Shown: in pieces, positions 1 through 64,000 of the stretch
Layout: each line of letters starts with the position of its first letter
Numbering within the stretch: position 1 is the first letter of the stretch
Source of the DNA: Prevotella sp.
GTDB lineage: Bacteria > Bacteroidota > Bacteroidia > Bacteroidales > Bacteroidaceae
NCBI GenBank assembly: GCA_016284635.1
Contig: JAEEPF010000002.1
Location: forward strand, 1-64,000
Direction of reading: 5' to 3'
Length of the DNA stretch: 64,000 bases
Translations under genes and position numbers: made by a program
Notes under the pieces: generated by a model
Databases searched by the model: none
What the model was told of the DNA's origin: nothing
The model's input: only the letters and a program-made list of their open reading frames with translations

Positions 1-2
1 TG

Positions 3-377
3 TACTGCAACAACGTGATGGAGATTATCCTGGTGGCATACAAGCTGAAAGTGGAAGAGGTGCGTCAGACCAATCCGCTGTTCTATTCAGATCTGGTGAA
101 GTATCCGAAGGTGGCGCGTTATTTAGGACAACAGAACCAGCAGATGCTGACAAATATGACGAAGTTTATCGAGCGCGGCATGGAAGAGGGCTATTTCCGC
201 AAGGAGGTGAAGCCAGAACTTGTGGCACGACTTTTCGATGCATTAGGAAAATATGTGATGGAGCAGCAGCTTTACCTCAACTATACGATAGAGGAGATAT
301 TCATGAATCTGATCTTTGTCTCACTCAGGGGTATCTGTACCAAGAAAGGGGTTGAGGCAATTGACAAATGGATATAG
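3..377 (+). CDS. TetR-family regulator, C-terminal fragment (5' end outside window)
   Basis: Frame open to the window edge; helical C-terminal TetR ligand-domain-like sequence. Confidence 0.55.
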   Translation, partial: YCNNVMEIILVAYKLKVEEVRQTNPLFYSDLVKYPKVARYLGQQNQQMLTNMTKFIERGMEEGYFRKEVKPELVARLFDALGKYVMEQQLYLNYTIEEIFMNLIFVSLRGICTKKGVEAIDKWI

Positions 378-417
378 AAAAGAAGAATCCCAGCCGTTTG
401 GCTGGGATTTCTTTTAC

Positions 418-1917
418 TTACTGATGTTGTTCGCGTAGCAGGTCGTTGACGGTCTTCACAGGGTTAAAGGTGCCGAGGGGCACTTCTACGAAGACAGTAC
501 TCCAATTACTCATAGCACCATTCCATAGACCTGGTAACTCCAAGGCTTTCAGTTCTTTACCGGCTTTCGATTTAGAAGAGATGAAACCAGTGGTCTTATC
601 TACAAACTCAGGCAGGTTGAAGGGCTGACCCTTATAGTCCTTCACAGCGCAGACGAGGTCTACAGGGTTGAAGTGCGTACCCTGGGTGAACATCTTCATA
701 TAGGCTTCATTGTTCGTGTCGATCTGCGAGCTCTCGAGGATCTGCAGCGAGACAGTGCCATCCTGGTTGTAGGTGAGGAATGGACCGCCACCAGGCTCGC
801 CCACATTCTTCACGACACCACAGACGCGCATCGGACGGTTCAGCTTCTCACGCAGATAGGCGGCATCGACCTTCTTACCCTTGGCGTCGGTGCAGAGATT
901 CTGGGCGACAAATTGGGCGATTTCTGCGATTTGTGCCTCGGTGGGATTGCCGTCGAGGACTTTCAGATACTCGAAAGCCTGCTTCTGCAGGGTGACGAGC
1001 ACACCGGCGATGACCTGCTTCCACTCGACGGTCTCGGGCTTCAGACGATCGGGCACCACGTTGTCGATGTTCTTAATGAAGATGACATCGGCATCGATCT
1101 CGTTGAGGTTCTCGATGAGGGCACCGTGACCACCAGGACGGAACAGCAGCGAGCCGTCGTCATTGCGGAACGGGGTGTTGTCGGGATTGGCAGCGACGGT
1201 ATCGGTAGAGGGCTTCTGCTCAGAGAAGGTGATGTCGTACTTGATGCCGTACTTCTTGGCGAAGGAGTCAGCCTTCTCAGTCACCTTGGCCTTGAAGAGC
1301 TCCATATGCTCGTGAGAGACGGTGAAGTGTACGTGGGCCTCGCCGTTGGATGCGGCATAGAGGGCACCCTCTACGAGATGTTCCTCCATCGGCGTGCGGG
1401 AACCCTCAGGATACTTGTGGAACAGCAACAGTCCCTTCGGCAGCTGACCGTAGTTCAGACCCTCGGCCTTCAGCATATTGGCAGCGACAGCCTTGTACTT
1501 GCCCTCGGCGATGAGCGCCTTGATGCCCTTGCCTTCGTTCTTCTGGCAGACGGCGTCGAGTGCGTCGTAGAAGGCGAACTTCTCGATCGAGTCGAAATAC
1601 TTCTTCTCGAAGTCGGTGGTGGGCACATCGTAGTCGGCATCGACGAAGGCGAACATATTCTTGAACATACGGCTGGCAGCACCGGAGGCAGGCACGAACT
1701 TCACGATCTTGTTGCCTGCGGCCTTGTACTGGTTCCAGATGTCCTCATACTTCTTGCGCTCGTCGGCATTGGGGGCGATGATGCCACGTCCGATACCTGC
1801 GGCTGCTTCCAGCTTCAGGAAGGGGAATCCGGTTTTGAACTCGTTCAACTGATTCTCAATCTGCTCAGGGGTGATACCCTTCTGTGCAATCTGTTTTAAG
1901 TCTTTTTCTGATAACAT
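418..1917 (-). CDS. DUF4301 family protein
   Basis: 499 aa ORF; start MLSEKDLKQIAQKGITPEQIENQLNEFKTGFPFLKL is typical of this Bacteroidetes family. Confidence 0.8.
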   Translation of the reverse strand: MLSEKDLKQIAQKGITPEQIENQLNEFKTGFPFLKLEAAAGIGRGIIAPNADERKKYEDIWNQYKAAGNKIVKFVPASGAASRMFKNMFAFVDADYDVPTTDFEKKYFDSIEKFAFYDALDAVCQKNEGKGIKALIAEGKYKAVAANMLKAEGLNYGQLPKGLLLFHKYPEGSRTPMEEHLVEGALYAASNGEAHVHFTVSHEHMELFKAKVTEKADSFAKKYGIKYDITFSEQKPSTDTVAANPDNTPFRNDDGSLLFRPGGHGALIENLNEIDADVIFIKNIDNVVPDRLKPETVEWKQVIAGVLVTLQKQAFEYLKVLDGNPTEAQIAEIAQFVAQNLCTDAKGKKVDAAYLREKLNRPMRVCGVVKNVGEPGGGPFLTYNQDGTVSLQILESSQIDTNNEAYMKMFTQGTHFNPVDLVCAVKDYKGQPFNLPEFVDKTTGFISSKSKAGKELKALELPGLWNGAMSNWSTVFVEVPLGTFNPVKTVNDLLREQHQ

Positions 1918-1965
1918 AATTGTGGTATTTAGTCAAAATATTGGTGCAAAGATAATCATTTTTTT

Positions 1966-2040
1966 CTACGAATTGTACGGATTATACGGAAAAATAGGGT
2001 ATTTTAATAAAAAATCTGTAAAATCCGTGTAATCCGTAGG
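1966..2040. repeat. Imperfect palindrome with CTACGGATT-type arms
   Basis: ctacgaattgtacggattatacgga ... tctgtaaaatccgtgtaatccgtag. Confidence 0.7.
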
Positions 2041-2050
2041 AGATTTTATG

Positions 2051-2058
2051 TATCTTTG
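2051..2058 (+). promoter_or_regulatory. Bacteroidetes -7 element (TAnnTTTG) upstream of RSH gene
   Basis: TATCTTTG 19 nt upstream of the ATG. Confidence 0.55.
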
Positions 2059-2076
2059 CCACAAAATTAGCACTTT

Positions 2077-4179
2077 ATGGCAGATTTGTTCTCATTTACC
2101 TACGACGAAAAGAAGAAAATGGCTGCTCAGACGGCTGCCATCCTGACTGAGGAAATCGGTCTGGGTGACGACGCTGTGGAGGCCTGTCTGCTTGTGCCCG
2201 ATGTGGACGAGGGAAAGATCTCCCACGACGAGGTGAAGGCGCGCTATGGAGAATCCGTGGCACGCATCATCGACGGTCTGGGGCGCATCCGTCAGCTTTA
2301 TGAGAAGAATCCCGTCGTAGAGAGTGAGAATTTCCGTAATCTGCTGCTCTCCTTTGCCGAGGATATGCGGGTGGTGCTCATTATGATTGCCGACCGCGTG
2401 AACCTGATGCGACAGATGAAGGCCTTCCTGGAAGAGTCTGACGACGAGAACCGCAAGGAGCGTGAGGCATTCGTCAACGAAGTGTCGCAGGAGGCTGCCT
2501 ATCTCTATGCCCCCTTGGCACACAAGCTCGGACTCTATAAACTGAAAAGCGAACTGGAAGACCTTTCGCTGAAGTTCATGGAGCATGACGCCTACTACCT
2601 GATCCGTGAGAAGCTGAACCAGACGAAGGCCTCGCGTGATGCCTATATCGAGGCGTTCATCCGTCCTGTGGAGGAGAAGGTGAAGGCGGCAGGCATCAAG
2701 TGCCATATCAAGGGCCGCACGAAGTCGATACATTCCATTTGGGAGAAGATGAAGAAGCAGAAGTGCGGTTTCGAGGGTATTTACGACCTTTTTGCTATTA
2801 GGATTATTATTGACTGCCCTGAGGATAAGGAGAAGATGCAGTGCTGGCAGGCGTATTCGATCGTGACGGATATGTACCAGCCCAATCCCAAGCGTCTGCG
2901 CGACTGGCTCTCCGTGCCCAAGTCGAATGGATATGAGAGTCTGCATATCACCGTCCTCGGACCTGAACAGAAATGGGTGGAGGTGCAGATCCGTACGGAG
3001 CGTATGGATGAGATTGCAGAGAAGGGTGTGGCAGCCCACTGGCGCTATAAAGGTGTGAAGGGAGAAGCAGGACTCGACGACTGGCTCGCTGGTGTTCGTT
3101 CGATGCTGGAGCATGCCGACGGTCTGGAGGCGATGGATCAGTTCAAGATGGATCTCTATGAAGACGAGGTGTTCGTGTTTACTCCCAAGGGCGATCTCTA
3201 TAAGTTCCCAGTGGGTGCGACGGTCCTCGACTTTGCCTACCATGTCCACTCCAAGATTGGCAATCAATGTACGGGTGGCCGCATCAACGGCCGTGTGGTC
3301 TCCATCCGTTATCTGCTGAAGAGCGGCGACCAGGTGGAGATCCTCACATCGTCGACACAAAAACCCCGTCAGGAGTGGCTCTCGATCGTGAAGACCTCGC
3401 GTGCGAAGTCTAAGATCCGTCTGGCGCTGAAGGAGACGCAGGTGAAAGACGGCCTCTTTGCCAAGGAGATGCTGGAGCGTAAGTTCAGGAACCGTAAGGT
3501 AGAACAGAACGAGGCGACGATGTTCCACGTCATCAGGAAGATGGGCTTCAAGGAGGTAAGTGACTTCTACAAGCAGATTGCCGACGGACTGATCGATGCC
3601 AATGCCGTCGTAGATAAATATATAGAGGTACGTGAGGGCGAGAAGACCGTCACGGGTGATAATGTGGCACGTTCTGCCTCGGAGTTCGAGCTCGACGAGT
3701 CGAAGATTGCCGGTCTCAACACGACGATCTCTGATGTTGTGCTGGTCATCGACCGTAGCCTCAAAGGCCTCGACTATCAGCTGGCACGCTGTTGCTCGCC
3801 CATCTATGGCGATCCGATCTTCGGTTTCGTCACCATCAGCGGCGGCATCAAGATACATCGCATCGACTGTCCCAATGCCCCTGAACTCAGACGCCGTTAC
3901 GGCTATCGTGTGGTAAAGGCCCGTTGGAGTGGCAAGGGCTCGTCGCAGTACTCCATTACCCTGCGTGTGGTGGGCAATGATGATATCGGCATCGTGAACA
4001 ATCTGACGAGCATCATCTCGAAAGACGAGAAGCTCGTGCTGAGATCTATTAACATTGACTCTCACGACGGCCTGTTCAGTGGCAATCTCGTCGTGATGCT
4101 TGAAGACACCTCCCGTTTGGATGCACTGCTGAAGAAGCTGCGCACGGTGAAGGGTGTCAAACAAGTGGAGCGCATATAA
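2077..4179 (+). CDS. RelA/SpoT family (p)ppGpp synthetase
   Basis: 700 aa; synthetase motifs (GRTKSIHSIWEKM, VPKSNGYESLHI, EVQIRTERMDEIAEKGVAAHW), TGS and ACT regions. Confidence 0.93.
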   Translation: MADLFSFTYDEKKKMAAQTAAILTEEIGLGDDAVEACLLVPDVDEGKISHDEVKARYGESVARIIDGLGRIRQLYEKNPVVESENFRNLLLSFAEDMRVVLIMIADRVNLMRQMKAFLEESDDENRKEREAFVNEVSQEAAYLYAPLAHKLGLYKLKSELEDLSLKFMEHDAYYLIREKLNQTKASRDAYIEAFIRPVEEKVKAAGIKCHIKGRTKSIHSIWEKMKKQKCGFEGIYDLFAIRIIIDCPEDKEKMQCWQAYSIVTDMYQPNPKRLRDWLSVPKSNGYESLHITVLGPEQKWVEVQIRTERMDEIAEKGVAAHWRYKGVKGEAGLDDWLAGVRSMLEHADGLEAMDQFKMDLYEDEVFVFTPKGDLYKFPVGATVLDFAYHVHSKIGNQCTGGRINGRVVSIRYLLKSGDQVEILTSSTQKPRQEWLSIVKTSRAKSKIRLALKETQVKDGLFAKEMLERKFRNRKVEQNEATMFHVIRKMGFKEVSDFYKQIADGLIDANAVVDKYIEVREGEKTVTGDNVARSASEFELDESKIAGLNTTISDVVLVIDRSLKGLDYQLARCCSPIYGDPIFGFVTISGGIKIHRIDCPNAPELRRRYGYRVVKARWSGKGSSQYSITLRVVGNDDIGIVNNLTSIISKDEKLVLRSINIDSHDGLFSGNLVVMLEDTSRLDALLKKLRTVKGVKQVERI

Positions 4180-4202
4180 CTGAAAACCAAAACATAAATG
4201 AT

Positions 4203-4499
4203 ATGAGACGACCGACGATCATGACTCTGGCCCTGACCCTGACGTTGTTTGCGGGTTGCAATCAGACGGCAGAAGACCGTTATCAGCGCTATCTGGAAGA
4301 GATCGCCGACTCGTCATCGATGATAGAGTTCATCATACCAGAGGAAGACCCCGTGGCATCTCCGACGGATGACGGCGAAGATCCTTTTGCCGACGATGGC
4401 AAGGGCATCTACACCATTCCTGATATTCCTCAACAGCGTAAGGTGGACATGAGTGCCAATAACTACGAGCTGGAAAGACTCATGATGGGCAAAGAATAA
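4203..4499 (+). CDS. Small lipoprotein of unknown function
   Basis: 98 aa with lipobox-like LTLFAGC signal; directly downstream of the RSH gene. Confidence 0.6.
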   Translation: MRRPTIMTLALTLTLFAGCNQTAEDRYQRYLEEIADSSSMIEFIIPEEDPVASPTDDGEDPFADDGKGIYTIPDIPQQRKVDMSANNYELERLMMGKE

Positions 4500-4501
4500 A
4501 A

Positions 4502-5485
4502 TCATTCCCGATACAGCCAGGTGAGGAAGCGGTTGACCCAACGGATGCCGAAACGGAACCAACGGAAAGTGCTCTGTTCCTTACCACCGAAGCGCAGGAT
4601 GAACTCGCGGAATGGATTCTTCTGGAAAGGCAGTCCAACGTCCATGAAACACATGTGGTCACACCCCCTTTGATAACAGTCCTGCATCGCGTCCCAGATG
4701 GTCATCACGTCAGGATGCACGTGGATGTATGATTTCCGCCTGAATGCAGAATACCACAGATATGCATTCCCCTCACTATACACGACGGCCGAACAGCCGA
4801 TTACACGCTGGCGGTATTTCGTCACAAACAGCCGTCCGTCGTCGCTGCTCATGATGTTCCTGAAGAACTGGTCATCGGGGATATAGCGCCTAGGCTTCCA
4901 GAAGTAGTGCTTCCTGAGCAGCTTTGAGAAGGCCTTGAAGTCTTCCTCCGTCTGCACCTCGTTGGTGGTCACACCTTTCTGGCGGGCATTGTCGATGCGC
5001 TTCTGCAGCTTCTCGCCGATGCGTTCCTCTGGTGCGTGGCGATGCAGCGAATTGTGGATGCTCATCCAATGTACAGGGAAGAAATGCTGCTGTTTCAGTT
5101 GCTTATAGCCCGTCATCTTCTGACTCAGGTTACTCACCTCCAGATAGGACGTGCGGTTGCTCAGTGCCTTCGTCAGCGCCTCGAGCATCAGGCCGAAGAG
5201 CTGGTCGCGCTCCTGACTCCTGGATCCTGACTCATTATAATACACCCCTTCGCCCAGCACCCGGCAGTGGACGAGCAAGGGGAAGAGGAACGTGCGGAAG
5301 CGCACGATGCCCAGCATGTGGCTCACCACCTCGCCCTCAGCATTCGTCACCACCACCATATACGGTTTCTGACGAGGTGTCTCCCTCGTCATCTGGAAAA
5401 GCCGCGTGCTGTGGAAGAAGTTCGCATCATCCAAAGGCGGCAGGTCTTCAACCTTCCGGTATATGGTAGTCTTTAGTCCGTTCAT
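4502..5485 (-). CDS. FemAB/GNAT-fold acyltransferase-like protein
   Basis: 327 aa; C-terminal GNAT-like region FVTKYRQRVIGCSAVVYSEGNAYLWYSAF. Confidence 0.55.
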   Translation of the reverse strand: MNGLKTTIYRKVEDLPPLDDANFFHSTRLFQMTRETPRQKPYMVVVTNAEGEVVSHMLGIVRFRTFLFPLLVHCRVLGEGVYYNESGSRSQERDQLFGLMLEALTKALSNRTSYLEVSNLSQKMTGYKQLKQQHFFPVHWMSIHNSLHRHAPEERIGEKLQKRIDNARQKGVTTNEVQTEEDFKAFSKLLRKHYFWKPRRYIPDDQFFRNIMSSDDGRLFVTKYRQRVIGCSAVVYSEGNAYLWYSAFRRKSYIHVHPDVMTIWDAMQDCYQRGCDHMCFMDVGLPFQKNPFREFILRFGGKEQSTFRWFRFGIRWVNRFLTWLYRE

Positions 5486-5644
5486 ACTGCAAAGTTACAA
5501 CAAAAAGTGAAAAGTGAAGAGTGAAAAGTGAAAAAATTGCTACAGCTATATATTTTTTCTTAATTCTTAACTCTATATTCTTAACTTTTCACTAACTTTG
5601 CAGCGAATTTAATTAGTTTACAGTTTATAGTTTACAGTTTACAG

Positions 5645-6172
5645 ATGACAGCATTTAAAGACCTGGCGCAGCAGCGCCGCAGCCATAGGAAGTTTACTGA
5701 CGAGGAGATCGACGCGGAAGACCTGAAGCTCATCCTGCGTGCCGCCCTCATGTCGCCCACCTCCAAGAGCCAGCGCGCCTGGCAGTTCGTCGTCGTCGAC
5801 GATAAGCTCGACATTGAGAAACTTGCTGATGCGAAGAACATGGGCTCGCAGTTCCTCAAGGGTGCACCTGTAGCCATCGTCGTTCTGGGCGATCCCCTGC
5901 AGAACGACTGTTGGGTGGAAGACGGTTCCATTGCCGCCATCTCCATGCAGTATCAGGCTGAAGACCTCGGGCTGGGCTCATGCTGGATTCAGATGCGTGG
6001 TCGTGGTCTCGACGACGGCACCTCTGCCGATACCGTCATCCGTGGCATCCTTGACATTCCCGAGAATCTCTCCTGTCTCTGCATCCTCGCTGTCGGTCAT
6101 TGGGCTGACGAGCGCAAGCCGCAGAGTGAGGACAAACTCAAGTGGGAGAACGTACACCTGAATAAGTTTTAG
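5645..6172 (+). CDS. Nitroreductase family protein
   Basis: 175 aa; RRSHRKFTDEEI start and WIQMRGRG / AVGHWADE pattern. Confidence 0.88.
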   Translation: MTAFKDLAQQRRSHRKFTDEEIDAEDLKLILRAALMSPTSKSQRAWQFVVVDDKLDIEKLADAKNMGSQFLKGAPVAIVVLGDPLQNDCWVEDGSIAAISMQYQAEDLGLGSCWIQMRGRGLDDGTSADTVIRGILDIPENLSCLCILAVGHWADERKPQSEDKLKWENVHLNKF

Positions 6173-6202
6173 CCACAGATTGCACAGAGATTCACTGAAG
6201 AA

Positions 6203-6721
6203 ATGATCAATTACGACTTAAATAAGATCAAGGCGATCATCTTCGATATAGACGGTGTTCTGAGTGCGGAGGCCATCACGATGGGTAATGACGGTGTGCC
6301 ACTGCGGACGGTGAATATCAAGGACGGGTATGCCATTCAACTGGCCATGAAACTCGGACTGAGGATTGCTATCATGACGGGTGCCAGAGTGGAAAGCGTG
6401 CGCCACCGTTATGAGGGGCTTGGCGTGGAGGATGTCTATATCGCCTGTGCAGTAAAGATTCAGACCTATGACCAGTTCCTTGCCAAGTACGGCCTCACGG
6501 ACGATGAGGTGATGTATATGGGCGATGACATCCCTGATCTGGAGATCATGCGACGGGTGGGGTGTCCTGTCTGTCCTAAGGATGCCTGTCCGGAGATCAA
6601 AGACGTCTCTATCTATGTCAGTGACCGCAAGGGAGGCTACGGCTGTGGACGTGACGTCATCGAACAGACGCTCCGTGCCCAGGGCAAGTGGGTGATGAAT
6701 GCCAAAGCCTTCGGGTGGTAA
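6203..6721 (+). CDS. kdsC: 3-deoxy-D-manno-octulosonate 8-phosphate phosphatase (HAD)
   Basis: 172 aa; [35 protein letters not shown]. Confidence 0.9.
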
Positions 6722-6769
6722 GACAGAGTAATATATAATATAAAGACATAGTAACATATTGACAATATA

Positions 6770-7339
6770 TTGAGATATAATATTATTCTGGCGAGTAATT
6801 CGCCTCGTCGTAAAGAGTTGTTGGCGGGGTTAGGACTACCTTTTGAGGTGAGGGTATTGCAGGATATCGACGAGAGTTATCCTGACGACCTGCCTGTGTC
6901 GGAGGTGGCCTTGTATATCGCTGGCAAGAAGGCCGATGCCTATCGTACAACGCTTGCTGACGACGAATTGGTCATCACGGCCGATACCGTCGTTATCGTG
7001 GATGATGAGATCTTAGGCAAACCCGCCGATGAGGCAGATGCAGAACGGATGTTACGACTCATCAGCGGACGCACCCATCATGTCACCACTGGCGTCTGTA
7101 TCCTCACTCGTGAGACAGAACGGCGTTTTGCCGTCACTACCGACGTCACCTTCAAGCAGCTCTCTGACGAAGAGATTCACTATTACATCACGAAATACAA
7201 GCCCTTCGACAAGGCTGGCGCCTATGGTATCCAGGAATGGATTGGCTATATCGGCGTCACAGGTCTCAACGGCAGCTATTACAATGTCATGGGCCTACCC
7301 GTACAACGCATCTACGAAACACTCCAACAGATCGACTAG
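6770..7339 (+). CDS. maf: Maf family nucleotide pyrophosphatase
   Basis: 189 aa; ILASNSPRRKELL; probable TTG start. Confidence 0.92.
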   Translation: MRYNIILASNSPRRKELLAGLGLPFEVRVLQDIDESYPDDLPVSEVALYIAGKKADAYRTTLADDELVITADTVVIVDDEILGKPADEADAERMLRLISGRTHHVTTGVCILTRETERRFAVTTDVTFKQLSDEEIHYYITKYKPFDKAGAYGIQEWIGYIGVTGLNGSYYNVMGLPVQRIYETLQQID

Positions 7340-7366
7340 ACACATTATTATATTATAAAAGACACA

Positions 7367-8587
7367 ATGACACACAAGGTAACACATCACACTCGACTTA
7401 CAGCTCTGCTGATATTTTTCACATTTTCACCTTTTCAGCTTTTCACTTCCTCAGCCTTTGCCCAAAAGCGTCAGATGGCTGAAGCAGAGAACTACCTGCG
7501 CAGTGGCAAGAACTACGACAAGGCAGAGCAATTGATGACGAATCTTCTGAAAGACTCCGCCAACCAGCAGAATCCACGTATCTACGACCTCTGGTTACAG
7601 GCCGTAGAGAAGCAATACCAGGCCATCAACGAGAAGATGTACAAACATCAGGCCGTCGACACCCTGAAGCTCTTCACCCTCAACCGTCGTATCTTCTCCA
7701 TTGCAGAAACCCTTGACTCCATCGATGCGAGGCCGGACAAGAAGGGTAGGGTAAGCCCCGACTATCGGAAGGACAACTCCTTGCGCCTGCTCGGCTATCG
7801 TCCGAACCTCTTCTTCGGAGGTGCCCATCATCTGCGCAAGGGCGACTTCCCGACGGCCTACGATTTCTTCGAGACCTATATCGACTGCGCCCGTCAGCCG
7901 CTATTCACGGATCATGACCTGATGAACACCGACGCCCGTATGGATGAGGCCGCCTATTGGGCCACCTACTGCGGCTATCGCATGAACGATCCCGTGCTCA
8001 CCCTCCGTCATCACGAACTCGCACGTCGCGATACCAGTAAACTTGATTATACCCTCCAATACGTCGCTGAGGCATGGAAGCAGTTGGGCGACAAGCAGCG
8101 CTATGCGGAAATACTGTGGGAGGGCTTCGCCTTCTTTCCTCAGAGCACATATTTCTTCCCCCGTCTGATGGATGCCTATACCGCCAAGGGCAACTATGAA
8201 CAGGCACTCTCCGTCGCAGACGAGGCACTCAAGGCCGACTCCCTCAACGAACTCTATCTTTTCGCCAAGTCCACCATGCTTCTCAATCTCGGACGCAATG
8301 CCGAGTGCCTGGACATCAGCAACCGCCTCATCGCCATCAACGACCAGATGGCTGATGCCTACTACAATGCCGGCACAGCCTGCCTGAACATTATCCTCAA
8401 GATGGACTCCCGTCGCCATAAGAAACAGATCCGCAAGATGTACCAGAAGGCGCAGCCGTATATGGAGACTTACCGTCAGCTCGCCCCTGAGGCGAAGGAC
8501 AAATGGGGTCCTGCACTTTATCGCATCTATTTCAATCTGAACCTCGGAAAACAGTTCGATGAGATAGACAAAATCTTAAAGAAATAA
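7367..8587 (+). CDS. Secreted TPR-type protein
   Basis: Signal peptide plus helical repeat segments; 406 aa. Confidence 0.6.
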   Translation: MTHKVTHHTRLTALLIFFTFSPFQLFTSSAFAQKRQMAEAENYLRSGKNYDKAEQLMTNLLKDSANQQNPRIYDLWLQAVEKQYQAINEKMYKHQAVDTLKLFTLNRRIFSIAETLDSIDARPDKKGRVSPDYRKDNSLRLLGYRPNLFFGGAHHLRKGDFPTAYDFFETYIDCARQPLFTDHDLMNTDARMDEAAYWATYCGYRMNDPVLTLRHHELARRDTSKLDYTLQYVAEAWKQLGDKQRYAEILWEGFAFFPQSTYFFPRLMDAYTAKGNYEQALSVADEALKADSLNELYLFAKSTMLLNLGRNAECLDISNRLIAINDQMADAYYNAGTACLNIILKMDSRRHKKQIRKMYQKAQPYMETYRQLAPEAKDKWGPALYRIYFNLNLGKQFDEIDKILKK

Positions 8588-8628
8588 AAAAGTTTGCATG
8601 TTTTGATACGAGTTTGCCTTTTTATGCG

Positions 8629-8636
8629 TATCTTTG
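8629..8636 (+). promoter_or_regulatory. Bacteroidetes -7 element (TATCTTTG) upstream of phosphohexomutase
   Basis: TAnnTTTG with several TTTG elements upstream. Confidence 0.5.
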
Positions 8637-8678
8637 TGGTTTAGAAATTGTTATTAGCATCTAAAACATAAAGTATTT

Positions 8679-10433
8679 TTGATTATGGCAGACAATGCAC
8701 AGTTGATCGCTCAGTGCGAGGCACGGGCAAAAGAATGGCTCTCTCCCGCCTTTGATGAGGAGACACGTAAGGAAGTTCAGGCAATGCTCGACGCAGAGGA
8801 CAAGACAGCCCTCATCGATGCATTCTATCAGAACCTCGAGTTTGGAACGGGTGGACTCCGTGGCATCATGGGTGCCGGAACCAACCGCATGAACAAGTAC
8901 ATCGTAGGCATGGCCACACAGGGCTTTGCCAACTACATCCTCAAAGCCTTCCCAGGCCGCAAGGATCTCGCCGTCGTCGTAGGTCACGACTGCCGCAACA
9001 ACGGACGTATGTTCGCTGAGTCCGTGGCAGCCATCTTCTCCGCCAACGGCATCAAGGCTTATCTCTTCGAGAGCCTCCGTCCCACGCCAGAGATCTCCTT
9101 CGCCATCCGTCAGCTGGGAGCACAGGCAGGTGTCAACGTGACCGCCTCTCACAACCCCCGCGAGTACAATGGCTACAAAGCTTACTGGGAAGACGGTGCT
9201 CAGGTGCTGGCTCCGCACGATGTAGGCATCATCGAGGAAGTGAACAAGGTGACCATCGACCAGGTGAAGTTCGAGCCGAACTACGACCTCATCGAGATCA
9301 TCGGTGGTGAGATGGACTGGGACTACCTGCAGGCCGTCAAGGAGGCAATGGTCGATCAGGATGTCATCCTGCGTCAGAAAGACCTCAACATCGTCTACTC
9401 TCCGATGCACGGCACGGGCCGCGTCATCATCCCTGAGGCCTTGCGTTCTTGGGGGTTCCAGAACATCCACGTCGTACGCGAACAGATGGAGATCGACGGA
9501 AACTTCCCCACCGTCGTGTCGCCCAATCCTGAGAACGCTGAGGCAATGACCCTCGGCATGAAGCTGGGTACAAAACTCAATGCCGACCTCGTCATCGCAT
9601 CTGACCCCGATGCCGACCGTCTCGCCATCGTCTGCCGCAACTCGAAGGGCGAGTGGGAGATCCTCAACGGCAACCAGACCTGCATGATGTTCTGCTGGTA
9701 CATCATCGCCAACAAGAAGAAACTCGGCCAGTTGAAGGGCAACGAGTTCCTCGTGAAGACCATCGTCACCACCGAGGAAATTGCTGAGATTGCCAAGAAG
9801 AACGGTGTTGAGCTGCGCGACTGCTACACGGGCTTCAAGTGGATTGCCAACGAGATCCGCATTTCCGAGGGCAAGCAGAAGTACATCGGTGGTGGTGAGG
9901 AGTCGTTCGGATTCCTGCCGTTCGACAAGGTTCGCGATAAGGACTCCCCCGCATCTATCTGTCTCATCTGCGAGATTGCAGCCTGGGCCAAGGACAACGG
10001 CATGACGCTCTACGACCTGCTCATGAACATCTACGCCGAGTACGGCTTCTCGAAGGAGAGCACCATCAACGTGGTGAAGCCTGGCAAGAGCGGTGCCGAC
10101 GAGATCAAGCAGATGATGGTCGACTTCCGCGCCAATCCTCCGAAGGAACTGGGTGGCGAGCCCATCGTGCTCTGGAAGGACTATCAGACGCTGGAGGGCA
10201 AGAAGGCCGACGGCAGCGTGGAGAAGCTCAACATGCCCACCACGGCCAACGTGCTCCAGTGGTTCTGCGCCGACGGCACGAAGATTTCCGTACGTCCTTC
10301 GGGCACAGAGCCGAAGATCAAGTTCTACTGCGAGATCAAGGATGCCGGCTTCAAGGGTGCTGCCGACTACGACAAGTGTACCAAGGCTGCCGAGGAGCGC
10401 ATCGAGGCCATTAAGAAGAGCCTCAGTCTCTAA
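8679..10433 (+). CDS. Phosphoglucomutase/phosphomannomutase family
   Basis: 584 aa; GTGGLRGIMGAGTNRMN, TASHNPREYNGYK, DPDADR, RPSGTEPK. Confidence 0.95.
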   Translation: MIMADNAQLIAQCEARAKEWLSPAFDEETRKEVQAMLDAEDKTALIDAFYQNLEFGTGGLRGIMGAGTNRMNKYIVGMATQGFANYILKAFPGRKDLAVVVGHDCRNNGRMFAESVAAIFSANGIKAYLFESLRPTPEISFAIRQLGAQAGVNVTASHNPREYNGYKAYWEDGAQVLAPHDVGIIEEVNKVTIDQVKFEPNYDLIEIIGGEMDWDYLQAVKEAMVDQDVILRQKDLNIVYSPMHGTGRVIIPEALRSWGFQNIHVVREQMEIDGNFPTVVSPNPENAEAMTLGMKLGTKLNADLVIASDPDADRLAIVCRNSKGEWEILNGNQTCMMFCWYIIANKKKLGQLKGNEFLVKTIVTTEEIAEIAKKNGVELRDCYTGFKWIANEIRISEGKQKYIGGGEESFGFLPFDKVRDKDSPASICLICEIAAWAKDNGMTLYDLLMNIYAEYGFSKESTINVVKPGKSGADEIKQMMVDFRANPPKELGGEPIVLWKDYQTLEGKKADGSVEKLNMPTTANVLQWFCADGTKISVRPSGTEPKIKFYCEIKDAGFKGAADYDKCTKAAEERIEAIKKSLSL

Positions 10434-10440
10434 GATAGTT

Positions 10441-10525
10441 CCTACGGATTATACGGATTTTACGGATTTAAAACTTGCTGGAAATCAGTATAGATTTAAT
10501 CCGTAAAATCCGTAAAATCTGTAGG
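10441..10525. repeat. Imperfect palindrome between convergent genes
   Basis: cctacggattatacggattttacggattt ... atttaatccgtaaaatccgtaaaatctgtagg. Confidence 0.85.
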
Positions 10526-10534
10526 CTATTAATT

Positions 10535-11329
10535 CTATTTTTTCAGGAATGCCTCGGCCCTTGCGAGGTCTTCGGGAGTGTCGATGCCGACGGTCTCGAC
10601 GTCGGTGATGCCCACACGGATGCGGTAGCCGTTTTCGAGCCAGCGGAGCTGTTCGAGACTCTCGGCCTTCTCCAGGGCACTCTGCGGCAGACGTGTGACC
10701 TCGGCGAGCACTTCACGACGGTAGGCGTAGATGCCCAGATGCTTGAGGAAAGGGTAGTGGGTGAGCCACTCGTCGGCCTCTATACCTCTTATATATGGTA
10801 TGACGCTGCGGCTGAAGTAGAGGGCGAAGCCGCGACGGTCTGTGACGATCTTCGGCGAGTTGGGGTTGCGCACGGCGTCGATGGTCTCGAAGCGCTTGCC
10901 GAGGGTGCCGATCTGAGTGGCAGGGTCGTCGAAGAGGTGCATGAGCGTCTCGATCTGAGAAGGTTGGATGAAGGGTTCGTCGCCCTGAATGTTAATTACC
11001 ACCAGGTCATCTCCTTCCTCTTTCCTCTTTCCTCCTTCCTCGATCTTCTCCACAGCCTCCTCTATGCGGTCTGTTCCACTTTTGTGGTCGGCACGCGTCA
11101 TGACGGCACGTCCACCGAAGGCTTCAACGGTCTGGAAGATGCGCTCGTCGTCGGTGGCGACATAGGCCTCGGGCAGTACGCTGACGGCCTGTTCGTAGAC
11201 TCTCTGGATGACTGTCTTGCCGCCGAGCACGGCCAGCGGCTTGCCCGGGAAGCGCGTCGAGGCGTAGCGGGCGGGAATAACGGCTATGAACTTCATTTTA
11301 AAATTTGTATTTTCTCTTTCTGGTTGCAA
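10535..11329 (-). CDS. kdsB: 3-deoxy-manno-octulosonate cytidylyltransferase
   Basis: VIPARYASTRFPGKPL, NIQGDEPF, IRGIEADEWLTHYPFLKHLGIYAYRREVL. Confidence 0.93.
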   Translation of the reverse strand: MQPERENTNFKMKFIAVIPARYASTRFPGKPLAVLGGKTVIQRVYEQAVSVLPEAYVATDDERIFQTVEAFGGRAVMTRADHKSGTDRIEEAVEKIEEGGKRKEEGDDLVVINIQGDEPFIQPSQIETLMHLFDDPATQIGTLGKRFETIDAVRNPNSPKIVTDRRGFALYFSRSVIPYIRGIEADEWLTHYPFLKHLGIYAYRREVLAEVTRLPQSALEKAESLEQLRWLENGYRIRVGITDVETVGIDTPEDLARAEAFLKK

Positions 11330-11430
11330 AGGTAATCAAAAATCTGCATTTTATCGTTAAATTATATGGAAAAGTTTGGGCGGCTGCAAAATTATTACTA
11401 CATTTGCAAAGATTTTCAAATGACTACTCA

Positions 11431-12549
11431 ATGACAACCAAACGATATATCATCACAATCATGGCCCTCATGCTCCTGATGCCCGTTGGCGCCCAGAAGA
11501 TTACGCTCGGCACGACGACGACCAAGGACGGGGGAGACTACAACGGAGAGATACAGGCGGGTAAGCCCCACGGCAAGGGCCGCACAGTATATAAGAATGG
11601 TAACGTGTACGAAGGCGAGTACGAAAAGGGTAAGCGCCAGGGTTACGGCACATACGTCTTCAAGGACGGCGAGAAATACGAGGGCGAATGGTTCCAGGAC
11701 CAGCAGCACGGTCAGGGTATCTACTACTTCGCCAACAACAACCGCTACGAAGGCTTGTGGTTCCGCGACTACCAGCACGGACACGGCGTCATGTACTACT
11801 TTAACGGCGACAAATATGACGGCGCGTGGTTCAAGGACATGCGTTCGGGCAAGGGCCGTTATACGTTCGCCGGCGGTGCCTATTACGACGGTGACTGGCT
11901 GAACGACAAGAAGCAGGGGCAGGGCACGTTCGACTGGGGCGACGGCTCTTCGTATAAGGGAGAATGGAAGGACAATATGCGCTCGGGCAAGGGCACCTTC
12001 CGCTATGCCGACGGTGACACATACACCGGGCAATGGGCCCACGACGAGATGAACGGACGGGGCATCTACAAGTTCCAGAACGGCGACGTGTATGAGGGTG
12101 ACTACGTGAACGGCAACCGTACGGGATCGGGCATCTTCAGCTATGCCAACGGTGACCGTTACTCCGGCTCGTTCGTGAACGGCGACAAACAGGGCCAGGG
12201 CACGTTCGTATGGAAGAACGGCGATATGTACACCGGCCAGTGGCGCGCCGATAAGCAGGACGGCCGTGGCAAGCTGACGAAGAAGAGCGGCGACACGGTG
12301 GAGGGTGTGTTCCGCAACGGCAAGACCAACGGCGAGTGCGTCATGCGCTTTGCCGACGGCTCGAAGTTCAAGGGGCACATGAAGGACGGCAAGCGCAACG
12401 GGCCTGCCATCGAGGAGGACAAGGACGGTAACCGTTTCGAGGGTACCTACGTCGACGATGTGCGCGACGGCAAGTTCATCGAGAAGGACCGCAACGGCCG
12501 CATCATCCGCCAAGGCACTTATACTAGAGGCCACCGGTCAGTAAATTGA
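11431..12549 (+). CDS. MORN-repeat protein with signal peptide
   Basis: About 14 YEGEWxxDxxxGxG repeats after MTTKRYIITIMALMLLMPVGAQ; start moved downstream of the listed ORF start. Confidence 0.9.
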   Translation: MTTKRYIITIMALMLLMPVGAQKITLGTTTTKDGGDYNGEIQAGKPHGKGRTVYKNGNVYEGEYEKGKRQGYGTYVFKDGEKYEGEWFQDQQHGQGIYYFANNNRYEGLWFRDYQHGHGVMYYFNGDKYDGAWFKDMRSGKGRYTFAGGAYYDGDWLNDKKQGQGTFDWGDGSSYKGEWKDNMRSGKGTFRYADGDTYTGQWAHDEMNGRGIYKFQNGDVYEGDYVNGNRTGSGIFSYANGDRYSGSFVNGDKQGQGTFVWKNGDMYTGQWRADKQDGRGKLTKKSGDTVEGVFRNGKTNGECVMRFADGSKFKGHMKDGKRNGPAIEEDKDGNRFEGTYVDDVRDGKFIEKDRNGRIIRQGTYTRGHRSVN

Positions 12550-12600
12550 CATTGAACGTTGAACATTGAACGTTGAACATTGAATATTTAAAAAGAGCTT

Positions 12601-13050
12601 ATGATTATTGACACGATTGACAAGTTGAGTGACTACGTGGAACTGAATCCACTGTTTGCCGACGTAGTCGCATTTCTCAAAGCCAACGACCTCCAGACGA
12701 TGGCACCCGGCAAGTATCCCATCAAGGGCGAAGATGTCTTCCTGAACCTGCAGGTGGCCAAGCAGCGAACGAAGGACACCGCCTTCCTTGAGACGCACAT
12801 CAAGATGATCGACATCCAGATTCCTATCTCCTGCGCTGAGACCTACGGCTACTCACCGCTGGAAGACCTGCCCGCCTTCGAGTATGATGCCGAGATTGAC
12901 ATGACAAAGTATGGCGACACTAAGCCTCAGGACTATGTGACGCTCGAACCCGGCATGATGGTCATCTTCTTCCCTCAGGACGGACATGCTCCCTGCATCA
13001 TCGATGAACCCGAGATCAAAAAAGCCATCTTCAAGGTGAAGATGCAATGA
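12601..13050 (+). CDS. YhcH/YjgK/YiaL family protein
   Basis: 149 aa; LQVAKQRTKDTAFLETHIKMIDIQIPISCAETYGY...FFPQDGHAPC. Confidence 0.87.
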   Translation: MIIDTIDKLSDYVELNPLFADVVAFLKANDLQTMAPGKYPIKGEDVFLNLQVAKQRTKDTAFLETHIKMIDIQIPISCAETYGYSPLEDLPAFEYDAEIDMTKYGDTKPQDYVTLEPGMMVIFFPQDGHAPCIIDEPEIKKAIFKVKMQ

Positions 13051-13085
13051 ATCACGAATCTGTAATATCAATAAAAATACATCCT

Positions 13086-15218
13086 ATGGCAACGAAGAAA
13101 GAAACAACCGCAAAGAAGGCTGCTCCGAAGAAAGCTGCAGCCCCGAAGAGAACTGCCGCCAAGAAAACTACGGCAAAGTCTAAAGCTCAAAGTCTTGAAT
13201 CTCAGGCTCCACAGCATATCGGCCTGGTGCGTAACGACGGTTGGCTGGAACCCTTTGAGGACGCTATTCGCGGACGTCACGACCACGCTTTGTGGAAGAT
13301 CAACCAGCTGACGCAAAACGGCAAGAAGAAACTGTCGGACTTCGCCACGGGCCATCTCTACTTCGGACTCCACAAGCTGCCGAAGGGCTGGGTGTTCCGC
13401 GAGTGGGCGCCCAACGCCACCGACATCTACCTGATCGGTGACTTCAACGACTGGCAGGAGAACGAGAAATACCGCTGCAAGCGCATCGCTGGTACGGACA
13501 ACTGGGAGCTGAAACTCTCGGAGAAGGCCATGAAGCACGGACAGCTCTATAAGATGAAGGTGAAGTGGAACGGTGGTGAGGGCGAGCGCATCCCCGCCTG
13601 GTGCCAGCGCGTGGTGCAGGACGACCAGACGAAAATCTTCTCTGCCCAGGTGTGGAACCCCGAGAATCCCTACGTGTTCAAGAAGAAGACATTCAAGCCC
13701 AAGAAGAACCCGCTGTTGATCTACGAGTGCCACGTGGGTATGGGACAGGATGCAGAGAAAGTGGGCACCTATACCGAGTTCAAGGACAACGTGCTGCCTC
13801 GTATCATCAACGACGGTTATAATTGCATCCAGGTGATGGCCATCCAGGAGCATCCCTACTATGGCTCCTTCGGCTACCACGTGTCGTCGTTCTTCGCTCC
13901 CTCCAGCCGTTTCGGCACGCCCGAGGAACTGAAGGAACTCATCGACACCGCCCATCAGAAGGGCATCGCCGTCATTATGGACATCGTACACTCACACGCC
14001 GTGAAGAACGAGGTGGAAGGACTCGGCAACCTCTGTGGCGACCCGAATCAGTTCTTCTATCCCGGCGACCGTCACGAGCATCCCGCCTGGGACTCGCTCT
14101 GCTTCGACTACGGCAAGGACGACGTGCTCCACTTCCTCCTCTCCAACTGTAAGTATTGGCTCGAGGAATACCACTTCGACGGCTTCCGTTTCGACGGTGT
14201 CACCTCGATGCTCTACTACTCACACGGACTGGGAGAGGCCTTCGGCGGCTACGGCGACTACTTCAACGGTCACGAGGACGACAACGCCATCTGCTATCTC
14301 ACACTCGCCAACAAGCTCATCCACGAGGTGAACCCCAACGCCATCACCATCGCCGAGGAAGTATCCGGCATGCCCGGACTCGCTGCGAAGTTTGAGGACG
14401 GCGGCTACGGCTTCGACTACCGTATGGCCATGAACATCCCCGACTACTGGATCAAGACGATTAAAGAGGTACGCGATGAGGACATCAACGTGTGCTCCAT
14501 CTTCTGGGAGGTCAAGAACCGTCGTCCTGACGAGAAGACCATCTCATACTGCGAGTCTCACGACCAGGCACTCGTGGGCGACAAGACCATCATCTTCCGC
14601 CTTATCGACGCCGACATGTACTGGCACTTCGCCAAAAAGGACGTCAACGACATGGCTCAGCGCGGTATCGCCATGCACAAGATGATCCGCCTCGTCACCG
14701 CTGCGGCCATCAACGGCGGCTACCTGAACTTCATGGGTAACGAGTTCGGCCATCCCGAGTGGATCGACTTCCCGCGTGAGGGTAACGGCTGGTCATACAA
14801 GTACGCCCGCCGTCAGTGGAACCTCGTCGACAACAAGGACCTCTGCTACCACTGGCTCGGAGACTTCGACCGTGAGATGCTGAAGGTCATCAAGTCGCAG
14901 AAGAACTTCCAGGACACGCCCGTCACCGAGATCTGGCACGACGACGGCGACCAGGTGCTCTGCTTCATGCGCGGCGACCTCGTCTTCGTGTTCAACTTCT
15001 CGCCGACACGCTCGTACACCGACTACGGCTTCCTCGTGCCCACAGGCTCCTACGAAGTGGTGCTGAACACCGACTCGAAGGACTTCGGCGGCAACGGCTT
15101 TGCTGACGACACGATGACGCACCTGACGAACTACGACCCGTTGTATGTCAACGACCATAAGGAGTGGCTCAAACTCTACATCCCCGCCCGCTCCGCCGTC
15201 GTCCTCCGCAAGGTGTAA
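13086..15218 (+). CDS. glgB: 1,4-alpha-glucan branching enzyme with Lys/Ala-rich N-terminal tail
   Basis: GH13 motifs DIVHSH, DGFRFDGVTSM, NFMGNEFGHPEWIDFPREGN; ATG at 13086. Confidence 0.92.
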   Translation: MATKKETTAKKAAPKKAAAPKRTAAKKTTAKSKAQSLESQAPQHIGLVRNDGWLEPFEDAIRGRHDHALWKINQLTQNGKKKLSDFATGHLYFGLHKLPKGWVFREWAPNATDIYLIGDFNDWQENEKYRCKRIAGTDNWELKLSEKAMKHGQLYKMKVKWNGGEGERIPAWCQRVVQDDQTKIFSAQVWNPENPYVFKKKTFKPKKNPLLIYECHVGMGQDAEKVGTYTEFKDNVLPRIINDGYNCIQVMAIQEHPYYGSFGYHVSSFFAPSSRFGTPEELKELIDTAHQKGIAVIMDIVHSHAVKNEVEGLGNLCGDPNQFFYPGDRHEHPAWDSLCFDYGKDDVLHFLLSNCKYWLEEYHFDGFRFDGVTSMLYYSHGLGEAFGGYGDYFNGHEDDNAICYLTLANKLIHEVNPNAITIAEEVSGMPGLAAKFEDGGYGFDYRMAMNIPDYWIKTIKEVRDEDINVCSIFWEVKNRRPDEKTISYCESHDQALVGDKTIIFRLIDADMYWHFAKKDVNDMAQRGIAMHKMIRLVTAAAINGGYLNFMGNEFGHPEWIDFPREGNGWSYKYARRQWNLVDNKDLCYHWLGDFDREMLKVIKSQKNFQDTPVTEIWHDDGDQVLCFMRGDLVFVFNFSPTRSYTDYGFLVPTGSYEVVLNTDSKDFGGNGFADDTMTHLTNYDPLYVNDHKEWLKLYIPARSAVVLRKV

Positions 15219-15251
15219 TCATAAAGTTCAAAGCTCAAAGTTCAAAGTTCA

Positions 15252-16448
15252 ATGAACTATAATCATCCTTTGAAAAACGGTAGCACCGTCACCATCCGCG
15301 TGATGTGTGCTATTGTTTTTCTCTTGTTCTCCTTCTGCTGGCTCTTCTTCTTCCAGGCAGACCAGCTGGCGATGACGCAGCATGTGCTCAGCGGCGGACT
15401 GACGCATTACGATCCCATCTTGGGCACGCTCATCATCACCAGCGTGCTGATGCTGTTGCAGTTGGTTATCAACGGTTTCTTCAAACTGAAGAAGCGGTCG
15501 CATGCGCTCACGTATGTCCCCTCGATGATGCTGCTGGCCCTCGTATCGAAGGTCAGTCAGCAGATAGAGAGCGGCGACGGTGTGAGCTTGTGGATCTGGG
15601 TGCTGTCCGTGCTGGTGCTGTTGCTGTGGGGAGCCGTTGCCTGGGTGGCGAAGCTCGCGCAGGAGGTGGAGTCAGACCGCGACTACTCGCTCTTCTCGCG
15701 ACCGATGTGGATCAACGCCCTGCTGATGGCCGTGCAGATCATCTGCGTGGCATGGATTGGCAACACCAACGCTGTCTACCACTATCGCATGCAGACCGAG
15801 ACGCTGCTGGCCGACGGCAAATACCAGAAGGCGCTCGAGGTGGGCAAACGGTCGCTGGAGAGCGACGCCAACCTGCTGATGCTGCGCATGTATGCCCTGG
15901 CCAGGGAGAATGCTCTTGGCGAGAAACTGTTTGAATATCCCATCACGGCCAACGTGGAGCAGATGCTGCCCACCAGCGGACGCACGCGGATGTACTACTG
16001 CTCGGAAGACAGCCTCTACAAGTTCCTTGGCGGCCGTCCCGCAGAGCCGATGACGCCCATGCACTTCCTCGATCTGCTGGAGCGCAGGGACACTACATTG
16101 AATTCTCGCACCCTCGCGCCCTCACGCTCCCGCACCTCTGTATCTCCCGTGATCGACTACAAACTCTGCGGTTTGCTCATCGACCGTCAGATAGACCGCT
16201 TCGCCCGTGAGATCGGCAAGTACTATGAGCTCGACGGCCATTTGCCGAAGCACTACCGTGAGGCCCTCGTGCTCTACACCCATTCCCGTTCGAACCCCGT
16301 CGTGGTCTATCATCACGCTGTGACCGACGAAGACTGGCGCAACCTTATAGAACTGGAGCGCCGCTATCCCGATCCCACCGAGCGACAGGGTAGGGTAGAG
16401 GACCAGTACCACGGCACCTATTGGTACTATTACAAGTATCTGAAATAA
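15252..16448 (+). CDS. DUF6057-like membrane protein, unknown function
   Basis: 398 aa; multiple TM helices at N-terminus. Confidence 0.5.
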   Translation: MNYNHPLKNGSTVTIRVMCAIVFLLFSFCWLFFFQADQLAMTQHVLSGGLTHYDPILGTLIITSVLMLLQLVINGFFKLKKRSHALTYVPSMMLLALVSKVSQQIESGDGVSLWIWVLSVLVLLLWGAVAWVAKLAQEVESDRDYSLFSRPMWINALLMAVQIICVAWIGNTNAVYHYRMQTETLLADGKYQKALEVGKRSLESDANLLMLRMYALARENALGEKLFEYPITANVEQMLPTSGRTRMYYCSEDSLYKFLGGRPAEPMTPMHFLDLLERRDTTLNSRTLAPSRSRTSVSPVIDYKLCGLLIDRQIDRFAREIGKYYELDGHLPKHYREALVLYTHSRSNPVVVYHHAVTDEDWRNLIELERRYPDPTERQGRVEDQYHGTYWYYYKYLK

Positions 16449-16538
16449 ACGCATATCTACACATAAAGAGGTATGAACCGAAAGGTTCGTCCCTCTTTGT
16501 GTGCGTAGGTTTGTAGGTATAAAAATGATACCAGGCGG

Positions 16539-18206
16539 TTACGTGTAGAGGTAGCGCTTGATGGAGCGCTTGGGGGTTTTTTCGAATTCCTCGGTGCGGA
16601 TCTCGATCTCGGAGACTTTCTCGTAGGCGGGAATCATCTCGTTGAGTCCGTTGAGGTTCTGGTCCATGATGTTGCGGATGTCGGCATCGGTGAACTTCAT
16701 GTTCTTCGCCTCGTCGTAGTCGGGATAGACCAGGGCTACGAGCTTGTTGTCGCGCTGTACGACGACGCTCTCCACAACCATCGTCATCGAGTTGAGTTTG
16801 TCTTCGATCTCCTCGGGATAGATGTTCTGTCCGTTGGGGCCGAGGAGCATGTTCTTGATGCGGCCGTTGATGAAGATGTTGCCGGCATAGTCCATCGTGC
16901 CGAGGTCGCCGGTGTGGTACCAGCCTTCGTGGTCGAGGGTCTCGCGGGTGGCCTCGTCGTTCTTGTAGTAGCCGAGCATCGTGTTCAGTCCGCGGGCGAG
17001 GATCTCGCCAGGCACGTTCTGCGGATCGGGCGAGTCGATCTTCACCTCCATGTGGTAGGCAGCCTTGCCGCAGGATCCGGGGGCGAAGTAGTGCCAGTCT
17101 TCGTAGCCGATGATCGGTGCGCACTCCGTAGCGCCGTAGCCGACGGTGTAGGGGAAGTCGATGCGCTTGAGGAACTGCTCCACCTCCTGGTTGAGGGCTG
17201 CTCCGCCGATGATGACCTCGTACATCTGTCCGCCGAAGGCCTTGACCACCTCCTTGCAGATCATCTCGCGCACCTTCTTGGAGATGACGGGCATCTGCAG
17301 CAGCAGGCGCATGCGGTTGTTCTGCACCTTCGGGAACACCTTCTTGCGGATGATCTTCTCGATGATGAGCGGTACGGCGATGATAATGACGGGCTTGACC
17401 TCGGCCAGGGCCTGCGCGATGATGGCGGGCGAGGGCACACGGTTGAGGTAGTAGACGTGACAGCCGTGGAGGAACTCAAAGATGAACTCGAAGGCCATAC
17501 CGTACATGTGGGCCATGGGGAGCATGGAGATGACCTTGTCGCCGCACTTGATGATCTTGCCCAGCACGTGCTCGGCGAAGTCGTAGTTTGACCAGATGGC
17601 ACGGTAGGGGAGCATTACGCCCTTGGAGAAGCCCGTGGTGCCGCTGGTGTAGTTGATGAGTGCCAGCTCGTCGGGCGACTGCTCGTGGTAGTAGCTGACG
17701 TGCTCCTTGCGGAAGTATTTGGGGAACTTCTTGCCGTAGAGTTCGTTGAGGTGTTCGCGGGCGTAGGTGAGCTTGTCGGTGCGCGAGACCATCAGCGAGT
17801 AGTCAGGATTGTTGATGATGCCTTCGAGTCGCGGCATCTGCATGGGGTCGATGATCGTGGCCACGTGGTCGCCCACGAAGAGCAGGCGGGCCTCGGAGTG
17901 GTTGACGATATTATGGATCTGCTCCGCATTGAACTCGTGCAGGATGGGTACGGCGATGGCGCCGTAGGTGAGCGTGGCGAGGAAGGCCACGGCCCACTGG
18001 CTGGAGTTGCGCCCTGCGAGGGCGATCTTGTCGCCCTTCACGATGCCGCTGTTCTCGAAGAGAATATGGAGTTTCTCAATTTTACGTGCCACGTCGTGAT
18101 ACTGCAGCGTCTGGCCCTTATAGTCAGTCAGTGCGTCGCGGTCCCAGTTGTCGACGATGCTCTTCTGGATCAATGAGTTAAAACTAGGTATCTGTTCCAT
18201 AAGCAA
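16539..18206 (-). CDS. AMP-binding acyl-CoA synthetase/ligase, copy 1
   Basis: INYTSGTTGFSKGVMLPYR, YGATECAPIIGY, GWYHTGDLG. Confidence 0.93.
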   Translation of the reverse strand: MLMEQIPSFNSLIQKSIVDNWDRDALTDYKGQTLQYHDVARKIEKLHILFENSGIVKGDKIALAGRNSSQWAVAFLATLTYGAIAVPILHEFNAEQIHNIVNHSEARLLFVGDHVATIIDPMQMPRLEGIINNPDYSLMVSRTDKLTYAREHLNELYGKKFPKYFRKEHVSYYHEQSPDELALINYTSGTTGFSKGVMLPYRAIWSNYDFAEHVLGKIIKCGDKVISMLPMAHMYGMAFEFIFEFLHGCHVYYLNRVPSPAIIAQALAEVKPVIIIAVPLIIEKIIRKKVFPKVQNNRMRLLLQMPVISKKVREMICKEVVKAFGGQMYEVIIGGAALNQEVEQFLKRIDFPYTVGYGATECAPIIGYEDWHYFAPGSCGKAAYHMEVKIDSPDPQNVPGEILARGLNTMLGYYKNDEATRETLDHEGWYHTGDLGTMDYAGNIFINGRIKNMLLGPNGQNIYPEEIEDKLNSMTMVVESVVVQRDNKLVALVYPDYDEAKNMKFTDADIRNIMDQNLNGLNEMIPAYEKVSEIEIRTEEFEKTPKRSIKRYLYT

Positions 18207-19865
18207 TTAGATATTCTGATATAAGTAGCGTTTGATACTTTTTTTAGGTGTCTTGGCGAACTCTTCCTCATGCAGCTGGATGGCAGCGATACGGCTGTAG
18301 ACGGGCAGCTGGTTGTTGAGTTCCTGACGGTTCTGCTCCATGATCTCCTCCAGTTCTTCCTGGCTGAAGTTCACGATCTCGTCCTTGTCGGGGTGTACGA
18401 GTGCGACGAGCTTGTCGCCTCGCTGAATGACGACGCTCTCTGAGACCATCGCCATTGAGTTGAGCTTGTCTTCGATCTCTTCGGGATAGATGTTCTGTCC
18501 GTTGGAGCCGAGGAGCATGTTCTTGATGCGACCGCGGATGAAAATATGGCCTGTGGGAGCCATCGTGGCGAGGTCGCCGGTGTGGTACCAGCCTTCGTCG
18601 TCGACGACCTGACGGGTGGCCTCGTCGTTCATATAGTAGCCGAGCATGACGTTCGTGCCTCGGGTGACGATCTCACCTGGGATATTTTCCGGATCAGAGG
18701 AGAGAATCTTCACCTCCATACGGTCGACGGGCTTGCCACAGCAGCCAGCGACGAACTCCGTGTGGTCGCAGTAGGAGATGAGCGGTGCGCACTCTGTGGT
18801 GCCGTAGCCCACGGTGACAGGGAAGTTGATGGAGAGCAGGAACTCTTCGACCTCCTTCGACAGGGCGGCACCTCCGACAATGACCTCATAGGCCCGTCCG
18901 CCAAAGGCATTGTACACCTCCTGACAGATGCGCTCCTTCACCTTCTTCGACACCACGGGCATCTGCAGCAGCAGGCGCATGCGGTTGTTCTGGATCTTCG
19001 GGAACACCTTCTTGCGGATGATCTTCTCGATGATCAGGGGGACGGTGACAATGAGCGTCGGCTTCACCTCTGCGAAGGCCTGCGCGATGATGGCGGGCGA
19101 CGGCAGACGGGTGAGGAAGAACAGGTGGCAGCCGTGGCAGAAGCCGAAGAGGAACTCGACGGCCATACCGTACATATGAGCCATCGGCAGGATGCTCAAC
19201 AGGTTGTCGCCAGGACGCACCTTCTTGCCCAGACGGCTGATGATGAACTCAACATTGCTCCATATCGTGCGGTAGGGCAGCATCACGCCCTTGGAGAAGC
19301 CCGTCGTACCGCTGGTGTAGTTGATGAGTGCCAGCTCGTCGGCGGTGTCCTCGTGGTAGTGGACATCCTCCTTGCGGAAAGCCTTGGGATATTTGCTGCC
19401 GAACATCATATTCAAATGTTCGCGCGCGTAGGTGACGGACTCTGAACGGCTGATCATCAACGAGAAGTCGGGGATGTTGATGATGGCCTCAAGATTGGGC
19501 ATCGCCTCAGGGTCGATGGTCTTCACGGCATAGTCGCCGATGAAGAGGATGCGGGCTCCCGAGTGGTTGACGATGTTCTGGATCTGCTCACCGTTGAACT
19601 CATGCAGGATGGGCACAGCCACGGCACCATAGGTGAGGGTGCCGATGAAACTGACGGCCCAGTGGGCGGAGTTACGGCCGCAGATGGCGATCTTGTCGCC
19701 TTTCTTGATTCCGCTGTTCTCTAAAAGTATATGGAGTTTCTCTATCTTACGTGCGACATCGTGAAACTGGAGGGTGATACCCTGATAGTCGGTCAGCGCA
19801 TCCTGATCCCAGTTTTCGGTGATGGCTCTTTGGATGTGAGCATTGAAACTGCTAAATTGCTCCAT
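18207..19865 (-). CDS. AMP-binding acyl-CoA synthetase/ligase, copy 2
   Basis: INYTSGTTGFSKGVMLPYR, YGTTECAPLISY; closely similar to the abutting copy. Confidence 0.93.
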   Translation of the reverse strand: MEQFSSFNAHIQRAITENWDQDALTDYQGITLQFHDVARKIEKLHILLENSGIKKGDKIAICGRNSAHWAVSFIGTLTYGAVAVPILHEFNGEQIQNIVNHSGARILFIGDYAVKTIDPEAMPNLEAIINIPDFSLMISRSESVTYAREHLNMMFGSKYPKAFRKEDVHYHEDTADELALINYTSGTTGFSKGVMLPYRTIWSNVEFIISRLGKKVRPGDNLLSILPMAHMYGMAVEFLFGFCHGCHLFFLTRLPSPAIIAQAFAEVKPTLIVTVPLIIEKIIRKKVFPKIQNNRMRLLLQMPVVSKKVKERICQEVYNAFGGRAYEVIVGGAALSKEVEEFLLSINFPVTVGYGTTECAPLISYCDHTEFVAGCCGKPVDRMEVKILSSDPENIPGEIVTRGTNVMLGYYMNDEATRQVVDDEGWYHTGDLATMAPTGHIFIRGRIKNMLLGSNGQNIYPEEIEDKLNSMAMVSESVVIQRGDKLVALVHPDKDEIVNFSQEELEEIMEQNRQELNNQLPVYSRIAAIQLHEEEFAKTPKKSIKRYLYQNI

Positions 19866-19951
19866 GAAAATTGCACATTTGTTTTAATTTTGTGCAAAGG
19901 TAGTGCTATTATTGCACATTCGCAAATATTTTGTGCAATAATTAACATATT

Positions 19952-21199
19952 TTATTCATATCGCATGGATTTGGCAGGATGGATGTGTGAAACGAGGTAA
20001 CTGGGTGTGATCAGAACGAAGACGCAGACGAGGAGTGTGACGATGTCGAGGAGGGCAATCAGGGGGAGGTTCAGTTCCATGGGCGCCTCGCTGACATAAT
20101 AGACCTGCGGGTCGAGAGACACGAAGCCCGTGTGCTGTTGCAGCAGTACGATGCCGATGCCCAGGATGTTGCCCCAGAGCATACCCTGTCCGATGATGAA
20201 GACGGAGAACCAGAGAAAGGTATGGCGGATGGTCTTGTTGCGCGTGCCGAGGGCCTTGAGGATGCCGATCATCTGGGTGCGCTCGAGGATGATGATGAGC
20301 AGTCCGCTGATCATCGTGAAGCCTGCCACGCAGACCATGAGCACGAGGATGATCCACACGTTGATGTCGAGCAGTTCGAGCCAGGTGAAGATGGTGGGGT
20401 AGGTCTCGTAGATAGTCTGGGTGACCATCTGGTTGCCGTGGCCGTCGTCGGTACGGTTCACGTTGTCAATAAAGGCATCGGCGGTGACAGAGAGCCTGTC
20501 GAGGTTCTCGACGGTGGCTTCGACGCCTGTGCAGTGGTCTGCGTCCCAGCCGTTCAGACGGTTGGCGGCATAGAGGTCGGTAAAGCAGAGGTTCTCGTCG
20601 AAGCGCGTCATATTGGTCTGGTAGATGCCGGCCACAGTGTATTTGCGCGTCTTCACGTTCTCGTCGCCGATGAAGTAGGCAAACACCTTGTCGCCTATGG
20701 TGAGGTGGAGTTTGTCGGCAATCATCTTCGACATCAGGAGCTGATAGCGGCTGGTGGAATCGCTGAAGGCGGGTATCTCGCCCGCCACGATGTTCTGCTG
20801 GAGGAAGGTGTTGTCGAACTCTGGTCCTACGCCCTTGAACATCACACCGAGGAAGTCGTCGTCGGTCTTGAGTAGGCCCTGGGTAATGGTATAGCGCTGT
20901 ACGTGACGGACGCCTGGCTGGGCGCGGAACACCTGCATCATACTGTCGTCGGCACAGATGGTGTAGGGGTCGATGTCGTTGTACTTCATCAGGTTGCTCA
21001 CCTGGATATGTCCGCCGAAGCCAGCCACCTTGTCGCGGATGGTGTGCTTGAAGCCCAGCACCACGCAGACGGTGACGATCATCACCATCAGTCCGATGGC
21101 GACGCCCACGATGGCTATACGGATGGCAGGACGACTGACATTGCGTTTGTCGCCCTGGTCACTATAGATGCGCTTGGCTATGAAAAGTGGGAGATTCAA
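19952..21199 (-). CDS. FtsX/LolC-type ABC transporter permease
   Basis: N-terminal TM, periplasmic domain, three C-terminal TMs; RTQMIGILKALGTRNKTIRHTFL. Confidence 0.85.
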   Translation of the reverse strand: MNLPLFIAKRIYSDQGDKRNVSRPAIRIAIVGVAIGLMVMIVTVCVVLGFKHTIRDKVAGFGGHIQVSNLMKYNDIDPYTICADDSMMQVFRAQPGVRHVQRYTITQGLLKTDDDFLGVMFKGVGPEFDNTFLQQNIVAGEIPAFSDSTSRYQLLMSKMIADKLHLTIGDKVFAYFIGDENVKTRKYTVAGIYQTNMTRFDENLCFTDLYAANRLNGWDADHCTGVEATVENLDRLSVTADAFIDNVNRTDDGHGNQMVTQTIYETYPTIFTWLELLDINVWIILVLMVCVAGFTMISGLLIIILERTQMIGILKALGTRNKTIRHTFLWFSVFIIGQGMLWGNILGIGIVLLQQHTGFVSLDPQVYYVSEAPMELNLPLIALLDIVTLLVCVFVLITPSYLVSHIHPAKSMRYE

Positions 21200-21238
21200 G
21201 AACTTTGAACTTTGAGCTTTGAACTTTGAGCTTTATGA

Positions 21239-22441
21239 TTACTCATCCACTCTGCCAGGATATGCCTCGAGAGCTTTTCTCAAGACAAACAAAGCGCGCT
21301 CGAGGTCTGCTTTCTTGAGGACGTAGGCGATACGCACCTGGTTGATGCCGGCACCAGGAGTGGTGTAGAAGCCAGCGGCAGGCGCCATCATCACCGTCTC
21401 ACCCTCGTAATTGAACTCGGCCAGGCACCAGCGGCAGAATTTCTCTGCATCGTCAACAGGCAGTTTGGCCACGGTGTAGAAGGCTCCCATGGGGATGGGG
21501 GAGTAGACGCCTGGGATGCGGTTCAGACCATCGATAAGACACTTACGGCGCTCGACATACTCATCATAGACATCGCGCAGGTATTCCTCGGGGGTGTCCA
21601 AAGAGGCCTCTGCCACGATCTGTCCGATGAGGGGCGGGGAGAGGCGTGCCTGACAGAACTTCATCACGGCAGCACGCACCTTGGCGTTCTTCGTGATGAG
21701 GGCACCGATACGGATGCCGCACTCGGAATAGCGCTTCGACACGGAGTCGATGAGGATGACGTTCTGCTCGATGCCTTCCAGATGACAGGCGGAGATATAG
21801 GGCGAGCCTGTGTAGATATATTCACGATACACCTCGTCGGAGAAGAGATACAGGTCGTATTTCTTCACGAGGTCGCGGATCTGGTTCATCTCACGGCGGG
21901 TATAGAGATAGCCCGTCGGGTTGTTGGGGTTGCAGATCATGATGGCACGGGTGCGCTCGTTGATGAGCTCCTCAAACTTCTCCACCTTCGGCAGCGAAAA
22001 GCCTTCCTCGATGGTGGTGGCGATGGTACGGATCTTCGCTCCTGCTGAGATGGCGAAGGCCATGTAGTTGGCGTAGGCTGGCTCGGGCACGATGATCTCG
22101 TCGCCAGGATTCAGACAGCTGAGGAAGGCGAAGAGCACGGCCTCAGATCCGCCGCTGGTGATGATGATGTCGTCGGCAGTCACGCTGATGTTGTATTTCG
22201 CGTAGTAGTCCACCAGCTTCTCCCTATAGCTCAGATAGCCCTGGGAGGGTGAATACTCGAGAATTTCTCGGTCGATCTCTTTCAGCGCGTCGAGAGCCAC
22301 CTGCGGTGTGGGCAGGTCTGGCTGACCAATGTTCAGGTGATATACCTTCGTGCCCCGTTTCTTGGCAGCGGCAGCCAAGGGGGCAAGCTTTCTGATCGGT
22401 GACTCCGGCATCTCAATGCCGCGGACGGATATTTCTGGCAT
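21239..22441 (-). CDS. Pyridoxal phosphate-dependent aminotransferase class I/II
   Basis: LNIGQPDLPTP, NPNNPTG, SVSKRYSECGIRIGAL; internal start MPEISVRGIEMPESPIRK preferred. Confidence 0.9.
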   Translation of the reverse strand: MPEISVRGIEMPESPIRKLAPLAAAAKKRGTKVYHLNIGQPDLPTPQVALDALKEIDREILEYSPSQGYLSYREKLVDYYAKYNISVTADDIIITSGGSEAVLFAFLSCLNPGDEIIVPEPAYANYMAFAISAGAKIRTIATTIEEGFSLPKVEKFEELINERTRAIMICNPNNPTGYLYTRREMNQIRDLVKKYDLYLFSDEVYREYIYTGSPYISACHLEGIEQNVILIDSVSKRYSECGIRIGALITKNAKVRAAVMKFCQARLSPPLIGQIVAEASLDTPEEYLRDVYDEYVERRKCLIDGLNRIPGVYSPIPMGAFYTVAKLPVDDAEKFCRWCLAEFNYEGETVMMAPAAGFYTTPGAGINQVRIAYVLKKADLERALFVLRKALEAYPGRVDE

Positions 22442-22641
22442 CTTGTGTAAATTTTTGGGTGCAAAGGTATAAAAAAAATGGATAATTGACAATGGATAAT
22501 GGATAATTTTGTGTGGCGGCAGCAAATTTTTCACTTTTCACTATTCACTTTTCACTTTTTTATCGTACTTTTGCAGCGAAATTCTGTCCGCAGGATTAAA
22601 TCGTAAATCGTAAAATTGTAAATCGTAAATTAATTTTAGAG

Positions 22642-24135
22642 GTGAATTACGAGGAATTGCTTGAGACGCGTGACGTCCGTAAGACCACGAAGGTCAGACT
22701 GCCGTATGGTTATTTCTACAAGCGGTTGATCGACGGGAAATACTCCAATTTCGTGGAGTTCCACGACGAGGTGGCTGATGCCATTACCTTTAATAATAGT
22801 GTGATGGCAGAGCATGAGGCCCTGGCTGAGATCCGTTTGAAACAGCAGTTGCACTATACCCCCAACGAGGGTGACGACGGCATCTATGCCATCGCCGTAG
22901 AGGTGGGAAACTATGTCACCATTGAGCAGTTGCTCAACGAGAACCCGTCGATGGTGGCGAAGGGTGACTTTGTCATTTCCACGTTGCGCGACCTCTTTGA
23001 TGTCACCGTCGAGCTGCATGCGCACAACATCTACCACGTCTGCTATGCACCTTCGAATATCCTGGCTCGTAAGAGTGACGGTTCTGTGCGACTGCTCTGT
23101 CACGGTTCATTCTACGAGAAGATAGGTGCTGATATCCTTTATGAGGATCTGGAAGGCTTCGTAGCGCCAGAGGTGATGGCTGGCGGCAGTGCTGATGCCC
23201 GTAGTGATGTCTACTCCCTCGGACGTTTCATCTCCTGGATCTATCAGTCGTCGGGTCTGCCCTTCGAACTGAAGCATATTGTGGAGAAAGCCACCGCCGA
23301 GGCACCTGATAACCGTTATCAGACGGCGGATGCCATGCGCAAGGCTATCAACAAGGCTCGTACCATCCGTAAGACGGGTGTTTTAGGAGCCTCGGCCCTC
23401 GCCATTGCCCTCTGTCTGGTGGGATTCTATTTTTATCTGTTACCCAGTACGGAGCCTGTGGAGTTCGTCAAACCCGTGGAGGAACCTATTCCCGACGATC
23501 TGTTTGAGGATAATATGAGCGAGTATCTCGGTATTGGAGATGATCTCGACTCTGCTACTATTGCGTCGATTGTGGCAGGGGATAAACAGCGCGAAGATTC
23601 TGTCTCTGCCGACGAGAAGAAGATGCGCCTGTATAATGCAAAGGCAGAGGCCATTTTCCGCAAGCAGTTCACCAAGGCGGCTGATGTCATCATCTCTCGT
23701 GTGTATAATACAGACGCGATGAACGGTGAGCAGAAAGTGTTCGCAGCCAAATCGAAACAGATGACCGAGGACCTGGCAAAGAAGCAACAGGAACTGGCCT
23801 CGCAGACGAATCTCAGTTCTGACCGCACGCAGGCCATTGCTGCGGAGATCATCGAGAATATCACCCGTAAGAAGATGGAGGCGATGGATAAGGACTATAT
23901 CGGTCTGAGAACAGTTCCCGAGGATAAGAAGACGACGCCACAGTCTAATTATAGTACTTCGTCAGATGTGACACTTCCGACGACAACCACGACAACGCCT
24001 TCGACTTCTACCTCTACCTCTTCGCAGTCGAAGAGCAACAGCAGTCAGGATCTTTACAGACAAAACAGGGATAAGTATGGCGTAGATCCGTATGATCCCG
24101 TTGACCCCGATAATTACAATTTAAGAAAGAAATAA
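22642..24135 (+). CDS. Membrane protein with protein-kinase-like (probable pseudokinase) domain
   Basis: GTG start; C-lobe VAPEVMAGGSADARSDVYSLGRFISWIY, one TM helix; HRD and DFG motifs degenerate. Confidence 0.7.
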   Translation: MNYEELLETRDVRKTTKVRLPYGYFYKRLIDGKYSNFVEFHDEVADAITFNNSVMAEHEALAEIRLKQQLHYTPNEGDDGIYAIAVEVGNYVTIEQLLNENPSMVAKGDFVISTLRDLFDVTVELHAHNIYHVCYAPSNILARKSDGSVRLLCHGSFYEKIGADILYEDLEGFVAPEVMAGGSADARSDVYSLGRFISWIYQSSGLPFELKHIVEKATAEAPDNRYQTADAMRKAINKARTIRKTGVLGASALAIALCLVGFYFYLLPSTEPVEFVKPVEEPIPDDLFEDNMSEYLGIGDDLDSATIASIVAGDKQREDSVSADEKKMRLYNAKAEAIFRKQFTKAADVIISRVYNTDAMNGEQKVFAAKSKQMTEDLAKKQQELASQTNLSSDRTQAIAAEIIENITRKKMEAMDKDYIGLRTVPEDKKTTPQSNYSTSSDVTLPTTTTTTPSTSTSTSSQSKSNSSQDLYRQNRDKYGVDPYDPVDPDNYNLRKK

Positions 24136-24141
24136 AATAAA

Positions 24142-24594
24142 ATGAGATCAAGAACAGCAATTTGGTTTGAGTGCAAGATCCGTTATGAGAAAGTGATGGA
24201 AGACGGCTTGCAGAAGAAAGTGAATGAGAACTATGTCGTCGACGCCCTGAGTTTCAGCGAGGCTGAAGAGCGCATCATGGAAGAGATGTCCAGCTATATC
24301 AGCGGCGAGTTCGACGTGGCCGACATCAAGAAGGCTGCCTATAAGGAGATATTCTTCTCCGACGACGATATGGCCGACAAGTGGTACAAGGCCAAGCTCC
24401 AGTTCATCACCATCGACGAGAAGACGGAGAAGGAGAAGCGCAGTACGGTGACCTATCTCGTGCAGGCTGGTTCGTTCAATGGTGCCGTGAAGAACATCGA
24501 AGAGGTGATGGGTGGCACAATGATCGACTACGTCATCGCCTCCGTTGCCGAGACTTCGCTGATGGATGTCTTCGAATATAAGAAAGCAGAATGA
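24142..24594 (+). CDS. DUF4494 family protein
   Basis: 150 aa; MRSRTAIWFECKIRYEKVMEDG. Confidence 0.8.
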   Translation: MRSRTAIWFECKIRYEKVMEDGLQKKVNENYVVDALSFSEAEERIMEEMSSYISGEFDVADIKKAAYKEIFFSDDDMADKWYKAKLQFITIDEKTEKEKRSTVTYLVQAGSFNGAVKNIEEVMGGTMIDYVIASVAETSLMDVFEYKKAE

Positions 24595-25265
24595 TGTTCG
24601 ACGTCAAAGGAAAATTACATAGTGTATTGGACACATTGCCACAGGGTGTACGCCTTGTGGCAATTTCCAAGTATCACCCCAATGAGTATATTGAGGCCGC
24701 CTACGAGGAGGGACAGCGCATTTTCGGTGAGAGTCACGAACAGGAACTGCGTCAGAAACACGAGTCGCTGCCCAAGGATATCGAGTGGCATTTCATCGGT
24801 CATCTGCAGACGAACAAGGTGAAATACATCGCACCGTATGTATCTATGATTGAGGCGGTTGACTCTATGAAGCTCTTGCGGGAGATTAACCGTCAGGCAG
24901 AGAAGTGCGGAAGGGTGATCAAGGTGCTTCTGGAGCTGCATATCGCCGAGGAGGCAACGAAGTACGGCCTGACGCTCGATGCCTGTCGTGAACTCCTTGA
25001 TTCAGGCGAATGGCGCGAGATGCAGAACGTCCGTATCTGTGGTCTGATGATGATGGCATCGTTTGTCGACGACAAGGAACAGATCCGTCGTGAGATGCAG
25101 ACGGCCGCTGATTTCTTTGATGAGGTGAAGGCCAAGTATTTCGCTGACGATGATGCCTTCTGCGAACGGTCGTGGGGCATGAGCGACGACTATCCCATCG
25201 CCCTTGAGACACGTTCGACGATGGTTCGTGTGGGTACGGCTATCTTCGGCCCGAGAGTGTATTAA
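24591..25265 (+). CDS. YggS family PLP homeostasis protein
   Basis: LVAISKYHPNEYIEAAYEEGQRIFGESHEQEL, WHFIGHLQTNKVKYI, SWGMSDDYPIAL. Confidence 0.93.
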   Translation: MMFDVKGKLHSVLDTLPQGVRLVAISKYHPNEYIEAAYEEGQRIFGESHEQELRQKHESLPKDIEWHFIGHLQTNKVKYIAPYVSMIEAVDSMKLLREINRQAEKCGRVIKVLLELHIAEEATKYGLTLDACRELLDSGEWREMQNVRICGLMMMASFVDDKEQIRREMQTAADFFDEVKAKYFADDDAFCERSWGMSDDYPIALETRSTMVRVGTAIFGPRVY

Positions 25266-25279
25266 TTTCCCCTCCTGAG

Positions 25280-25319
25280 TTCTTGCGTCCCTTCGGTAGC
25301 AAGCGGCAAAGCCGAGCGG
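25280..25319. repeat. Dispersed 40-nt structured repeat, copy 1
   Basis: TTCTTGCGTCCCTTCGGTAGCAAGCGGCAAAGCCGAGCGG, identical to 45020-45059. Confidence 0.9.
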
Positions 25320-25350
25320 GAGGGGTGCCCGTCAGGGCGGGGTGGTCTGA

Positions 25351-26199
25351 TCAACGCTTTTTGAAATAATATTGCCCTCGCCGCCTGGTAATGCTCCCAT
25401 TGTTAATGGCATGCACGGGACAATGGTGATAACAGGCCAGACAACAAGTACACCGTCCGTTGTGAATCCACGCGGGCGGTGTTCCTTTAATATTATCCAC
25501 AGGACAGACCTTGGCGCACTTGCCGCACTTGATACACACATCTTCATCGACGGTGAATTTCCGGTCTGTAATCATCCGCTTATTGAAGTATCCGCCGATG
25601 ACGTAGGAATAGAGTCGGGGTGTGGCTCCCTTATCCAGTTCCTCGATGCCTCGACGCCGTTCCTCAATCATCTGGATGATATGGGGCAGTTGTAACTCCG
25701 CCAGTTCTATCTTCATCGCCTCCTTCTCTTCGGTATCGGTCTTCATAAACGGCAGACAGACATAGCTCTCGGGCATAATTACGGAAAACAGCGTCTCAGC
25801 CTGTAGCGGCTGACCGTCGGCAATATTCAACTCCGTATTCTTCGCCAGATCCTTGTTTAGGATCGTCATCGCTTCACCCATATTATCGCCACACGTCGTC
25901 AGCGCCCAGCAAAACGGACGTTCCTCGGAATTTCCGAATTCCGAGGCCTTGAGTTGGGGATTTCCAAATCCCCTCATCCTCAGCTTCCGAATAAACTCCC
26001 TGACAATCCCCGGTGGCTGCCAACCATGAGTGGGGAAGCAGAATCCAATCCGCTCCCCCACATGCCATTCATATTCATACTGTCCCTTCCTGATGAGGTC
26101 GGGTATGTAAAGCAGTTCTTCACCGATGGCGTCGGCAATCTGCCTTGCCACCCATCTCGTATTACCTGTGCCTGAGAAATAGAATATCATATCGGGCAC
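25351..26199 (-). CDS. EFR1 family ferredoxin/flavodoxin
   Basis: IFYFSGTGNTRWVA plus two 4Fe-4S motifs CIKCGKCAKVCPVDNI and CTCCLACYHHCPVHAI. Confidence 0.9.
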   Translation of the reverse strand: MPDMIFYFSGTGNTRWVARQIADAIGEELLYIPDLIRKGQYEYEWHVGERIGFCFPTHGWQPPGIVREFIRKLRMRGFGNPQLKASEFGNSEERPFCWALTTCGDNMGEAMTILNKDLAKNTELNIADGQPLQAETLFSVIMPESYVCLPFMKTDTEEKEAMKIELAELQLPHIIQMIEERRRGIEELDKGATPRLYSYVIGGYFNKRMITDRKFTVDEDVCIKCGKCAKVCPVDNIKGTPPAWIHNGRCTCCLACYHHCPVHAINNGSITRRRGQYYFKKR

Positions 26200-26215
26200 A
26201 AAGATACAAAGAAAA

Positions 26216-26270
26216 CCACAGATTACACAGATTCCGCAGAAAAAATCTGAGAAATCTGTGCAATCTGTGG
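26216..26270. repeat. Imperfect palindrome, CCACAGATT-type arms
   Basis: ccacagattacacagatt ccgcagaaaa aatctgagaaatctgtgcaatctgtgg. Confidence 0.8.
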
Positions 26271-26279
26271 TTTATTCTA

Positions 26280-27566
26280 TCAAATCTGGTCGAATGCCTG
26301 CGACAAATCTTCGATAATGTCGTCGATATGCTCTGTACCGATGGAGAGACGGATGGTCGACGGCGTGATATGCTGTTCGGCCAGTTCCTCAGGTGAGAGC
26401 TGTGAGTGTGTGGTGGTGTACGGATGGATCACCAGACTCTTCACGTCGGCCACATTCGCCAGCAGCGAGAAGATCTGCAAGGCATCGATGAATTTCCAAG
26501 CCTCTTCCTGTCCGCCCTTGATCTCGAAGGTGAAGATGCTGCCGCCGCCATTGGGGAAGTATTTCTTGTAGAGCTCGTGGTCGGGATGACTCTCCAGAGC
26601 CGGATGGTTCACCTTGGCCACCTTCGGGTGCTTGGCGAGGAAATCCACCACCTTCAGCGTGTTCTCCACATGCCGCTCCACACGCAGACTCAGCGTCTCG
26701 ACGCCCTGCAGCAGGATGAAAGCATTGAAGGGTGAGATGGCAGCGCCGGTGTCACGCAGGATGACGGCACGGATACGGGTGACGTATGCTGCAGCACCTA
26801 CGGCGTCGGCAAACACGATGCCATGATACGAAGGATCGGGCTTCGAGAGGGTGGGGAACTTGTCGTTCTGCTTCCAGTCGAACTTGCCACCATCGACGAT
26901 GACTCCACCGAGTGAGCTGCCATGACCACCGAGGAACTTCGTGGCTGAGTGTACGACGATGTCTGCGCCGTGCTCCAGCGGACGAATGAGATATGGTGTG
27001 CCGAAAGTATTGTCGACGATAAACGGAATACCATGCTTATGGGCGACAGCAGCCACACCCTCGAGGTTGAGCACATCGGAGTTGGGATTGCCGAAGGTCT
27101 CGGCATATACAACCTTTGTGTTGGGCTGGATAGCGGCTTCGAGGGCCTCGAGGTCATTCACGTTGATGATGGTGTTTGTGATGCCCTGTGTGGCCAGCGT
27201 GTGGGTGATGAGGTTGTACGAACCACCATAGAGGTTGTCGGCTGCGACGATATGGTCGCCATTCTGAACGATGTTCTGCAGGGCGTAGGTAATGGCAGCA
27301 GCACCAGAGGCTACGGCAAGACCTGCGACACCACCTTCGAGGGCCGCGACACGATCCTCAAACACACCCTGCGTCGAGTTCGTCAGACGACCGTAGATAT
27401 TACCGGCATCACGCAGTCCGAAACGGTCGGCGGCATGCTGGGAGTTGTGGAACACATAGCTCGTGGTCTGGTAGATGGGCACGGCACGTGCGTCGGTTGC
27501 GGGGTCTGCCTGTTCCTGGCCTACGTGAAGCTGTAAAGTCTCAAAACGATAATTCTTCTTACTCAT
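26280..27566 (-). CDS. O-acetylhomoserine aminocarboxypropyltransferase/sulfhydrylase
   Basis: ETLQLHVGQEQADPATDARAVPIYQTTSYVF; HSATKFLGGHG. Confidence 0.93.
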   Translation of the reverse strand: MSKKNYRFETLQLHVGQEQADPATDARAVPIYQTTSYVFHNSQHAADRFGLRDAGNIYGRLTNSTQGVFEDRVAALEGGVAGLAVASGAAAITYALQNIVQNGDHIVAADNLYGGSYNLITHTLATQGITNTIINVNDLEALEAAIQPNTKVVYAETFGNPNSDVLNLEGVAAVAHKHGIPFIVDNTFGTPYLIRPLEHGADIVVHSATKFLGGHGSSLGGVIVDGGKFDWKQNDKFPTLSKPDPSYHGIVFADAVGAAAYVTRIRAVILRDTGAAISPFNAFILLQGVETLSLRVERHVENTLKVVDFLAKHPKVAKVNHPALESHPDHELYKKYFPNGGGSIFTFEIKGGQEEAWKFIDALQIFSLLANVADVKSLVIHPYTTTHSQLSPEELAEQHITPSTIRLSIGTEHIDDIIEDLSQAFDQI

Positions 27567-27614
27567 AATCTTTTCCTTTCTTTTATTTAATATTGTTATT
27601 ATTTCTTTTCTTTT

Positions 27615-27697
27615 GCAACGGACTGCACGACTTTAGGACTTTTTTCTTTGAGGATTCAGTTCTTAGGATGAAGTCCTTTAGTCCTGTTGTCCGTTGC
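27615..27697. repeat. Imperfect palindrome, GCAACGGAC/GGACTT arms
   Basis: gcaacggactgcacgactttaggactt ... aagtcctttagtcctgttgtccgttgc. Confidence 0.8.
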
Positions 27698-27849
27698 TTA
27701 AACTTTCTGGGTGCAAAGGTACGAAGTTTAGAAATATCCACCAAATTTCTTGCATAATTCAGAAAATATCCCTAATTTTGCAGCCGAGAAAGAAAATCTT
27801 TCCATTCAGGGCTCCCGAAAGCCCCTCAAACAGAATAAAACTCTAAATT

Positions 27850-28314
27850 ATGGCTGAAATCTTGGATGAAACCGACCTGCAGATCCTCAGAACGCTGCAA
27901 AAAAACGCGAAATTGACTACAAAAGAGCTGGCAGATGCCGTCCATCTGACCCCAACACCCGTCTTTGAGCGTCAAAAACGTCTCGAACGCCAGGGCTACA
28001 TCCGTAAGTATGTGGCCATCCTCGATCCGGAGAAACTGAACCTTGGACTACAAGTCTTCTGCAAAGTGAAGCTCAAGCAGATCAACCACGAGATTGCCGA
28101 TTCGTTCGTGCGTCGCATCCAGCGCATTCCAGAGGTTACAGAGTGCTACAACACCTCTGGCGCTTATGACTATTTATTAAAGGTACGCGCCCGTGATATG
28201 AAACAGTATCAGGAGTTCGTGCTCAACAAGTTGGGTGAGATCGAGAGCCTTGCCTCCATCGAGAGCACATTTGTTATGAGTGAGGTGAAACAGTCGTATG
28301 GACTGAATATTTAG
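27850..28314 (+). CDS. Lrp/AsnC family transcriptional regulator
   Basis: ETDLQILRTLQKNAKLTTKELADAVHLTPTPVFERQKRLERQGYI. Confidence 0.93.
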   Translation: MAEILDETDLQILRTLQKNAKLTTKELADAVHLTPTPVFERQKRLERQGYIRKYVAILDPEKLNLGLQVFCKVKLKQINHEIADSFVRRIQRIPEVTECYNTSGAYDYLLKVRARDMKQYQEFVLNKLGEIESLASIESTFVMSEVKQSYGLNI

Positions 28315-28347
28315 TTGACAGTTGAGAGTTGACAGTTGATAGGTGAT

Positions 28348-28818
28348 ATGAAGACGATACTGATATTAGTAGGGAAGACGACGGATAAGCATTTCCAGGC
28401 GGGTATCACGGACTACGTAGAGCGCATCGGACATTATATGCCCTTCGAACTCGTGACGATACCTGAACTGAAGAATACGAAGAGTCTCACGGAGGAACAG
28501 CAGAAGACGGCTGAGGGAGAACTGATCCTGAAACAGCTGCAGGCGAGTGATACCGTCGTGCTGCTCGACGAACACGGCAAGGAATTTCGTAGCATAGAGT
28601 TTGCCCGTTGGCTGGAACAGAAACGTAATACCGCCCGTCGCCTTGTGTTCATCATCGGCGGACCCTATGGTTTCTCACCAGCTGTCTATGCCCGTGCCAA
28701 TGAACAGTTGTCATTGTCAAAGATGACCTTCTCACATCAGATGATCCGTCTTGTCTTCACCGAACAGGTATACCGTGCCTGTACCATCATCCGTGGCGAA
28801 CCCTATCATCACGAATAA
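28348..28818 (+). CDS. rlmH: 23S rRNA (pseudouridine1915-N3)-methyltransferase
   Basis: FIIGGPYGFSPAVYARANEQLSLSKMTFSHQMIRLVFTEQVYRACTIIRGEPYHHE. Confidence 0.95.
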   Translation: MKTILILVGKTTDKHFQAGITDYVERIGHYMPFELVTIPELKNTKSLTEEQQKTAEGELILKQLQASDTVVLLDEHGKEFRSIEFARWLEQKRNTARRLVFIIGGPYGFSPAVYARANEQLSLSKMTFSHQMIRLVFTEQVYRACTIIRGEPYHHE

Positions 28819-28832
28819 TTTTCTTTTTTCGA

Positions 28833-28919
28833 CCACGAATTACACTAATTTCACGAATTGGTTGCGCTTGGGAAGAATCGCTGGCGATTCTAATTAGTGT
28901 AATTCGTGTAATTAGTGGT
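28833..28919. repeat. Imperfect palindrome, CCACGAATT-type arms
   Basis: ccacgaattacactaatttcacgaatt ... taattagtgtaattcgtgtaattagtgg. Confidence 0.8.
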
Positions 28920-28975
28920 TTATATTTATTAGTGTAATTCGTGAAATTCGTAAAATTCGTTGTCGTTATAAAAAA

Positions 28976-30325
28976 TCATTTAATTGTCGTTTCTTCGAGG
29001 AATGTCTCGAACTGGCTTTGGTAGCCGTTGAACACATTGATGTCCACATCTCCCTGGATACCAGCCACGCGACCGTCTGGACACAGCTGCCAGTAGGTTA
29101 GCTTCACATCGGGTTTATACTCGCTGTATCGGGCTATCCACACGCCGTAGTCGCGTTTCAAGTCAGTCTGTTTCGAGAGGTGTTTGTTCACGAACATCTG
29201 GTTCACGTAGAGAATGGGCTTAACACCACAATAACGCTCCACCATATTCAACCATGTACGTATGTGCGCGAACATCTTCTCTTCTCCGCCCATCATCTTA
29301 ATCTGTGCGTCCGTAGGCTCCACGTCGAGCACGGGAGGCAGATCGCCACTTCGGAACAGCGTGTTGCGGATGAACCATTGTGCCTGTTGTGCCCCGCTGC
29401 TGCGTACCGACCAGAAGTGGTAGGCACCTGTACGGATGTTGCGCTTGCGGGCCTCGGTATAGTCTTTCAGATAGAAACGGTTGCGGATGGACGTGCCTTC
29501 CGTCGACTTGATATAGACGAACGACACAGGATAGTCTACCGTGCCGCTGACATTTTGGCTGCCACGCTTCCCCACGCTGGTGATGCGCAGTTTGTCCCAA
29601 TGGATGGGGAGTGCCCTCCGTCCCTTGCCGTGCTGGTATTTGGCGATGTCGATGCCGTAGATACGTTCGGTGGTGTAGCGCATCCTTTCGCCCATAAACC
29701 GGTCGTTCTTCCAGATACCCACCCTCAGGTTTGTCTCTCCCTCTGCGCTGGTCTCTGCCGCCAGTCCGAAACCGTTACGACGATCTTCTGCCCAATGGCC
29801 TTCATAATAGCCGCGATTGTCGGTACTGGTATAGGCACCGTGACCCTCGGATTTCATCTCACGGAAGTCGCCTGTATAGTTTCCCAACGTGTCAATCCTG
29901 ATACCCGTCGTGAGTGAGTCGTCGCGACAGGTTCCCACAACCGTGCGCCCCAACGAATCGATTGCGAGGGCTGTCCCTTCCCGGCGATGACCTTCCCACC
30001 GTCCAACGTTCCAGACAGACACATGCTGGTCGATATCCACCTTGTGTCGCTTGCCGCCCGCAAAGGCGACCACCATCTCATACCCCTCGTCCTGCATGTT
30101 GTGCCGCTCCATGTAGTAGCCGATCTCTTTTGAAAGTGTAAAAGAATCTTGTGGAAGGTTGAATGTGGAATGTGGAATGAGATTACCTTCTGCGCTTGAT
30201 CTATCCTCATTCCTCATTCCACCTTCCACATTCCTCAAATCCCCCATCCACAGCGAGGCTGAGAGGAGTGCAGCTAAGGGGAATAATATGCTGAATAATA
30301 TCTTTTTCATTTTTTTAGGCCGCAA
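28976..30325 (-). CDS. MORN-repeat + GH25 lysozyme fusion
   Basis: GH25 motifs YGIDIAKYQ, VSFVYIKSTEGTS, PPVLDVEP, DVDINVFNG; N-terminal MORN-like repeats. Confidence 0.85.
   Translation of the reverse strand: MRPKKMKKILFSILFPLAALLSASLWMGDLRNVEGGMRNEDRSSAEGNLIPHSTFNLPQDSFTLSKEIGYYMERHNMQDEGYEMVVAFAGGKRHKVDIDQHVSVWNVGRWEGHRREGTALAIDSLGRTVVGTCRDDSLTTGIRIDTLGNYTGDFREMKSEGHGAYTSTDNRGYYEGHWAEDRRNGFGLAAETSAEGETNLRVGIWKNDRFMGERMRYTTERIYGIDIAKYQHGKGRRALPIHWDKLRITSVGKRGSQNVSGTVDYPVSFVYIKSTEGTSIRNRFYLKDYTEARKRNIRTGAYHFWSVRSSGAQQAQWFIRNTLFRSGDLPPVLDVEPTDAQIKMMGGEEKMFAHIRTWLNMVERYCGVKPILYVNQMFVNKHLSKQTDLKRDYGVWIARYSEYKPDVKLTYWQLCPDGRVAGIQGDVDINVFNGYQSQFETFLEETTIK
30151..30236. repeat. In-frame palindromic element in the GH25 gene
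   Basis: Arms gtggaaggttgaatgtggaatgtggaatga / ctcattcctcattccaccttccacattcctc around core gattaccttctgcgcttgatctatc. Confidence 0.8.
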
Positions 30326-30390
30326 AGTTAGGCATTTCTCCTAAAAAAATCGTATATTTGCAGCAGAATTATTCTTTAAACGCAAAAATC

Positions 30391-31578
30391 ATGATGAAGG
30401 ACTTTAATTTCTATGCCCCTACGCGGGTGGTGTTCGGACGTGAGTCGGAGGCTAAGCTTCCGGAGTTGATCAGACAGTATGGCGGCACGAAAGTGCTCAT
30501 CCACTACGGTGGTGGCAGCGCCCGTCGCTACGGACTTCTCGATAAGGTGGAACAGATGCTCCACGAGGCGGATATCGACTTCGTGGAGTTAGGTGGGGTA
30601 GTGCCCAATCCCCTGCTGTCGAAGGTGAAGGAGGGTATCGGCCTCTGCTGCCGGGAGGGTGTCGATTTCATCCTCGCCGTCGGTGGTGGATCAGTCATCG
30701 ACTCGTCAAAGGCTATCGCCTATGGCGTGCCTTATGAGGGCGACGTGTGGGACTTCTGGGACGGCAAGGCCGTACCTCAGGTATCCCTGCCCGTAGGCGT
30801 CATCCTGACCATCCCCGCAGCAGGTTCCGAGATGTCGTCGAGTACCGTCATCACCCAGGACGAGGGCATGCTCAAGCGCGGTTTCAACAGCGACCTCTGC
30901 CGTTGTAAGTTCGCCATCATGAATCCTGAGCGCACCTACACGCTGCCGCCTTATCAGACTGCTGCCGGAGCCACCGACATCATGATGCACACGATGGAGC
31001 GCTACTTCTCGAAATACGAGGATGCTACGCTCACCGACGCCATCGCCGAGGCCTTGCTGCGTACTGTGAAGGATGCTGTGTTCGAGGTCTTGAAGAATCC
31101 TGAGGACTATCGCAACCGCGCCAACATCATGTGGGCCAGTTCGTTGTCGCACAACGACCTTACGGAATGTGGTACCGAGAAGGACTTTGCCGTCCATAAA
31201 CTCGAACACGAGCTCAGCGGACTCTTCGGTGTCACCCATGGTGCCGGACTTGCTGCCCTTTGGGGCTCTTGGGCCCGTTATGTGATGGACAAGCATGTCT
31301 CACGCTTTGTGCAGTTCGCCGTCAACGTGATGGGTGTTACCAACGACTTCACAAATCCCCGTGCCACAGCTCTGCGCGGCATCGAGGCCATCGAGCACTT
31401 CTTTCAGCAGATTGGCATGCCCACAAGTATACCAAACCTCATCGGCCGTAAGGTGACCGATGAGGAAATTGAAACGCTTGTCGCAAAGTGTAGTCGTGGC
31501 GGAAAGATCACTCTTGGAGCGATGGAGATCCTCAAACCCGCAGACATGACTGCCATCTACCGCCTCGCCAACGCCTGA
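30391..31578 (+). CDS. Iron-containing (butanol-type) alcohol dehydrogenase
   Basis: FYAPTRVVFGRESEAKLPEL, AVGGGSVIDSSKAIAYG, AAGSEMSSSTVIT, THGAGLAALWGSW. Confidence 0.92.
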   Translation: MMKDFNFYAPTRVVFGRESEAKLPELIRQYGGTKVLIHYGGGSARRYGLLDKVEQMLHEADIDFVELGGVVPNPLLSKVKEGIGLCCREGVDFILAVGGGSVIDSSKAIAYGVPYEGDVWDFWDGKAVPQVSLPVGVILTIPAAGSEMSSSTVITQDEGMLKRGFNSDLCRCKFAIMNPERTYTLPPYQTAAGATDIMMHTMERYFSKYEDATLTDAIAEALLRTVKDAVFEVLKNPEDYRNRANIMWASSLSHNDLTECGTEKDFAVHKLEHELSGLFGVTHGAGLAALWGSWARYVMDKHVSRFVQFAVNVMGVTNDFTNPRATALRGIEAIEHFFQQIGMPTSIPNLIGRKVTDEEIETLVAKCSRGGKITLGAMEILKPADMTAIYRLANA

Positions 31579-31604
31579 CACATGGAGCGGCGCCGGAGAT
31601 GATG

Positions 31605-32072
31605 CTATTCCAGCGGAATCTCCGGATGCTGCACGGCCAGGGGCAGGTCTTTCTGCGAGAGGTAGAACATGTAGAGGATCACGTCTTTCTTGCCTCGGTT
31701 CTCTCCGTGGTGGATTGTGTTCACCATCTCCACGACGGGCTCGCCCTCATGTACGACCTTCTCTTTGCCGTCCTGTCCGATGATGGTCAGTTCGCCCTGC
31801 ACCAGTATGCCGTAGTTCATCACGGGATGGTGGTGCCAGCCCAGTTTCTGTCCAGCAGGGAACACATACTTCACCGCCACCAGTTCTGGGCGTCCCACCA
31901 GATAGTCGGGCAGTTCCACACCGTCCCAACTCTGGCTGGTACGGATCAGTTCGCTGCTCACCACCTGCTTTACAGGATTATCCTCTTTAGTCTTTGCTTC
32001 CTTACAGGAGTTCAGTACACTTGCGCCGCAAATGAGGGTGGCGGCAAGCACCCAATTCATCATCTTTCTCAT
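31605..32072 (-). CDS. Cupin-domain lipoprotein
   Basis: Signal ATLICGASVLNSC; cupin core KLGWHHHPVMNYGILVQGELTII. Confidence 0.82.
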   Translation of the reverse strand: MRKMMNWVLAATLICGASVLNSCKEAKTKEDNPVKQVVSSELIRTSQSWDGVELPDYLVGRPELVAVKYVFPAGQKLGWHHHPVMNYGILVQGELTIIGQDGKEKVVHEGEPVVEMVNTIHHGENRGKKDVILYMFYLSQKDLPLAVQHPEIPLE

Positions 32073-32093
32073 TTTTTTGTTGTTTATGCTAAT

Positions 32094-33935
32094 TTAGAGG
32101 TTCACTAAGAACGACAGACCCACCGTCACGTAGTTCATGGACTTGCGGGTCTTGTACTCCCTGACGTCCAGCCCCATACCATCTTCGTAGTCGCCTGCCG
32201 TTTCCATCAAGAAACCGGCACCCGTAGTCAAACCCTTCCCTACAAAATGGAAGGGATCGTATCTGGCTGTGAAGTCCTTGCGGGTGTAGTCGTAGTCGCA
32301 GAAGAAGCGCCAAGAGAAATTGGACTTATAGCGATAGGTGAGCGAGAGCCCCGTGCCAAACGAAGTTGACGCCTTAGCACCTATGGTGAGGTATTCCCAT
32401 TCGTCAGTCCATTTCTCACCCGCATTATTAGGATACATCAGGTCGTTGATTGACAGCATAGGACTGCCATCGGACATTTTCTTGCCCGGACGGTTGTCGA
32501 GTCCCATCGTGTAACTGATGTCTTTAATGTTGCCCTCTGCGTGGCCGTCAATGTCAAGCTCCTGCGTGGCAGAACGACCGATGAGCGCCTTCGTACCCAA
32601 GGAGAAGTGTCTGCTGAGTGGCAAGTTGAAATACACGCCCAAACTCGCCGTAAACTCTGTGATGTGGTCGCTCTTCACGATACCATAGCTGTTGGTGACG
32701 GGAGCGTTGTCATTCCAGACACTCTCTGTTTCCCCCTGATAGCCCACCTTGTTCAGGTAAGTGAGAGTGTTCTGGAGCTCCTGATCGTCGGTGGTAGCGG
32801 GCAGCACATAGTCGCCGGGATAGGCCGACTCATAGAGGTGCTGCAGGCCCAGCCAGGAATCAATAGCCTCAACAGATACGTAATTGGCAAAGTCACCGAA
32901 GTCCTTGACCGACTGTGCCCTGACCCTGAGACGTCCGCCTACGCCCACGTACTTATTGAAAAAATAAGCACCCTCGGCGTCGACCACTGTGGCGGCACGG
33001 AACTTGAGGCTCATCGTACTTCCCTCGTTCACGAACGTGAGATCCTTGGTGCCAAGGCCTGCACCCATGGAGATGCTGAAGAAAGTGGGATTCTCGCTGT
33101 TCAGTTCGAGGTCGTTGCGCAACAGTCCCTTCTGTTTGAACAACAGGTCGCAGAGGGCGTAGCCCAATTCACCGGACAGAATACCAATACCGGCACCCGA
33201 CATCACGTCGCTGATCCAGTGACGGTTGTTGAGCACACGCATCACACCCGTGGCTGTTGCTACACCATAGCCCGCTACCGACCACCAGGGTGAACGTGTC
33301 AGACCGTACTCTTTATGCAGCAGCGTGGCACCCACAAAGGCCGTTGCCGTATGTCCTGAGGGCCAGGAGTTGGCCGTCGATCCGTCGGGGCGCATCTCCT
33401 TGGCGGAGTATTTGATACTGTTGACGAGAGCGGCCATGATGAGATACGACATACCGGCACTTGCCAGCAATCGGGGCCAGTCGCTGCGTCCTTCATAGCC
33501 ACCCAGTTTCAGTCCCACAACCATCGCCGGACCGAAGAATTGCGTGTAGTCGTCGATACCCGTCTTGAAGTCGGTCAAGAGTTGGGTGTTTCCCTTTCCG
33601 CCCTGTTCCGCCTTGGCATTGACGCGGAACATGGCCTTGTCACTCTTGAGGGCCCAGCCTGCCACGAACAGAGGGATGCCGACGAAGGTCATGTCGTCCA
33701 TGAACTTGTAGGGCTTGACGCCAGGATTCGTCTTCGACTTGAAGAAGTCAAAGTCCATCTTGGGACTGGCGGAAGGGACTGCCATGTCAAGGCGAATGGA
33801 ACTCTGTCCGGGCAAGTCCACCAGTTCGGCTTTCATCTCCGGTTTCTCCAGGGTGAGGGGCTCCATGTCCCGATAAATGTTTGCTTTGGCCTGACATGCC
33901 AGGACCACAGCGATGAGTAATAAAAACTGTCTCAT
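32094..33935 (-). CDS. PAP2-family phosphatase fused to C-terminal beta-barrel-like domain
   Basis: PAP2 motifs NSIKYSAKEMRPDGS, WPSGHTATAF, RVLNNRHWISDVMSGAGIG; amphipathic C-terminus ending in aromatic/hydrophobic residues. Confidence 0.8.
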   Translation of the reverse strand: MRQFLLLIAVVLACQAKANIYRDMEPLTLEKPEMKAELVDLPGQSSIRLDMAVPSASPKMDFDFFKSKTNPGVKPYKFMDDMTFVGIPLFVAGWALKSDKAMFRVNAKAEQGGKGNTQLLTDFKTGIDDYTQFFGPAMVVGLKLGGYEGRSDWPRLLASAGMSYLIMAALVNSIKYSAKEMRPDGSTANSWPSGHTATAFVGATLLHKEYGLTRSPWWSVAGYGVATATGVMRVLNNRHWISDVMSGAGIGILSGELGYALCDLLFKQKGLLRNDLELNSENPTFFSISMGAGLGTKDLTFVNEGSTMSLKFRAATVVDAEGAYFFNKYVGVGGRLRVRAQSVKDFGDFANYVSVEAIDSWLGLQHLYESAYPGDYVLPATTDDQELQNTLTYLNKVGYQGETESVWNDNAPVTNSYGIVKSDHITEFTASLGVYFNLPLSRHFSLGTKALIGRSATQELDIDGHAEGNIKDISYTMGLDNRPGKKMSDGSPMLSINDLMYPNNAGEKWTDEWEYLTIGAKASTSFGTGLSLTYRYKSNFSWRFFCDYDYTRKDFTARYDPFHFVGKGLTTGAGFLMETAGDYEDGMGLDVREYKTRKSMNYVTVGLSFLVNL

Positions 33936-34068
33936 ATTGTTTTATTCTTGATTTTGTTCACGTCCATTCAGATTGTCTGTAAATGTCTTGGGTTTGTTAT
34001 TTGATTATGCAAAGGTAAGCAAATAATTCCAAATAAATGTTCTTTAAAAGCCAAAAAAATAAGATTTT

Positions 34069-34160
34069 GCATATTTTGAAACAACTTTTGCATATTTTGA
34101 AAGTCATTTCACGCATATTCGACATCGATTAACGCATTTTCGACATCCGTTCACGCATAT
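34069..34160. repeat. Phased GCATATTTTGA/GCATATTCGACATC repeat
   Basis: GCAT(A/T)TT at 34069, 34090, 34113, 34134, 34155 (spacing 21, 23, 21, 21 nt). Confidence 0.75.
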
Positions 34161-34173
34161 TTTTGTTCATGTT

Positions 34174-34590
34174 TCATTTGTAATAACCTACTCTGACATA
34201 GTGGCGGGGCGGCGCGAGGGGATTCCAGGAGATGTGAAGCCAGCCATTGCCTGTGAGCAGCTGGTCGGTGTGTTCGCAGATCTTCAGGAATTCGATGAGA
34301 TTCCAGAACTGCGAGGGATCTTGAGGCCGGATGTCGGCAGCCTGGCCGAGAAGGTGTTGGGAAGTACGGACACCCCCTACCTTCTGGTTGACTTCGGGAT
34401 TGCGAAAGCCAGAGTTGATGATGATCGGTCCGGCTACGACGCGTGCCGGTTCGAGCAGCAAATGACAGCCGTAGGTCAGATTTACTACATCTTGCATCGA
34501 CGGGATGTTCTCAGGATACTTCCTGAGGTTAAGAAACTCACTCAGCTTAAAATGCTTGGAGAGCCTTATATTGTTTATCTCGGTAATCAT
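34174..34590 (-). CDS. M15-type peptidase-like protein
   Basis: ARVVAGPIIINSGFRNPEVNQKVGGVRTSQHLLGQAADIRP and WLHISWN. Confidence 0.88.
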   Translation of the reverse strand: MITEINNIRLSKHFKLSEFLNLRKYPENIPSMQDVVNLTYGCHLLLEPARVVAGPIIINSGFRNPEVNQKVGGVRTSQHLLGQAADIRPQDPSQFWNLIEFLKICEHTDQLLTGNGWLHISWNPLAPPRHYVRVGYYK

Positions 34591-34602
34591 AATTCCTAAT
34601 TT

Positions 34603-34815
34603 CTAATTCTTATAGTGCTTGTTGATGATTCTGATGTACTGATCGAGTCCGAAGATCGATCCTGCGAGCAGGAACGACTGCGCCACGTAATAGAGCAGCC
34701 CACTCGCTACGTCATCAATCGCGACCACCTGATACGCCACCAGCGCGATACTGCTCACGATGAGCAATACCGCACAGGCGTACTGAGAGATCTTGAAGCC
34801 TTTCTGGTTTTCCAT
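34603..34815 (-). CDS. Small membrane protein, unknown function
   Basis: Two hydrophobic segments; internal start MENQKGFKISQYACAVLLIVSS preferred. Confidence 0.6.
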   Translation of the reverse strand: MENQKGFKISQYACAVLLIVSSIALVAYQVVAIDDVASGLLYYVAQSFLLAGSIFGLDQYIRIINKHYKN

Positions 34816-34846
34816 GACGTTCGTTTTCTCACAAAAGGGACTGTCC

Positions 34847-34936
34847 CTATTGTGCGATTGCTCCACCTGCAGCACCCAGGATGAGGGTGATGATGTAACT
34901 GATCACTTGAAGGATCTTCTTAACTGTTTTGTTCAT
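34847..34936 (-). CDS. Smalltalk protein (29 aa), not in the supplied ORF list
   Basis: Reverse-strand translation MNKTVKKILQVISYIITLILGAAGGAIAQ* matches the annotated smalltalk family as I recall it. Confidence 0.85.
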   Translation of the reverse strand: MNKTVKKILQVISYIITLILGAAGGAIAQ

Positions 34937-35006
34937 AACTGTAATGTTTTAAATGGTGAATAATTAGGGTTATTTTCGTGGCCGGAACCACCTCTCTCTC
35001 TGGTTG

Positions 35007-35038
35007 CAAAGTTACAAAAAATATCCGAGATTACCAAA
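35007..35038 (-). promoter_or_regulatory. Promoter of smalltalk unit
   Basis: TTTGGTAATCTCGGATATTTTTTGTAACTTTG; -33 TTTG and -7 TAACTTTG. Confidence 0.75.
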
Positions 35039-35075
35039 TGTTTCAGAATATAATATCGAAAAAACTCAAATAATA

Positions 35076-35107
35076 TTTGTTTTTATGCTTGTTTATTCGT
35101 ATCTTTG
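35076..35107 (+). promoter_or_regulatory. Bacteroidetes promoter for the 35131 gene
   Basis: TTTG ... TATCTTTG, 20-nt spacing. Confidence 0.65.
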
Positions 35108-35130
35108 CAGCATATAACGGAACAGAACCT

Positions 35131-35643
35131 ATGCCTAAAGAAACGAATATAAAACATAACTCATTGAATATCAGTGCATTACCCCCCCCTATAGGCGGAG
35201 GTAAGGATTCCGACTATACTTACTCCAAGACGTTAGCGAAGTTGCTCAGGCGCTTCGTGAGGATAGCTGTGCCTGATCAGGACCAGGTTTATTTCTCCGA
35301 CATTGAAATGCTCGACACCCTCATGCTCTGCGACTCAATCACAGGAACAGCCGAGAAGTGCAAGCTGTCCGCATCATACGTCAGCACCCGCATAGCGGCC
35401 ATTCTTAAGCAGTTGGATCAGCGTGTGTCCGAGTGGGAAACCATCAAGGCTCTCTACGCAGAAGAGAAACAAATCTCCGATATGGAAGGTTATCTGGAGA
35501 AACTGAGACAGCGCAAGGCAGAGCTTCAATCCCAGATCAATGAAGAGACAACAATAGTAAGAGGTATGACGATGACCTATGCCGAAAAGCGAGTCCGCGA
35601 CAACCAAATCTACCTCCGCGAGTGTAAATATAAGAAAAAGTAA
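35131..35643 (+). CDS. HTH-like/coiled-coil protein, unknown function
   Basis: SITGTAEKCKLSASYVSTRIAAILKQL resembles HTH, then coiled coil; start MPKETNIKH follows the promoter. Confidence 0.5.
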   Translation: MPKETNIKHNSLNISALPPPIGGGKDSDYTYSKTLAKLLRRFVRIAVPDQDQVYFSDIEMLDTLMLCDSITGTAEKCKLSASYVSTRIAAILKQLDQRVSEWETIKALYAEEKQISDMEGYLEKLRQRKAELQSQINEETTIVRGMTMTYAEKRVRDNQIYLRECKYKKK

Positions 35644-35661
35644 TAACTAAAAAATGAAACG

Positions 35662-37293
35662 ATGATGAAAAAGCTATTATTATCTATCCTTTTAACACTC
35701 CTGCCAATCTTGGCAAGTGCAGAAACCGTAGAAATCGACGGCATTTGGTATAACTTAGTCCCCAAAGCCCAAGAAGCTGAAGTGACCAAGAATCCTAATA
35801 TCGAAATCGAGTATGAACTCTGTAGGTCTGATAATGGCCTTCTATATAGTTCAGGTGATTATTCTGGCACCATTGAGATTCCTGCATCCGTCACATATAA
35901 CGGAGTTAAATATAGCGTGACCTCCATCGACGACTATGCTTTCTATGAATGTAGAGACTTGACCTCTGTCGCAATTCCCAGTAGCGTAATCTCCATTGGT
36001 AATTCTGCTTTCTACTACTGCAGCGGTCTGACCTCCGTCACAATTCCCAGTAGCGTAATCTCCATCGGCTTAGATTCATTTTATGGCTGTACAAACCTGA
36101 CCTCTGTTCATATTTCAAGCCTTGAGTCTTGGTGTAATACGTCTTTCAATGGTCCGTGGATAAATTCACATCATCTTTATTTGAATGGTGAGGAAGTAAA
36201 AGATCTAATCATCCCGAATAGCGTTACAAAAATCAGCAGCTGGGCTTTCTCTTGTTGCAAAGGCTTGACCTCGGTCACCATCCCCAACAGCGTGACCTCC
36301 ATCGGCAGTTCTGCTTTCTTTTCTTGCATAGGCTTGACCTCAGTCAACATTCCTAATAACGTAACTTCCATAGGCAGTTCTGCTTTTGAAGGTTGCACAG
36401 GCTTGACCTCCGTCACTATTTCAAATAGTGTGACCTCCATCAGCGATAAGGTTTTCCGAGGTTGCACTGGTCTGACCTCCGTCACCATTCCAAACAGCGT
36501 GACCTTTATTGGCGATTCTGCTTTTGAAGGTTGCACTGGTCTGACCTCTGTCAACATAGGTAATCGTGTGACCGACATCGGGGATCAATCTTTCTATCGC
36601 TGTAGCAACTTAACATCTATCACAATCCCAAACAGTGTAATCTACATTGGATATTCTTCTTTCCAGTATTGCAGTGCTTTGACCTCTGTCAATATAGGCT
36701 TTGATGTATTTATGTCTATCTCCAATCTTGCCTTTGCCAATTGTGAAGATTTGACAGACGTTTTTTGCTTGGCCGAAAAAATATCAAAAGTTGATCCTTA
36801 TGATTCGGCTGATGATATTGAAGGCTTCTACACTTCTCCTAGTGCCTTTAATGATTCTTATCCACAAGCGATAACTCTTCACGTCCCTGCAGGTTCCGTC
36901 GAGGCATATCGCTCAAGAGAACCTTGGAACCAATTCAAGGCTATTTTGGCCTTAGAAAATGTTGATAATCCTGAAATAAAAAAATGTGCAATGCCAGAGA
37001 TTAGCTATGCAAACGGAAAAGTTTCTTTAAGTTGCGAAACAGATGGCGTTGACTTCATATCAGAAGTGACAGTCGCCGATGCCAAGAAATATTATGATTC
37101 TGAGTTCACTCTGTCTCAGACCTACAAAATCACCGTCTATGCCACAAAAGCCGGCTATGAGAACTCCGACATTGCGACTCGCGAGATCGTTATAGAAAAC
37201 GGCCAATCCACCCTCTTCGGCGACACAAACAAAGACGGCAATGTAAATGTTACTGACGTCGTAAAGCTTATAGACATCATTTTGAACAAATAA
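35662..37293 (+). CDS. BspA-like leucine-rich repeat (LRR_5) secreted protein with dockerin-like C-terminus
   Basis: Repeats CTGLTSVTIPNSVTSIGDSAFEG; C-terminal GDTNKDGNVNVTDVVKLIDIILNK. Confidence 0.9.
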   Translation: MMKKLLLSILLTLLPILASAETVEIDGIWYNLVPKAQEAEVTKNPNIEIEYELCRSDNGLLYSSGDYSGTIEIPASVTYNGVKYSVTSIDDYAFYECRDLTSVAIPSSVISIGNSAFYYCSGLTSVTIPSSVISIGLDSFYGCTNLTSVHISSLESWCNTSFNGPWINSHHLYLNGEEVKDLIIPNSVTKISSWAFSCCKGLTSVTIPNSVTSIGSSAFFSCIGLTSVNIPNNVTSIGSSAFEGCTGLTSVTISNSVTSISDKVFRGCTGLTSVTIPNSVTFIGDSAFEGCTGLTSVNIGNRVTDIGDQSFYRCSNLTSITIPNSVIYIGYSSFQYCSALTSVNIGFDVFMSISNLAFANCEDLTDVFCLAEKISKVDPYDSADDIEGFYTSPSAFNDSYPQAITLHVPAGSVEAYRSREPWNQFKAILALENVDNPEIKKCAMPEISYANGKVSLSCETDGVDFISEVTVADAKKYYDSEFTLSQTYKITVYATKAGYENSDIATREIVIENGQSTLFGDTNKDGNVNVTDVVKLIDIILNK

Positions 37294-37304
37294 AGAACAA
37301 GAAT

Positions 37305-38111
37305 ATGAAAAAGCTATTTTTATCCATCTTATTGATGCTCCTGCCAATCTTGGCAAGTTCTCAAACATTTATAAAAATGATTAATACTAAGAATTTGTAT
37401 GAAATCCCTAAAGATTTATGTCTTTTAGGTCATAAATATTTCTTTGACTACCAAGAAGAAAACGCCATAAAAATTTATGATGAAAATTACGATCTTGTGA
37501 AAGAAATTAGTAACCCTTCCATTTTCACCAAGTATAATTATATCTATAAAACAGAGAAAAAAGATTTTGTAAGTGGAGAATGGATCATAGAAAATAGTGG
37601 GAGTCGAGAGAAATATCTATATTGGACATATCTGTATGACAATTATTATGGACAATCTTATGGGGATTGCCTTTTTTCGCAGACTCTGTTCAGTGACGAT
37701 GAGAAATTTGAGTTTTATGTGCCAATTGATGTAGACATAGTATATCCAGTTGAAGAGACCGACGAGAATGGTGATGGTATTGTTGACAAAAGAGAATATT
37801 CTACCTCAATACAAAGCTCAGGAATCAATGTGATCTCTGAAGATGGAGTTGTCCTTGCAACTTTTAGAGCAGAAGGCTTCAAATTTGTATGTACTGGTTA
37901 TAATGACCTAAAATTCACACGTATAGATAATACTATTTATGCCTTTATTAAAACTACTGATGCTAAAAATTCTTATGCAATGTATAAACTGGACAAAGAA
38001 TGGTCAAGCGCGAGTAACCTTATTCAAGTATATAAAGAAGGTGATCTGAACAAAGACGGCAAGGTGAATGTCGCCGACGTCGTCAAACTTTTGGATATCA
38101 TTCTAAAATAA
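37305..38111 (+). CDS. Secreted protein with dockerin-like C-terminus
   Basis: Signal MKKLFLSILLMLLPILASS; C-terminal GDLNKDGKVNVADVVKLLDIILK. Confidence 0.75.
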   Translation: MKKLFLSILLMLLPILASSQTFIKMINTKNLYEIPKDLCLLGHKYFFDYQEENAIKIYDENYDLVKEISNPSIFTKYNYIYKTEKKDFVSGEWIIENSGSREKYLYWTYLYDNYYGQSYGDCLFSQTLFSDDEKFEFYVPIDVDIVYPVEETDENGDGIVDKREYSTSIQSSGINVISEDGVVLATFRAEGFKFVCTGYNDLKFTRIDNTIYAFIKTTDAKNSYAMYKLDKEWSSASNLIQVYKEGDLNKDGKVNVADVVKLLDIILK

Positions 38112-38151
38112 AGTGGACTCTTCACATTGACATCAATCATCGGCATAAATA

Positions 38152-38451
38152 ATGAAAGAAAGTGCTATGCAAAAGCCTTGGGACAAGGAAAGAGATGACT
38201 TCGCCTTTGAACTGGAAGAGGCATTCCTGAAGGCATTGGCGAAACAGCAGAAGGATTCGAATCCTAACAACCAGACTGTTATTGAGTCTCTGGCTGTGGC
38301 TACAGCACATGCCGTACAGGTCTATGACCAGTCTTTCAATTACGAAGCTGATTTCAAGAAACTTTTCACTCGCCAGTTTAACGAGGCCTACAATTATTAT
38401 GTGGAGAACCCCACAAAGAAGAATGTAGCAATCGAACTTGCCCAAATTTGA
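38152..38451 (+). CDS. Hypothetical protein, operon gene 1
   Basis: 99 aa ORF, same strand and tightly spaced with the next gene. Confidence 0.55.
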   Translation: MKESAMQKPWDKERDDFAFELEEAFLKALAKQQKDSNPNNQTVIESLAVATAHAVQVYDQSFNYEADFKKLFTRQFNEAYNYYVENPTKKNVAIELAQI

Positions 38452-38469
38452 GATAAAACTAAAATAAGA

Positions 38470-39639
38470 ATGATACCCAAATTACCCAGAGAACTGCTCT
38501 GGACAGATAAAACTTCGATGGATGAGTTTTTTGAACTTGATCCAGTTAATGAATACTTTTATGAGTATTACATTTCTTTGCGAGAAGAACCATTTGCAGT
38601 CACATTAGACCCTGTAAAAGTGTTTAACGAGGTTTATTACCAAGCTACACGTGCAGCTTATGAGAAACCATATATGTTCGGCATTGCTCCATATTTTCAA
38701 GATATTAAAGCCAACTTGGGCTGGAACTATAGTGCAGAGCTTGTGATGTCAATGTTATACTGGATTTTTGAGGCATCTGATTCAATAAACCTGAAGAAAA
38801 GAAATTATTTCAAAGATTTCATAAAACTTCAATGCTCAGGGTGTATCTATTGGCAAACTTTTCAGAAATGCTATCAGTTGTTAAAGAGAAAGAAAATATG
38901 TTTGAAATACCGTTTTGCTCCTAAACCCGTTTCAACTCATTATCTTCGGAATAAGTATATTTACTGGTCTGACATTACGCGCAATTATGATCTTGTTACA
39001 ACCAGATGCACAATTGAGCTTTGGGATAATGAAGAAGATAGAAGCGAGGTGGCTGCCATGATAAAAGGCAGTTTGGGAAAAGGCGCTGTCATAAAGAGAT
39101 ATGGCGCTGATGATGCAACTGTGATAAATTTATTGGATGGTTATATCAAGAATAATTCTAGCTTTGTGTATACTAACCCCAGTCAATACATAGATAATCG
39201 GTATCTAGAAGTGCGAATCAAACAATTAGAGATGGTGAACCACGCAAAGCAAAGCCGTATCGACGAATTGGAGGCTGACAACAACCGACTGAATGCATTA
39301 CTCGAGAAAAAGAAGATAAACGGAAAAGCAAGGAAGTTTACTTTGGTTCAGATGGTGGACTATTGTAAGGATTGTGTGGAATGGGATGACGTAAAGTCTA
39401 TAGTCGCTATGCTGAACAAGTTATTAAGACGAATAGGAACTGATGAAGATAGCGACCTTGTAGATAGTATCGAAGAAGAATTTAAATATAGGAAATACGG
39501 CGATTACATTATGGGCGACAAGAATGAGTTCAGCGGTAATTCGTCTCATAATACAATAAAACTTCCTCCAGGAATGACTCCTCAAGAGGCAATGAAATTG
39601 TTACAAAACAAATCTAAAGACAATGGCGAAGAAAGATAA
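38470..39639 (+). CDS. Hypothetical protein, operon gene 2
   Basis: 389 aa; coiled coil about residues 245-280; C-terminal GDKNEFSGNSSHNTI. Confidence 0.65.
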   Translation: MIPKLPRELLWTDKTSMDEFFELDPVNEYFYEYYISLREEPFAVTLDPVKVFNEVYYQATRAAYEKPYMFGIAPYFQDIKANLGWNYSAELVMSMLYWIFEASDSINLKKRNYFKDFIKLQCSGCIYWQTFQKCYQLLKRKKICLKYRFAPKPVSTHYLRNKYIYWSDITRNYDLVTTRCTIELWDNEEDRSEVAAMIKGSLGKGAVIKRYGADDATVINLLDGYIKNNSSFVYTNPSQYIDNRYLEVRIKQLEMVNHAKQSRIDELEADNNRLNALLEKKKINGKARKFTLVQMVDYCKDCVEWDDVKSIVAMLNKLLRRIGTDEDSDLVDSIEEEFKYRKYGDYIMGDKNEFSGNSSHNTIKLPPGMTPQEAMKLLQNKSKDNGEER

Positions 39640-40183
39640 CGTAAGAGGTGATCACAACACATTTCAAGCTGGAAGCATGCTTGTGAAGTTCGTACAGAAT
39701 AATTATAACAAGGTGCCTGGAGGCTGGGCTCCGGCTGATGATGATGACTATACCGAATATGAGGAGGTTAATGCAAGGAAGACTGCTGAGGAGTTTGTCA
39801 ATGATAAGCCGAACTATTTCCAGGCAGGCAGGTTCCTGAAAGGGGTGCTTAATGCTGAATGGTTTGAAGAAGTGAGAACGCATGAAAGATATACCAAGAA
39901 ATGGAGAGAGGAATTCGTGGATAAGCTATTAGATTCAGATTGTGGATGGGATATTGCCAATGCTTGGGAGAGTGAAGAAAAGCGAGAGCCCCTAAAGGCT
40001 TATGTGGTAGGTTGTCTGAAAGATGCGGGTGTCATCAGCGGTGCATACGACAAAATCGCTAAAGTAATGGGCTATGACAATAATACTTATCGGTCATTCT
40101 CACGGAACTTATGCAGAGGGAAGAAACAGGCTTATTTTGAATGGATAAAAGAATATGTTGAGAAAAGCAAGATAGAGCAGTAA
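39623..40183 (+). CDS. Hypothetical protein, operon gene 3
   Basis: 186 aa; start overlaps gene 2 by 17 nt; N-terminal RGDHNTFQAGS. Confidence 0.65.
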   Translation: MAKKDNVRGDHNTFQAGSMLVKFVQNNYNKVPGGWAPADDDDYTEYEEVNARKTAEEFVNDKPNYFQAGRFLKGVLNAEWFEEVRTHERYTKKWREEFVDKLLDSDCGWDIANAWESEEKREPLKAYVVGCLKDAGVISGAYDKIAKVMGYDNNTYRSFSRNLCRGKKQAYFEWIKEYVEKSKIEQ

Positions 40184-40192
40184 TATCTCTCA

Positions 40193-40344
40193 CTTGCGAC
40201 AAAGAAGGCTTGCGACAATGCTTATGAGTGTTGTCGCAAGTTTTTTTATTGAAAAAAATTTCTCCTTTGTTAATCGGTATTCCAATATGGTTTTTGTTTG
40301 CGACAAAAGTTCAACTTGAAAAATTTATTTTTTCGTCGCAAATG
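40193..40344. repeat. Five TTGCGACAA-type motifs in both orientations
   Basis: CTTGCGACAAA 40193, CTTGCGACAAT 40209, inverted TTGTCGCAAG 40231, TTTGCGACAAAA 40297, inverted TTCGTCGCAAA 40332. Confidence 0.8.
40209..40247 (+). terminator. Intrinsic terminator of the three-gene operon
   Basis: CTTGCGACAA - 12-nt loop - TTGTCGCAAG then seven T. Confidence 0.85.
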
Positions 40345-40351
40345 CGCAACG

Positions 40352-40359
40352 TAACTTTG
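40352..40359 (+). promoter_or_regulatory. -7 promoter element of the leader RNA
   Basis: TAACTTTG; -33 element not obvious. Confidence 0.5.
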
Positions 40360-40378
40360 CATCGTCGAAAGACAAAAA

Positions 40379-40552
40379 TTAGTTCTTTGACATATTGCAC
40401 AAGGTTTTGAAGTTTAAATTCTTCCTACGCGGCAACGACTCAGTTGTGAGCCGCGATGGAAAATCTCTCGCCAGTCTCGTGTGAGGCAGATGCCCCACAT
40501 GGGACTTGGAACTATCTAATGCGCAGGAGCAATCCTTGCGCGAACATTAATT
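40379..40552 (+). ncRNA. Candidate structured leader RNA with boxA-like element and three hairpins
   Basis: TTAGTTCTTTGACA at 40379-40392; hairpins 40428-40455, 40471-40509 and 40518-40548. Confidence 0.6.
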
Positions 40553-40574
40553 AAAAAATTAAATCTCAAAGGTT

Positions 40575-40892
40575 ATGACTAAGAAAAGTCAAAAGAAGAT
40601 GGCTACTAAGAGTAGAGAAGTAAGAGACAGAGAGTATTGCGCTGGAATGGCTAAGACTGGCGAGGTGCTTGGTGATGAACTGATCGACATGCTGTCACAG
40701 CACGGAGAATCATTTGAGGGTCTTGCGATCGAGACGTATGCCATGAGCAAAGCATGGGCTGCACTACTGGCCATCGCTCATAGTGAGGGCTTCGATGCAG
40801 AAGATCTGTTCAAGCAACTTCTTCCGTCTTTCATGAAGGACATGGATGGTTTCATCAACGAAATGGAGGAGGAAGAGAAAGAAGTAAACTAA
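40575..40892 (+). CDS. Hypothetical protein, primase-module gene 1
   Basis: 105 aa; acidic C-terminus. Confidence 0.65.
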   Translation: MTKKSQKKMATKSREVRDREYCAGMAKTGEVLGDELIDMLSQHGESFEGLAIETYAMSKAWAALLAIAHSEGFDAEDLFKQLLPSFMKDMDGFINEMEEEEKEVN

Positions 40893-40976
40893 CGTAAAAA
40901 CTCCGAGTGCTGTGGGATGGTTTTCCATGGAACAAAGCGCTTTACATCTCCACACATCTCACAAAACTTGGAAACA

Positions 40977-41486
40977 ATGAAAAAGAAGAATTTCAACCGC
41001 GCAGGGTCTGAACAAGAGTACGGCCCGCGCCTCGCAGGAGAGATCCTGCACGACTATCTTGAGAACAGTAACGAACCTCTGGCTGTTGCTTATCGTGAGC
41101 AATCGGGCGATGCGGATGAGCAGGGCTGGCACCGTAACACGGATTTGTCCGTGGATCTGAAAACCCTTCTGCGCAGCGACCGCAGCATGAAGACCGGCAA
41201 GGACTATCAGGGCATTCTGCGACGCGACTCGGATATGGAGTTGGACGATTATCGCTGCCACGATCCTCACTACACGTTCACGGAGACCGTTCCACCGGCT
41301 CCCCGTAAGCGCAATCCGCACGTGTTCAAGGGCAAATACATCACGGTGACCCGCAGGGACGACGGAAGCGTGCATCCTAACTTCAAGCCTCTGAAGATTG
41401 ACGAGGATTTCAGTCTCGAGAAGTATATCTCCGGCGTAGCCAACGAACTGCTCTGGGCACTTGAAGGCCTGATAGAAAATGGATAA
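40977..41486 (+). CDS. Hypothetical protein, primase-module gene 2
   Basis: MKKKNFNRAGSEQEYGPRLAGEILHDYLE; internal start preferred. Confidence 0.65.
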   Translation: MKKKNFNRAGSEQEYGPRLAGEILHDYLENSNEPLAVAYREQSGDADEQGWHRNTDLSVDLKTLLRSDRSMKTGKDYQGILRRDSDMELDDYRCHDPHYTFTETVPPAPRKRNPHVFKGKYITVTRRDDGSVHPNFKPLKIDEDFSLEKYISGVANELLWALEGLIENG

Positions 41487-41510
41487 TGGATAATTGAAAA
41501 CGGCTGAGTC

Positions 41511-41656
41511 CGTTACGTTACAGTTGTTACAGTTGAAAAAAAGAGATATATACCTCTTTTAATAATTATATAACTAATTAATAATCAGATAGTTACATTA
41601 TATTTAAAGAGGAGCATACCCCTTAGAAAAGCAACTGTAACAACTGTAACGTAACG
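41511..41656. repeat. Perfect 25-bp inverted repeat around AT-rich 96-nt core
   Basis: CGTTACGTTACAGTTGTTACAGTTG (41511-41535) and its exact reverse complement (41632-41656). Confidence 0.95.
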
Positions 41657-41697
41657 CTCGGTCAGCATAACAAATTAATTTAAATAGTTGAGAATCA

Positions 41698-43014
41698 ATG
41701 AAATACGACATTACAAAGCCAGTGCGTCCGAAGATGCCAAAGCTCGGAAAAGGCCTTGAAGCCATTAGTCTTTTGCAATCGCAGGCCAGCAAACCCATGC
41801 ATGAACCCCTTGCTCCGATGCTTTTTCCCTCACTTGGAGCTCATGTTAGTGGTTGTGAATTTATGTACCCATCGGGGGTTTGGATGGAACCATGCGGCCT
41901 TATAGCCCATATATGTGCTGAATTTTCGGGTAACAAGGGTCAGTTGGGGCTGTTGGCAGAGGCTATCTGCAGGGACTTCAGGGCTCACGATGAAGAATCA
42001 GACAATAAACTTAAGGATTGGGATAAGGCCTATAAGTGGGGGAATAAACAGGACTGTCCGCCCCGTCCCGATGTGGCTTTCTATTACCCTCCCGCAGATT
42101 GCACGCCTGCTGGATTCAATAAGAATGTAGAGGTGCTGGCCAAACAGGGCGACAAGTGTATGTACATGAACCTCCCCGAGGTGGTTATGGCCAACGACAT
42201 TTGTGGGGGACACAAGAAAGTCTCAAAAATGCTGAGGTGCTGCTTCGACCGTGAATTGTACGGTCAGATGCGAGCCACGGAATCCGGTGTGACGTGTAAT
42301 GCGAGGCTGCGCGCCTGCTTCACTTTTGCCAGCACCCCTGTTGACGCCCGCGAGTTCTATAAATCAGAACTCTTCAACGGCACACTTGCTAGAATTACGT
42401 TCTCCTACGTGCCGCAGCATGCCCGCGACGGCCGTATACCTCGGGTGGGCCAGTTCTCAGACGAGTTCTACGGTCAGCTCGACAAGTACCTGTTGCGTCT
42501 CACCTCTGCCAAGGGCCGATTCGTCATCAAGCCCCTCAACAAGCTCATCGACAAGATGGCTGAGGACATGGCCGAGCTGGCTGACTGCATGGACGAGTCC
42601 TGGCTCTATGCCTGCAGCAAGAGGAGCCTCGTGTCAGCATGGAGGGCTGGTTGTATACTCTATCTGCTTAACAACCAGACTTTCACCCGCTCGATGGCGG
42701 AATTCGTAGAGTGGCTTGTTTACCAGGATCTCTGGAGCAAGCGAATGATATTCTCGGACATGGTAAACGGCAAGGATATTGACCTTAATGCCGAGACACA
42801 GAAGCATGGTCCTGTGAACATGCTCGCGAGTCTGGAGAATCCCTTCAGCAAGGCGCAACTGAAAGCACTCCGCGTGCAGATGGGCAAGAGCGAGGAGGGT
42901 GCTGACGGCCAATTGCGGCAATGGGTGTTCCGCAAGCTGGTGACCTACTCCGCTGAGACAGAGCTCTACTACATGACAGAGGAATGTCTCAAGAAGTTTA
43001 AAGACAGTAAGTGA
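41698..43014 (+). CDS. DUF3987-like (VapE/helicase-associated) protein lacking clear Walker A
   Basis: 438 aa; gene context with CHC2 primase and DUF3987-like pattern; no GxxxxGK[ST]. Confidence 0.6.
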   Translation: MKYDITKPVRPKMPKLGKGLEAISLLQSQASKPMHEPLAPMLFPSLGAHVSGCEFMYPSGVWMEPCGLIAHICAEFSGNKGQLGLLAEAICRDFRAHDEESDNKLKDWDKAYKWGNKQDCPPRPDVAFYYPPADCTPAGFNKNVEVLAKQGDKCMYMNLPEVVMANDICGGHKKVSKMLRCCFDRELYGQMRATESGVTCNARLRACFTFASTPVDAREFYKSELFNGTLARITFSYVPQHARDGRIPRVGQFSDEFYGQLDKYLLRLTSAKGRFVIKPLNKLIDKMAEDMAELADCMDESWLYACSKRSLVSAWRAGCILYLLNNQTFTRSMAEFVEWLVYQDLWSKRMIFSDMVNGKDIDLNAETQKHGPVNMLASLENPFSKAQLKALRVQMGKSEEGADGQLRQWVFRKLVTYSAETELYYMTEECLKKFKDSK

Positions 43015-43021
43015 AAAGACC

Positions 43022-43918
43022 ATGGATAAATATGATATCGAAAAGCTGCGCTCACTCCCCTGCGAGGGAGTGGCGCAGCGCTTAGGACTCACGGTAAAGC
43101 ACCACAAGGCTTTGTGCCCATTCCATAACGACCACACGCCATCGTTGACCTTCAAGAAGAATAAGTATAAATGCTGGAGCTGTGGGGAAAGAGGCGACTC
43201 TATCAGTTTGGTGGAAAAAGTGCTTGGTAAGGATTTCCTTGATGCGTGCCGTTGGCTGGCGGATGAGCACAATGTGATTATTTCAAGTTTTGGGGAGCAA
43301 GATGATCCATGCGGTCAACAGAAGCCTTTCGACGCCAGCCGCTATGAAAGGTTTTTCGAACGGCCGTGGCTTTCGCCTGAAGCAAGAAAGTTTCTTTTTG
43401 AGGAGCGCAGGATCGACCCGAGGGTAGTGCGTTGGTGTAGGCTGACGTCATGGAAAGACCGTGATGGTGTGCCTTGGCTGGAAATACCTTACTTCAATCG
43501 CGAGGGTAAGCTCATAGGCATCCAGAACAGGAACCTGATAAAAGGTGCCACACCTCGCTTCAGGTTCCCGCAAGGAGGTGGCAGCATCAGCCTTTATAAT
43601 CAGCCTGTATTGAACATGCTCCACCCAAACGATACGCTGTATATCTGTGAGGGAGCGTCAGACACTTGGTCGATGCTTTCTGCAGGATACAAGGCGATTG
43701 CCATCCCGTCTGCCACCTTGCTTACAAAGAAGGACGTGGAGCTGCTTCAGACTCTCGGTTCAGAGCTCTCTGTTCGGTTCGAGATGTGGCCAGACAACGA
43801 CGCGCCTGGCGAACGGCTGTTCCTGCAGCTGCAGAAGGTTCTGCCCAGTCTGGTGCATCATCAGCTGCCGCCGGGCTGCAAGGATTTCAGCGAGTATTAT
43901 CTGACAAAAATAACCTAA
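43022..43918 (+). CDS. CHC2 zinc-finger / TOPRIM DnaG-like primase
   Basis: LCPFHNDHTPSLTFKKNKYKCWSCGERGD; TOPRIM YICEGASDTWSML and PDNDAPGERL. Confidence 0.93.
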   Translation: MDKYDIEKLRSLPCEGVAQRLGLTVKHHKALCPFHNDHTPSLTFKKNKYKCWSCGERGDSISLVEKVLGKDFLDACRWLADEHNVIISSFGEQDDPCGQQKPFDASRYERFFERPWLSPEARKFLFEERRIDPRVVRWCRLTSWKDRDGVPWLEIPYFNREGKLIGIQNRNLIKGATPRFRFPQGGGSISLYNQPVLNMLHPNDTLYICEGASDTWSMLSAGYKAIAIPSATLLTKKDVELLQTLGSELSVRFEMWPDNDAPGERLFLQLQKVLPSLVHHQLPPGCKDFSEYYLTKIT

Positions 43919-43928
43919 GGTTATCGTC

Positions 43929-43972
43929 AAATAACCTTGCCTTATTCAGCAATAACGCAAGGTTATTTTTTT
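43929..43972 (+). terminator. Intrinsic terminator after primase
   Basis: AAATAACCTTGC ... GCAAGGTTATTTTTTT. Confidence 0.88.
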
Positions 43973-44002
43973 CATTTTTTTTGAAAAAAAGTTGCAAAAA
44001 TG

Positions 44003-44034
44003 TTTGGTGGTTTCGGATATTTTTTGTAACTTTG
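44003..44034 (+). promoter_or_regulatory. Promoter of HU-like gene
   Basis: TTTGGTGGTTTCGGATATTTTTTGTAACTTTG. Confidence 0.8.
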
Positions 44035-44071
44035 TAGCAGAATTAAGGGTGATGACAATGGCGTTTGTTCA

Positions 44072-44120
44072 GACCCCTGTAGTCCCCTAACTTAGGGGAC
44101 ATAAAAAGCGGGATGGGGTC
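44072..44120 (+). promoter_or_regulatory. Structured 5' UTR of HU-like gene
   Basis: Inner GTCCCCTAA/TTAGGGGAC nested in outer GACCCC/GGGGTC. Confidence 0.55.
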
Positions 44121-44173
44121 ACCCGATGTAGTTGACTCCTTAATATTCTAATACCACAAAAAACTTTACAGGT

Positions 44174-45001
44174 ATGATAGAATTGTATTTGAGTAAGGTG
44201 ACCGAGACTTCGGAAACCGAACAGGCGGGCAAGTACTACGCCCGCGTGAGTTACAAACAGACGATGAGCGTGCAGGACATGGCGCATCACATGGCAGAAC
44301 ACAACACGATGTTCTCGGAGGGCTCGATCACGGGTATCCTGATCGACTTCGTGAAGTGCGTGCGCGAGCAGGTGCTCATGGGCAACACCGTGAAGATTGA
44401 CAACCTGGCCATCTTCAAGGCTACGGTCGAGGCCAACGCCCTGGAGACGCTCTATGACGCCGAGCAGGACAAGGTGGCCTCCGCTTCCATCGGTACGCTG
44501 CCCGAGGGCGCCAAGACCGGCGCTGCCGTGAAGGCCATCAAGCTGCTGGCCCAGTCGACCGGCGAGTTCAGCCGCGACGAGCTGAAGAAGGACGTCAGGC
44601 TCTCTTGGACCGACAAGGCCAAGGCTGAGATCGCGGCAGCAAAGTCAGGAGTCAGTAGTCAGGAGTCAGGAGACAGTAGTCAGCAGTCGGGAGGCGGCAA
44701 CGGCGGTTCTCAGAACGGCGGCTCGCAGTCTGCAACCCTGGCTGCACCCACCATCAGCGGTACGACTCCGTTTGCTGAGACTACCTCTGTGAGCATGAGC
44801 GGCCCTGCCGGTGCGGAGATCCACTACACCACCGACGGCTCGACGCCAACGGCTGAGAGCACGCTCTACAGTGAGGCATTCACGCTGAGCGACACCACGA
44901 CCGTGAAGGCCATCGCCATTAAGGACGGTGAGTCGAGTGAGGTTGCAAGCAAGCTGTTCACCAAGTCCAGCGGCGACGGCGACGACATGGACCAAAACTA
45001 G
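44174..45001 (+). CDS. HU-family DNA-binding protein fused to chitobiase/hexosaminidase C-terminal domain
   Basis: N-terminal HU-like region; C-terminal PTISGTTPFAETTSVSMSGPAGAEIHYTTDGSTPTAESTLYSEAFTLSDTTTVKAIAIKDG. Confidence 0.85.
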   Translation: MIELYLSKVTETSETEQAGKYYARVSYKQTMSVQDMAHHMAEHNTMFSEGSITGILIDFVKCVREQVLMGNTVKIDNLAIFKATVEANALETLYDAEQDKVASASIGTLPEGAKTGAAVKAIKLLAQSTGEFSRDELKKDVRLSWTDKAKAEIAAAKSGVSSQESGDSSQQSGGGNGGSQNGGSQSATLAAPTISGTTPFAETTSVSMSGPAGAEIHYTTDGSTPTAESTLYSEAFTLSDTTTVKAIAIKDGESSEVASKLFTKSSGDGDDMDQN

Positions 45002-45019
45002 GGCTTCGCCAATTGATAA

Positions 45020-45059
45020 TTCTTGCGTCCCTTCGGTAGCAAGCGGCAAAGCCGAGCGG
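45020..45059. repeat. Dispersed 40-nt structured repeat, copy 2
   Basis: Identical to 25280-25319. Confidence 0.9.
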
Positions 45060-45099
45060 AAAATTGACAATTGACAATTATGAAGAAGCTGATGTAAGA

Positions 45100-45134
45100 C
45101 GAGACTCGCATCAAAGGGATGCGGGTCTCGTTTT
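45100..45134 (+). terminator. Intrinsic terminator after HU-like gene
   Basis: CGAGACTCGCATC AAAGG GATGCGGGTCTCG TTTT. Confidence 0.88.
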
Positions 45135-45135
45135 G

Positions 45136-45425
45136 TTATTGAATTCCTAAGGCTTGCTTAGCAGCTGCATTAACCTTGTCAGCTACATCCTGGCCGCCTT
45201 GATAAATGTTCCACAGATTCATATAGTCGTTGTGAGTTCCGTGGGGAACCATGACCTTCGCCGGCTACAGAAGCTACCTTGTAGAACTCATCGACATCCG
45301 CATTCTTATCCACCTCTTTTTGGGTTGGAGATACGGGATTGTCTTCAGAAGCACTTGAACATGCAGTAAGTGTCAGTCCGCAGAAAAGGATGGCGGACAG
45401 TATCCATAAATTAATTTTTTCATAC
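45136..45425 (-). pseudogene. Frameshifted lipoprotein/hydrolase-like remnant
   Basis: INLWILSAILFCGLTLTACSSASEDNPVSPTQKE...FYKVASVAGEGHG in one frame, VPHGTHNDYMNLWNIYQGGQDVADKVNAAAKQALGIQ* in another. Confidence 0.55.
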
Positions 45426-45431
45426 TTATGA

Positions 45432-46034
45432 CTATAAGATGCCGAAGAGGTTCTTGAGGCCGCCGTCGACACCGGAGAAGCCCATGAAGGCCAGCGAAAG
45501 GAGGCCGGCGGAGAGCATCACGATAGCCATGCCCTGCATGCCCTTGGGAATCTTCACCAGTTCGAGCTGCTCACGCATGCCGGCGAAAACGGTCAGCGCC
45601 ACACCGAAACCGATGGCGGTGGAGAAGGCATAGACCACGGACTGCAAGAGGTCGTAATCCTTCTGGATGCAGAGGATGGCGACGCCGAGCACGGCACAGT
45701 TGGTCGTGATGAGCGGCAGGAAGATGCCCAGAGCCTGATAGAGCGCGGGCGACACCTTCTTGAGGATGATCTCCACCATCTGTACCAGCGAGGCGATAAC
45801 GAGGATGAAGGCGATAGTCTGCAGGTATTGCAGGCCGAAGGCATCGAGCACGTATTTCTGAACGAGCCAGGTGACGATGGTGGCGAGCGTCAGCACGAAG
45901 GCGACAGCAGCCGACATACCCAGCGAGGTGTCAATCTTCTTCGATACGCCAAGGAACGGACAGATGCCGAGGAACTGTGCCAACACGATGTTGTTCACAA
46001 AAATGGCGCTAATGAAAATTAATATATACTCCAT
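45432..46034 (-). CDS. rnfA: Electron transport complex subunit RnfA/RsxA
   Basis: FISAIFVNNIVLAQFLGICPFLGVSKKIDTSLGM. Confidence 0.95.
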   Translation of the reverse strand: MEYILIFISAIFVNNIVLAQFLGICPFLGVSKKIDTSLGMSAAVAFVLTLATIVTWLVQKYVLDAFGLQYLQTIAFILVIASLVQMVEIILKKVSPALYQALGIFLPLITTNCAVLGVAILCIQKDYDLLQSVVYAFSTAIGFGVALTVFAGMREQLELVKIPKGMQGMAIVMLSAGLLSLAFMGFSGVDGGLKNLFGIL

Positions 46035-46050
46035 AATTATTTATTTTTAA

Positions 46051-46120
46051 CCACGAATTTCACGAATTTCACGAATTTTGCTGCGCACAGAATAATTAGT
46101 TTAATTAGTGTAATTAGTGG
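46051..46120. repeat. Palindrome inside rnf operon (rnfE-rnfA gap)
   Basis: ccacgaatttcacgaatttcacgaatt ttgctgcgcacag aataattagtttaattagtgtaattagtgg. Confidence 0.85.
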
Positions 46121-46123
46121 TCG

Positions 46124-46705
46124 TTAATTTCTAAGTTTATTCACGATCGCGATGAGGAAGCCGAGGGTGATGAATGCACCCGGAGGCAGTACGAAAAGCA
46201 GGATGTTGTAGGTCTCGGGCAGGAGGGTCAGGCCGAAGATGGAGCCGTTGCCGAGGAGTTCACGACAGATGCCCAGAAGGGTCAGTCCGAGGGTGAAGCC
46301 GAGACCGATACCAATGCCGTCGAAGAGGGATGCCACGGGCGACTGCTTGGAGGCGAAGCCCTCCGCACGGCCGAGGATGACACAGTTCACGACGATCAGC
46401 GGGATGAAGAGTCCGAGAGCCGCGTCGATGTCAGGCAGATAGGCCTTGATGACCAGCTGCAGGATGGTGACGAAGGCGGCAATCACGACTATGAACACAG
46501 GGATGCGCACCTTGTCGGGGGTGACGGACTTCAGACAGGAGATCACAACGTTGGTGCAGATGAGCACCGCCATCGTGGCGAGGCCCATCGACATACCGTT
46601 CAAGGCAGAGGTGGTCGTGGCCAGCGTAGGACACATACCGAGCATCAGGACGAACGTGGGGTTCTCCTTGACGATGCCGTTCTTGATGATACTGATATAA
46701 CTCAT
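46124..46705 (-). CDS. rnfE: Electron transport complex subunit RnfE/RsxE
   Basis: NGIVKENPTFVLMLGMCPTLATTTSALNG. Confidence 0.94.
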   Translation of the reverse strand: MSYISIIKNGIVKENPTFVLMLGMCPTLATTTSALNGMSMGLATMAVLICTNVVISCLKSVTPDKVRIPVFIVVIAAFVTILQLVIKAYLPDIDAALGLFIPLIVVNCVILGRAEGFASKQSPVASLFDGIGIGLGFTLGLTLLGICRELLGNGSIFGLTLLPETYNILLFVLPPGAFITLGFLIAIVNKLRN

Positions 46706-46708
46706 ATT

Positions 46709-47332
46709 CTATTTCTCTTGTTTTGTGGCACCCGTTTCACCGTCGGTGGCGGGAGTGGCCTTGTAAGCGTTATAAGCACTATTCACAGCGAAGAGGAAGG
46801 CACGGCTGGTGATGGTAGAGGCCGTGATGGCATCCACCTGTCCACCGTCCTTCGAAACGGTCAGAGGTTCTGCGGGCGACTTGCCGATGATGTCACCTTT
46901 CTCGCCCTTCTGGAACCACTTGTCGGCCTTGGCTCCGAGGCCCGGCGTCTCAGCATGTTCGAGCAGGGTGTAACCGAGGATCTTGCCGTCGGGATCGAAG
47001 CCCACGAGCAGTTTCAGTTCTCCGCCGAAACCGTTGGCAATGGTCTCTACAGCGGCTCCGAGATCTTTCCCCTGCGCGTCCTGCGTCTGATAGATGATAA
47101 AGGTGACATCCTTGCCCTTGGGACCTTTTGTCTGCACGGTATCGGTCTGGTGGACGGTCAGGTTGTCAACACACATCACCGTCTTGATACCGTCGGCGAG
47201 GGCCTTTGCCTTCTGTTCGTTGATGGGACCTTCTGTCAGGTGGTTCACGTAAGCGAGGATACCACCCATGATGACAGCCACTCCTGTGAGCGCCAGCACC
47301 ATATTCGTCAATGTAGATTCGATTTTCTTCAT
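46709..47332 (-). CDS. rnfG: Electron transport complex subunit RnfG/RsxG
   Basis: FMN-binding domain; GYTLLEHAETPGLGAKADKW ... DAITASTITSRAF. Confidence 0.93.
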   Translation of the reverse strand: MKKIESTLTNMVLALTGVAVIMGGILAYVNHLTEGPINEQKAKALADGIKTVMCVDNLTVHQTDTVQTKGPKGKDVTFIIYQTQDAQGKDLGAAVETIANGFGGELKLLVGFDPDGKILGYTLLEHAETPGLGAKADKWFQKGEKGDIIGKSPAEPLTVSKDGGQVDAITASTITSRAFLFAVNSAYNAYKATPATDGETGATKQEK

Positions 47333-47340
47333 AATGTCAT

Positions 47341-48339
47341 TTACGATTTGGCAGGCACTTCGCCGAAGCGCTTGGGTTTCACATAATTGTTGATGAGGGG
47401 CGTGAACGCATTCATGATGAGAATGGCGAACGACATACCCTCGGGATAGGCACCCCAGTTACGGATGACGACGGTGAGGAAGCCGATGGCGACGCCGTAG
47501 ATGAGCTGTCCCTTCGGTGTCATCGGCGAGGTCACGTAGTCCGTTGCCATGAAGATAGCACCGAGCATCAGACCGCCGGAGAGGATCACCGAGATAGGAT
47601 CGGCATAGGAAGAATCGGCCAGATGGAGCAGGCCGGCAAACACGAACACCGTACCGATGATCGAGACGGGGATGTGCCAGGTAATGATCTTCTTCCACAG
47701 CATGTAGGCCAGTCCGATGAGCAGCGCCAGAGCACATATCTCACCCAGCGCACCTGCGCCGTCGGGATGGTTACCGATCAGCAGGTCGAGCGACGAGGGC
47801 AGGTCTTCGAGTACCGAGGGATCGCCACTCTTGATGGCCCACTTCATAATGGAAAGCGGTGTAGCACCCGTCTCGGCATCGAGATAGCTGCCCAGCTGGC
47901 CTACCTTCGGCCACGTGGTCATCTGTGCGGGGAATGCCACGAGCAGGGCTGCACGACCCACGAGCGCGGGATTGAAGAGGTTGTTGCCGAGGCCTCCGAA
48001 CGTCATCTTGGCCACACCGATGGCGAAGAGCGCACCGATGATGATGATCCAGATGGGGAGGTTCGACGGGAGGTTGAATGCCAGGAGCAGACCCGTCAGA
48101 ATGGCCGAGCCATCCATGATGGTATTGCGCTCCTGCTTCAGGATATACTTGCTGATAGCCCACTCGAAGAAGACGCAGGCTGCCACACTCGTTGCCGTCA
48201 CGATGACGGAACCCAGGCCGAAGAAGTAGAACGACACGAGCAGGGCGGGCATCAGGGCGATGATCACACCGTACATGTTGCGCTCCACCGTATCGGTGCC
48301 GTGGGCGTGTGGGGAAAGTGATACAATTAATTTACTCAT
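47341..48339 (-). CDS. rnfD: Electron transport complex subunit RnfD/RsxD
   Basis: SPHAHGTDTVERNMYGVIIALMPAL; FNPALVGRAALL; ATDYVTSPMTPKGQ. Confidence 0.94.
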   Translation of the reverse strand: MSKLIVSLSPHAHGTDTVERNMYGVIIALMPALLVSFYFFGLGSVIVTATSVAACVFFEWAISKYILKQERNTIMDGSAILTGLLLAFNLPSNLPIWIIIIGALFAIGVAKMTFGGLGNNLFNPALVGRAALLVAFPAQMTTWPKVGQLGSYLDAETGATPLSIMKWAIKSGDPSVLEDLPSSLDLLIGNHPDGAGALGEICALALLIGLAYMLWKKIITWHIPVSIIGTVFVFAGLLHLADSSYADPISVILSGGLMLGAIFMATDYVTSPMTPKGQLIYGVAIGFLTVVIRNWGAYPEGMSFAILIMNAFTPLINNYVKPKRFGEVPAKS

Positions 48340-48358
48340 ATACTCTTTTTCTTTTTAA

Positions 48359-48427
48359 CCACGAATATCACGAATTTCACGAATTTTGCTGCGCATGAAT
48401 AATTAGTGAAATTAGCGTAATTAGTGG
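48359..48427. repeat. Palindrome inside rnf operon (rnfC-rnfD gap)
   Basis: ccacgaatatcacgaatttcacgaatt ttgctgcgcatg aataattagtgaaattagcgtaattagtgg. Confidence 0.85.
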
Positions 48428-48433
48428 TCGTTT

Positions 48434-49801
48434 CTATTTTTTTGCGGTTCTTGATCTGATAATGCCCATGACGGTGGATTTGCCCTGACGGATGTTGTCG
48501 AGCAGCGGACGGTGGGCAGGACAGGTGAACTGGCACGAGCCGCACTCGATACAGCTGACAATGTCCTCATGCTCACAACGCTCCCAGTTTTTCACCTCGG
48601 AGAGCTTGGCGAGGAGATAGGGTTCCAGTCCCATCGGACAGACACCCACGCACTTCGCACAACGGATGCAGGGCTGGGGTTCCTTGCGACGGGCCTCGTC
48701 GTCGGAGATGATTGTCACGGAGTTGGTTCCCTTGCAGATGGGCACCTCGACGGATGTCAGGGCCTTACCCATCATCGGACCACCGGCGAGCAGTTTGTTG
48801 TCGCCCTCAGGCATACCGCCACAGGCGTCGATGAGATCCTTCATCGGAGTTCCCATACGGACGAGGAAGTTGCCTGGATGAGCCAGACGTTTACCCGTGA
48901 CGGTGGTGTAACGCTCAAAGAGGGGTTTACGCTTCATCACAGCCTCATAAACAGCGAAGGCCGTTCCTACGTTCTGCACGATGGCACCGACGTTCACAGG
49001 GATGGCAGGCGGTGCAGGCACCTGACGCTTGATAACAGCATCGACAAGCTGCTTCTCACCGCCTTGGGGATAGCGCTGCTTCAGGGGAACAACTTCTACG
49101 TTATACGTTGAACCGCTGAATTTCTCGGCGCATTTCTTCGTGAGGAGCTCGATGGCGGCGGGTTTGTTGGTCTCAATACCGATATAACCGGTCGTGACCT
49201 TGGCGGCCTTCATCAGGAGTTCGAGACCGATGAGGATCTCGTCGGCGTGTTCCATCATCAGGCGGAAGTCGGCGGTGATATAAGGCTCGCACTCTACGGC
49301 ATTGATGATGACACACTCGGCCTTGGCAGTCGGCGGAGGCGTGAGTTTGATGAAAGTGGGGAAACAAGCACCACCCATACCCACGACACCGGCATCCTTG
49401 ATACGGGTGACGATCTCCTCTGGAGTGAGTTCGGGATGTGCCTCGACGGTCTCCAACTTGTCGGAGCGGTCGATGGTCTCTTCCCACTCGTCGCCTTCCA
49501 CATTAATAATAATCACGGGCTTGCGATAGCCTGTGGCGTCGATGGCGGTATCGATCTTAAACACCGTACCGCTGACGGACGAGAAGATCGGGGCAGACAC
49601 GAATCCGCCAGCCTCGGCAATCATCGTACCGACCTTCACCTTGTCGCCTTTCTGGACAACGGGCTTGGCGGGCGCACCGATATGCTGCGAGAGCGGGAAG
49701 ATGGCCTGCTTGGGCAGGGCTGCTTTCTGCGTCACAGCCTCATGAGTGAGTTTGTTCTCTTCGGGGTGTATTCCACCTATACTAAAAGTTCTGATATTCA
49801 T
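48434..49801 (-). CDS. rnfC: Electron transport complex subunit RnfC/RsxC
   Basis: GGIHPEENKL, GMGGACFPTFIKL, CIRCAKCVGVCPMGL, CIECGSCQFTCPAHRP. Confidence 0.95.
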   Translation of the reverse strand: MNIRTFSIGGIHPEENKLTHEAVTQKAALPKQAIFPLSQHIGAPAKPVVQKGDKVKVGTMIAEAGGFVSAPIFSSVSGTVFKIDTAIDATGYRKPVIIINVEGDEWEETIDRSDKLETVEAHPELTPEEIVTRIKDAGVVGMGGACFPTFIKLTPPPTAKAECVIINAVECEPYITADFRLMMEHADEILIGLELLMKAAKVTTGYIGIETNKPAAIELLTKKCAEKFSGSTYNVEVVPLKQRYPQGGEKQLVDAVIKRQVPAPPAIPVNVGAIVQNVGTAFAVYEAVMKRKPLFERYTTVTGKRLAHPGNFLVRMGTPMKDLIDACGGMPEGDNKLLAGGPMMGKALTSVEVPICKGTNSVTIISDDEARRKEPQPCIRCAKCVGVCPMGLEPYLLAKLSEVKNWERCEHEDIVSCIECGSCQFTCPAHRPLLDNIRQGKSTVMGIIRSRTAKK

Positions 49802-49813
49802 AATGCTACTTGA

Positions 49814-50905
49814 TTATTTGATGGAAATACTGGAATCGGTATCAAGAACGGCGCCACGGGAAACCTTCGGCTTTGCAGGCTTCTTCTCGACGGGAGCTTC
49901 TACAGGTTTCTCCTCGGGCTTAGGGGCCTCAGTCTTGGGGGCTTCTACCTTTGTTTCCTCAGGCTTGGGAGCCTCTGGCTTTGGGGCCTCGGGCTTGGGT
50001 GTCTCAGCCTTTGCTGCTTCGGGCTTTGGCGTCTCAGCCTTAGGTGCAGCGGGTTCTTTAGGCTTTGGTGCAGGAGGCGGTGTGGGGAAATTCACATCAA
50101 GAATGGCCTTCTTCGGACATACTGTCACGCACTTACGGCAGAGACGGCATTTGTTGAAGTCGATGTAGGCCAGATTGTTCTCAACGGTAATGGCTCCGAA
50201 CGGACACTCCTTCTCACACTTGCCGCAGCCGATACAGCTGACGGCGCAGGCCTTCATCGCTGCAGGACCCTTGTCCTTGTTGACGCAGGAGACGAACACT
50301 CTCCTACCCTTCGGACCCTTCTTGCGGAGTTCAATGATGCCACGCGGACAAGCCTTCACACAGGCGCCACAAGAGGTACACTTGTCTTCGTCGACCTCAG
50401 GGATACCCGTCTCAGGATTGACCTTGATGGCGTCAAACTGGCAGGCTTCGGCACAGTCGCCACAACCTAAGCAGCCGAAGCCGCAGGCCGTCTCACCAGC
50501 ACCACAGGCATGCATCGCAGCACAAGTGCGCAGTCCGGCATACTCAGCAATCTTTGCCCGATGCTCACAAGTACCATTACATCTCACCACGGCCACCATC
50601 GGCTCGGAATTGGCTATCGCCATCCCCAGCAGATCGGCCACTTTTCCCATGGTCTCTGCACCACCGACAGGACAAGAGAGTCCGTCGATGCTGCCAGCGT
50701 CAGCCCCTTTCACGAGGGCATCGGCCATACCGCTACAACCAGGGAATCCACATCCGCCGCAGTTCGCACCAGGCAGCAACTCACTAACCTGTGCAATGCG
50801 GGGATCTTCATAGACAGCGAACTTCTTGGAGGCGGCAAACAGCACGATAGCGGCTATCAGTCCGATGGCTCCCAAGACAATCACTGCAATCAAGATGAAA
50901 TTCAT
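49814..50905 (-). CDS. rnfB: Electron transport complex subunit RnfB/RsxB with Pro/Glu/Lys-rich tail
   Basis: LPGANCGGCGFPGCSGMADALV, ferredoxin clusters; C-terminal PKPEAPKPE repeats. Confidence 0.94.
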   Translation of the reverse strand: MNFILIAVIVLGAIGLIAAIVLFAASKKFAVYEDPRIAQVSELLPGANCGGCGFPGCSGMADALVKGADAGSIDGLSCPVGGAETMGKVADLLGMAIANSEPMVAVVRCNGTCEHRAKIAEYAGLRTCAAMHACGAGETACGFGCLGCGDCAEACQFDAIKVNPETGIPEVDEDKCTSCGACVKACPRGIIELRKKGPKGRRVFVSCVNKDKGPAAMKACAVSCIGCGKCEKECPFGAITVENNLAYIDFNKCRLCRKCVTVCPKKAILDVNFPTPPPAPKPKEPAAPKAETPKPEAAKAETPKPEAPKPEAPKPEETKVEAPKTEAPKPEEKPVEAPVEKKPAKPKVSRGAVLDTDSSISIK

Positions 50906-50940
50906 AAAGCGTTTGTTTTTTTTGTTTTAGTTTGTTATGA

Positions 50941-51351
50941 TTATTCCAGATAGAACGTCAACTGCCGGCGAATACGGTCGCGGCAGAGGTAGAGGACACC
51001 ATAGTATGGCACGAGGGCTGCCAGACCACAGAGGGCGGAGAGCCCTTCGTTGCCCGTCAGCAGCAACACCAGCACCAGCACGCCCACCAGCACCAGGAAC
51101 GGAATTCCAAATCCCAAGAGAAGTGCCCGGCTGGCGACAGCACCCGAAGTGGAGACCGTCACCTCCTGACCCGTCGAGTAAGCTGCCGTATCACAGCAGT
51201 AAACCTCCACAATCTTCTCCTTCGATTCTGCAGCGTGACAATGGCCCGCCACCTTACAGGCTCCACATGCTGAAGCCTGAAGGATACGCACCTTGACACA
51301 TCCGTCAGCGACTGACTCTACGATTCCTGTATGACTGATCTTATTATGCAC
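50941..51351 (-). CDS. SoxR-reducing system RseC-like protein
   Basis: ISHTGIVESVADGCVKVRILQASACGACKVAGHC; probable GTG start at 51351 rather than listed start. Confidence 0.85.
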   Translation of the reverse strand: MHNKISHTGIVESVADGCVKVRILQASACGACKVAGHCHAAESKEKIVEVYCCDTAAYSTGQEVTVSTSGAVASRALLLGFGIPFLVLVGVLVLVLLLTGNEGLSALCGLAALVPYYGVLYLCRDRIRRQLTFYLE

Positions 51352-51439
51352 CTTGCAAAGGTACGAAGAATTTAAGAATCTTAGGTCAGAAATTAAGTAT
51401 TTTTTACGAAAATAGTCGTAATCGTTTGCGAACTGCAGC

Positions 51440-52081
51440 CTATTCCTCCCGGCTCGATGCAAGGGCAAACCTACGGGATTCGTCAACGTGATATACCTCT
51501 TCCAGACGCGCCTTATATTGTTGTTTGGTGTAGTCCATCAGACGGATCTCATAGTCGCTCGTGATGGAGAAATACTGCACGAACTGTTCCTCGCCGAAAT
51601 CGACGACATCCTCGGGATCCATATCATCGACGGCATAGAGACACAGCTTATCCACTGGCACATAGTCGTCGTCGAGCGAATAGAGCCAGAGGGAGTAGTG
51701 ACCATCGGTCTCGTCGGCTGCCATGATCATCAGCCTGGCTCCCACGCTCTCAGGCAGAGCCACAGCCTTCGGATGCTTACACTCGATGAGTTCCATATAT
51801 GAGACGATATCGGGCGTGACATCTTTATAGCCAGGCAGGAAGCTGACATAGTCCTCGCTGTAACTGATAGGCAGAGACTGGATCTCCAGACTGTCGTAGA
51901 AGAGTTTCAGGGGATTGTCCGACGCCTCGAGGTTCACCCCTTGCAGGGCAAGCTTTTCCTTGATCTCCAAGGCTTTGACACTATCCAGCTTATGCTGGAG
52001 TTCTTCGGGCGACATTCTCCGTCCACCACCGCAGGCCGCCAATAGGAGTACGGCCATCATCAGTCCGACGATCTGTCTCAT
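51440..52081 (-). CDS. Lipoprotein of unknown function
   Basis: MRQIVGLMMAVLLLAACGGG lipobox; 213 aa. Confidence 0.65.
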   Translation of the reverse strand: MRQIVGLMMAVLLLAACGGGRRMSPEELQHKLDSVKALEIKEKLALQGVNLEASDNPLKLFYDSLEIQSLPISYSEDYVSFLPGYKDVTPDIVSYMELIECKHPKAVALPESVGARLMIMAADETDGHYSLWLYSLDDDYVPVDKLCLYAVDDMDPEDVVDFGEEQFVQYFSITSDYEIRLMDYTKQQYKARLEEVYHVDESRRFALASSREE

Positions 52082-52094
52082 AGCTATCTGTTTT

Positions 52095-53576
52095 TTAAAG
52101 GGACACTTTCTTCTTCGCAGCCTTGCTCTCGTTCTGCAGACGGTCGAGGGCGGTCACGGCATACACCCACTTCTGGGAACCGTTTATATAGGGCAGCTTG
52201 ATGAAGGGTTGCTGTGTGATGGCGAAGATGTTGGCAGGATTCTCGAAGTCCTGACGCTCACCCTTACGGAAACGATAGACCACATACTTCGCGGCCTTGT
52301 CGTTCCAGTTCTCTCCCTTCGGAGCCGTCCAGAAGAGCACATAGCCATCCTCCGTCCAGATGGGCTTCAGCTTAGTGACCTTCTTGGGTGCCTTGTTGTC
52401 GATGAAAGGCATGGCAGGCTGGAGGGCAGGATATTTCCAATAGACATTGCGGAGATTGCCGCCATAGTTGCCGACATTGTCGACTGCTGCCTTGGCATAC
52501 CACAGTACCGTTCCCTGCACATTGGGCATCTGGCGGTGGAGAGCCATCTTCGCGGCCTGCTGGTGTACCTGAGGATTCTTCAAGTCATGGGCCTTGACCG
52601 TACGATCCACATCCTCACCGATAATCAGCGGACGGGCTGCTGCATACTGGTTCCACCACTTGATGAGCGTGTCGTAGTCTGCTGCCTTGTGGCCAATCTC
52701 CCAATAAATCTGGGGCACGCAATAGTCGAGCCAGCCGTTGTTCACCCACATCAGCACGTCGGCATAGAGGTCGTCGTAGTTCTGAGTGCCGTTGGTGTTA
52801 CTGCCGACATACGAGGTACTCTTGTTGCGATAGATGCCAAAGGGAGAGATACCCACCTTCACCCAGGGCTTCGTCTCGTGGACGGTCTTATAGACCTGTT
52901 CGATAAAGAGGTTCACATTATAGCGGCGCCAGTCTCCCTGATCCTTAATACCATTGGAGCGCTCCAAGAACAACTCATCGTCAGGGATAGACTCTCCCTT
53001 GACGGGATAGGGATAGAAATAGTCGTCCATATGCAGGCCGTCGACATCGTAACGGCTGACGATGTCCTTCACCACCTCACAGATATAGTCGCGGTTCTCA
53101 GGGATGCCGGGGTTCAGGAGGAACATCTCGTCGTAGGCAAAGCAGTTCATAGGCTTGCGCGCGGCAATATGGTTGGAAGCCAACTGCTTCGTGCCCTTGG
53201 TCTTCGCACGGTAGGGGTTGATCCAGGCATGGATTTCCATACCACGCTTATGACACTCGTCGACCATCCACTGCAAGGGATCCCAATAGGGCGATGGTGC
53301 CACCCCCTGCTTACCTGTCAGGAACCGGCTCCACGGTTCGATCTTACTCTCATAGAGCGCATCGCACTCCGGACGTACCTGGAAGATGATAAGGTTCACA
53401 CCGTCTTTCTTCAACTCGTCGAGCTGGAAGGTCAGCGTCTGCTGCATCCGTTGTTTGCCCATTCCCTGGAACTGTCCGTTGACACATTGTATCCAGGCAC
53501 CACGCATCTCCCTTTTCTGGGCTTCTGCTACGATGGCCATCATACAGGCCATCATCATGATTACAAACTTCTTCAT
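52095..53576 (-). CDS. YngK/GH10-like glycosidase (DUF187) lipoprotein or secreted protein
   Basis: KREMRGAWIQCVNGQ, INPYRAKTKG, DVDGLHMDDYFYPYPV. Confidence 0.9.
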   Translation of the reverse strand: MKKFVIMMMACMMAIVAEAQKREMRGAWIQCVNGQFQGMGKQRMQQTLTFQLDELKKDGVNLIIFQVRPECDALYESKIEPWSRFLTGKQGVAPSPYWDPLQWMVDECHKRGMEIHAWINPYRAKTKGTKQLASNHIAARKPMNCFAYDEMFLLNPGIPENRDYICEVVKDIVSRYDVDGLHMDDYFYPYPVKGESIPDDELFLERSNGIKDQGDWRRYNVNLFIEQVYKTVHETKPWVKVGISPFGIYRNKSTSYVGSNTNGTQNYDDLYADVLMWVNNGWLDYCVPQIYWEIGHKAADYDTLIKWWNQYAAARPLIIGEDVDRTVKAHDLKNPQVHQQAAKMALHRQMPNVQGTVLWYAKAAVDNVGNYGGNLRNVYWKYPALQPAMPFIDNKAPKKVTKLKPIWTEDGYVLFWTAPKGENWNDKAAKYVVYRFRKGERQDFENPANIFAITQQPFIKLPYINGSQKWVYAVTALDRLQNESKAAKKKVSL

Positions 53577-53580
53577 ATCT

Positions 53581-56400
53581 TTAATCAAACAAATTCAGTT
53601 TATGTTTTCTGGCTTCCTCGAGCGACAGGAGTTCATCCTGAGACTGCTGATAATCATCACGCAGTTTCTGGTATTTCTCCGTCAGTTCGTGTTCCAGCTG
53701 CTCACCGTCGTTCAACAGCCGTGCAGCCACGAGGGCATTCTGCGAGGCGTCCTTCAACCACACCACTGGTCCTGCATAGACAGGTGCGATCTTCAAGGCC
53801 ACATGCAGTTCGCTGGTTGTGGCACCACCAATCATAATGGGGATGTCCATGCCTGCCCGCTGCAGTTCACGGGCCACATTGACCATCTCTTCCAGACTGG
53901 GCGTAATCAGACCACTGAGTCCGATGATGTCCACCTGTTCGTCTTTGGCTTTACGCACAATCTGTTCGGCAGGCACCATCACTCCCATGTCGATGATCTC
54001 GTAGTTGTTGCACGACATCACCACACCGACGATGTTCTTGCCGATATCATGCACATCGCCCTTGACAGTAGCCAACAAGACTTTTCCTGCACGTTTTCCA
54101 CCTTCCGCCTTGTCTGCTTCGATATAGGGCTGGAGAATATTTACGGCCTGCTTCATCGTTCGGGCAGTCTTCACCACCTGCGGCAGGAACATCTTGCCTT
54201 CACCGAAGAGTTGTCCGACGGTGTTCATACCTGCCATCAGAGGCCCTTCGATAATATTCACGGCCTTGGGATATTTCTCAAGTGCTTCTTTCAAGTCTTC
54301 TTCCAGATGGTCGCCGATGCCTTTCACCAATGCCTGCGAGAGTCGTTCCTCAACGGATTGTCGAGGAGTGTGGAGTGAGGAGTGTGGAGTAAGATTACCT
54401 TGGAGGAAAGAGTCTGCGGCAGAAGTATTCTCACTCCTCACTCCACACTCCTCACTCCTCAAAATCTCTTCCGCCAGTTGCGTCAGACGATCAGCAGCAT
54501 CCTTCTTTCTATTCAGGATGACATCCTCGATAATTTCAAGCTGATCTTGAGGAATATCGTTGTATGTGACTTTAGATGAAGGATTTACGATACCAAAGTC
54601 CATGCCTTTCCCTATGGCATGATAGAGGAATACAGCGTGCATCGCCTCGCGGATATAGTTGTTGCCTCGGAAAGAGAATGAAAGGTTGCTGATGCCGCCA
54701 CTGATATGCGCGCCAGGCAGATTCTCGTGAATCCATGCCGTCGCCCTGATGAAGTCGGCAGCATAGGCATCATGTTCCTCCATACCTGTAGCCACAGCCA
54801 ACACATTCGGATCGAAGATAATATCCTGCGGCAGCATACCTACTCTTTCTGTCAGAAGCTTATAGGCTCGCTGGGCAATCTCAATACGACGCTCATAGGT
54901 AGTGGCCTGTCCCTGTTCGTCGAAACACATCACCACCACGGCAGCACCCAGTCGCTTCACATCCTGTGCATGGGTGATAAATCGCTCTTCACCTTCTTTG
55001 AGTGAGATGGAGTTGACGATGGCCTTGCCCTGCACGCATTTCAGTCCTGCCAGAATGACCTCCCAGTCTGAGGAGTCAATCATCACAGGCACCTTGGCGA
55101 TATCAGGCTCTGCAGAGATGCGATTGAGGAAATTCACCATCTCTGCCTTGGCATCCAACAGGCCGTCGTCCATATTGATATCGATGACGAGGGCACCATC
55201 TTCCACCTGTTTACGGGCGATACTCAATGCTTCGTCATAGCTTTTTTCCTTAATAAGACGCAGGAACTTCCGTGAGCCAGCCACATTACAGCGTTCGCCG
55301 ACATTCACGAAATGCACTTCTGGACTAACCTCCAACAGCTCCAAGCCAGAGAGCCACATAGAAGTAGGTTTTGGAGCAGGCACGTGGGGCTTTTTCCACA
55401 CTTCAGGTAATCTCTCACCTCTTACATCTCTCCACTCACCTCTAACCAATGGCACATACTTGGCGATAAACGTCTCATCAGTACCACAACAGCCACCGAT
55501 GACATTCACCAGCCCTTCGTCGATAATCTCACCAATCTTGGGAGCCATCGTCTCTGCCGTCTCGTCATAGAGTCCCATGGAATTGGGCAGTCCTGCATTG
55601 GGATGACAGGTGATATAATAAGGAGCCTTTCGGGCAAGCTCTCGCAGATAGGGTTTCATCTGGTCGGCACCAAACGAACAGTTCAGTCCGACGGAGAAGA
55701 CCGGATAGCTGCTGACACTGGCCAGGAAGGCATCGAGCGTCTGACCGCTGAGCGTGCGCCCAGCCAGATCGCTGATGGTCACAGAGAGCATGACAGGCAC
55801 TTCCTTGCCCTGCTCCACCATCGCCCGCATCGCAGCATCGATGGCCGCCTTGGCATTCAGCGTGTCGAAGATCGTCTCTATCAACAGGGCATCCACGCCT
55901 CCGGCAATCAGACCGTTCATCTGTTCGAGATAGGCTGCCACCAGTTCGTCATAAGTGAGGTCTCTGGCAGCAGGATCGTTCACATCGGGCGACATCGAAC
56001 AGGTCTTATTCGTCGGCCCCGCAGAGCCAGCCACAAATCGTGGTTTCTCTGGGGTTGAGAACTCATCTGCCACCCGACGGGCAATCCTCGCACCCTCGAA
56101 GGCCATCTCATAGGCATAATCGCCCAGATGATAGTCAGCCTGAGAGATGCGCTGGCTGCTGAAGGTGTTGGTGGAGATGATGTCGGCACCCACTTCGAGG
56201 TACTGACGATGGATATCTGCGATGACGTCAGGACGGGTTAAGGAGAGTACGTCGTTGTTGCCTTTCAGCAACCCCGGCACATCCTGAAAACGGTCTCCCC
56301 TGAAATCCTGTTCAGTGAGGCCATAACCCTGTATCTTCGTTCCCATCGCTCCGTCGAGCACGAGAATCCGTTCTTTTACTATGTCGTTAAGTCTACTCAC
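53581..56400 (-). CDS. metH: Cobalamin-dependent methionine synthase, no AdoMet reactivation domain
   Basis: [78 protein letters not shown]; ends after B12 domain. Confidence 0.94.
54363..54460. repeat. In-frame palindromic element in metH
   Basis: 28-nt arms GAGGAGTGTGGAGTGAGGAGTGTGGAGT / ACTCCTCACTCCACACTCCTCACTCCTC, 3 mismatches, around 42-nt core. Confidence 0.9.
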
Positions 56401-56428
56401 AGAGTAATCATCTATTATAAACTGTCAA

Positions 56429-56911
56429 CTACTTATACACCTTCATCGCCCTGTCAATCTCACGGCGGTCTTCCTTCTCTTTCAGCGTCTGACGCTTGTC
56501 AAACTCCTTCTTGCCTTTGCACAGGGCGATATCCATCTTCGCACGCCCTTTCTCATCGATAAACACCAGCAGGGGCACGATGGTATAGCCTGTCTGCTTC
56601 GTGGCACTCGCCAGTTGTCGGATCTCACGTTTGGTGAGCAACAGCTTACGGTCGCGCTTCATCTCGTGGTTGTTGTACGAGCCATAGAAATACGGACTGA
56701 TGCTCATGCCCTTCACCCACAGTTCGCCGTTGATGACGGTGCAATAAGTATCCACCAGACTGGCCTTGCCAAGACGGATGCTCTTGATCTCCGTACCCGT
56801 CAGCACGATGCCAGCTGTGAAGGTCTCGATGAAGAAGTATTCAAACGACGCCTTCTTGTTCTTTATCTGTACAGGACTCTTTTTCCTGATCTGTTCTTCT
56901 GTCTTATTCAC
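56429..56911 (-). CDS. smpB: SsrA-binding protein
   Basis: [57 protein letters not shown]. Confidence 0.95.
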
Positions 56912-56939
56912 TATATTTATTCGTGTAATTCGATTAAAT

Positions 56940-56986
56940 TCTTGCGTCCCTGCGGTAGCAAGCGTCTCCTTGCGTCGCCGAGCGAG
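56940..56986. repeat. Dispersed structured repeat, divergent copy 3
   Basis: TTCTTGCGTCCCTGCGGTAGCAAGCGTCTCCTTGCGTCGCCGAGCGA. Confidence 0.7.
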
Positions 56987-56992
56987 TTGTCT

Positions 56993-57499
56993 TTAAATAA
57001 TTGTCGCGAAGCGTTCGAGATGATCGTCAATATAGTGAGCGATGTCATCCGTCCATTCCTCCTCATGCTCCACAAACTGATCGTCGAGGTCGTCGAAGTC
57101 AGGGAACTGCTCGAAGAGTGCCATAAACTCTTCCTGCGTCATTTCCTTCTCAATCTCCTCACGATGCTTGAGCCATAGGGTATGTGCATCATATATCAGC
57201 TTCGACAGCTCGCGCATGTCCCACAGCTTGTTGAGAGCTTTGGCAAACGGGTTCTTGAAGATGAAAGTGCCATAGCCGTTATGGATCAGCTGGACAAACC
57301 CGCCGTCCATCACTTCCTCGTGCAGGGTGTTCCAGGCCAGCAACGTCATCTGGTCAGCATTCAGATCCTGCATCGTCTCTGGTGTCAGTTCACCGCCGAT
57401 GCTGTCGTAGATGGCTTTCACAAACACACCAATGAAGGCATCCATGCCCTCCATCGCTGCCTGTTGCAGATCAGCATCCTTTACAATCACCTCTTTCAT
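56993..57499 (-). CDS. DMP19/DUF4375 family protein
   Basis: 168 aa; TLLAWNTLHEEVMDGGFVQLIHNGYGTFIF. Confidence 0.75.
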   Translation of the reverse strand: MKEVIVKDADLQQAAMEGMDAFIGVFVKAIYDSIGGELTPETMQDLNADQMTLLAWNTLHEEVMDGGFVQLIHNGYGTFIFKNPFAKALNKLWDMRELSKLIYDAHTLWLKHREEIEKEMTQEEFMALFEQFPDFDDLDDQFVEHEEEWTDDIAHYIDDHLERFATII

Positions 57500-57519
57500 C
57501 GCTTCTCACTCTTTACTTT

Positions 57520-58323
57520 TCACTCCAGCTCAAACACTCCCGTTGGCAACTGACGACGAAGCACTTCAAGTTCCACATCCTTGCCTGGCACGATGCCATA
57601 GCTACGCATGATAGTCTCCACAGTCTTGCGAGCCAGTTCTGGATGGTTGTTCTCCTCACTGAGATGACAGAGCCACACCTGACGCAGACACTCCGTCATA
57701 TTCTCCGCAATCACCTTGCCACACTCCGTATTCGACAGATGCCCACTGGGACTGAGGATACGCTTTTTCAGATATGGCGGATAAGGACCGCTCTCCACCA
57801 TCTCCACATCGTGGTTTGCCTCAATGATGAGGTAGTTGGCACGCGAGATGGTTTCCTTCATCTCCTCTGTCACAGACCCTGCATCGGTCATGATGACTAA
57901 GGTGACACCCTCCACCTGAATCTCGTAGCCCACATTCTCACTGGCATCATGGGGCACGGCAAAGGGCCTTACATGGAACTCTCCCACGGTGAACGGCTGA
58001 CCGATTTCGACATATTGTCTCATATTGTCGGCCACCTTCCGAGAGATACAGTAGTTGTTGTCAATGCCTTTGTGGACAGCCTTAGTGGCATAGACGGGCA
58101 CCTGATATTCATAACTGAACGCCCCCACCGACTTGATATGATCGGCATGGTCGTGGGTAATCAGCAAGTGCTTTACGGACTGCAGCTGAATGCCATAGTC
58201 CTTGCAGTACTTCTTCAGTGTGCGTATGCCAACGCCTATATCTATCATCAATCCGTCTGTAGCAGTACCGAAGTAATAGCAATTGCCGCTGCTGCCACTT
58301 CCAAACGATATAAATCTCAACAT
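57520..58323 (-). CDS. MBL-fold metallo-hydrolase (YycJ/WalJ type)
   Basis: SFGSGSSGNCYYFG, LLITHDHADHIKSVGAF, HLSNTECGKVI, HLSEENNHPELA. Confidence 0.92.
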   Translation of the reverse strand: MLRFISFGSGSSGNCYYFGTATDGLMIDIGVGIRTLKKYCKDYGIQLQSVKHLLITHDHADHIKSVGAFSYEYQVPVYATKAVHKGIDNNYCISRKVADNMRQYVEIGQPFTVGEFHVRPFAVPHDASENVGYEIQVEGVTLVIMTDAGSVTEEMKETISRANYLIIEANHDVEMVESGPYPPYLKKRILSPSGHLSNTECGKVIAENMTECLRQVWLCHLSEENNHPELARKTVETIMRSYGIVPGKDVELEVLRRQLPTGVFELE

Positions 58324-58357
58324 GTTTGTTTATATTTTCGTGCAAAGGTACAAATAA

Positions 58358-58463
58358 AAGTGAAAAGGTGAAAAGGTGAAAAGGTGAAATAATAGTAGTT
58401 TCAAAAACTTTTAACGTTTCGTTTCTTTCTTTTTCACTTTTTCACCTTTTCACTCTTTCACCT
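58358..58463. repeat. Palindrome with GTGAAAAG-type arms
   Basis: aagtgaaaaggtgaaaaggtgaaaaggtgaaa ... tttcactttttcaccttttcactctttcacctt. Confidence 0.8.
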
Positions 58464-60677
58464 TTAGAAGGGCAGTCCGACCGCGAAATGGAACGCCAGA
58501 TCCCTGCTCAGGCGGGGATGGATGATGGGATAATGCGTCTCATTATCCTCGTAGGCAGGATTGACGGCCTTCATTCCAAGGTCAAAACGCAGGATGAAAT
58601 AGTCAAAGTTCAGTCGCAGGCCCATTCCGTAACTCACAGCCATATCGTCGAGCAGACGGGAGAACTTGAACTGGCCCCCAGGCTGGTCCTTATAGTCGCG
58701 CAGGGTCCAGATGTTGCCGGCATCAAGGAACATCGCCCAAGAGAACTTCCAGAACAAGCGCGAACGGTATTCGAGGTTCAGGTCAAGCTTCAGATCACCT
58801 GTCTGGGTAATGAAGTTGATCTTGCCATCCTTATCCTTGTAACTGCCTGGGCCTAAGCTGCGCACACTCCATCCGCGGACGCTGTTGGCACCACCGGCAA
58901 AGTATCGTTTCTCAAACGGCAGCACCTCACTATTGCCATACGGATAGGCAATACCAATGCCCGTATGGAACACCAGCTGACTGTTCTCCCACTCATAGAG
59001 GCGGTGGATAAAGTCGATATCGAACTTCGCATATTGGGCATAGGCAATGTTGAAGGTCATATATTGACCCAGTTCGTTCTTCGACGTGTTGAAGACGTGG
59101 GCACAGAGGTCAAGCAGGTTACCGGCAGTCTCGATATTCGTCTTGACTGCTGTCCGTCCGTTGTTATAGACATAGCCGAAGCCGATCTTCATAATAAACA
59201 GATCCTCGTAGTTGTATCTCAGGATAGCGTTCGAGTTCGAATCGTCAGACAGATACTCATCGCGGAAAGTCTGGCTGATCCAGGGCATAAACACATAGTT
59301 CAGGTCAATGAGATCCAAACGATAGCTGTTCTGGCTTTTCTCCTGATTCCACTGATAGTGCCAGCCGGCAGAGAGAACACGACGATGGAACTCAGGACGG
59401 TCCTGCGAGTCGAAGAGCAACGACACCTCACTGGTGGCGATGATGCTCCTACGATAGCTGGGACTCAGGAAGGGGAAGATGAAACGCGGGAACGACAGAC
59501 GGCTCTCCAAACTGTATTCGAAAAAGTCCTGATTGCTGTAGCCCTCCAGTCCGCGGATGGCCTCATATGCACCACGCAGCTGCACACTTAGCACCTCCGA
59601 CCCACGGAACAGGTTACGGTTCTGATACGTCAGCGAAACGGCTGCACCCAGGTCACCTGACGTGTTGGTACCTTCAGGCTGGAAACTGATGGTCGACGGT
59701 TTGTTCGTCTGCACAAGAATCTTTGTATCCAGAAGCGCTGAGTCGGGCACCTGCTCGAAGTTGATATTCGTAAACTTCACAGCGTTCAGACGGCCGAAAT
59801 GGTTGTAGGTCTTGCGCAGAGCCGCAGCAGAATATGGCTGTCCAGCCTCGATGAAGGTGTTCTCATCCAGCACATGACGGCGCAGGTGGATGGATGAGTC
59901 CGGCATACCGCTGACGAAACTCACATCACGAATGAAATACTGCGTGTGCAGCGAAGTGCTGTCGTCTGACGAACGGTAGTAAGGATGCAGCACGAGCGTC
60001 ACATCGACGTTCTTTTCTTTCTCATACCGGCGGGCACGATAGGTAATGAACTCCTTATGGAAACGGAAGTAACCACGGTCTTGCAAATACGACGTAATCC
60101 CGTTGCGCTCCTCATTCAGCGCCTCGGCACTAAACTGTTTGCCGGCATAGAGCGTACTGTTGCGACGCATCAGCAACTTGTCAATCAAAGAGTCCTGGAT
60201 GTCTGTCTCATACTGACGGATTTTATACGCCGGACCAGGACGCAACACATAGATGGCATTGCACTTCCGCTTCTTATAGTCCACATACAGCGACACCTCT
60301 CCATCGAGATAGCCCTTGTTTTCCAAAGCTTGTTTCAGGTCCTCGCAACTCTGACGCGCCAACAGAGTGTCAAACACCACTGGAGCCTCGCCCATAGACC
60401 ACAAGGCACGATTTACCCACGTGCTGTCACGCCCGGCTAACGAATAGATGCCAAGTGGTACCTTCACCGTCGACAGCCAGCGCGTGTTGCTCTTCTGCCT
60501 CACATAGTCCTTCAGCTCCAGAGGGTTGATGTCCTTGTATTTATCGTCCGTCACCACACGGACTTTATTCAGCATATACGAGCCATCAGGCAGATGACGG
60601 GTAGCAGAACAGCCGCACAGGAGCAACGCCCCTGCTACCATCGCCAAACACTGTTTCACCATCGGAATTTTCATCTG
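58464..60677 (-). CDS. BamA/TamA-family outer membrane lipoprotein
   Basis: Lipobox ALLLCGCSATRHLPDGSYML; POTRA-like N-terminus; FAGGANSVRGWSVRSLGPGSY. Confidence 0.88.
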   Translation of the reverse strand, partial: QMKIPMVKQCLAMVAGALLLCGCSATRHLPDGSYMLNKVRVVTDDKYKDINPLELKDYVRQKSNTRWLSTVKVPLGIYSLAGRDSTWVNRALWSMGEAPVVFDTLLARQSCEDLKQALENKGYLDGEVSLYVDYKKRKCNAIYVLRPGPAYKIRQYETDIQDSLIDKLLMRRNSTLYAGKQFSAEALNEERNGITSYLQDRGYFRFHKEFITYRARRYEKEKNVDVTLVLHPYYRSSDDSTSLHTQYFIRDVSFVSGMPDSSIHLRRHVLDENTFIEAGQPYSAAALRKTYNHFGRLNAVKFTNINFEQVPDSALLDTKILVQTNKPSTISFQPEGTNTSGDLGAAVSLTYQNRNLFRGSEVLSVQLRGAYEAIRGLEGYSNQDFFEYSLESRLSFPRFIFPFLSPSYRRSIIATSEVSLLFDSQDRPEFHRRVLSAGWHYQWNQEKSQNSYRLDLIDLNYVFMPWISQTFRDEYLSDDSNSNAILRYNYEDLFIMKIGFGYVYNNGRTAVKTNIETAGNLLDLCAHVFNTSKNELGQYMTFNIAYAQYAKFDIDFIHRLYEWENSQLVFHTGIGIAYPYGNSEVLPFEKRYFAGGANSVRGWSVRSLGPGSYKDKDGKINFITQTGDLKLDLNLEYRSRLFWKFSWAMFLDAGNIWTLRDYKDQPGGQFKFSRLLDDMAVSYGMGLRLNFDYFILRFDLGMKAVNPAYEDNETHYPIIHPRLSRDLAFHFAVGLPF

Positions 60678-60763
60678 CCTGTCTGTAATCATCTGCAAAA
60701 GTACAAAAAAAGCCACAGATTACACAGATAATCACAGAAATTTTGTACCTTTGCACAAAAAAA

Positions 60764-61534
60764 GTGGCAATCAGTAAGAATCAGATCAAATCCATCCGTC
60801 AGTTGGAGCAGAAAAAGTTCCGCCGTCGTGAGGGTCTTTTCGTGGCAGAAGGCACGAAGGTGGTCGGCGACCTCCTCACCCACTACCAGCCCCACTCCCT
60901 CTTCGCCACCAACGAATGGCTGAAGGATCATTCATCTGCCATCAGCCATCTTCCATCTGCCATCACTGAGGTCACCGATGAGGAACTCCGTCGCTTGAGC
61001 TTCCTCCAGCACCCGCAGCAAGTCCTCGCCCTCTTTCCCATCCCTGGGTGTCCGTTAGGCACACCTCCCTTTGGGGGAGGCTGGGAGGGGCTTGCCCTTG
61101 CTCTGGATGGCATCCAAGACCCAGGCAACCTCGGGACGATTATCCGCATTGCCGACTGGTTTGGCATCGAACAGATCTTCTGCAGCGACGATACTGTCGA
61201 CGCTTGGAATCCGAAGGTCGTTCAGGCCACTATGGGCAGCATTGCGCGCGTAATCATTATATATATTAATCTCTCAGAGTTTCTCGACACCCTGCCTGCA
61301 GACTTCCCCGTCTATGGTACCCTGCTCGATGGCGACAACATCTACACCCAGCCGCTCACCCCTCACGGACTCATCGTTATGGGCAATGAGGGCAATGGCA
61401 TCTCTCCAGAGATCCGCAAAAAAGTGAATCGTCGCCTCCTCATCCCCAGTTATCGCACAGACGACACAGCCGAGAGCCTCAATGTAGCCATAGCAACTGC
61501 CATCACCTGCGCAGAGTTCCGTCGTCGCAAGTGA
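60764..61534 (+). CDS. TrmH/SpoU family RNA methyltransferase
   Basis: LALDGIQDPGNLGTIIRIADWFG; MGNEGNGIS; RTDDTAESLNVAIATAI; probable GTG start. Confidence 0.92.
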   Translation: MAISKNQIKSIRQLEQKKFRRREGLFVAEGTKVVGDLLTHYQPHSLFATNEWLKDHSSAISHLPSAITEVTDEELRRLSFLQHPQQVLALFPIPGCPLGTPPFGGGWEGLALALDGIQDPGNLGTIIRIADWFGIEQIFCSDDTVDAWNPKVVQATMGSIARVIIIYINLSEFLDTLPADFPVYGTLLDGDNIYTQPLTPHGLIVMGNEGNGISPEIRKKVNRRLLIPSYRTDDTAESLNVAIATAITCAEFRRRK

Positions 61535-61559
61535 TGGCAGCAATCATAGTCAACTTGTT

Positions 61560-63056
61560 TTATTCCTGAATCTCGGCCCAGTAAAGATAGGGATCACGAG
61601 GAACAGGCAGCGACTTCATATAGTCGGCAGCCTTGTCCTTGGCGAAGGGTTTACCATCAAAGGTACATTCGTCGAGCTCGCCATAGACCTCAAGGGCAGT
61701 CATACGATGGACCACCTGACTCTTCTCGAGTTCGTAGATCTGCGTGAAGACAGCAGGTCCTCCGGCAGATCCGGCGATGCGCAGCCAGCCCTTGCCGCCA
61801 CGAACCTGAGTGAACGAGGGATGTAACTTGTCTGTCTCCACGCCAATCAGTTGGATCTGATCGTCCTTCACCGTGAAGAATGCACCATGTTTGTCATCCT
61901 TGTCACGCATCCAGAGTTCTTCGTTGAAGTCATCGTCGATGTCTATCCAACGGTACTTCGTCAGCTCGTAGTACTTATTCTCATGCGGGTCGTTGTCGAG
62001 GTAGAGCTTACGCAGGGTGGCGATATCCTTCTTCCAGAGGGGACGCGATTCGTCTACCAACTGGTGGTAGACCTCCAAAATCTGACGCTCGAGCTTACCG
62101 TTGCGGAGTCTGAACATACCGACGGTAGCACTCTCTGGTGCACGATGCTCGAAAGTGAACTCGAGACCGTCAGGTCCCTCGAAGGCGGCGCCAATGCCAC
62201 TGGAAGCGTACTCGCCACCGTCATCGACATTCCACGTGGAGTTCATATCCTGCCCGTCGTACTGTCCCTCTACAGGAATCGAATATACCTTGTCACCGTC
62301 TGTAACCACTTCGAGGGCAAAGACCTTCTTACCCTTCGGCTTGAACTGGAGGATGCCATACTGATAGCGGTTGCCGATGGTGTAGGTGAGCTCTGAGCGC
62401 TGCGTCTTCATAGCATACTGCTCTTCGAGTTGTTTAATGACGGTTGCGGGCAGGGGTTTCCCGGCGTCGAAGGGTGATTCAAGTTTTGTGGCGAGTCGTT
62501 TATGCGTCTTCATATAGTCATCGTGGATGATGACGTAGAGAGCAGCGAAATGATCGCCTCGCAGGGCGTCCTTCGGATTGACGAGGGCATACTTCATGCC
62601 CGGAGCGGGAATCGTCGAGCGGCTGTGCAGTTCGCCAGGGAAGAGATCCTCACCATCAGGGTTCTTCAACTGTTCGCCAATGCAGCGGATGGGCACAGAC
62701 TTCATGTCGTCCAGAAGCATCTGCGTATAGCCTGCAGCATTGCGACGATAGGTATCAAACTGCTCCCACGCCTGATGGGCATCTGTGAAGTACTCCATCA
62801 TATCGTGTTTCTCGTAGAAAGCACGGTCAGGCTCCTTCGCGTCCGTCCAATAGACCACCTGCATATGGTCTGGATCGAAGTAATAGAGGAATACAGGCTG
62901 TGGCGTGGTGTCGCGCACCTCAACCACAGCACCATCAAGACTGTCGACAGCGAGGGAGTCGCTATCGGCTCCACTCGCTGTCTGACTTTTACTTGTGCAT
63001 CCGGCCATCACTGCCAGCGCACTTGCAACAATGAAAGAAAGATTTCGTCTCATCAC
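61560..63056 (-). CDS. Lipoprotein of unknown function
   Basis: 498 aa; ASALAVMAGCTSKSQ signal. Confidence 0.7.
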   Translation of the reverse strand: MMRRNLSFIVASALAVMAGCTSKSQTASGADSDSLAVDSLDGAVVEVRDTTPQPVFLYYFDPDHMQVVYWTDAKEPDRAFYEKHDMMEYFTDAHQAWEQFDTYRRNAAGYTQMLLDDMKSVPIRCIGEQLKNPDGEDLFPGELHSRSTIPAPGMKYALVNPKDALRGDHFAALYVIIHDDYMKTHKRLATKLESPFDAGKPLPATVIKQLEEQYAMKTQRSELTYTIGNRYQYGILQFKPKGKKVFALEVVTDGDKVYSIPVEGQYDGQDMNSTWNVDDGGEYASSGIGAAFEGPDGLEFTFEHRAPESATVGMFRLRNGKLERQILEVYHQLVDESRPLWKKDIATLRKLYLDNDPHENKYYELTKYRWIDIDDDFNEELWMRDKDDKHGAFFTVKDDQIQLIGVETDKLHPSFTQVRGGKGWLRIAGSAGGPAVFTQIYELEKSQVVHRMTALEVYGELDECTFDGKPFAKDKAADYMKSLPVPRDPYLYWAEIQE

Positions 63057-64000
63057 TCCGTCGTCTGAGGTGCCGGCTGTGTCTGAGTGTTCTTACCCTT
63101 AGAGGCGAGCTCCTTCAGCTTGTCCTTGCCCTTGAAGGCGAAGACCCAGATGAGGAAGCCTGCAATAGCGAGGAGGCAGATAGCAAGCACTGGACGGTAG
63201 AAGAGCCATGCGAGGGCAATGACGATGAGCGACCACACGATACCGATGACCGTGCAGACGATGCCCACGCCCCAGCCGAAGATGCCTGCGATGAACGGCA
63301 CCACCTTGAGGATGGTCTCAAGGAATCCAAAGATACCCTTCAGACCGCCGATGATGATCATAATGCCGAGGATACGGAGGGCCCAGAGGATCATGTTGTT
63401 GGCCTCTTTCTCACCCTCGATGATCTCGTCGCCACTCTTCTTACCCATCACGAGCGTCTGGAAGCGCTTGCCGTTCTTAGCCTTGTAGGGTTTGAAGCTG
63501 TCGCCTTCGACCACAGCCATCACAGTGACCTTGGCAGGCACTACCTTCTCGAAGGTCACACGCACGTCACCCACCTCAGGAGAACCAGGCACACGTCCGA
63601 AATAGAGTACGTTGCTGGCCTGATGGACATACTGCAGATCCTTCTTATTCTCAGCATTGGCCATCTGCTTGTTCAGAGAGTCCGTCACGGCCTGGATAGA
63701 GTCGAGCTTAGCCCTCACAGAGTCAGGCAGCAAGGCCTTGATGGAATCAGGGATGGCCACCTGGGCAGGCTGCTGTGCAGGTTGTGAGACGGCCTGCGAG
63801 ATCTTATTGATGGCGGTATTCACCAGACCGTGGGCACGCTCATAGGCAGCCTGTGCCGACTTGTCGAACTGCTTCAGCAAATCCTCGCTGATGGCGAGAT
63901 CGATGCCTTCACGGGAGGAGATGCGATGGAAGAGGCCCTCGGGAAGCGTATAGGCACCCCACTTCACGTTCTCTGCCCACTGCTCAGAGTCGTCGAGGGT
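63053..64000 (-). CDS. TMEM43-like family protein (N-terminus outside window)
   Basis: GDVRVTFEKVVPAKVTVMAVVEGDSF...LWALRILGIMIIIGGLKGIF...WLFYRPVLAI; frame open past window edge. Confidence 0.65.
   Translation of the reverse strand, partial: TLDDSEQWAENVKWGAYTLPEGLFHRISSREGIDLAISEDLLKQFDKSAQAAYERAHGLVNTAINKISQAVSQPAQQPAQVAIPDSIKALLPDSVRAKLDSIQAVTDSLNKQMANAENKKDLQYVHQASNVLYFGRVPGSPEVGDVRVTFEKVVPAKVTVMAVVEGDSFKPYKAKNGKRFQTLVMGKKSGDEIIEGEKEANNMILWALRILGIMIIIGGLKGIFGFLETILKVVPFIAGIFGWGVGIVCTVIGIVWSLIVIALAWLFYRPVLAICLLAIAGFLIWVFAFKGKDKLKELASKGKNTQTQPAPQTTE

Follow-up and report, generated by a model that had tools for sequence, protein, structure and literature searches.

How do two unrelated genes of one bacterium come to carry, in the same reading frame, what appears to be the same palindromic insert? 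The question is raised by a GH25 lysozyme-like gene and by metH, which both lie in the 64,000-nucleotide stretch of contig JAEEPF010000002.1 analysed here (hereafter the window), part of a draft Prevotella sp. MAG (G000; 3.67 Mb, 304 contigs, 83% complete); all the evidence below comes from MAG sequence. The first-pass annotation had listed the arms of the GH25 insert, its peptide LRNVEGGMRNEDRSSAEGNLIPHSTFNLPQDS and the metH counterpart of that peptide, all of which proved correct, and had proposed that the two are alike. This likeness holds: the two copies align with a score of 46, whereas the best of 500 shuffles reached 24, and with the alignment restricted to the non-repetitive core the true pair still outscores 1999 of 2000 shuffles. 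The RNA hairpins lie 6.0 (GH25; z -6.0) and 7.9 (metH; z -7.9) standard deviations below dinucleotide-preserving shuffles, and no known RNA family in Rfam matched the window or the example loci searched. As judged from Pfam domain borders, the metH copy sits in the linker between the pterin-binding and B12-binding_2 domains, and the GH25 insert is found immediately behind the signal peptide (Table 1).

Table 1. Positions in the window of the two host genes and of their palindromic inserts
Feature	Position	Strand	Basis
Host gene 1: GH25 lysozyme-like protein with N-terminal signal peptide	28976..30310	-	PF01183, E 1.2e-31; translation
Palindromic element, GH25 copy, in frame, sense; encodes LRNVEGGMRNEDRSSAEGNLIPHSTFNLPQ	30149..30238	-	covariance model, 83.2 bits
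GH25 copy, 5' arm (gene sense): iterated heptamers GAGGAATGTGGAAGGTGGAATGAGGAATG	30204..30238	-	unit statistics
GH25 copy, core (gene sense, about GATAGATCAAGCGCAGAAGGTAAT), kept between copies and species	30182..30203	-	
GH25 copy, 3' arm (gene sense): CTCATTCCACATTCCACATTCAACCTTCCACAA	30149..30181	-	pairs with 5' arm
Host gene 2: metH (homocysteine S-methyltransferase, pterin-binding and B12-binding domains)	53584..56400	-	PF02574, PF00809, PF02607, PF02310
Palindromic element, metH copy, in frame, sense	54357..54464	-	covariance model, 106.9 bits

Copies and host genes in the genome

Searching G000 for further copies gave 25 BLAST matches with the GH25 copy as the query and 85 with a uvrA copy, and a covariance model returned 85 matches over both strands, equivalent to about 43 places (copies were gathered by BLAST, profile and covariance-model searches, the surroundings of nearly all places were inspected, and the list of weak copies is incomplete). 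Together with the shuffles, this copy number rules out chance or low complexity as the source of the likeness, and the inserts of GH25 and metH are members of a single family. The outcome that the first-pass annotation had named as fatal to its proposal, no further copies and an alignment no better than that of shuffled sequence, is thus not what we observed.

Long ORFs contain 29 full copies, all of which leave the ORF open and encode 25-50 extra amino acids each. Identified by Pfam, the hosts are uvrA (two copies), dnaG (two), ispH, hflX, feoB, metH and the GH25 gene, along with genes for a LytTR response regulator, a membrane protein, a chorismate-binding enzyme, a TrmB-like methyltransferase, an LPG-synthase-type membrane protein, a RecD-like helicase (two), a DUF5715 protein, an HU-CCDC81/SPOR protein, an MFS protein, SufB/D, a PD40 protein, an M16 peptidase, an MMPL exporter (two), a U32 peptidase, TamB and two ketoacyl synthases; a MurF-like ligase was named by sequence only. 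Four more in-frame copies combine GGAGTCA-type arms with an unchanged core, in genes named by sequence as phosphoglucomutase-like, two paralogous histidine kinases and an HD-domain protein. Single-arm half-elements also keep the frame; their hosts are murA and the genes for a PEP-synthase-like protein, an ABC ATPase and a 5-FTHF cyclo-ligase. No pathway is common to the host genes, and full intergenic copies are almost absent from this genome.

A second, insert-free copy of ispH, hflX, dnaG or murA was not found in the G000 draft, and the uvrA with inserts is the only close copy in that genome (one paralogue is 49% identical); the insert-bearing genes are therefore not spare copies. The two uvrA inserts are 99% identical to each other by BLAST and the first is missing in G018, the nearest genome in our sample (about 82% DNA identity to G000), which implies recent copying. 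In the M16 peptidase copy (L056:249-378), a second, unrelated palindrome, CCCCTCCTACTCAGGAGGGG, lies within the core, so that the elements are nested.

At three loci (L063, L071 and L299) the element is situated at the gene start, where its pyrimidine-rich heptamer arm gives the hydrophobic stretch of an apparent signal peptide. In the window itself, the signal peptide FFTFSPFQLFTSSAFAQ of the plus-strand gene at 7367-8587 is encoded (7400-7465) by TTTTCACC-type octamer repeats, as if it were derived from a repeat arm. The window also contains six intergenic hairpins (1966-2040, 10441-10527, 26199-26288, 28822-28949, 46040-46138 and 48348-48449) with arms of 8-9-nt iterated units of the CACGAATTT, TACGGATTA and CACAGATTA types, each hairpin having its own unit and the same architecture as the coding element. 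Other repeats in the window are two adjacent minus-strand ORFs at 16539-19865, which are tandem paralogues (71-87% identity over long stretches, spacing 1668 nt), a 40-base sequence, TTCTTGCGTCCCTTCGGTAGCAAGCGGCAAAGCCGAGCGG, identical at 25280-25319 and 45020-45059, 20 kb apart (a third copy, 70% alike, lies at 56939), and 69-nt tandem repeats at 35914-36720 in the ORF 35662-37293.

Architecture, reading frame and orientation

The element is a hairpin of 76-161 nt (mostly 76-108 nt in G000, and about 112 nt in the relative G094) in which arms of iterated heptamers surround a conserved core, and it ends in TTYGWGGAG. The 5' arm comprises about four heptamers in GGAGTGA, GGAGTGT, GGAGGGT or GGAATG- versions, the core is of the type GAATACTYCTGC.GCAGA...CCAAGGTAATCTC or has the shorter form GAATAGTTCAAGTGCAGAAGGTAATCTC, and the 3' arm is the complement of the 5' arm, save for a conserved mismatch near the core. 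The indel that the first-pass annotation had noted between the GH25 and metH copies, preserving frame, belongs to a variation in core length seen across the family. Arm covariation within copies exceeds all 500 shuffles and far exceeds all slid partners, and a single genome can join one core to several arm types (GGAGTGA, GGAGTCA and GGAAAGT). Terminal inverted repeats are present, there is no transposase gene inside the element, and no target-site duplication was found in G000 or G094, where the direct repeats at the ends are no longer than those of shuffled pairs.

The register of the 5' arm is identical in all 29 full in-gene copies. In that register only the second unit could yield an in-frame TGA, which is present there in 0 of 24 aligned copies against 9 of 24 for the mirrored unit of the 3' arm (Fisher p 0.0016). 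This avoidance of TGA, absent in the mirror, indicates selection on the inserts as translated sequence. A (GGAGTGA)n arm would present TGA once per 21 nt in every frame, and the TGA adjacent to the core is nearly invariant, so that essentially one register would be easy to keep open; replacing TGA by TGT or GGN in just one unit would suffice to open it. The first-pass annotation had offered selection for a translatable insert or a mechanism producing one: the register and the missing TGA bear out selection, and since purifying selection after insertion accounts for the frame, no dedicated mechanism restricted to translatable inserts need be invoked.

Core scoring placed 24 of the 29 copies in the sense orientation and four in antisense (one dnaG copy, the MFS gene, the MurF-like gene and one ketoacyl synthase gene), with one ambiguous. 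At least one open antisense frame is available in 16 of the 24 aligned copies, and the p value of the sense bias varies with the null, from about 0.002 (if 40% antisense is expected) to 0.02. The bias is real but not absolute: the same orientation that had been claimed from the two window copies extends to most of the family, yet strict sense orientation is ruled out by the four antisense copies, genic copies in G094 run both ways, and a strand-specific mechanism is not favoured.

Empty sites, recurrent loops and distribution in the genus

Comparison with relatives revealed sites lacking the insert and showed that the inserts occupy variable loops. At the first uvrA site, G000 has 72 bp (24 amino acids) more than G018, G025, G034, G067 and G094, and the loop has 36 residues against 12 in most relatives in the genus. 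At the second uvrA site and in dnaG, ispH, murA, metH and the chorismate-binding gene, relatives have either no insert or a different one. Against these relatives, of which the nearest is only about 82% identical, the insertion is not a clean addition but replaces a few residues of the old loop.

The second uvrA site has been expanded in 16 distinct loops of the genus (a sample weighted toward close relatives), 9 of which fold more than 3 standard deviations below shuffles, compared with 3 of 96 control windows in the same genes (p 4e-7). The palindromes found at this site are unrelated in sequence: G000 and two other MAGs carry GGAGTGA arms and G018 carries GTTGACA arms, G067 has CCTCCCCTGTTTAGGGGAGG, and the arms in G101 are CCCCTCCC. 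The palindrome of G101 shares its core with the window element (GATACTTCT...GCAGCAAGGTAATC). Arm sequences that differ by species at one loop were also seen in ispH and dnaG. Among 148 genomes of the order from outside the genus, the best uvrA matches listed lack the expansion of this loop and span 366-387 nt for 123-127 query residues, i.e., the basic loop length; on this ground, palindrome-driven loop growth looks like a habit of the genus. One murA loop (L205, L207, L211 and contig C149 of G000) contains half-elements in several species, each with the common heptamer type of its own genome, a pattern that points to insertion on several occasions or to concerted conversion of the units.

Matches to the peptide profile are patchily distributed over 29 of 120 genus genomes, and the named carriers are Prevotella, Prevotellaceae or, in one case, Bacteroidaceae MAGs, many of them from ruminants. 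One of the two richest genomes is G094 (99% complete), with 85 covariance-model matches to elements that have similar heptamer arms and another core; the 20 places sampled there are mostly intergenic, with genic copies in both orientations. Full intergenic copies, almost absent from G000, are thus numerous in G094. The genes between adjacent G094 copies are ordinary (tRNA methyltransferase, Band_7, HAD, aminotransferase and POR), and a composite transposon between those copies was rejected. Unrelated arms are joined to the same core in different species, with GGAACGA-type arms on the G000-type core in G022 and G067 and CCCCTCC arms in G101.

Precedents and competing explanations

The closest known precedent is provided by the palindromic elements of Rickettsia and Wolbachia. 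Rickettsia palindromic elements (RPE) were reportedly described by Ogata et al. in 2000, and for gmk the RPE-bearing host protein is made and active. The first report listed 19 in-frame genic insertions (PMC2229807), R. conorii has 44 RPE integrations, nearly half of them within ORFs (PMC10969869), and different RPE groups occupy the same loci in different species (PMC3767692). Both RPE and the Prevotella elements are small palindromic repeats with a long stem-loop and terminal inverted repeats, lie in frame and free of stops in conserved protein genes (29 full copies here), recur at loci where the group differs by species, and overlap in their kinds of host gene, such as tRNA m7G methyltransferase and excinuclease (PMC2229807, PMC3767692, PMC10969869). 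In contrast to RPE, which measure 105-146 bp, the Prevotella element is mostly 76-108 nt long with a few copies up to about 160, occurs in another phylum, has arms of iterated heptamers that vary by species around a kept core, and is mostly genic in G000. Given the differences in length and phylum, we do not class it as an RPE and liken the two by features, not by descent.

Other small repeats resemble it less closely. MITEs (Correia/NEMIS, ERIC, YPAL) are likewise non-autonomous, with terminal inverted repeats and a stem-loop, and some bacterial MITEs fuse in frame or form signal peptides (PMC2229807); the Prevotella element lacks a detected target-site duplication and for this reason is not classed with them, and the ordinary genes between neighbouring G094 copies offered no autonomous partner. 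REP/REPIN sequences, mobilised by RAYT, are also short hairpins in many copies, but have GTAG/CGTC tags (PMC3733652) rather than TTYGWGGAG ends, and the Prevotella copies are coding. The known dispersed Prevotella repeat PINSR (188 bp, intergenic, without terminal inverted repeats) is a different element. Our search of open-access papers found no account of such elements in Bacteroidota, though subscription journals may contain one.

We consider it likely that the family is a selfish, non-autonomous palindromic element that works like RPE and persists in frame in tolerant loops. A small palindrome would be copied in trans to numerous sites in the genome of a rumen-type Prevotella. Within genes it would persist only when inserted into a surface loop or a linker between domains, with a length divisible by three and no stop codon; as in RPE, translation would then give the host protein a hydrophilic peptide of low complexity, which it tolerates. 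Mobility is here something that we infer, because neither a target-site duplication nor a partner transposase was found, and the surface location of the inserts and their tolerance, as opposed to benefit, are likewise presumed. What counts against this reading is the scarcity of full intergenic copies in G000, which is unexpected if a selfish element simply spreads and is purged from genes; the replacement of a few old loop residues at the insertions also speaks against it. We think it unlikely that the palindromes did not transpose but arose, and are kept alike, through replication slippage, repair templated by the hairpins and gene conversion between copies, with tolerant loops merely accumulating such DNA. 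Arms made of slippage-like heptamers from a limited pool, the change of arms by species at one loop, the single-arm half-elements, with those of murA carrying the species' own unit type, and the missing target-site duplication would all fit such an origin, but a non-repetitive core common to tens of unrelated loci requires copying between loci, and the second uvrA loop keeps its basic length in the best matches listed from the order outside the genus.

Less probable still is that the host benefits from the inserts, with selection acting on the mRNA hairpin or on a hydrophilic linker peptide. Such a benefit would explain the preference for genes in G000 and the excess of sense copies despite the open antisense frames, as well as the pyrimidine arms that form signal-peptide cores in three genes; against it stand the lack of a common pathway, the missing inserts at the same sites in most relatives and the mostly extragenic position of similar elements in G094. 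Gene preference and sense orientation in G000 would also follow if insertion were directed by transcription or passed through RNA, entering genes preferentially on the sense strand, an idea that the four antisense copies of G000, together with the two orientations and many intergenic copies of G094, make very improbable. Mobilisation of REP/REPIN-type hairpins by a RAYT (Y1 HUH) transposase has almost no standing: although the hairpins have a conserved mismatch near the core and 73 of 120 genus genomes encode Y1 proteins (PF01797), the rich genome G094 has no PF01797 match at E 0.001 and in G000 the domain is present merely as a fragment, so that Y1 transposases are unlikely agents and RAYT/IS200 mobilisation through PF01797 was rejected. 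The element can be explained without a Y1/RAYT transposase. Returning to the selfish element, a bolder version, which we hold to be doubtful but worth stating, is that it is a modular mobile palindrome whose core is conserved while its arms are swapped or rewritten, and which repeatedly lands in the same loops across the genus.

To our knowledge, frequent in-frame palindromic inserts have been described as peculiar to Rickettsia and Wolbachia, which are obligate intracellular bacteria. Their presence in about 30 genes of a gut Prevotella, and in many relatives with independent arm families at the same loops, indicates that the process does not depend on genome reduction. The inserts also represent dozens of natural insertion experiments in housekeeping proteins such as UvrA, DnaG, IspH and MurA, and comparison of species can test how the elements move and why the frame is kept. 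Caution is warranted in the use of automated annotation, since that of Prevotella proteins includes translated repeat DNA. If the modular palindrome were true, it would constitute a lineage-specific engine for the growth of loops and the origin of signal peptides.

Follow-up and report, generated by a model that had tools for sequence, protein, structure and literature searches.

A structured leader RNA with a boxA, a candidate antitermination signal, before a mobile-element replication operon in Prevotella

The locus and its operon

The window, a 64,000-nt stretch of a Prevotella contig, belongs to a genome of 3.67 Mb in 304 contigs, which is 83% complete. Positions 40360–40574 of the window would encode the 5′ leader RNA of a replication operon that belongs to an integrated Bacteroidales element. 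The surrounding genes look like such an element, and those upstream, at 38470–40183, fall in no family. The features are as follows.

40193–40342: five copies of a repeat close to TTGCGACAA (three direct, two inverted), surrounding the terminator of the gene upstream and 5′ of the promoter
40352–40359, + strand: promoter-like −7 element of Bacteroidota type, TAACTTTG, by sequence
40364–40373, + strand: small stem GUC-GAAA-GAC, directly 5′ of the boxA
40382–40397, + strand: boxA, GTTCTTTGACATATTG, by match to the genus rRNA spacer boxA
40428–40455, + strand: hairpin 1, by folding
40460–40555, + strand: candidate conserved RNA core (UCUCUCGYCA, stem 2, hairpin 3 and tail), by covariance model and compensatory changes
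40471–40509, + strand: stem 2 (hairpin 2), 13 outer and 3 inner pairs, one bulged T
40521–40541, + strand: hairpin 3, with a GCAA loop
to about 40555, + strand: AU-rich conserved tail GAACAUUAAUUA, the end of the core
40575–43918, + strand: genes of the operon
40575–40892, + strand: first gene 3′ of the leader, 105 aa, no family
40977–41486, + strand: p169, a 169-aa protein
41511–41656: AT-rich core between inverted repeat arms of 25 bp, origin-like, in the untranslated gap 5′ of the replication gene
41698–43014, + strand: p438, a 438-aa replication protein
43022–43918, + strand: CHC2/Toprim DNA primase
43931–43972, + strand: intrinsic terminator ATAACCTTGC...GCAAGGTTATTTTTTT, by sequence
44174–45001: HU-HIG gene

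The terminator is likely the end of the operon, and the genes after HU-HIG are read as the host rnf operon, a label of our own. P438 is related to DUF3987-type proteins of about 800 residues and itself matches no Pfam family; no relative of it was found in IMG/VR. P169 is kept 5′ of the replication protein in about 30 loci. The gap between the two genes, 41487–41697, is 211 nt long, untranslated and rich in hairpins. A gap of about 200 nt lies 5′ of the replication gene in every one of about 30 related loci (L047–L079); in it, short direct repeats stand on one side of an AT-rich core (TATAACTAATTAATA-like) and recur in inverted form on the other; the repeat sequence varies by element, the layout is constant and both sides change together. 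The gap, in the window and in the related loci, is a strong candidate for a replication origin.

A second type of structured leader lies directly 5′ of start codons and is closed by a stem beside the ATG (window 40893–40976; L084 near −3503; L047; L104); its closing stems are ACTCCGAG...CTTGGAAACAATG in the window, AACTCCGAG...GCTTGGAAGAATG in L084 and AACCGCGAAG...CACTTCGAGGTTATG in L104. At 44027–44173 the HU-HIG gene is preceded by a TAACTTTG promoter of its own and a structured leader (GGGTGATG...GGGGTCACCC). The CHC2 primase matches the PADLOC model RTasDnaG-like, a reverse-transcriptase-associated primase (E 6e-57), and the neighboring genes tested gave no match to a reverse transcriptase. 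Lysis enzymes and replication genes occur together in the window, which has an M15 endolysin-type peptidase at 34174–34590, and in the islands L011 (enzyme at 2139–2630) and L113 (enzyme at 2310–2795). These lysis enzymes are of phage type, M15 peptidase or GH24 lysozyme.

Parts and fold of the leader

The RNA of 40361–40574 folds at −70.9 kcal/mol, compared with a shuffle mean of −48.0 (sd 4.35; z −5.27), and none of 200 shuffles folds as stably. The first-pass annotation of this DNA had described a promoter element followed by three hairpins, the last with a GNRA loop, and no ORF before a gene starting at 40575. The promoter element is present at 40352–40359, the hairpins are all found within 40428–40541 and the GNRA loop is the GCAA of hairpin 3. 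Translation of both strands gives no credible ORF before the ATG at 40575; the sole ORF listed nearby, a 60-codon GTG ORF at 40228–40410, overlaps the 5′ part only. The extent given at that time, 40379–40560, captured a real element that is slightly larger, starting with the stem at 40364–40373 and with its tail ending at about 40555. The observed structured leader with its boxA is thus confirmed as genuine.

By sequence, TAACTTTG lies 23 nt 5′ of the boxA, and the stem at 40364–40373 holds the position that boxB occupies in rRNA leaders. A conditional intrinsic terminator is ruled out, since a T run follows none of the leader hairpins. The leader matches no family of Rfam 15 at the gathering cut-off, and permissive thresholds likewise yield nothing, the sub-threshold matches looking like chance.

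Identity of the boxA

The first-pass annotation had guessed a boxA from resemblance to the rRNA signal, a guess borne out by the 16S–23S spacers within the genus, by tRNA arrays and by the 16S leaders of Bacteroides. The sequence GATCTTTGACATATTG, identical to the window boxA in 15 of 16 positions, occupies the 16S–23S spacer of each of the five rRNA operons examined, which come from three genomes of the genus. When 40 same-genus genomes were searched with one mismatch allowed, three carried 4–5 copies each. The five copies fetched lie 155–205 nt 5′ of the 23S start motif, and in the spacers read the copy directly follows a tRNA gene. This is where a spacer boxA is expected.

Scanning 85,462 species genomes with the pattern CTTTGC-N15-40-GTTCTTTGACATATTG returned 37 stretches, almost all in Bacteroidota. 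The promoter and boxA precede five 16S genes of Bacteroides faecalis, with the 16S motif 193 nt on, and also 23S genes of Pedobacter, tRNA arrays and two protein genes, one HU-like and one Rha-like. Viral contigs hold the combination in 35 cases versus 9 for the reversed motif; several of the viral matches stand 5′ of untranslated leaders or of tRNA arrays in phages, and roughly a third, which look like coding coincidences, were set aside. Since rRNA spacers, 16S and 23S leaders, tRNA arrays and viral contigs all carry such letters, GTTCTTTGACATATTG-type sequences are the boxA of the phylum, often used 5′ of untranslated or structured RNA, and the reading of 40382–40397 as a boxA is well supported. 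A dinucleotide Markov estimate puts the chance occurrence of the 16-mer at about 0.0018 for the 3.67-Mb genome, in which the only exact match is at this site. A near-match on contig C113 (L002) runs, by our reading, antisense inside a SecE-like gene and not in a leader.

About half of 49 promoter–boxA spacers fold at −3 kcal/mol or below, with a mean z of −0.9, which is a weak average signal. The stem beside the boxA has 3 bp in the window.

In one Bacteroidales genome, RGIG1517, a cassette of promoter, hairpin and boxA (TTGTATCTTTGCCGTCGAAATC...CGTTCTTTGACATATTG) is repeated before many different genes (L185, L186, L188, L190, L192, L200, L204 and L209). The genus has two more families of boxA leaders, L122 with L115 and L114 with L216, each with conserved sequence 3′ of the boxA; the former precedes an AAA-type ATPase gene.

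Conserved RNA core and related leaders

A second leader with the identical order of parts lies on another contig of the same genome, C290. From these two leaders, each trimmed of one unpaired base to align, a covariance model was built, and a search of 300 genomes of the genus with it found a further copy in another species (G523, E 4e-10). The G523 locus has the promoter, a GUCGAAAGAC stem identical to that of the window, a boxA GCTCTTTGACAT and the AU-rich tail, among which the model held the tail only. TTTGCA is kept at the equivalent promoter site in C290 and G523. A hairpin is predicted at the place of hairpin 1 in both, and its sequence is not alignable among the three.

Across the three sequences 10 of 24 pairs change on both sides, and 91.7% of the pair cells are standard pairs. 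This level of compensatory change is reached by none of 500 shuffles, and slid structures give 0–3 such pairs; the statistics come from three sequences in an alignment fitted to the model. RNAalifold recovers the same stems from the same alignment. In G523 most letters of hairpin 3 are replaced and its pairing is kept. G-U pairs occur in the conserved stems, as RNA would have. The evidence that 40460–40555 is a conserved structured RNA is good, not final, given the few sequences and an alignment that followed the model. On two of the points by which the first-pass annotation proposed to check its view, homologous loci and Rfam, these results favor it: layout and stem pairing are retained in the former, and the latter offers no match at all.

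The one addition from a second model was a short version in G529, with a 9-bp stem, boxA, hairpin and GCGAACATTAATTA. The full core is present in 2 of 369 genomes of the genus, those of the window and G523, plus the short version in G529. The C290 boxA is degenerate (GATGTTTGACATGTTG) and that of G523 departs from the window boxA in its 3′ half; boxA-like letters occupy the same place in G523 and G529. Weak model matches at L225, L227 and L228 were taken as noise, and a fourth, L226, is a true relative in shortened form, as its boxA, hairpin and tail show. When the leader DNA was searched in 201 genomes of the family, C290 was the sole true homologue, matches in G135, G155 and G167 falling in or beside unrelated genes. 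The letters of hairpin 3 were found in the same genome only, among 295 genomes of the order and viral contigs.

Each of the four leaders (window, C290, G523 and G529) has 5–6 copies of a short repeat 5′ of the promoter, with a different repeat sequence in each; in the latter three it is a 7-mer within the 256 nt before the leader. The TTGCGACAA set of the window is a possible operator array.

In C290 and G523 the leader is followed by unrelated small genes and then by a replication protein of about 800 residues, which carries DUF3987 in G523. The first genes 3′ of the leaders are mutually unrelated, that of the window included, and DUF3987-type replication genes come later. The layout is kept in three loci with differing first genes, which indicates that the leader itself, not one gene, is under selection. 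Among primase-module loci the promoter and boxA occur in 3 of 53, not above permuted motifs, and in most of the remaining family the structured leader is of another type and lacks a boxA. Thus the module does not generally need a boxA, and the present claim concerns the window leader and its relatives, not the module family.

Proposed function and alternatives

The leader layout, the identity of the boxA and the conserved stems are what the sequences show. From them we infer a leader of the rrn or nut kind that would load NusB and S10 and let RNA polymerase escape Rho in the leader and in the origin-like gap; we assign this reading a probability of about 0.6. Transcription would begin just past TAACTTTG, pass the small stem and reach the boxA after about 20 nt. 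NusB and ribosomal protein S10 (NusE) would bind the boxA and, together with NusA and NusG, would make the polymerase processive and Rho-resistant. The polymerase would then be carried across the structured leader, untranslated over about 200 nt, and next across the gap 41487–41697, to the primase genes, with stems 2 and 3 stabilizing the Nus complex or binding a protein of the element or host. Read-through would have a purpose here because both the leader and the 211-nt hairpin-rich gap are untranslated. The mobile element probably borrows the anti-termination machinery of its host to transcribe its replication genes. Rho is encoded in the same genome. NusB is present in 28 of 28 near-complete relatives and was not found in the present assembly, an absence explained by the incompleteness of that assembly. 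Counting against the antitermination reading are this missing NusB, the rarity of the conserved core, the low count of promoter and boxA among primase-module loci, the degenerate boxA of C290 and the differing 3′ half of the boxA in G523.

Another explanation, which we consider unlikely, is that the leader acts mainly after transcription: stems 2 and 3 and the AU-rich tail would bind a protein, element-encoded or ribosomal, that sets translation or stability of the mRNA, the boxA being secondary or repressive through the Nus complex. The conserved core adjoins the start codon and ends in the conserved GAACAUUAAUUA tail, Nus factors do repress suhB through a leader boxA (PMC5725501), and leaders of related modules have other stems and lack a boxA. 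However, the unrelated first genes fit an effect on the whole operon better than one on a single start codon, and a canonical boxA right behind the promoter points to control of elongation.

Two further explanations are both very improbable. The hairpins might work as DNA, in a replication or partition site beside the TTGCGACAA repeats, for instance as a single-strand initiation site; these repeats do lie directly 5′, and the operon, a replication module, contains an origin-like gap. Yet promoter, boxA and stems follow one another along a single strand, the conserved pairs include several G-U/G-T, tolerated in RNA but poorly formed in DNA, and 41511–41656 is the better origin candidate. Or the leader could be a long 5′ untranslated region of the ordinary kind, its stems serving only to protect the mRNA and its boxA match being fortuitous, as the rarity of the core and the lack of boxA enrichment over the module family would allow. 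Against such a view stand the fold score (z −5.3), the compensatory changes, the chance expectation of 0.0018 exact boxA matches per genome, and the G523 and G529 leaders, which have boxA-like letters in the equivalent position.

Novelty and significance

In the open-access literature searched, the 15-letter boxA core is not printed and a boxA in an mRNA leader of Bacteroidota is not reported; subscription journals may differ. On sequence grounds the leader is classed as a new variant of boxA antitermination leaders. A broader proposal, held tentatively and at somewhat under even odds, is that mobile elements and phages of Bacteroidota carry a widespread class of boxA leader RNAs capturing the rRNA antitermination complex for replication operons and tRNA arrays; the window leader would then be one structural family, whose element-specific stems would make a new antitermination RNA. 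With GTTCTTTGACATATTG there is a concrete Bacteroidota boxA, found alike in rRNA operons, in phage tRNA arrays and in leaders of mobile elements. It opens Nus-factor control outside rRNA to direct tests in this phylum, for which that literature reports none. The locus also supplies a structured RNA absent from Rfam and suited to a reporter test.

Comparison with known systems

UpxY, a NusG paralogue encoded in the operon it serves, governs read-through of Bacteroides capsule leaders (PMC7819879). The present leader is likewise a long 5′ leader of a Bacteroidales operon, with read-through control as proposed here; unlike in UpxY systems, no UpxY/NusG-like Pfam domain was detected in the neighboring genes tested. 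BoxA is also known from non-rRNA leaders of gammaproteobacteria, those of suhB and a ParE-like toxin gene, where it usually lies less than 50 nt from the start codon and, at E. coli suhB, represses (PMC5725501). The window boxA is similarly in an mRNA leader, but about 180 nt 5′ of the start codon and with conserved stems between.

As with lambda nutL and nutR, a mobile element would employ boxA for early or replication genes; in contrast to lambda, an N-like protein is not identified here, the stem precedes the boxA and large stems follow it. The put RNA of phage HK022 and EAR of the Bacillus eps operon are structured antitermination RNAs. The multi-stem leader could, like them, act on the polymerase in cis; it differs in having a boxA, and it gave no sequence or family match.

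Closest to the boxA itself are the rRNA antitermination signals (boxB-boxA; NusA/B/E/G, SuhB, S4), since the window boxA is practically that of the genus rRNA spacer. As in those signals, it is promoter-proximal and stands ahead of long untranslated RNA; a possible small stem on its 5′ side (with the same letters in G523) may be a further likeness. Unlike them, the leader would serve protein-coding replication genes of a mobile element, and it bears the additional conserved stems 2 and 3.
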